From NCBI GenBank assembly GCA_009786775.1, contig WQRL01000033.1, positions 1 through 10,678 of the forward strand: a stretch of 10,678 nt of DNA, in the 5' to 3' direction. Origin of the DNA: Oscillospiraceae bacterium. GTDB taxonomy: Bacteria; Bacillota; Clostridia; Oscillospirales; Oscillospiraceae. The translations under genes and the position numbers were made by a program. Shown here one piece after another: positions 1-10,678 of this stretch; positions within the stretch are counted from its first letter, which is position 1; every line of letters begins with the position of its first letter. The notes below the pieces were generated by a model. The model had not been told where the DNA came from. It was given only the letters and a program-made list of their open reading frames with translations, and searched no databases.

Positions 1-399
1 TTGGAGTTTTCAGAACGCCAAGGTAGTGGTCTGCGAAAAATACGTGAAGAGACGGAATATCTTTACGGATACACGCAGGAAGATGCACCGAAATTCATTT
101 CAACACCATCGACATTTCATGTTGTCCTGAAGAATATGAATTATGACTTGGTCAGTAGAGGTGACCAAGATAGTGACCAAGTCAGTGACCATGATGACCA
201 AGATGTGCGAATGAAAGCAATTGTTGAATTTTGCACAGTTGCAAGGACGAGAGAAGAAATGAAACAATATCTTGGAATGGCTCATAATAATTACTTTAGG
301 AAAACAATATTAAGACCACTCATTGACTCCGGTAAGTTGTCAATGACAATACCGGAAAAACCAAACAGCCGTAATCAGAAGTATATAAGAACTCAATAA
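1..399 (+). CDS. C-terminal part of a RecG-like/AlbA_2-type ATP-binding protein (5' end outside window)
   Basis: The frame is open from the window edge, so the TTG at base 1 is probably internal. The visible 132 residues match the end of the AlbA_2 (Schlafen-like) plus HATPase_c_4 family, often annotated as putative ATP-dependent DNA helicase RecG-like or putative transcriptional regulator. The signs are the glycine-rich motif RQGSGLRKI near residues 6-14, the YLYGYT and FISTPSTFHVVLKN stretches (residues 20-46), an Asp/Gln-rich repeat linker (residues 55-67), then a small winged-helix-like tail with RTREEMKQYLGMAHNNYFRK and the family-typical ending PNSRNQKYI. Full-length relatives are several hundred residues, so most of the gene, including any DNA-binding domain, lies outside. 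The exact function of this family is not settled. It is followed 18 bp later by a methyltransferase remnant on the same strand, a setting typical of defence or mobile regions. The family call is from recall of motifs. Confidence 0.75.
   Translation: MEFSERQGSGLRKIREETEYLYGYTQEDAPKFISTPSTFHVVLKNMNYDLVSRGDQDSDQVSDHDDQDVRMKAIVEFCTVARTREEMKQYLGMAHNNYFRKTILRPLIDSGKLSMTIPEKPNSRNQKYIRTQ
162..204 (+). repeat. Short tandem repeat coding an Asp-Gln-rich linker
   Basis: About three and a half imperfect copies of a 9-12 base unit, gaccaagatagt and variants, encode DQDS, DQVS, DHD and DQD. The repeat sits between the ATP-binding part and the C-terminal winged-helix tail. Relatives of this family often carry variable-length DQV-type repeats at this place, so it is likely a flexible and length-variable linker. 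Confidence 0.7.
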
Positions 400-435
400 A
401 ATAAGAGGTTTACAAATATGACCGATGTGCAACAA
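365..435 (+). repeat. Copy A of a diverged direct repeat (gene-gene junction)
   Basis: This segment covers the last codons of the ATP-binding protein gene, the ribosome binding site and the first codons of the methyltransferase remnant. It aligns over its length with bases 702-777, for example CAGCCGTaATCA against CAGCCGTgATCA, and ATAAGA followed by TTT in both, ending in CAACAA in both. Copy A is the in-frame copy. Confidence 0.7.
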
Positions 436-699
436 AGGTCTGCTGCAAAGAAATTCGCAACAGATTGGAAAGACAAAGGATATGAAAAAGGGCAGAGCCG
501 TTCCTTTTGGATCAGCTTGCTCTGTGATGTATACGGGGTTGAGCATCCGGACAGCACTTTTGCAGACATGTGTGGCGAAACCTCAATGTTGTTCCATACG
601 TCATTGCTGAATGAACATCGTGAACTCGACCGTGATGTGATGAAATTTTGTGGCTTCTCAATCAAGGATTTCAGTAAAATATTAGATATCAGGAGTTGA
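418..699 (+). pseudogene. MmeI-like DNA methyltransferase (type IIL/IIG) remnant, N- and C-terminal ends fused
   Basis: A 93-codon ORF with a good ribosome binding site (AAGAGG at 403-408). Residues 1-44 (QQRSAAKKFATDWKDKGYEKG, then SFWISLLCDVYGVEHP) match the N-terminal helical region of MmeI-like restriction-modification proteins. Residues 45-93 (DSTFADMCGE, then LLNEHRELDRDVMKFCGFSIKD) match the extreme C terminus of the same family, usually written LADLYDPLTMP, then HQALDRAVMKLYGF. The family is normally about 900 residues or more. The SAM-binding and NPPY catalytic region and the target-recognition domain are therefore missing, apparently through one in-frame internal deletion near bases 544-558. 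The product cannot methylate DNA. It may still be translated as a small protein, but I read it as a decay product. The family call rests on motif recall. Confidence 0.65.
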
Positions 700-701
700 A
701 C

Positions 702-777
702 ACAGCCGTGATCAAAAGTACATATGGATCTCAACATACAATATAAGAAATTTGCGAATATAGCAAATACACAACAA
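702..777 (+). repeat. Copy B of the diverged direct repeat, with relic gene ends
   Basis: This matches bases 365-435 with scattered substitutions and a few small gaps. In the frame starting at 701 it reads HSRDQKYI followed by 12 more codons to a TAG at 761-763. HSRDQKYI corresponds to the NSRNQKYI ending of the upstream ATP-binding protein. The start codon seen in copy A (AATATG) is AATATA here. I read it as the relic of a second ATP-binding-gene/methyltransferase-gene junction. Confidence 0.6.
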
Positions 778-820
778 CACGCTGGATAACAAACCAAACC
801 AACAGAGAGGAAAAGAAATC

Positions 821-1027
821 ATGCAAAAAGAGTACTTAGTAATCCAAACTGGAGAAGAATATACCATTGCCGAGTGGAATGAGAGCTTCAAAGCCCTTAA
901 TGAAGCTGACGGCATCTATAACCATATTTTCTGGAAAACTGAAGAGGAGGCTAAAGCCGCAGCAGACGCGTTAAATGAATATGAAGGCAAGAATCTCAAA
1001 GAATTCATAGAGAGAAATTGCATGTAA
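821..1027 (+). CDS. Small acidic hypothetical protein, 68 aa
   Basis: An ATG start is preceded by AGAGAGG at 804-810 with a 10-base spacer, which supports translation. The product is small, soluble and acidic (MQKEYLVIQTGEEYTIAEW, then an alanine- and glutamate-rich helix TEEEAKAAADALNEYEG). It has no signal peptide, membrane segment or motif I recognise. It follows the relic methyltransferase region on the same strand, and no promoter is obvious directly upstream. It may be a small accessory protein of the same decayed island. No function is assigned. Confidence 0.6.
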   Translation: MQKEYLVIQTGEEYTIAEWNESFKALNEADGIYNHIFWKTEEEAKAAADALNEYEGKNLKEFIERNCM

Positions 1028-1192
1028 GCCGTTGCGAGCACTTCATTATCGGGCTTAGCGGGGAGATTTATTTCGGCACAGCGAGATTTTGCCCAGCGCC
1101 CAGTGACAAAAAGCAAGTCAAGGTGCTATCCCGGCTGGCCGAATTACAGAAACCAGCAGCCGAGTATATACAAACTTTTCGGTGATTTTATA
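1028..1192. other. Gene-free stretch with one small inverted repeat
   Basis: There is no start-bearing gene here. A plus-strand frame is open from 1021 to a TGA at 1183-1185 and reads LQKPAAEYIQTFR near its end, but it has no start or ribosome binding site and I do not recognise it. A stem CGGCTG (1132-1137) / CAGCCG (1157-1162) could form. It has no T-run and is not a clear terminator. Confidence 0.4.
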
Positions 1193-1221
1193 TTGACATT
1201 CACAATTTGTTCATATATTAT
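1193..1221 (+). promoter_or_regulatory. Sigma-A-type promoter for the mini-lipoprotein gene
   Basis: A perfect -35 TTGACA (1193-1198), a 17-base spacer and a -10 TATTAT (1216-1221). Transcription would begin near 1228, giving a leader of about 85 bases before the ATG at 1314. It may also drive the response regulator downstream, because no other promoter is evident before 1515. Confidence 0.75.
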
Positions 1222-1234
1222 GGTCGAAAAGGAA

Positions 1235-1289
1235 GCGGGGGGTCAGGTGTAGTGCTTTCTAAACAGGAAGCACTGCACCCGCCCCCTGC
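1235..1289 (+). promoter_or_regulatory. Long imperfect hairpin in the 5' leader
   Basis: The left arm is about 1235-1258 (GCGGGGGG, then GGTGTAGTGCTTTC). The right arm is about 1266-1289 (GGAAGCACTGCACC, then GCCCCCTGC). They form an imperfect stem of roughly 22 pairs with a short A-rich loop. Only TCTTCT follows, with no real U-run, and the GGAGG of the mini-lipoprotein gene begins 9 bases after the stem. It is therefore more likely an RNA-stabilising or attenuating leader structure than a simple terminator. Confidence 0.6.
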
Positions 1290-1313
1290 GTCTTCTGTGG
1301 AGGGATGACAGGG

Positions 1314-1394
1314 ATGGCATTGAAAAGGGAGACTGTAGTACTGCTGGTTCTTATATGTGTACTTGTGCTTACAATCACAAGCTGCACCGGCTAA
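1314..1394 (+). CDS. 26-aa mini-lipoprotein or lipoprotein signal peptide
   Basis: The product starts MALKRETVVLL and ends TITSCTG. It has a charged N-terminus (K4, R5), an unbroken hydrophobic core at residues 8-19, and a lipobox I21-T22-S23-C24 followed by only Thr-Gly before TAA. GGAGG at 1299-1303 lies 10 bases before the ATG. An in-frame ATG at 1305 is too close to that site. A consensus promoter and a hairpin leader lie upstream. If processed by lipoprotein signal peptidase, the products would be a lipidated CTG tripeptide and a free hydrophobic signal peptide of about 23 residues. Enterococcal sex pheromones come from lipoprotein signal peptides in this way, so a signalling role is conceivable but unproven. 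Other readings are a small membrane peptide or a leader peptide controlling the response regulator. It is not a chance frame in my view, because promoter, ribosome binding site and lipobox coincide. Confidence 0.6.
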   Translation: MALKRETVVLLVLICVLVLTITSCTG

Positions 1395-1408
1395 TGGGTA
1401 GGGATGTG

Positions 1409-1486
1409 TTTGTGCGAGTGGCTTCCGCTTGCGCGAAACTGCCGCTTATGCACAAATATTTATGACCGCTTCTGGTCTATTTGTGC
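1409..1486 (+). promoter_or_regulatory. Mutually exclusive hairpins in the leader of the response regulator gene
   Basis: Segment B, GCACAAATA (1450-1458), can pair with either of two partners. Upstream, TTTGTGC (1409-1415) pairs with GCACAAA, extended by AGTGGC (1417-1422) with GCCGCT (1441-1446). Downstream, TATTTGTGC (1478-1486) pairs over nine bases, with an inner GACC (1464-1467) / GGTC (1474-1477) stem. Only one can form at a time. The second ends 10 bases before the GAAAGGA ribosome binding site of the response regulator. The same repeats could instead be DNA operator half-sites. Confidence 0.5.
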
Positions 1487-1514
1487 CTAAGTGAGTGAAA
1501 GGATGGCCGCAAAT

Positions 1515-2606
1515 ATGTATAAAGTATTTCTCGTTGACGACGAAGCAGCCACGCGCACAGGCATACGGGAAAGTATAGACTGGGAAGCCTCAGGCTACAC
1601 CCTTGCAGGCGAAGCCGCCGATGGGGAGATGGCCCTATCGCTGATGCATGAAGTTATACCTGATATCCTCATAGCGGACGCCGAAATGCCCCTCATGGGC
1701 GGACTTGAGCTTTCCCGCAGAGCCAGACAGGAAATGCCCTGGCTCAAAGTAATAATCCTCAGTGGCCACGACGAGTTTGAATACGCCAAACAGGCCATTG
1801 CGGCAGGAGTTGACGACTACCTGCTAAAGCCGGTCACATCAGCCCAACTCTTAGACGCGCTGCAAACCATATCAGGCAAAATAACAAAAGACAGAAGGAC
1901 CAGTGTCGAAGCCCTTGTCGCAAGCGTGCAAAACATAAGTGCCAGCGGTAAGCTCCCATTGGCCGACCTAAACAACCTGCCATTAGTAGAAAAACTCCGC
2001 TACGCCTCATCGGCAGAGGTGCCGAAATTCGTCGAAGAATATCTGAACAGCTTTGACAAATCTGCCGTAACCTCCCTGATATTTCTCTACTACATATTTA
2101 TAGATATACTCCTAAGAGCCTCCAAAATAATAGAGGACTTGGGTGGCGACCCCAAAGAAGTCCTCTCCGGCTACACTGATGTAGCCGCAAACCTGAGTGA
2201 AAATTCAAATCACGGAAGTATGAAAACCCTGCTTACTTCGCTTTTGGAAAAAACAGTAGCCTTCCGAGGGCGCTCAGTGGTGTCCAAATACAGCGAGGTA
2301 TTAGAAAAAGCTCAAAAATTTATTAAAGAAAATTACGCCGACAGGGATATATCCCTCAACTCAGTTTCAAAAGAAGTAAATATCTCCCCAAACCACTTCA
2401 GTATGATATTTTCCCAAGAAACAGGAGAAACCTTCATCAGTTACCTGACAAAGGTTAGGATTGAAAAAGCCAAAGAACTTCTAAAAACAACAGGGCTAAG
2501 AACCACAGACATTGGCTACGAAGTTGGCTACAACGACCTTCACTACTTTAGCCACGTATTCAAAAAACAAACAGGCACAACCCCAAAAGAATTTAGAAGC
2601 AAGTAG
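1515..2606 (+). CDS. YesN-type response regulator with AraC DNA-binding domain
   Basis: A 363-residue two-domain regulator. Residues 1-125 form a receiver: the acidic pair D8/D9, phospho-acceptor D55 in IADAEMP, S83 in the LSG motif and K105 in LLKP. Residues about 130-255 are a poorly conserved linker. Residues 262-363 are an AraC domain with two helix-turn-helix units (about 279-300 and 328-350) ending in the typical YFSHVFKKQTGTTPKEFR. On phosphorylation by a membrane histidine kinase it would bind promoters, often of transport or surface genes in this family. No kinase gene is in the window, which is unusual because YesM/YesN pairs are commonly adjacent. I chose ATG 1515 because MYKVFLVDDE is the standard beginning and GAAAGGA lies at 1497-1503. 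A GTG at 1491 and an ATG at 1503 are in frame but poorly placed relative to a ribosome binding site. Confidence 0.9.
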   Translation: MYKVFLVDDEAATRTGIRESIDWEASGYTLAGEAADGEMALSLMHEVIPDILIADAEMPLMGGLELSRRARQEMPWLKVIILSGHDEFEYAKQAIAAGVDDYLLKPVTSAQLLDALQTISGKITKDRRTSVEALVASVQNISASGKLPLADLNNLPLVEKLRYASSAEVPKFVEEYLNSFDKSAVTSLIFLYYIFIDILLRASKIIEDLGGDPKEVLSGYTDVAANLSENSNHGSMKTLLTSLLEKTVAFRGRSVVSKYSEVLEKAQKFIKENYADRDISLNSVSKEVNISPNHFSMIFSQETGETFISYLTKVRIEKAKELLKTTGLRTTDIGYEVGYNDLHYFSHVFKKQTGTTPKEFRSK

Positions 2607-2633
2607 CTCCGGGAGGCTATTTTATTCCGTTTT
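2604..2633 (+). terminator. Rho-independent-like terminator of the response regulator gene
   Basis: The stem TAGCTC (2604-2609) pairs with GAG-G-CTA (2613-2619, one bulged G) around a CGG loop, followed by TTTTATTCCGTTTT. The stop codon TAG is inside the stem. It lies between convergent genes, and the minus-strand read shows only a weak T-rich tail. Confidence 0.5.
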
Positions 2634-3336
2634 AACCTATAAACAGATTAACAACCCAATAAATCAAGGGCACAACTACAACCGCCGGCAATAAATCCGC
2701 CACTTTGATTTTTGTGACCCCAATCATATTGAATCCCAGCGCCACAATGATTAAAGAACCCGCCGAAGTGATTTCTGCAATCAAAGAATAACTATCCAGC
2801 AAAGGCCGCAAAAGGTGCGCCAGCAGCACCAGCGCCCCCTGATAAACAAACACAGCCCCCGCCGAAAACAAAACCCCAAACCCTAAACTCACAGTGAGGA
2901 AAATCGCAGAAATAAGGTCAATCGCCGACTTGGTAAAAATAATTGAATGATCTCCGGTAAGGCCGGAATTAATTGAGCCCACAATCGCCATTGCGCCAAC
3001 GCAAAAAAGCAAGGAACTGGTGACAAATCCTTGCGCGATAGAAGGGGCTCCGTCGGCCTGCCCTTTAGAAAACTTTTTTTCGATAAAAGCCCCTAGGGTG
3101 TTGAGCCTGTCATCTACCCTAATAGCCGTCCCCGCAGCCGCCCCTAGTGCGACTGCCACGACCAGTATTATAGGGTTCTCTCCCTGTAGGGCCCCCGAAA
3201 TGCCGATGTAGAGCACCACGAGCCCCATGCCCGTCATTATTGCCTTAGTAAAACGCTCAGGGACTCCTTTTTTCAAAAGAAGCCCCAGCGCCCCGCCGGC
3301 CAAAATAGCTATTGTATTGACAACTACGCTTAACAT
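2632..3336 (-). CDS. DUF554 family membrane protein (YdfK/YqgA-like)
   Basis: A 234-residue very hydrophobic protein, a usual length for DUF554. It shows the family features: an N-terminal MLSVVVNTIAILAGGALGLL segment, a basic KKGVPERF turn, the GMGLVVLYIGISGAL helix, and the core FVTSSLLFCVGAMAIVGSIN (residues 104-123) followed by GD and a KSAIDLISAI helix. About seven to eight transmembrane segments are visible. The biochemical role of this family is unknown. It starts 15 bp after the stop of the SLH-protease gene on the same strand, with GAAGG just upstream of the ATG, so the two are probably co-transcribed. Whether it takes part in surface-protein quality control is inference from position only. 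Confidence 0.85.
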   Translation of the reverse strand: MLSVVVNTIAILAGGALGLLLKKGVPERFTKAIMTGMGLVVLYIGISGALQGENPIILVVAVALGAAAGTAIRVDDRLNTLGAFIEKKFSKGQADGAPSIAQGFVTSSLLFCVGAMAIVGSINSGLTGDHSIIFTKSAIDLISAIFLTVSLGFGVLFSAGAVFVYQGALVLLAHLLRPLLDSYSLIAEITSAGSLIIVALGFNMIGVTKIKVADLLPAVVVVPLIYWVVNLFIG

Positions 3337-3351
3337 GTACCTTCAACCCCG

Positions 3352-4923
3352 TTATGACACATTTACCGTGATAACCTCAACCCCGTCGATGACATCTGGC
3401 CCAAAGGACAAGATGACATCATGCCATGGGTTATAAAATCTCATGAGCAAGTTGCCGCTGACAATCATATCGCCCATCCGCTCAAATAAATTCTGCTCAA
3501 CCAAGTCTATGTATTCCTCAATGACATCCTCCACAGGACGGGGCAAGTCCTCCACCCTGTAAGAAAAAGACCTTCCGCCTTGCCCTGGGCCCGTATTCCA
3601 CGGCCTAACGCCAAAATGAGCACCAAAATCAGGAGCTGGGAAAAAATCTTCGAAGAAAGCCACATCGACTATAAGCGAATCAAAGGAATCATAACTCTCT
3701 GCACTAAGTTCCATAAAAAGCTCAATTGGCACAGCTAAGTTTATGTTCTGAGCGCCAATCATAGTGGCGGTGGTGACACCCACAGCCCGTCCGTAAGCAT
3801 CGATAAGGGCTCCGCCGCTGCTGCCTGTGGAGATTGCTGCATCAAGCTGGATGAAAGTCATGCCGTCTACCTCGCGCAGTGCCTGGGAAACAATCCCTCT
3901 TGAGAACGAAGCCTGCAAGCCAAGCGGGCTGCCGAGGGCAAATACAGTAGCGCCGGTGCGCGGAGCTGTATCAGAGATTTCAAGATATGGGAAGCCATTA
4001 CCTGGAATTTGAATAAGCGCGGTGTCGTTCCGGCGGTTGACATCAAACAGGCCGGAGGAATAGAGAACTTCGCCATCATACAAAGTGACGCGCAGGGCGT
4101 GGGCCCCCACAACGACATGCTGGTTTGTCAAAGCCATACCCGACTCAGAGATGAAAAACCCGCTGCCTGTCTTGATAACCTCAGCCTCAGCGTCCAGCAC
4201 CTCTATGAAAAACACGGCAGGGGAGACCTTTTCGTACACCTGTTCTGCCGTAAGCGGGACATCAAGTGTCATAGGAATGCGCAACTCGGCATCAATCATT
4301 CTTGCCACGATAGTAGCCGCCTCTGCGCGGGTCATAGTTCTACCCGGAAAAAACGTGCCCTCTGCATCTGAGCCAATCAGGACACCCGCCCTGTAAAGCA
4401 TGTACACAGACTGTCCATAGCTAAACCGTTCCATAACGTCGGGAATGCCCCCGTCAGAAATTCGGTTAATAGGGGTCAGAGCCTCATCAGGCAAAGCGCC
4501 CGCCATTATCACGGCGAAATCAGATCTGGTTATGTATGCGTTGAAATTGCGGAAGGCTCTCACAGGTATGCCGTTTCTGCGGGCGTAGTCCACATACGGT
4601 GCATACCAAGTAGTTCCTCCAGAAAAAGCATCTGAGCCGGTGTGGAACAACCTGTGAATTGTTGAGGCAATCCTGAATGTTTCGGCTATAGTGAGCCTGC
4701 CGTGGGGCTCAAAAACCCCTTCAGCCCTCCCAATCATTATGCCGTGCTCGTAGGCATCGCGCACTCCGTCATGAAACCAGGCACTTGACGGTACATCGGC
4801 AAAGCTGTTATCATAGACTCTAATCCGTTCAAAATTTGAAAAGCTCGCTGCCCCAAGTGCAGGTACAGCAAGCGCCAGTGCAAGGCATAGTGCCAAAATC
4901 AACGCTACAGATTTATTTCTCAT
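3352..4923 (-). CDS. Exported SLH-domain HtrA-like serine protease
   Basis: A 523-residue protein. Residues 1-25 are a Sec signal peptide (K4, hydrophobic core, cleavage near PALGA-A). Three SLH repeats follow at about 38-92, 105-145 and 155-212; the third has the classic ending FFPGRTMTRAEAATIVARMI. They should anchor the protein to secondary cell-wall polymer. Residues 228-402 are a trypsin-like HtrA/DegP domain with H269 in TNQHVV, D300 in RRNDTALI and S369 in GSSGG, so the catalytic triad is complete. The usual GN-SGG is GSSGG here. The remaining about 118 residues show no PDZ domain that I can recognise. The likely role is proteolysis or quality control of exported proteins at the wall. 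It is divergent from the S-layer gene, a plausible client, and is followed by the DUF554 gene. A GAGAGG site lies about 12 bases before the ATG. Confidence 0.9.
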   Translation of the reverse strand: MRNKSVALILALCLALALAVPALGAASFSNFERIRVYDNSFADVPSSAWFHDGVRDAYEHGIMIGRAEGVFEPHGRLTIAETFRIASTIHRLFHTGSDAFSGGTTWYAPYVDYARRNGIPVRAFRNFNAYITRSDFAVIMAGALPDEALTPINRISDGGIPDVMERFSYGQSVYMLYRAGVLIGSDAEGTFFPGRTMTRAEAATIVARMIDAELRIPMTLDVPLTAEQVYEKVSPAVFFIEVLDAEAEVIKTGSGFFISESGMALTNQHVVVGAHALRVTLYDGEVLYSSGLFDVNRRNDTALIQIPGNGFPYLEISDTAPRTGATVFALGSPLGLQASFSRGIVSQALREVDGMTFIQLDAAISTGSSGGALIDAYGRAVGVTTATMIGAQNINLAVPIELFMELSAESYDSFDSLIVDVAFFEDFFPAPDFGAHFGVRPWNTGPGQGGRSFSYRVEDLPRPVEDVIEEYIDLVEQNLFERMGDMIVSGNLLMRFYNPWHDVILSFGPDVIDGVEVITVNVS

Positions 4924-4945
4924 GAAGTAAATTATCCTCTCATAT

Positions 4946-4960
4946 TACATTTATAATGTA
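4946..4960. promoter_or_regulatory. Perfect palindrome upstream of the SLH-protease gene
   Basis: TACATT-TAT-AATGTA has two perfect 6-base arms and ends 23 bp before the start codon, where a repressor site would be expected. ATATTACATT, which overlaps it at 4942-4951, recurs at 5266-5275 in front of the S-layer promoter. No clean -35/-10 pair for the protease gene was found nearby. Confidence 0.4.
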
Positions 4961-4987
4961 TCAAATAAATATAACATCACTGAGGCT

Positions 4988-5018
4988 AAAACACAACCGC
5001 CAAATTGTTTTTCGGCGG
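4988..5018 (-). terminator. Terminator-like hairpin read on the minus strand
   Basis: On the minus strand CCGCC (5018-5014) and GGCGG (5001-4997) form a 5-bp stem around a 12-base loop, followed by TTGTGTTTT. It lies downstream, in the minus direction, of the long inverted repeat and could end a short RNA. The stem is short, so confidence is low. Confidence 0.3.
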
Positions 5019-5047
5019 ATAGGCTGGCGAAACTCGGAGTTATACTT

Positions 5048-5236
5048 CCGTCAGGCATCTAAAACCATCCGTCGAACACGGGCAAGTGCTCTGTGAAAAA
5101 GTGGAGCGGCCTCCGTCAGTCACGTCTACCCTGGTGGAAATTTGAAGCCCATGCTAAACTTGTGTTCCAGGACTGCGGCCGCCCCACTTCCCCACAGAGC
5201 ACCCGCCCGTGTCCGACTGGCCCGATTCTACTGGCG
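5048..5236 (-). ncRNA. Candidate structured RNA: long wobble-paired inverted repeat
   Basis: Bases 5073-5111 and 5177-5215 are inverted copies, with 32 of 39 positions identical. All seven differences are A in the left arm against G in the reverse complement of the right arm. In a minus-strand RNA each becomes a G-U pair, giving a continuous 39-bp helix; in a plus-strand RNA they would be A-C mismatches. Pairing continues outward with gaps (about 5048-5072 with 5216-5236). The 65-base apical part can form a further stem, CCTGG with CCAGG. A weak terminator-like hairpin follows at 4997-5018. No clear minus-strand promoter was found between 5236 and 5300. The alternatives are a palindromic mobile element or a leader of the protease mRNA. 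I cannot match it to a known RNA family. Confidence 0.4.
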
Positions 5237-5288
5237 TGTTAAGTGTAACATTTTATGTTTCAGTAATATTACATTACAGGAAATATTA

Positions 5289-5318
5289 TTGACGTTACCC
5301 TTCCCCCTGTGCTATCAT
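5289..5318 (+). promoter_or_regulatory. Promoter of the putative S-layer gene
   Basis: A -35 TTGACG (5289-5294), an 18-base spacer and a -10 TATCAT (5313-5318). The upstream flank is AT-rich with the perfect palindrome GTAATATTAC (5263-5272), which could be an UP-like element or a regulator site. The predicted transcript starts near 5325. Confidence 0.65.
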
Positions 5319-5324
5319 GCCTTC

Positions 5325-5391
5325 GTAAAGGAAGCACTGCGCTTCCAAATTAAAAGTCCCAAATTTGGGCACAAATCGAAAGGAGAGTTAC
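5325..5391 (+). promoter_or_regulatory. Structured 5' leader of the S-layer mRNA
   Basis: The leader begins with the stem-loop GGAAGC-ACTGC-GCTTCC (5330-5346) almost at the 5' end, a place where hairpins are known to protect mRNAs from decay. A perfect 12-base palindrome, CCCAAATTTGGG, is at 5358-5369. A strong AAAGGAGAG ribosome binding site precedes the ATG by 7 bases. Confidence 0.55.
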
Positions 5392-8214
5392 ATGAGAACA
5401 CTCAAAAAATCCTTAGCTGTGTTACTTGTACTCGTCATGGCACTCACAATGGTTCCGTTTGCAGGTGCAAACCAATTCGCAACCATTGCTGATTTCCCTG
5501 ATGCAGCTGACGTAACACAGGAGCGCGACATCCTAATGGCGCTAGACGTGCTTGCAGCAGTCAACGTCCTTCGCGGCGAAGACGGTCTGATAGCACCACA
5601 ACGCACACTAAACCGTGCAGAAGCAGCAACAGTAGTTGCACGCGTACTTCTCGGCCCAATCACAGCTGACACACTTCCTGCAAGCCAAACAGGCTTCCGC
5701 GATGTTGACGGCGTAAGCGGTCTAGGATTCGCATCAGGCGCGATTGGCTACCTCCATGAGCGTGGCATCGTAATCGGTATTGGCGACAACCTGTTCGATC
5801 CATTTGCATCTGTAACAGGCGCAGAAATCGCAACAATGTTCCTTCGCGCAGTTGGCTTCGGCGTTAACGGCGAATACACAGGCCCAAGATGGCAAACAAA
5901 TGCAGTTGTAGACGGCATGAGCTGGCGTATCCTTCAAGGTGATGCCGACTTCACAGCTCCTGCAACTCGTGAAGAAATATTCTTCTATGCATTCAATGCA
6001 ATGAATGTTAGAGGTAGCGATGTTGGTCTACGCTTCGTAAACTGGAGTGCTGACAGACAAGCTTATGTACCTGTATTGCTTCAAGGTATCGGCGCTGGTG
6101 ACGGCGAACGCCTCGAAACAATCTTCAGAAGAGTATTTAACCCATCACCGATTAACCTCCACTGGAATCTGACACATGACCAATTCGGCCGTCCGGCTGA
6201 CAGATTCACACTACGTGGTATCGAAATCGGCACATATGCACAAGACGCAAGACTAAGATACACAGCACACGTAGGCCGTGGCGCAATTGATGCAGATCTC
6301 AACGTTCTTAACATTGGCCAAACCAACGTGAATGTTAACAATCAAATTCTTGGAACCAACTGGGGTGTTGATCTCTTCGTTAACGGTTCACAGCAGTTCA
6401 TCAACAGAAACAGAACAACTGCTGCGGCAAATGATGATCCTTTCACATTCCTTAACAATGCTGACTGGGGTAACCCTGGTCTATTGTCAGCCACAAGCAA
6501 CACTCTTATTAACCCAACTCGTGCAAACGTTGCAGCATTCATCGAAGCACATGTCGGTAACGGCGTAGAAGTTGAAGTATTCGTTGACGATGCTACAAAC
6601 AACATCATCGCTGTAACAGTTATCAGAACTGACATTTCACGCATGACAGCTATTTCTGGCCAAACTCGCACAGTGACAACCAGAACTCCAGACTTCGGTG
6701 GCGAAACCACTCCTGCACCTGGTATCCGCACAGCTACATTTGGCTTTGCTGATGCAATTGATGTTGGCGTTCTTAACCCCAACCATGCAGAAGTAGCAGC
6801 ACTTGCAATCAATGACTTCCTTCTTGTCAGACCTGTATGGGATGGCGGCGCGTTCATCGTGGGCGAAGTTGCGGCTCCTGAGTCAGTAACAGCGATCCAC
6901 AACGCAGGTATCTTCATGGTTAACTTCGGTGGCAACACTGGTACAATCACAGTTGGCGGTGAAGTATACAGAAGAGCAAGAGTCCTTTCCGCAGGCGCAC
7001 AAGCTCTCAGACATCCTACCGTAGTTAACACAGAAGCAACACTTCTCCTTGACGAATTCGGATTCGTTGTACACGCTGACGGCGCAGCACAAGGCAACCG
7101 TAATGTTATAATTGTTAACTCAGGTAATAACAACACTACCCCGCCTAGCCAAGGTGCTCTTCTACAAACACTTACAAACAACCAACTCAGGAACTTTGTA
7201 AGAGGTTTCTACACTGATGGTACTGCAGTAGACGTAACACTACATTTAGATCAAGCTGTTCCTGGTTTTGATCCTAGTGTTCCAATTGGACGTGGCGCCA
7301 TTGCTGTCATTGTTCAAGAGGGCGCAGCAGCTAATGTTCAATCTGCGACTCCTGCTGTTGGTCCAAATGTAAATAATGCAAGAGTTTCAACACTTGCACT
7401 GAACACAACCGGTACTACAACACCTAGCTCAATTTCACTAGTCAATGTTTCTACTGACAGAGTAACAGCAGGTCAAACAGCTGTAAGAACAGATGTAGGA
7501 ACATTCGAAATCGACAATACAGGTAGAGTATTCTACATCAATCCTGCTAATGGCGCGGTTACTGTGAGAAACAGAGATCACACAATCCAATCGGATGCCA
7601 TTGAAGCTATCATTTCAACAAACGCTGCTGGCGCATCAACCGTAATTGCTTTCGTAGTTCACGGTGCTGTAATGGGTGACCTAAACCGCGACACACTCTT
7701 CTTCGTAGAAGCTGTAGCACGCGGCTGGGACGAAATTGCTGGTGTTGGCTACAACATGTTCTGGACAACTAACGCAGACGGCGTGCGCGAACTCAGAGCA
7801 CTTTCAGGCGTAACCGGTACTGACGGTCTTCCAGAAGATGGCGCAGGTTTCAGAGCAGCAACAATTGATGCTCAAGGTAGACTTGTAACAACAGGAATCC
7901 TTGATGACGAACTAGGTTCAAACGTAGGCATAGTTACAATGGGTAATATAGCAACTGTCAACGGCCTTGCAAACACCATTGTTGTCAGCTCCGCAAGACC
8001 TAGCCAAATTGTTGGTGGACTTAACGTAGATTCTCACATTGCAGCAGTTCCAAATGGTGTCCTGATTGTTAACGCTGTAACAAGCGCAACAATGACACGC
8101 ACAGCGTTCTTTGAGCAACTTAATGACGGCCGCATTGCTGCGGATCGCCTCGTATCAGTTCTCATAGACGTAGCTGCAACAGGCTCACCAGTAGTTGCAA
8201 TCTTCCTGCACTAG
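5392..8214 (+). CDS. Putative S-layer protein with N-terminal SLH domains, 940 aa
   Basis: It has a signal peptide (MRTLKKSLAV, hydrophobic core, cleavage near FAGA-NQ at residue 26). SLH repeats are at about 34-87 (RTLNRAEAATVVARVLLG), 102-155 and a weaker one at 160-205. The remaining about 730 residues are rich in Val, Asn, Thr, Ala and Gly with beta-type alternation and no enzymatic motif. A module ending in patterns such as VEVEVFVDDATNNIIAVTVI (from residue 392) recurs near residues 729-757 and at the C terminus. Strong promoter, 5' stem-loop, consensus ribosome binding site, strong terminator and size all fit an abundant surface-layer protein held to the wall by SLH repeats. The mature part contains no lysine and no cysteine, which is unusual. 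A longer in-frame TTG start at 5365 would swallow the ribosome binding site and is rejected. It could also be a large surface adhesin rather than the main S-layer subunit. Confidence 0.85.
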   Translation: MRTLKKSLAVLLVLVMALTMVPFAGANQFATIADFPDAADVTQERDILMALDVLAAVNVLRGEDGLIAPQRTLNRAEAATVVARVLLGPITADTLPASQTGFRDVDGVSGLGFASGAIGYLHERGIVIGIGDNLFDPFASVTGAEIATMFLRAVGFGVNGEYTGPRWQTNAVVDGMSWRILQGDADFTAPATREEIFFYAFNAMNVRGSDVGLRFVNWSADRQAYVPVLLQGIGAGDGERLETIFRRVFNPSPINLHWNLTHDQFGRPADRFTLRGIEIGTYAQDARLRYTAHVGRGAIDADLNVLNIGQTNVNVNNQILGTNWGVDLFVNGSQQFINRNRTTAAANDDPFTFLNNADWGNPGLLSATSNTLINPTRANVAAFIEAHVGNGVEVEVFVDDATNNIIAVTVIRTDISRMTAISGQTRTVTTRTPDFGGETTPAPGIRTATFGFADAIDVGVLNPNHAEVAALAINDFLLVRPVWDGGAFIVGEVAAPESVTAIHNAGIFMVNFGGNTGTITVGGEVYRRARVLSAGAQALRHPTVVNTEATLLLDEFGFVVHADGAAQGNRNVIIVNSGNNNTTPPSQGALLQTLTNNQLRNFVRGFYTDGTAVDVTLHLDQAVPGFDPSVPIGRGAIAVIVQEGAAANVQSATPAVGPNVNNARVSTLALNTTGTTTPSSISLVNVSTDRVTAGQTAVRTDVGTFEIDNTGRVFYINPANGAVTVRNRDHTIQSDAIEAIISTNAAGASTVIAFVVHGAVMGDLNRDTLFFVEAVARGWDEIAGVGYNMFWTTNADGVRELRALSGVTGTDGLPEDGAGFRAATIDAQGRLVTTGILDDELGSNVGIVTMGNIATVNGLANTIVVSSARPSQIVGGLNVDSHIAAVPNGVLIVNAVTSATMTRTAFFEQLNDGRIAADRLVSVLIDVAATGSPVVAIFLH

Positions 8215-8250
8215 GCTACACTCTAGTCTAACGCACAACTAAACGCAATC

Positions 8251-8280
8251 AAACTCCCCTGGCTTCGGCCAGGGGAGTTT
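8251..8280 (+). terminator. Strong terminator hairpin after the S-layer gene
   Basis: A perfect 13-bp stem, AAACTCCCCTGGC (8251-8263) with GCCAGGGGAGTTT (8268-8280), around a TTCG tetraloop. The T residues are within the stem and GTGTATGTT follows. It is 37 bases after the stop codon and isolates the S-layer gene from the next SLH gene, which has its own promoter. Confidence 0.85.
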
Positions 8281-8338
8281 GTGTATGTTAAGTGTTGTAA
8301 ACGCTGTCTGTGCTAAGTAGGTTTGCGTTATATAGCAG

Positions 8339-8365
8339 TTGACAAACTTCCCATACAGGTATAAT
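8339..8365 (+). promoter_or_regulatory. Promoter of the second SLH gene, consensus boxes with short spacer
   Basis: Perfect TTGACA (8339-8344) and perfect TATAAT (8360-8365) are separated by only 15 bases, below the usual 16-18. Transcription would begin near 8372, giving an 80-base leader. The short spacer may lower its activity or make it depend on a regulator. Confidence 0.65.
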
Positions 8366-8452
8366 CTGAAAGTGCTACAATAACGGCTGAAATTAGTTGG
8401 ATTAGAAATCAATAGTAACCGGCAGTTTAGAAAATGAAGGAGGGTTAAGGTC

Positions 8453-9826
8453 ATGAAAACAAATAGAAGTATAAAAAAGACATTAGCGGTGCTGCTATCA
8501 ATGTTGCTGCTCATCTCTATGGTGGTGATGCCTGCGGCGGCTTCGGCTTCGCAACAGGCTGGTGCAGAGCTTGCAGCTGCTGAAACACTGCACAAGCTAG
8601 GGTTGTTTAGAGGCGTGAGCGAAACAGGCGGTGTTCCGGACTTTGCCCTCGGCGAAACCGCCACGCGGATGCAGGGGCTCATCATGCTTACAAGGCTGCT
8701 GGGCGTATACGATGCGGCACTCGCCAGCAGTTACCCCAATCCCTTCTCGGATGTGCAGGGGGAATATAATGCAAGAATTGCGTCCTTTGCTTATGCGCGA
8801 GGGCTGACAACCGGCGTTGGGCAAGGCCGGTTTAACCCTACTGCGGAAATAACTGCAACTGAATATCTGACCTTTGTGCTGCGCGCCCTTGGATATATAA
8901 GTGGCGGGGACTTTGCATGGAATGCGGCTTGGGAGCTGACAGATATCCTAGGGATTACAGGCGGTGAGTTCAATGCCGCACGCAATACCATGACCCGTGG
9001 GGAATTGGCGGTTGTGAGCCTTAGGGCACTGTTTACAGAAGGGCCGAGGGGCAGCATTCTGTTTGAAATGCTGGCCGAAGAGGGTGCCTTAAATTCTGAT
9101 GAGATTGGCGAAATGGCGCAAGCTCTTGATGAGCTGCTTGCAAGAGGTGTTATTAATCAGTCGCGACTGCAAAGGATGGAAGCGGCCATTGAGGCGTTAC
9201 TGCCTCCGCCGGCTGAGCCACCTGTCCCGGTGCCCCCGCCTCCACCTCCGCAACCGCCCGTTGGGGGGGCGGGAGCCGGCAATCAGAACCAGCCTGAGCT
9301 TCCGAGAAGAGGTACGATATTATTTATTCAATCCGGCGGTGTGGGCTGGGCTGAAATTGATGGAGGCTCCTACACAACAGTCCGCGCATTTGACCAGAAT
9401 GGGCAGCCGATTTCCTGGGGGCTTCCCGCAGATTGGCCGATTCCGGGCACAATTGCGCTTCAGGAGGCGCCTGATGGCAACATTGCCTCAGGGTTTTACG
9501 CATTTGAAGGAGCCAATCAAGGAAGGTTTGCATTAACTCAGCTTGGAAACGGTTTCTCCGCAACCGCCGGCGTGTTCTCGAATGTCCTTGCGCTAGATAG
9601 CGGGCTGCCCGCCAACTCCCTAACTTTTCACCATGGGGGAGAAGTTATTATAGCTGGTGTGACCGGCACAACGCTAATCAGGGATTTGAGGGACGGAGCC
9701 ACAGAGGTCATAAACTCTGCTGAGCTTAAAGGTTTGGTGAACGATTTCTCCCAGGTGCAAATCAGTGTCCTGATGGATGCACAGGCAGGCACAGCCCTCT
9801 CCATTTTCGTAATGACTGCGGTTTAG
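8453..9826 (+). CDS. Exported SLH-domain protein with proline-rich linker, 457 aa
   Basis: AAGGAGGG at 8436-8443 precedes the ATG by 9 bases. The signal peptide covers residues 1-33 (KTNRSIKKT, hydrophobic core, ending ASA). SLH-like repeats are at about 38-87, 97-150 (RFNPTAEITATEYLTFVLRAL) and a partial one to about 195. A helical segment follows at 200-250, then a proline-rich linker at 250-270 (PPPAEPPVPVPPPPPPQPP). The C-terminal domain, about 285-457, is beta-rich without catalytic motifs. Its last about 80 residues (SNVLALDSGLPANSL to ISVLMDAQAGTALSIFVMTA) align in pattern with the C terminus of the S-layer protein upstream. It is probably wall-anchored with a spacer that projects the C-terminal module outward, possibly a minor S-layer-associated protein. 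The function is unknown. It has its own promoter. Confidence 0.85.
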   Translation: MKTNRSIKKTLAVLLSMLLLISMVVMPAAASASQQAGAELAAAETLHKLGLFRGVSETGGVPDFALGETATRMQGLIMLTRLLGVYDAALASSYPNPFSDVQGEYNARIASFAYARGLTTGVGQGRFNPTAEITATEYLTFVLRALGYISGGDFAWNAAWELTDILGITGGEFNAARNTMTRGELAVVSLRALFTEGPRGSILFEMLAEEGALNSDEIGEMAQALDELLARGVINQSRLQRMEAAIEALLPPPAEPPVPVPPPPPPQPPVGGAGAGNQNQPELPRRGTILFIQSGGVGWAEIDGGSYTTVRAFDQNGQPISWGLPADWPIPGTIALQEAPDGNIASGFYAFEGANQGRFALTQLGNGFSATAGVFSNVLALDSGLPANSLTFHHGGEVIIAGVTGTTLIRDLRDGATEVINSAELKGLVNDFSQVQISVLMDAQAGTALSIFVMTAV

Positions 9827-9867
9827 CACTATCATTGTGCAGCTCACGGATTAAAAATACTCAAAGA

Positions 9868-9901
9868 CCGCCCTCCCTCCGGCTCGTCGGAGGGAGGACG
9901 G
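9868..9901. terminator. Terminator hairpin between convergent genes
   Basis: The 10-bp stem CCTCCCTCCG (9872-9881) / CGGAGGGAGG (9888-9897), extended by CCG/CGG past one mismatch, has a 6-base loop. On the minus strand it is followed by TCTTTGAGTATTTTT, a fair U-rich tail for the hipB/hipA remnant transcript. On the plus strand it is 41 bases past the SLH gene stop but lacks a T-run. Confidence 0.6.
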
Positions 9902-9935
9902 CTGACTTGGTGCGTTGTGATGGGGGCTATCTGAT

Positions 9936-10061
9936 TTACCCGCCTATCAACCCAAAACAATTGCCAGCATATTCAAAAGCTACAAGCCTTTCCCTATGCA
10001 GCGCAAGCAATCCGATGGGTTCGTCTCTGAAGCGTACTTCAAGCAAGTTAATTTTATCCAT
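9936..10061 (-). pseudogene. Truncated HipA-like toxin gene, N-terminal 41 codons only
   Basis: The ATG at 10061-10059 overlaps the stop of the HipB-like gene (ATGGATAA shares 8 bases), the usual translational coupling of hipBA pairs. The product begins MDKINLLEVRFRDEPIGLLA and continues to VAFEY, which matches the N-terminal subdomain of HipA family kinases (residues about 1-31). It then reads AGNCFGLIGG and stops. HipA proteins are usually around 400 residues with a kinase core, so nearly the whole toxin is missing and a terminator hairpin follows 35 bases later. It is a deletion remnant and cannot have kinase activity. The family call is from motif recall and gene order. Confidence 0.65.
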
Positions 10062-10332
10062 GCCCATCAATTATCTCCTGTATAGACCTGGGCGCCCCCA
10101 GTGCAAAAAGTTCTTCAAAAGTATCTGTGCAGTCAAGCACGATGGCGACCTTGAGTAATGAGGTCAAGGAAATCTCACCCGTGGCCTCAAAGCGCTTAAT
10201 TGAGCCATAGCTCACACCCGAAGCATCGGCAAGCGCCCTCATGGAGAGCTTGTCCCGCTTCCGAAAGCTGCGCACATTCGCAGCTATGAGCATTGAGAGT
10301 TCCTTTGGTGTTTTGAAAGAATTATTATCCAT
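10054..10332 (-). CDS. HipB-like XRE-family repressor/antitoxin, 92 aa
   Basis: A small DNA-binding protein with a helix-turn-helix of the XRE/Cro type at residues 18-67. The core MRALADASGVSYGSIKRFE (31-49) followed by TGEISLTSLLKVAIVLDC is typical of HipB-like partners of HipA-type toxins. An 8-base overlap with the truncated hipA start confirms the pairing. It would normally bind the toxin and repress its own operon. Since the toxin is cut to 41 codons, this copy may persist only as a DNA-binding regulator. The start at 10332 is preferred over the longer frame at 10368, because the -10 box lies 8 bases before this ATG and the -35 box overlaps the alternative start. There is no ribosome binding site, which suggests a leaderless mRNA. 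Two palindromic operators flank the promoter, so autoregulation is likely. Confidence 0.8.
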   Translation of the reverse strand: MDNNSFKTPKELSMLIAANVRSFRKRDKLSMRALADASGVSYGSIKRFEATGEISLTSLLKVAIVLDCTDTFEELFALGAPRSIQEIIDGHG

Positions 10333-10348
10333 AGCTAATATTTTAGCC
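10333..10348. promoter_or_regulatory. Operator 1 of the HipB-like gene
   Basis: AGCTAATATTTTAGCC is an inverted repeat GCTAA-TATT-TTAGC covering the -10 box and reaching the start codon. It is a near copy of the palindrome at 10374-10389. A protein bound here would block transcription. Confidence 0.65.
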
Positions 10349-10368
10349 GAAATTGATGGTTTTGTCAA
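10340..10368 (-). promoter_or_regulatory. Promoter of the HipB-like gene, apparently leaderless
   Basis: On the minus strand: -35 TTGACA (10368-10363), a 17-base spacer, and -10 TAAAAT (10345-10340). The start point would fall at about 10333-10334, directly at the ATG (10332-10330), so the mRNA would have essentially no leader. Confidence 0.7.
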
Positions 10369-10373
10369 CTATT

Positions 10374-10389
10374 GGCTAATATGTTAGCC
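10374..10389. promoter_or_regulatory. Operator 2 of the HipB-like gene
   Basis: GGCTAA-TATG-TTAGCC is a perfect 6-base-arm palindrome just upstream of the -35 box. It shares 14 of 16 bases with operator 1 and lies 41 bp away centre to centre, about four helical turns, so dimers would sit on the same face of the DNA. Confidence 0.65.
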
Positions 10390-10466
10390 CAAAACCAAAC
10401 GAGGCTCCGTTACTGGCCACACCCCCTGTTCGGCGGCTGGTTTATCAAGGGGGCAAGGCGAGGGCC

Positions 10467-10592
10467 TATAAGGGTTCTTTTAATGTGCGGATTTCGCCCG
10501 CGTTACACCGCCAGTTTGCAGTGTACTCAGTCACTAACGGCAAAACATTAAACTTAACAGTTGAAGATGCCATACGCGAGTACATAGGGTAG
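10467..10592 (+). pseudogene. HicB-type antitoxin remnant, C-terminal ribbon-helix-helix domain
   Basis: The frame is open from 10380 to TAG at 10590-10592 but has no ATG or good start. From 10467 it reads YKGSFNVRISPALHRQF, then a helix and TVEDAIREYIG. This matches the C-terminal HicB DNA-binding region (the family pattern is YSGKFNVRIPPELHR, then LNQLVVEAL). The N-terminal partially degraded RNase-H-like domain of HicB is absent. The upstream codons (LLATPPVRRLVYQGG) are not recognisable, and no HicA toxin is next to it in the window. I infer a broken antitoxin gene, adjacent to and divergent from the HipB-like gene. Confidence 0.55.
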
Positions 10593-10678
10593 GTAAAAGC
10601 AGCCTTTCACGGTGCAAACACAATATAATGTATATCAAACTAATTCTTATACAATTTCACGAAATTTTTTATAGAAAA
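10593..10678. other. AT-rich right edge without a recognised gene
   Basis: These 86 bases are AT-rich with no start-bearing ORF. TATAATGTATATCAAA (10624 onward) resembles TATAATGTATCAAA in front of the protease gene (4952 onward), but no promoter pair can be supported. Confidence 0.3.

Follow-up and report, generated by a model that had tools for sequence, protein, structure and literature searches.

Small folded repeats, dispersed in many copies, are familiar from several bacteria. As described in the parts of the sources drawn on here, bcr1 of the Bacillus cereus group is an intergenic MITE-like repeat of about 150-170 bp with a predicted common structure, often lying in untranslated regions (PMC2267715), and bcr10 and bcr18 are held to be RNA elements (PMC3446304). 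The BOX, RUP and SPRITE sequences of pneumococci are folded, dispersed and small, and IS-like ends occur in some of them; REP/BIME repeats are folded and have transcripts that affect mRNA in cis (both as given in the passages cited of PMC3049150). The same cis effect is described for ERIC and NEMIS/Correia repeats, being orientation-dependent for ERIC (in the portion cited of PMC2229807). Among full transposable elements the IS66-family members ISPpa5a and ISPpa7 generate 8-bp target duplications (again in the portion cited, PMC3281130). The folded RNA of bacterial MITEs is often drawn, and whether selection acts on the fold is usually left open.

The element in the window

The window, meaning the whole 10,678-nt stretch of DNA analysed here, contains a long inverted repeat which the original prediction had placed between a wall protease gene and an S-layer gene, and both of these were found, one on either side (Table 1). 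Arms of 39 bases with seven differences had been described; they extend to 41 bases, 5071-5111 and the reverse complement of 5177-5217, with exactly seven differences (5075, 5084, 5085, 5096, 5097, 5098 and 5105), the left arm having A and the right arm G at every one of them. All seven are G-U pairs on the minus strand, in keeping with the claim that they are wobbles on that strand only. When the rod (5061-5228) is taken from a structure-fitted alignment the window copy has eight non-Watson-Crick pairs, all of them G-U and none A-C. An inverted-repeat search delimited arms of 47 nt, 81% complementary. The minus-strand fold of 5020-5250, which reaches outward beyond the main arms, has -114 kcal/mol (z -8.3), and that of the plus strand -93.6 kcal/mol (z -5.6); with either strand, none of 200 shuffles was as good. 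The terminal inverted repeats of the window copy are GTTATACTT/GTTACACTT.

Table 1. Features of the element and its neighbours, in window coordinates; the end motif GTTACASTTYAC was picked after the IS66 ends and the copies had been seen, and the terminal-repeat scores are no independent test
Feature	Position	Strand	Basis or remark
Full element, ~211 bp	5039..5249	-	ends read from sequence; terminal inverted repeats GTTATACTTCC.. / GTTACACTTAAC..
Core rod RNA	5061..5228	-	covariance model R1 match, 183.9 bits
RNA 5' arm, G-rich	5171..5217	-	inverted-repeat search, fold, alignment
RNA 3' arm	5071..5117	-	inverted-repeat search, alignment; holds all 7 G-U mismatches of the 41-base arms
Conserved central motif 1	5156..5173	-	minus strand GTCCTGGAACACAAGTTT here; 14 of 18 bases invariant in 37 copies
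Conserved central motif 2	5114..5129	-	minus strand GTAGACGTGACTGACG; 14 of 16 bases invariant in 37 copies
5' terminal repeat GTTACACTTAAC	5238..5249	-	11/12 to end motif GTTACASTTYAC
Other terminal repeat GTTATACTTCCG	5039..5050	+	9/12 to end motif GTTACASTTYAC
Neighbour gene, SLH + trypsin-like protease	3352..4923	-	begins 115 bp past the element's RNA 3' end
Neighbour gene, SLH-domain (S-layer type) protein, divergent	5392..8214	+	

That the repeat matches no known RNA agrees with an Rfam search, which gives the rod no family. The loose likeness to 6S RNA that had been suggested did not survive: the rod has no match to RF00013, and the true 6S RNA of the genome lies elsewhere (G000:C141:4115-4313, 88.2 bits). 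A mir-92 type match at 1227-1298 and other weak Rfam matches lie outside the rod and below the gathering scores and are put down to chance; 1227-1298 is itself a second strong hairpin with, beyond itself, one 44-base partial match in its own genome. Other features of the surroundings are a terminator-like hairpin on the minus strand at 4997-5018, between the element and the protease gene (0.5 expected by chance), a sigma-70-like site TTGACG-18-TATCAT at 5289-5318, upstream of the S-layer-type gene (0.6 expected by chance) and within a flank conserved in the sibling genome G016, and an inverted repeat with 26-nt arms and a 4-nt gap at 8238-8293, just past the S-layer-type gene and probably its terminator.

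Copies, relatives and ends

Its own genome (G000: 2.06 Mb in 345 contigs, the assembly being 69% complete) has roughly 80 to 90 copies of this small mobile DNA element, the one in the window among them. BLAST of this genome yielded at least 66 matches, arm-only ones included, among the best 40 of 101 candidates scored, and covariance model R1, built from an alignment of 37 copies (A1), yielded at least 138 when 150 of 773 candidates were scored, a figure that counts reverse-strand echoes. From 77 sources in the genome there were 159 matches past 1e-8, and the best 82 non-overlapping ones were taken as sense; their non-overlap was verified, three are partial, and some weaker R1 matches fall outside the set. 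All 68 further rows of alignment A2 are opposite-strand echoes of the 82, and the last 9 of the 159 look by eye like echoes too; L019 and L020 were excluded as letter-for-letter duplicates of other copies. The search for further copies that had been proposed as a check thus succeeded, and the notion of a single, locus-specific structured RNA has to be given up. With about 170-210 bp, no transposase gene and this number of copies the element has the dimensions of a MITE. The copies have diverged (median nearest-neighbour distance 0.128-0.139) with pairing still kept, and there is a second subfamily of rods in the genome (L117, L118) with different arms and the same centre.

How widely is the rod distributed? 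Model R2, with 150 candidates scored per genome, matched in 6 of 19 genomes of the genus, the window's own included, and in 13 not at all, the counts, echoes included, being 125 in G000, 147 in G001, 75 in G010, 16 in G004, 2 in G005 and 1 in G013. Relatives are present, then, in 5 of 18 congeners. Two of these, G001 and G010, have them in large numbers; the arms there are quite different, but the rod is retained and the centre is related. The arm sequence of G000 is unrelated to those of G001 and G010, that of G004 is shared with G001, and AGAGGGTATCC near the ends is common to G001 and G010. Across the families the centre has ACACAARTTTTG...CAAGTTT... in common, with variants: ACACAARTTT of motif 1 occurs in most rows from other species, and GTAGACGTG of motif 2 is in the G004 copy too and partly in G001 and G010. 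Among 300 genomes of the family, from 106 genera and with 9 candidates scored per genome, only two matched, G000 and G004, both of genus g1. Plasmids and phages gave no rod match at E 1e-5, and viral contigs none to two exact 20-mers of the rod. The sole pattern-scan match of 21 bases, at 6061-6081 of L046 from a Chloroflexi MAG, lies inside a coding sequence, which we take to be NifU-like, and hence is a chance match.

Evidence of movement is clearest in the sibling G001. Its elements end in GTAAC.../...GTTAC, within terminal inverted repeats GTAACTGTTCAG.../...CTGAACAGTTAC, and are flanked by 8-bp duplications: over 29 rows the two flanks agree at a mean of 5.17 of 8 positions, while mismatched flanks agree at 2.33 (z 11.8), and 16 of the 29 agree at 7 or more. 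One of these rows (the first of two in L134, 1/8) was cut by a contig end and given its neighbour's flank; outside the set are one copy without an anchor and those in L128 and L137, missed by the search expression. End-motif matches at up to two mismatches number 206 in G001, two per element, vs 0 in the control. A duplication of fixed size is a property of this one of the three species families and not of the window's own: none is recognisable at the window copy, G000 as a whole gives no signal (76 of 82 rows used, 2 cut at contig ends), and in G010, where the termini vary freely, there is no enrichment (29 copies; best z 3.3 among many offsets). Many copies with terminal repeats and target duplications had been named beforehand as the finding that would point to a mobile element instead of a lone RNA, and both have now been found, the copies in G000 and the repeats with 8-bp duplications in G001.

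The ends lead to the IS66 family. L210, an IS66-family IS in G006 (PF03050, E 2.2e-41), has ends GTAACTATTCAG/GTAACTGTTCAG and a perfect 8-bp duplication, CTTTTTCA, and its terminal bases equal the first 12 of a G001 rod (12/12). L208 in G005 has near-matching ends, GTTACTAGTCAC, and by eye a duplication of 7/8; L140 in G001 has ends GTTACTGTTCAC/GTTACAGTTCAC, an 11/11 match to rod ends, with no duplication seen. Ends and duplication size are accordingly common to the rods and to IS66-family IS of the same lineage. Of 74 flanks on each side in G000, 19 at the 5' end and 20 at the 3' end have the end motif GTTACASTTYAC at 9/12 or better, shuffle rates being 3.6% and 7.7% respectively for a motif chosen post hoc. 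IS66 transposase is near full-length in G001 and partial in G010, and was found neither in G000, an incomplete assembly, nor in G004. Five of the 19 genus genomes have a relative of the L140 transposase, and rods are present in only two of the five (G001 and G005), so co-occurrence gives no support to the link. Internal similarity of the rods to three IS66 elements of the genus is nowhere significant; since only about 11-12 terminal bases are common to IS and rod, the rods are not plain deletion derivatives. Within the same terminal repeats, L140 also has a small DUF6788-domain gene (161-625) ahead of its transposase.

The syntenic locus in G016 shares both flanks of the window element, and homology resumes at 5251, directly past the element's end; 4998-5250 bears no relation to the G016 sequence, and that genome has no match to the rod model. 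Where the rod would lie, G016 has some 390 bp of other, unrelated sequence (L198, about 2849-3235) that fold fairly strongly. From its dispersed copies, and from the IS66-like termini and 8-bp duplications of G001, the element behaves as a MITE of IS66 type.

Constraint on the arms and placement beside genes

Selection for a minus-strand RNA fold had been proposed from the one-sided wobbles of a single copy. Alignment for covariation had been suggested as a check; the aligned copies reveal covariation beyond relatedness, and the proposal is upheld by compensatory change and by an excess of G-U over A-C, both strong in G000 and G010 and weak in G001. In A1 97.8% of 1836 cells are paired, vs 39-44% with slid structures, and two-sided change affects 21 of 50 pairs vs 7.7 in shuffles; in A3, which has 31 rows from across the families, 92.2% of 1622 cells are paired and 322 cells have two-sided change vs 108 shuffled. 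The A1 and A3 structures come from the very sequences they were scored on and are to that extent favoured over slid ones; A2, A5 and A6 are model-fitted alignments, which favours pairing. When each copy in model-fitted alignments is compared with its nearest neighbour (82 copies for G000, 29 each for G010 and G001), pairing-preserving two-sided changes number 128, 147 and 11 for G000, G010 and G001, vs 24, 16 and 4 under simulated independent substitution, and broken pairs number 61, 33 and 75 vs a simulated 363, 285 and 160. The G000 count of two-sided changes depends on the set, being 163 vs 31 for 42 rod pairs in full-length copies and 128 vs 24 for 50 pairs in all 82.

One-sided changes from Watson-Crick pairs divide between G-U and A-C as 139:16 in G000, 39:6 in G010 and 27:16 in G001, where the bias is weak and one of four substitution classes is reversed (3:7). 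The excess is there in MAFFT alignments with no model fitting, at 224:15 cells in A1 and 134:29 in A3, these being counts of sequences and not of independent events. The sense strand is the more stable in 75 of 82 copies in G000, 29 of 29 in G010 and 23 of 29 in G001. At four of the window's seven wobble sites (columns 31/231, 32/230, 43/219 and 44/218 of the 82-copy alignment) G-U is present in 33, 32, 44 and 64 copies, so those four wobbles are largely inherited.

Two more mundane sources of the bias were considered for G000 and rejected. Strand-biased mutation finds no reflection in unpaired columns, where C>T is 0.117 and G>A 0.100 per site, with A>G at 0.043 vs T>C at 0.086; the corresponding counts in G010 and G001, 2-28, are too small to decide. 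Nor is the mRNA strand of the neighbours the cause: G-U exceeds A-C in every gene context (18:2, 25:1, 60:10 and 65:13, with 41:9 where no neighbour was called), so the bias belongs to the element. As judged from the alignments, the conclusion holds that the arms are kept by selection on the fold of one strand, on which G-U is tolerated and A-C avoided. Mobile element and selected RNA fold had been posed as alternatives; each part stands, the opposition between them does not, and the data show both.

Genes beside the rods were called by a longest-ORF rule with no gene finder, and the background samples of gene pairs (19, 7 and 6) are too small to carry weight. Of the 73 G000 copies for which a gene was called on the RNA's 5' side, 56 have that gene antiparallel (p 5e-6), and the 3' side is unbiased in orientation (38:39); in G001 the 5'-side gene runs antiparallel in 18 of 26 (p 0.08). 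Placement in G010 is of another kind, 17 of 29 copies lying between convergent ORFs. Inbound ORFs of 100 aa or more stop no further than 60 nt from the element's edge in 18 of 28 cases on the 5' side and 22 of 29 on the 3' side, the control being 12.5% of 401 random positions; 38 of these 40 ends lie in the interval from 18 nt short of the edge to 4 nt beyond it. The corresponding figures on the 5' side are 8/75 for G000 and 5/26 for G001, and on the 3' side 18/77 and 9/29, a modest excess (controls 11% throughout). G000 copies have TTTT a few bases past the helix; by eye G010 rods have no T run right after it. The intrinsic-terminator scan was limited to loops of 3-8 nt, which puts the rod outside its reach. 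A promoter of the element's own is unsupported, the upstream flanks in G000 being conserved for only about 10-14 nt.

Explanations and comparison with known systems

The explanation that we favour, and think probable, is a non-autonomous, MITE-like element of IS66 type whose arms are under selection for the RNA fold of one strand. An IS66-family transposase acting in trans on GTTAC/GTAAC ends would have moved it. Since the upstream flank is unconserved past about 10-14 nt, no promoter seems to travel with the element, and its minus-strand sequence would be transcribed within a longer transcript; selection would then see a rod RNA with a central junction. Because the G-U bias of G000 is present in every gene context, the benefit of the fold is placed first with the element, in its persistence or proliferation, for instance if it kept transcripts running through it stable or free of harm. 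The rods of G010 mostly lie against stop codons, in many cases those of convergent genes, and there the element probably doubles as an mRNA 3'-end structure, a use on the host's side.

Might that host use be the whole story? A domesticated 3'-end or leader element, REP-like or SPRITE-like, with mobility only as history, would suit the ORF ends at the element's edge in G010, the convergent genes there, and the G000 copies that have diverged and yet are still paired. It fits less well with the much weaker edge pattern of G000 and G001 (as controls on the 5' side, a modest excess on the 3' side) or with the antiparallel genes on the 5' side in G000, and no single host role suits all three species; we regard it as rather unlikely. 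Less likely again is that complementarity is kept by template switching between the arms of the palindrome and not by selection on RNA. The very many two-sided changes, above all in G010, whose terminal segments differ between copies and yet stay complementary, are what such switching would produce, and for it the weak 27:16 of G001 is less of a problem. It yields Watson-Crick pairs on both strands alike, however, and predicts no bias such as the 139:16 of G000 or the 39:6 of G010, against unpaired columns in G000 that are unbiased. It could act alongside selection.

Single-stranded DNA hairpins, of which attC sites and the ends of IS200/IS605 elements are precedents, could also be subject to selection on one strand, since in DNA, too, G-T is better than A-C, and a strand bias independent of gene context in G000 would be in order. 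Fixed 8-bp duplications and IS66-type ends in G001, however, indicate double-strand DDE transposition, and G-U, which abounds here (463 of 4004 cells), is more favourable in RNA than G-T is in DNA, so that we consider a DNA hairpin improbable. Hardly any room is left for a stable RNA gene, 6S-like or other, proper to the S-layer intergenic region. The strong strand-specific fold and the covariation are as such a gene would have them; 82 dispersed copies refute it as a single locus, there is no Rfam match, the true 6S lies elsewhere, and the sibling G016, which has the syntenic locus, has no match to the model.

Beyond the favoured reading of a MITE-like element under one-strand fold selection, a bolder model may be entertained as a tentative possibility. 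The spread of a non-autonomous DNA transposon would depend on a folded RNA of one strand, with the arms free to change while the rod holds and the centre (ACACAA..., ...CAAGTTT..., ...GTG...) a fixed RNA domain, perhaps protein-bound; each host species would amplify its own version of the arms, differently placed, on the promoter side in G000 and beside stop codons in G010. Three species families whose arms are unrelated, with dozens of copies to a genome, amount to a natural covariation experiment, and its answer to whether selection acts on the fold is yes; it also names the strand and draws attention to the centre as a conserved part. Should spread require the RNA, this would be a new dependency for an element moved by a transposase, and if the G010 rods are host 3'-end devices, a clear case of a host taking over a mobile repeat.

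Among the papers listed by searches of a mostly open-access literature, no description was found of the rod family or of IS66 MITEs with RNA covariation. To judge by the Rfam test alone the bcr repeats are unrelated to the rods, and neither a strand-specific wobble excess nor free divergence of arms round a fixed centre is among the features given for them in the portions cited of PMC2267715 and PMC3446304. The sequence relation to ERIC, NEMIS/Correia and REP/BIME repeats was likewise compared by Rfam only. SPRITE repeats, in the passages cited, resemble G010 rods in their enrichment at convergent 3' ends (PMC3049150); the rods differ from BOX, RUP and SPRITE in that each is one long helix whose centre is conserved and whose ends are of IS66 type, and by eye those of G010 have no T run directly behind it. 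With 6S RNA (RF00013) they have in common a rod-shaped RNA of about 160-200 nt, though there is no match. With IS66-family IS they share the 8-bp duplication, as L210 also has, and terminal bases, but have no transposase and no significant internal similarity. The class to which the window element belongs is thus familiar from bcr, BOX/RUP/SPRITE, ERIC and NEMIS; what is new is how strong and how strand-specific the constraint on the RNA is, together with the conservation of the centre.
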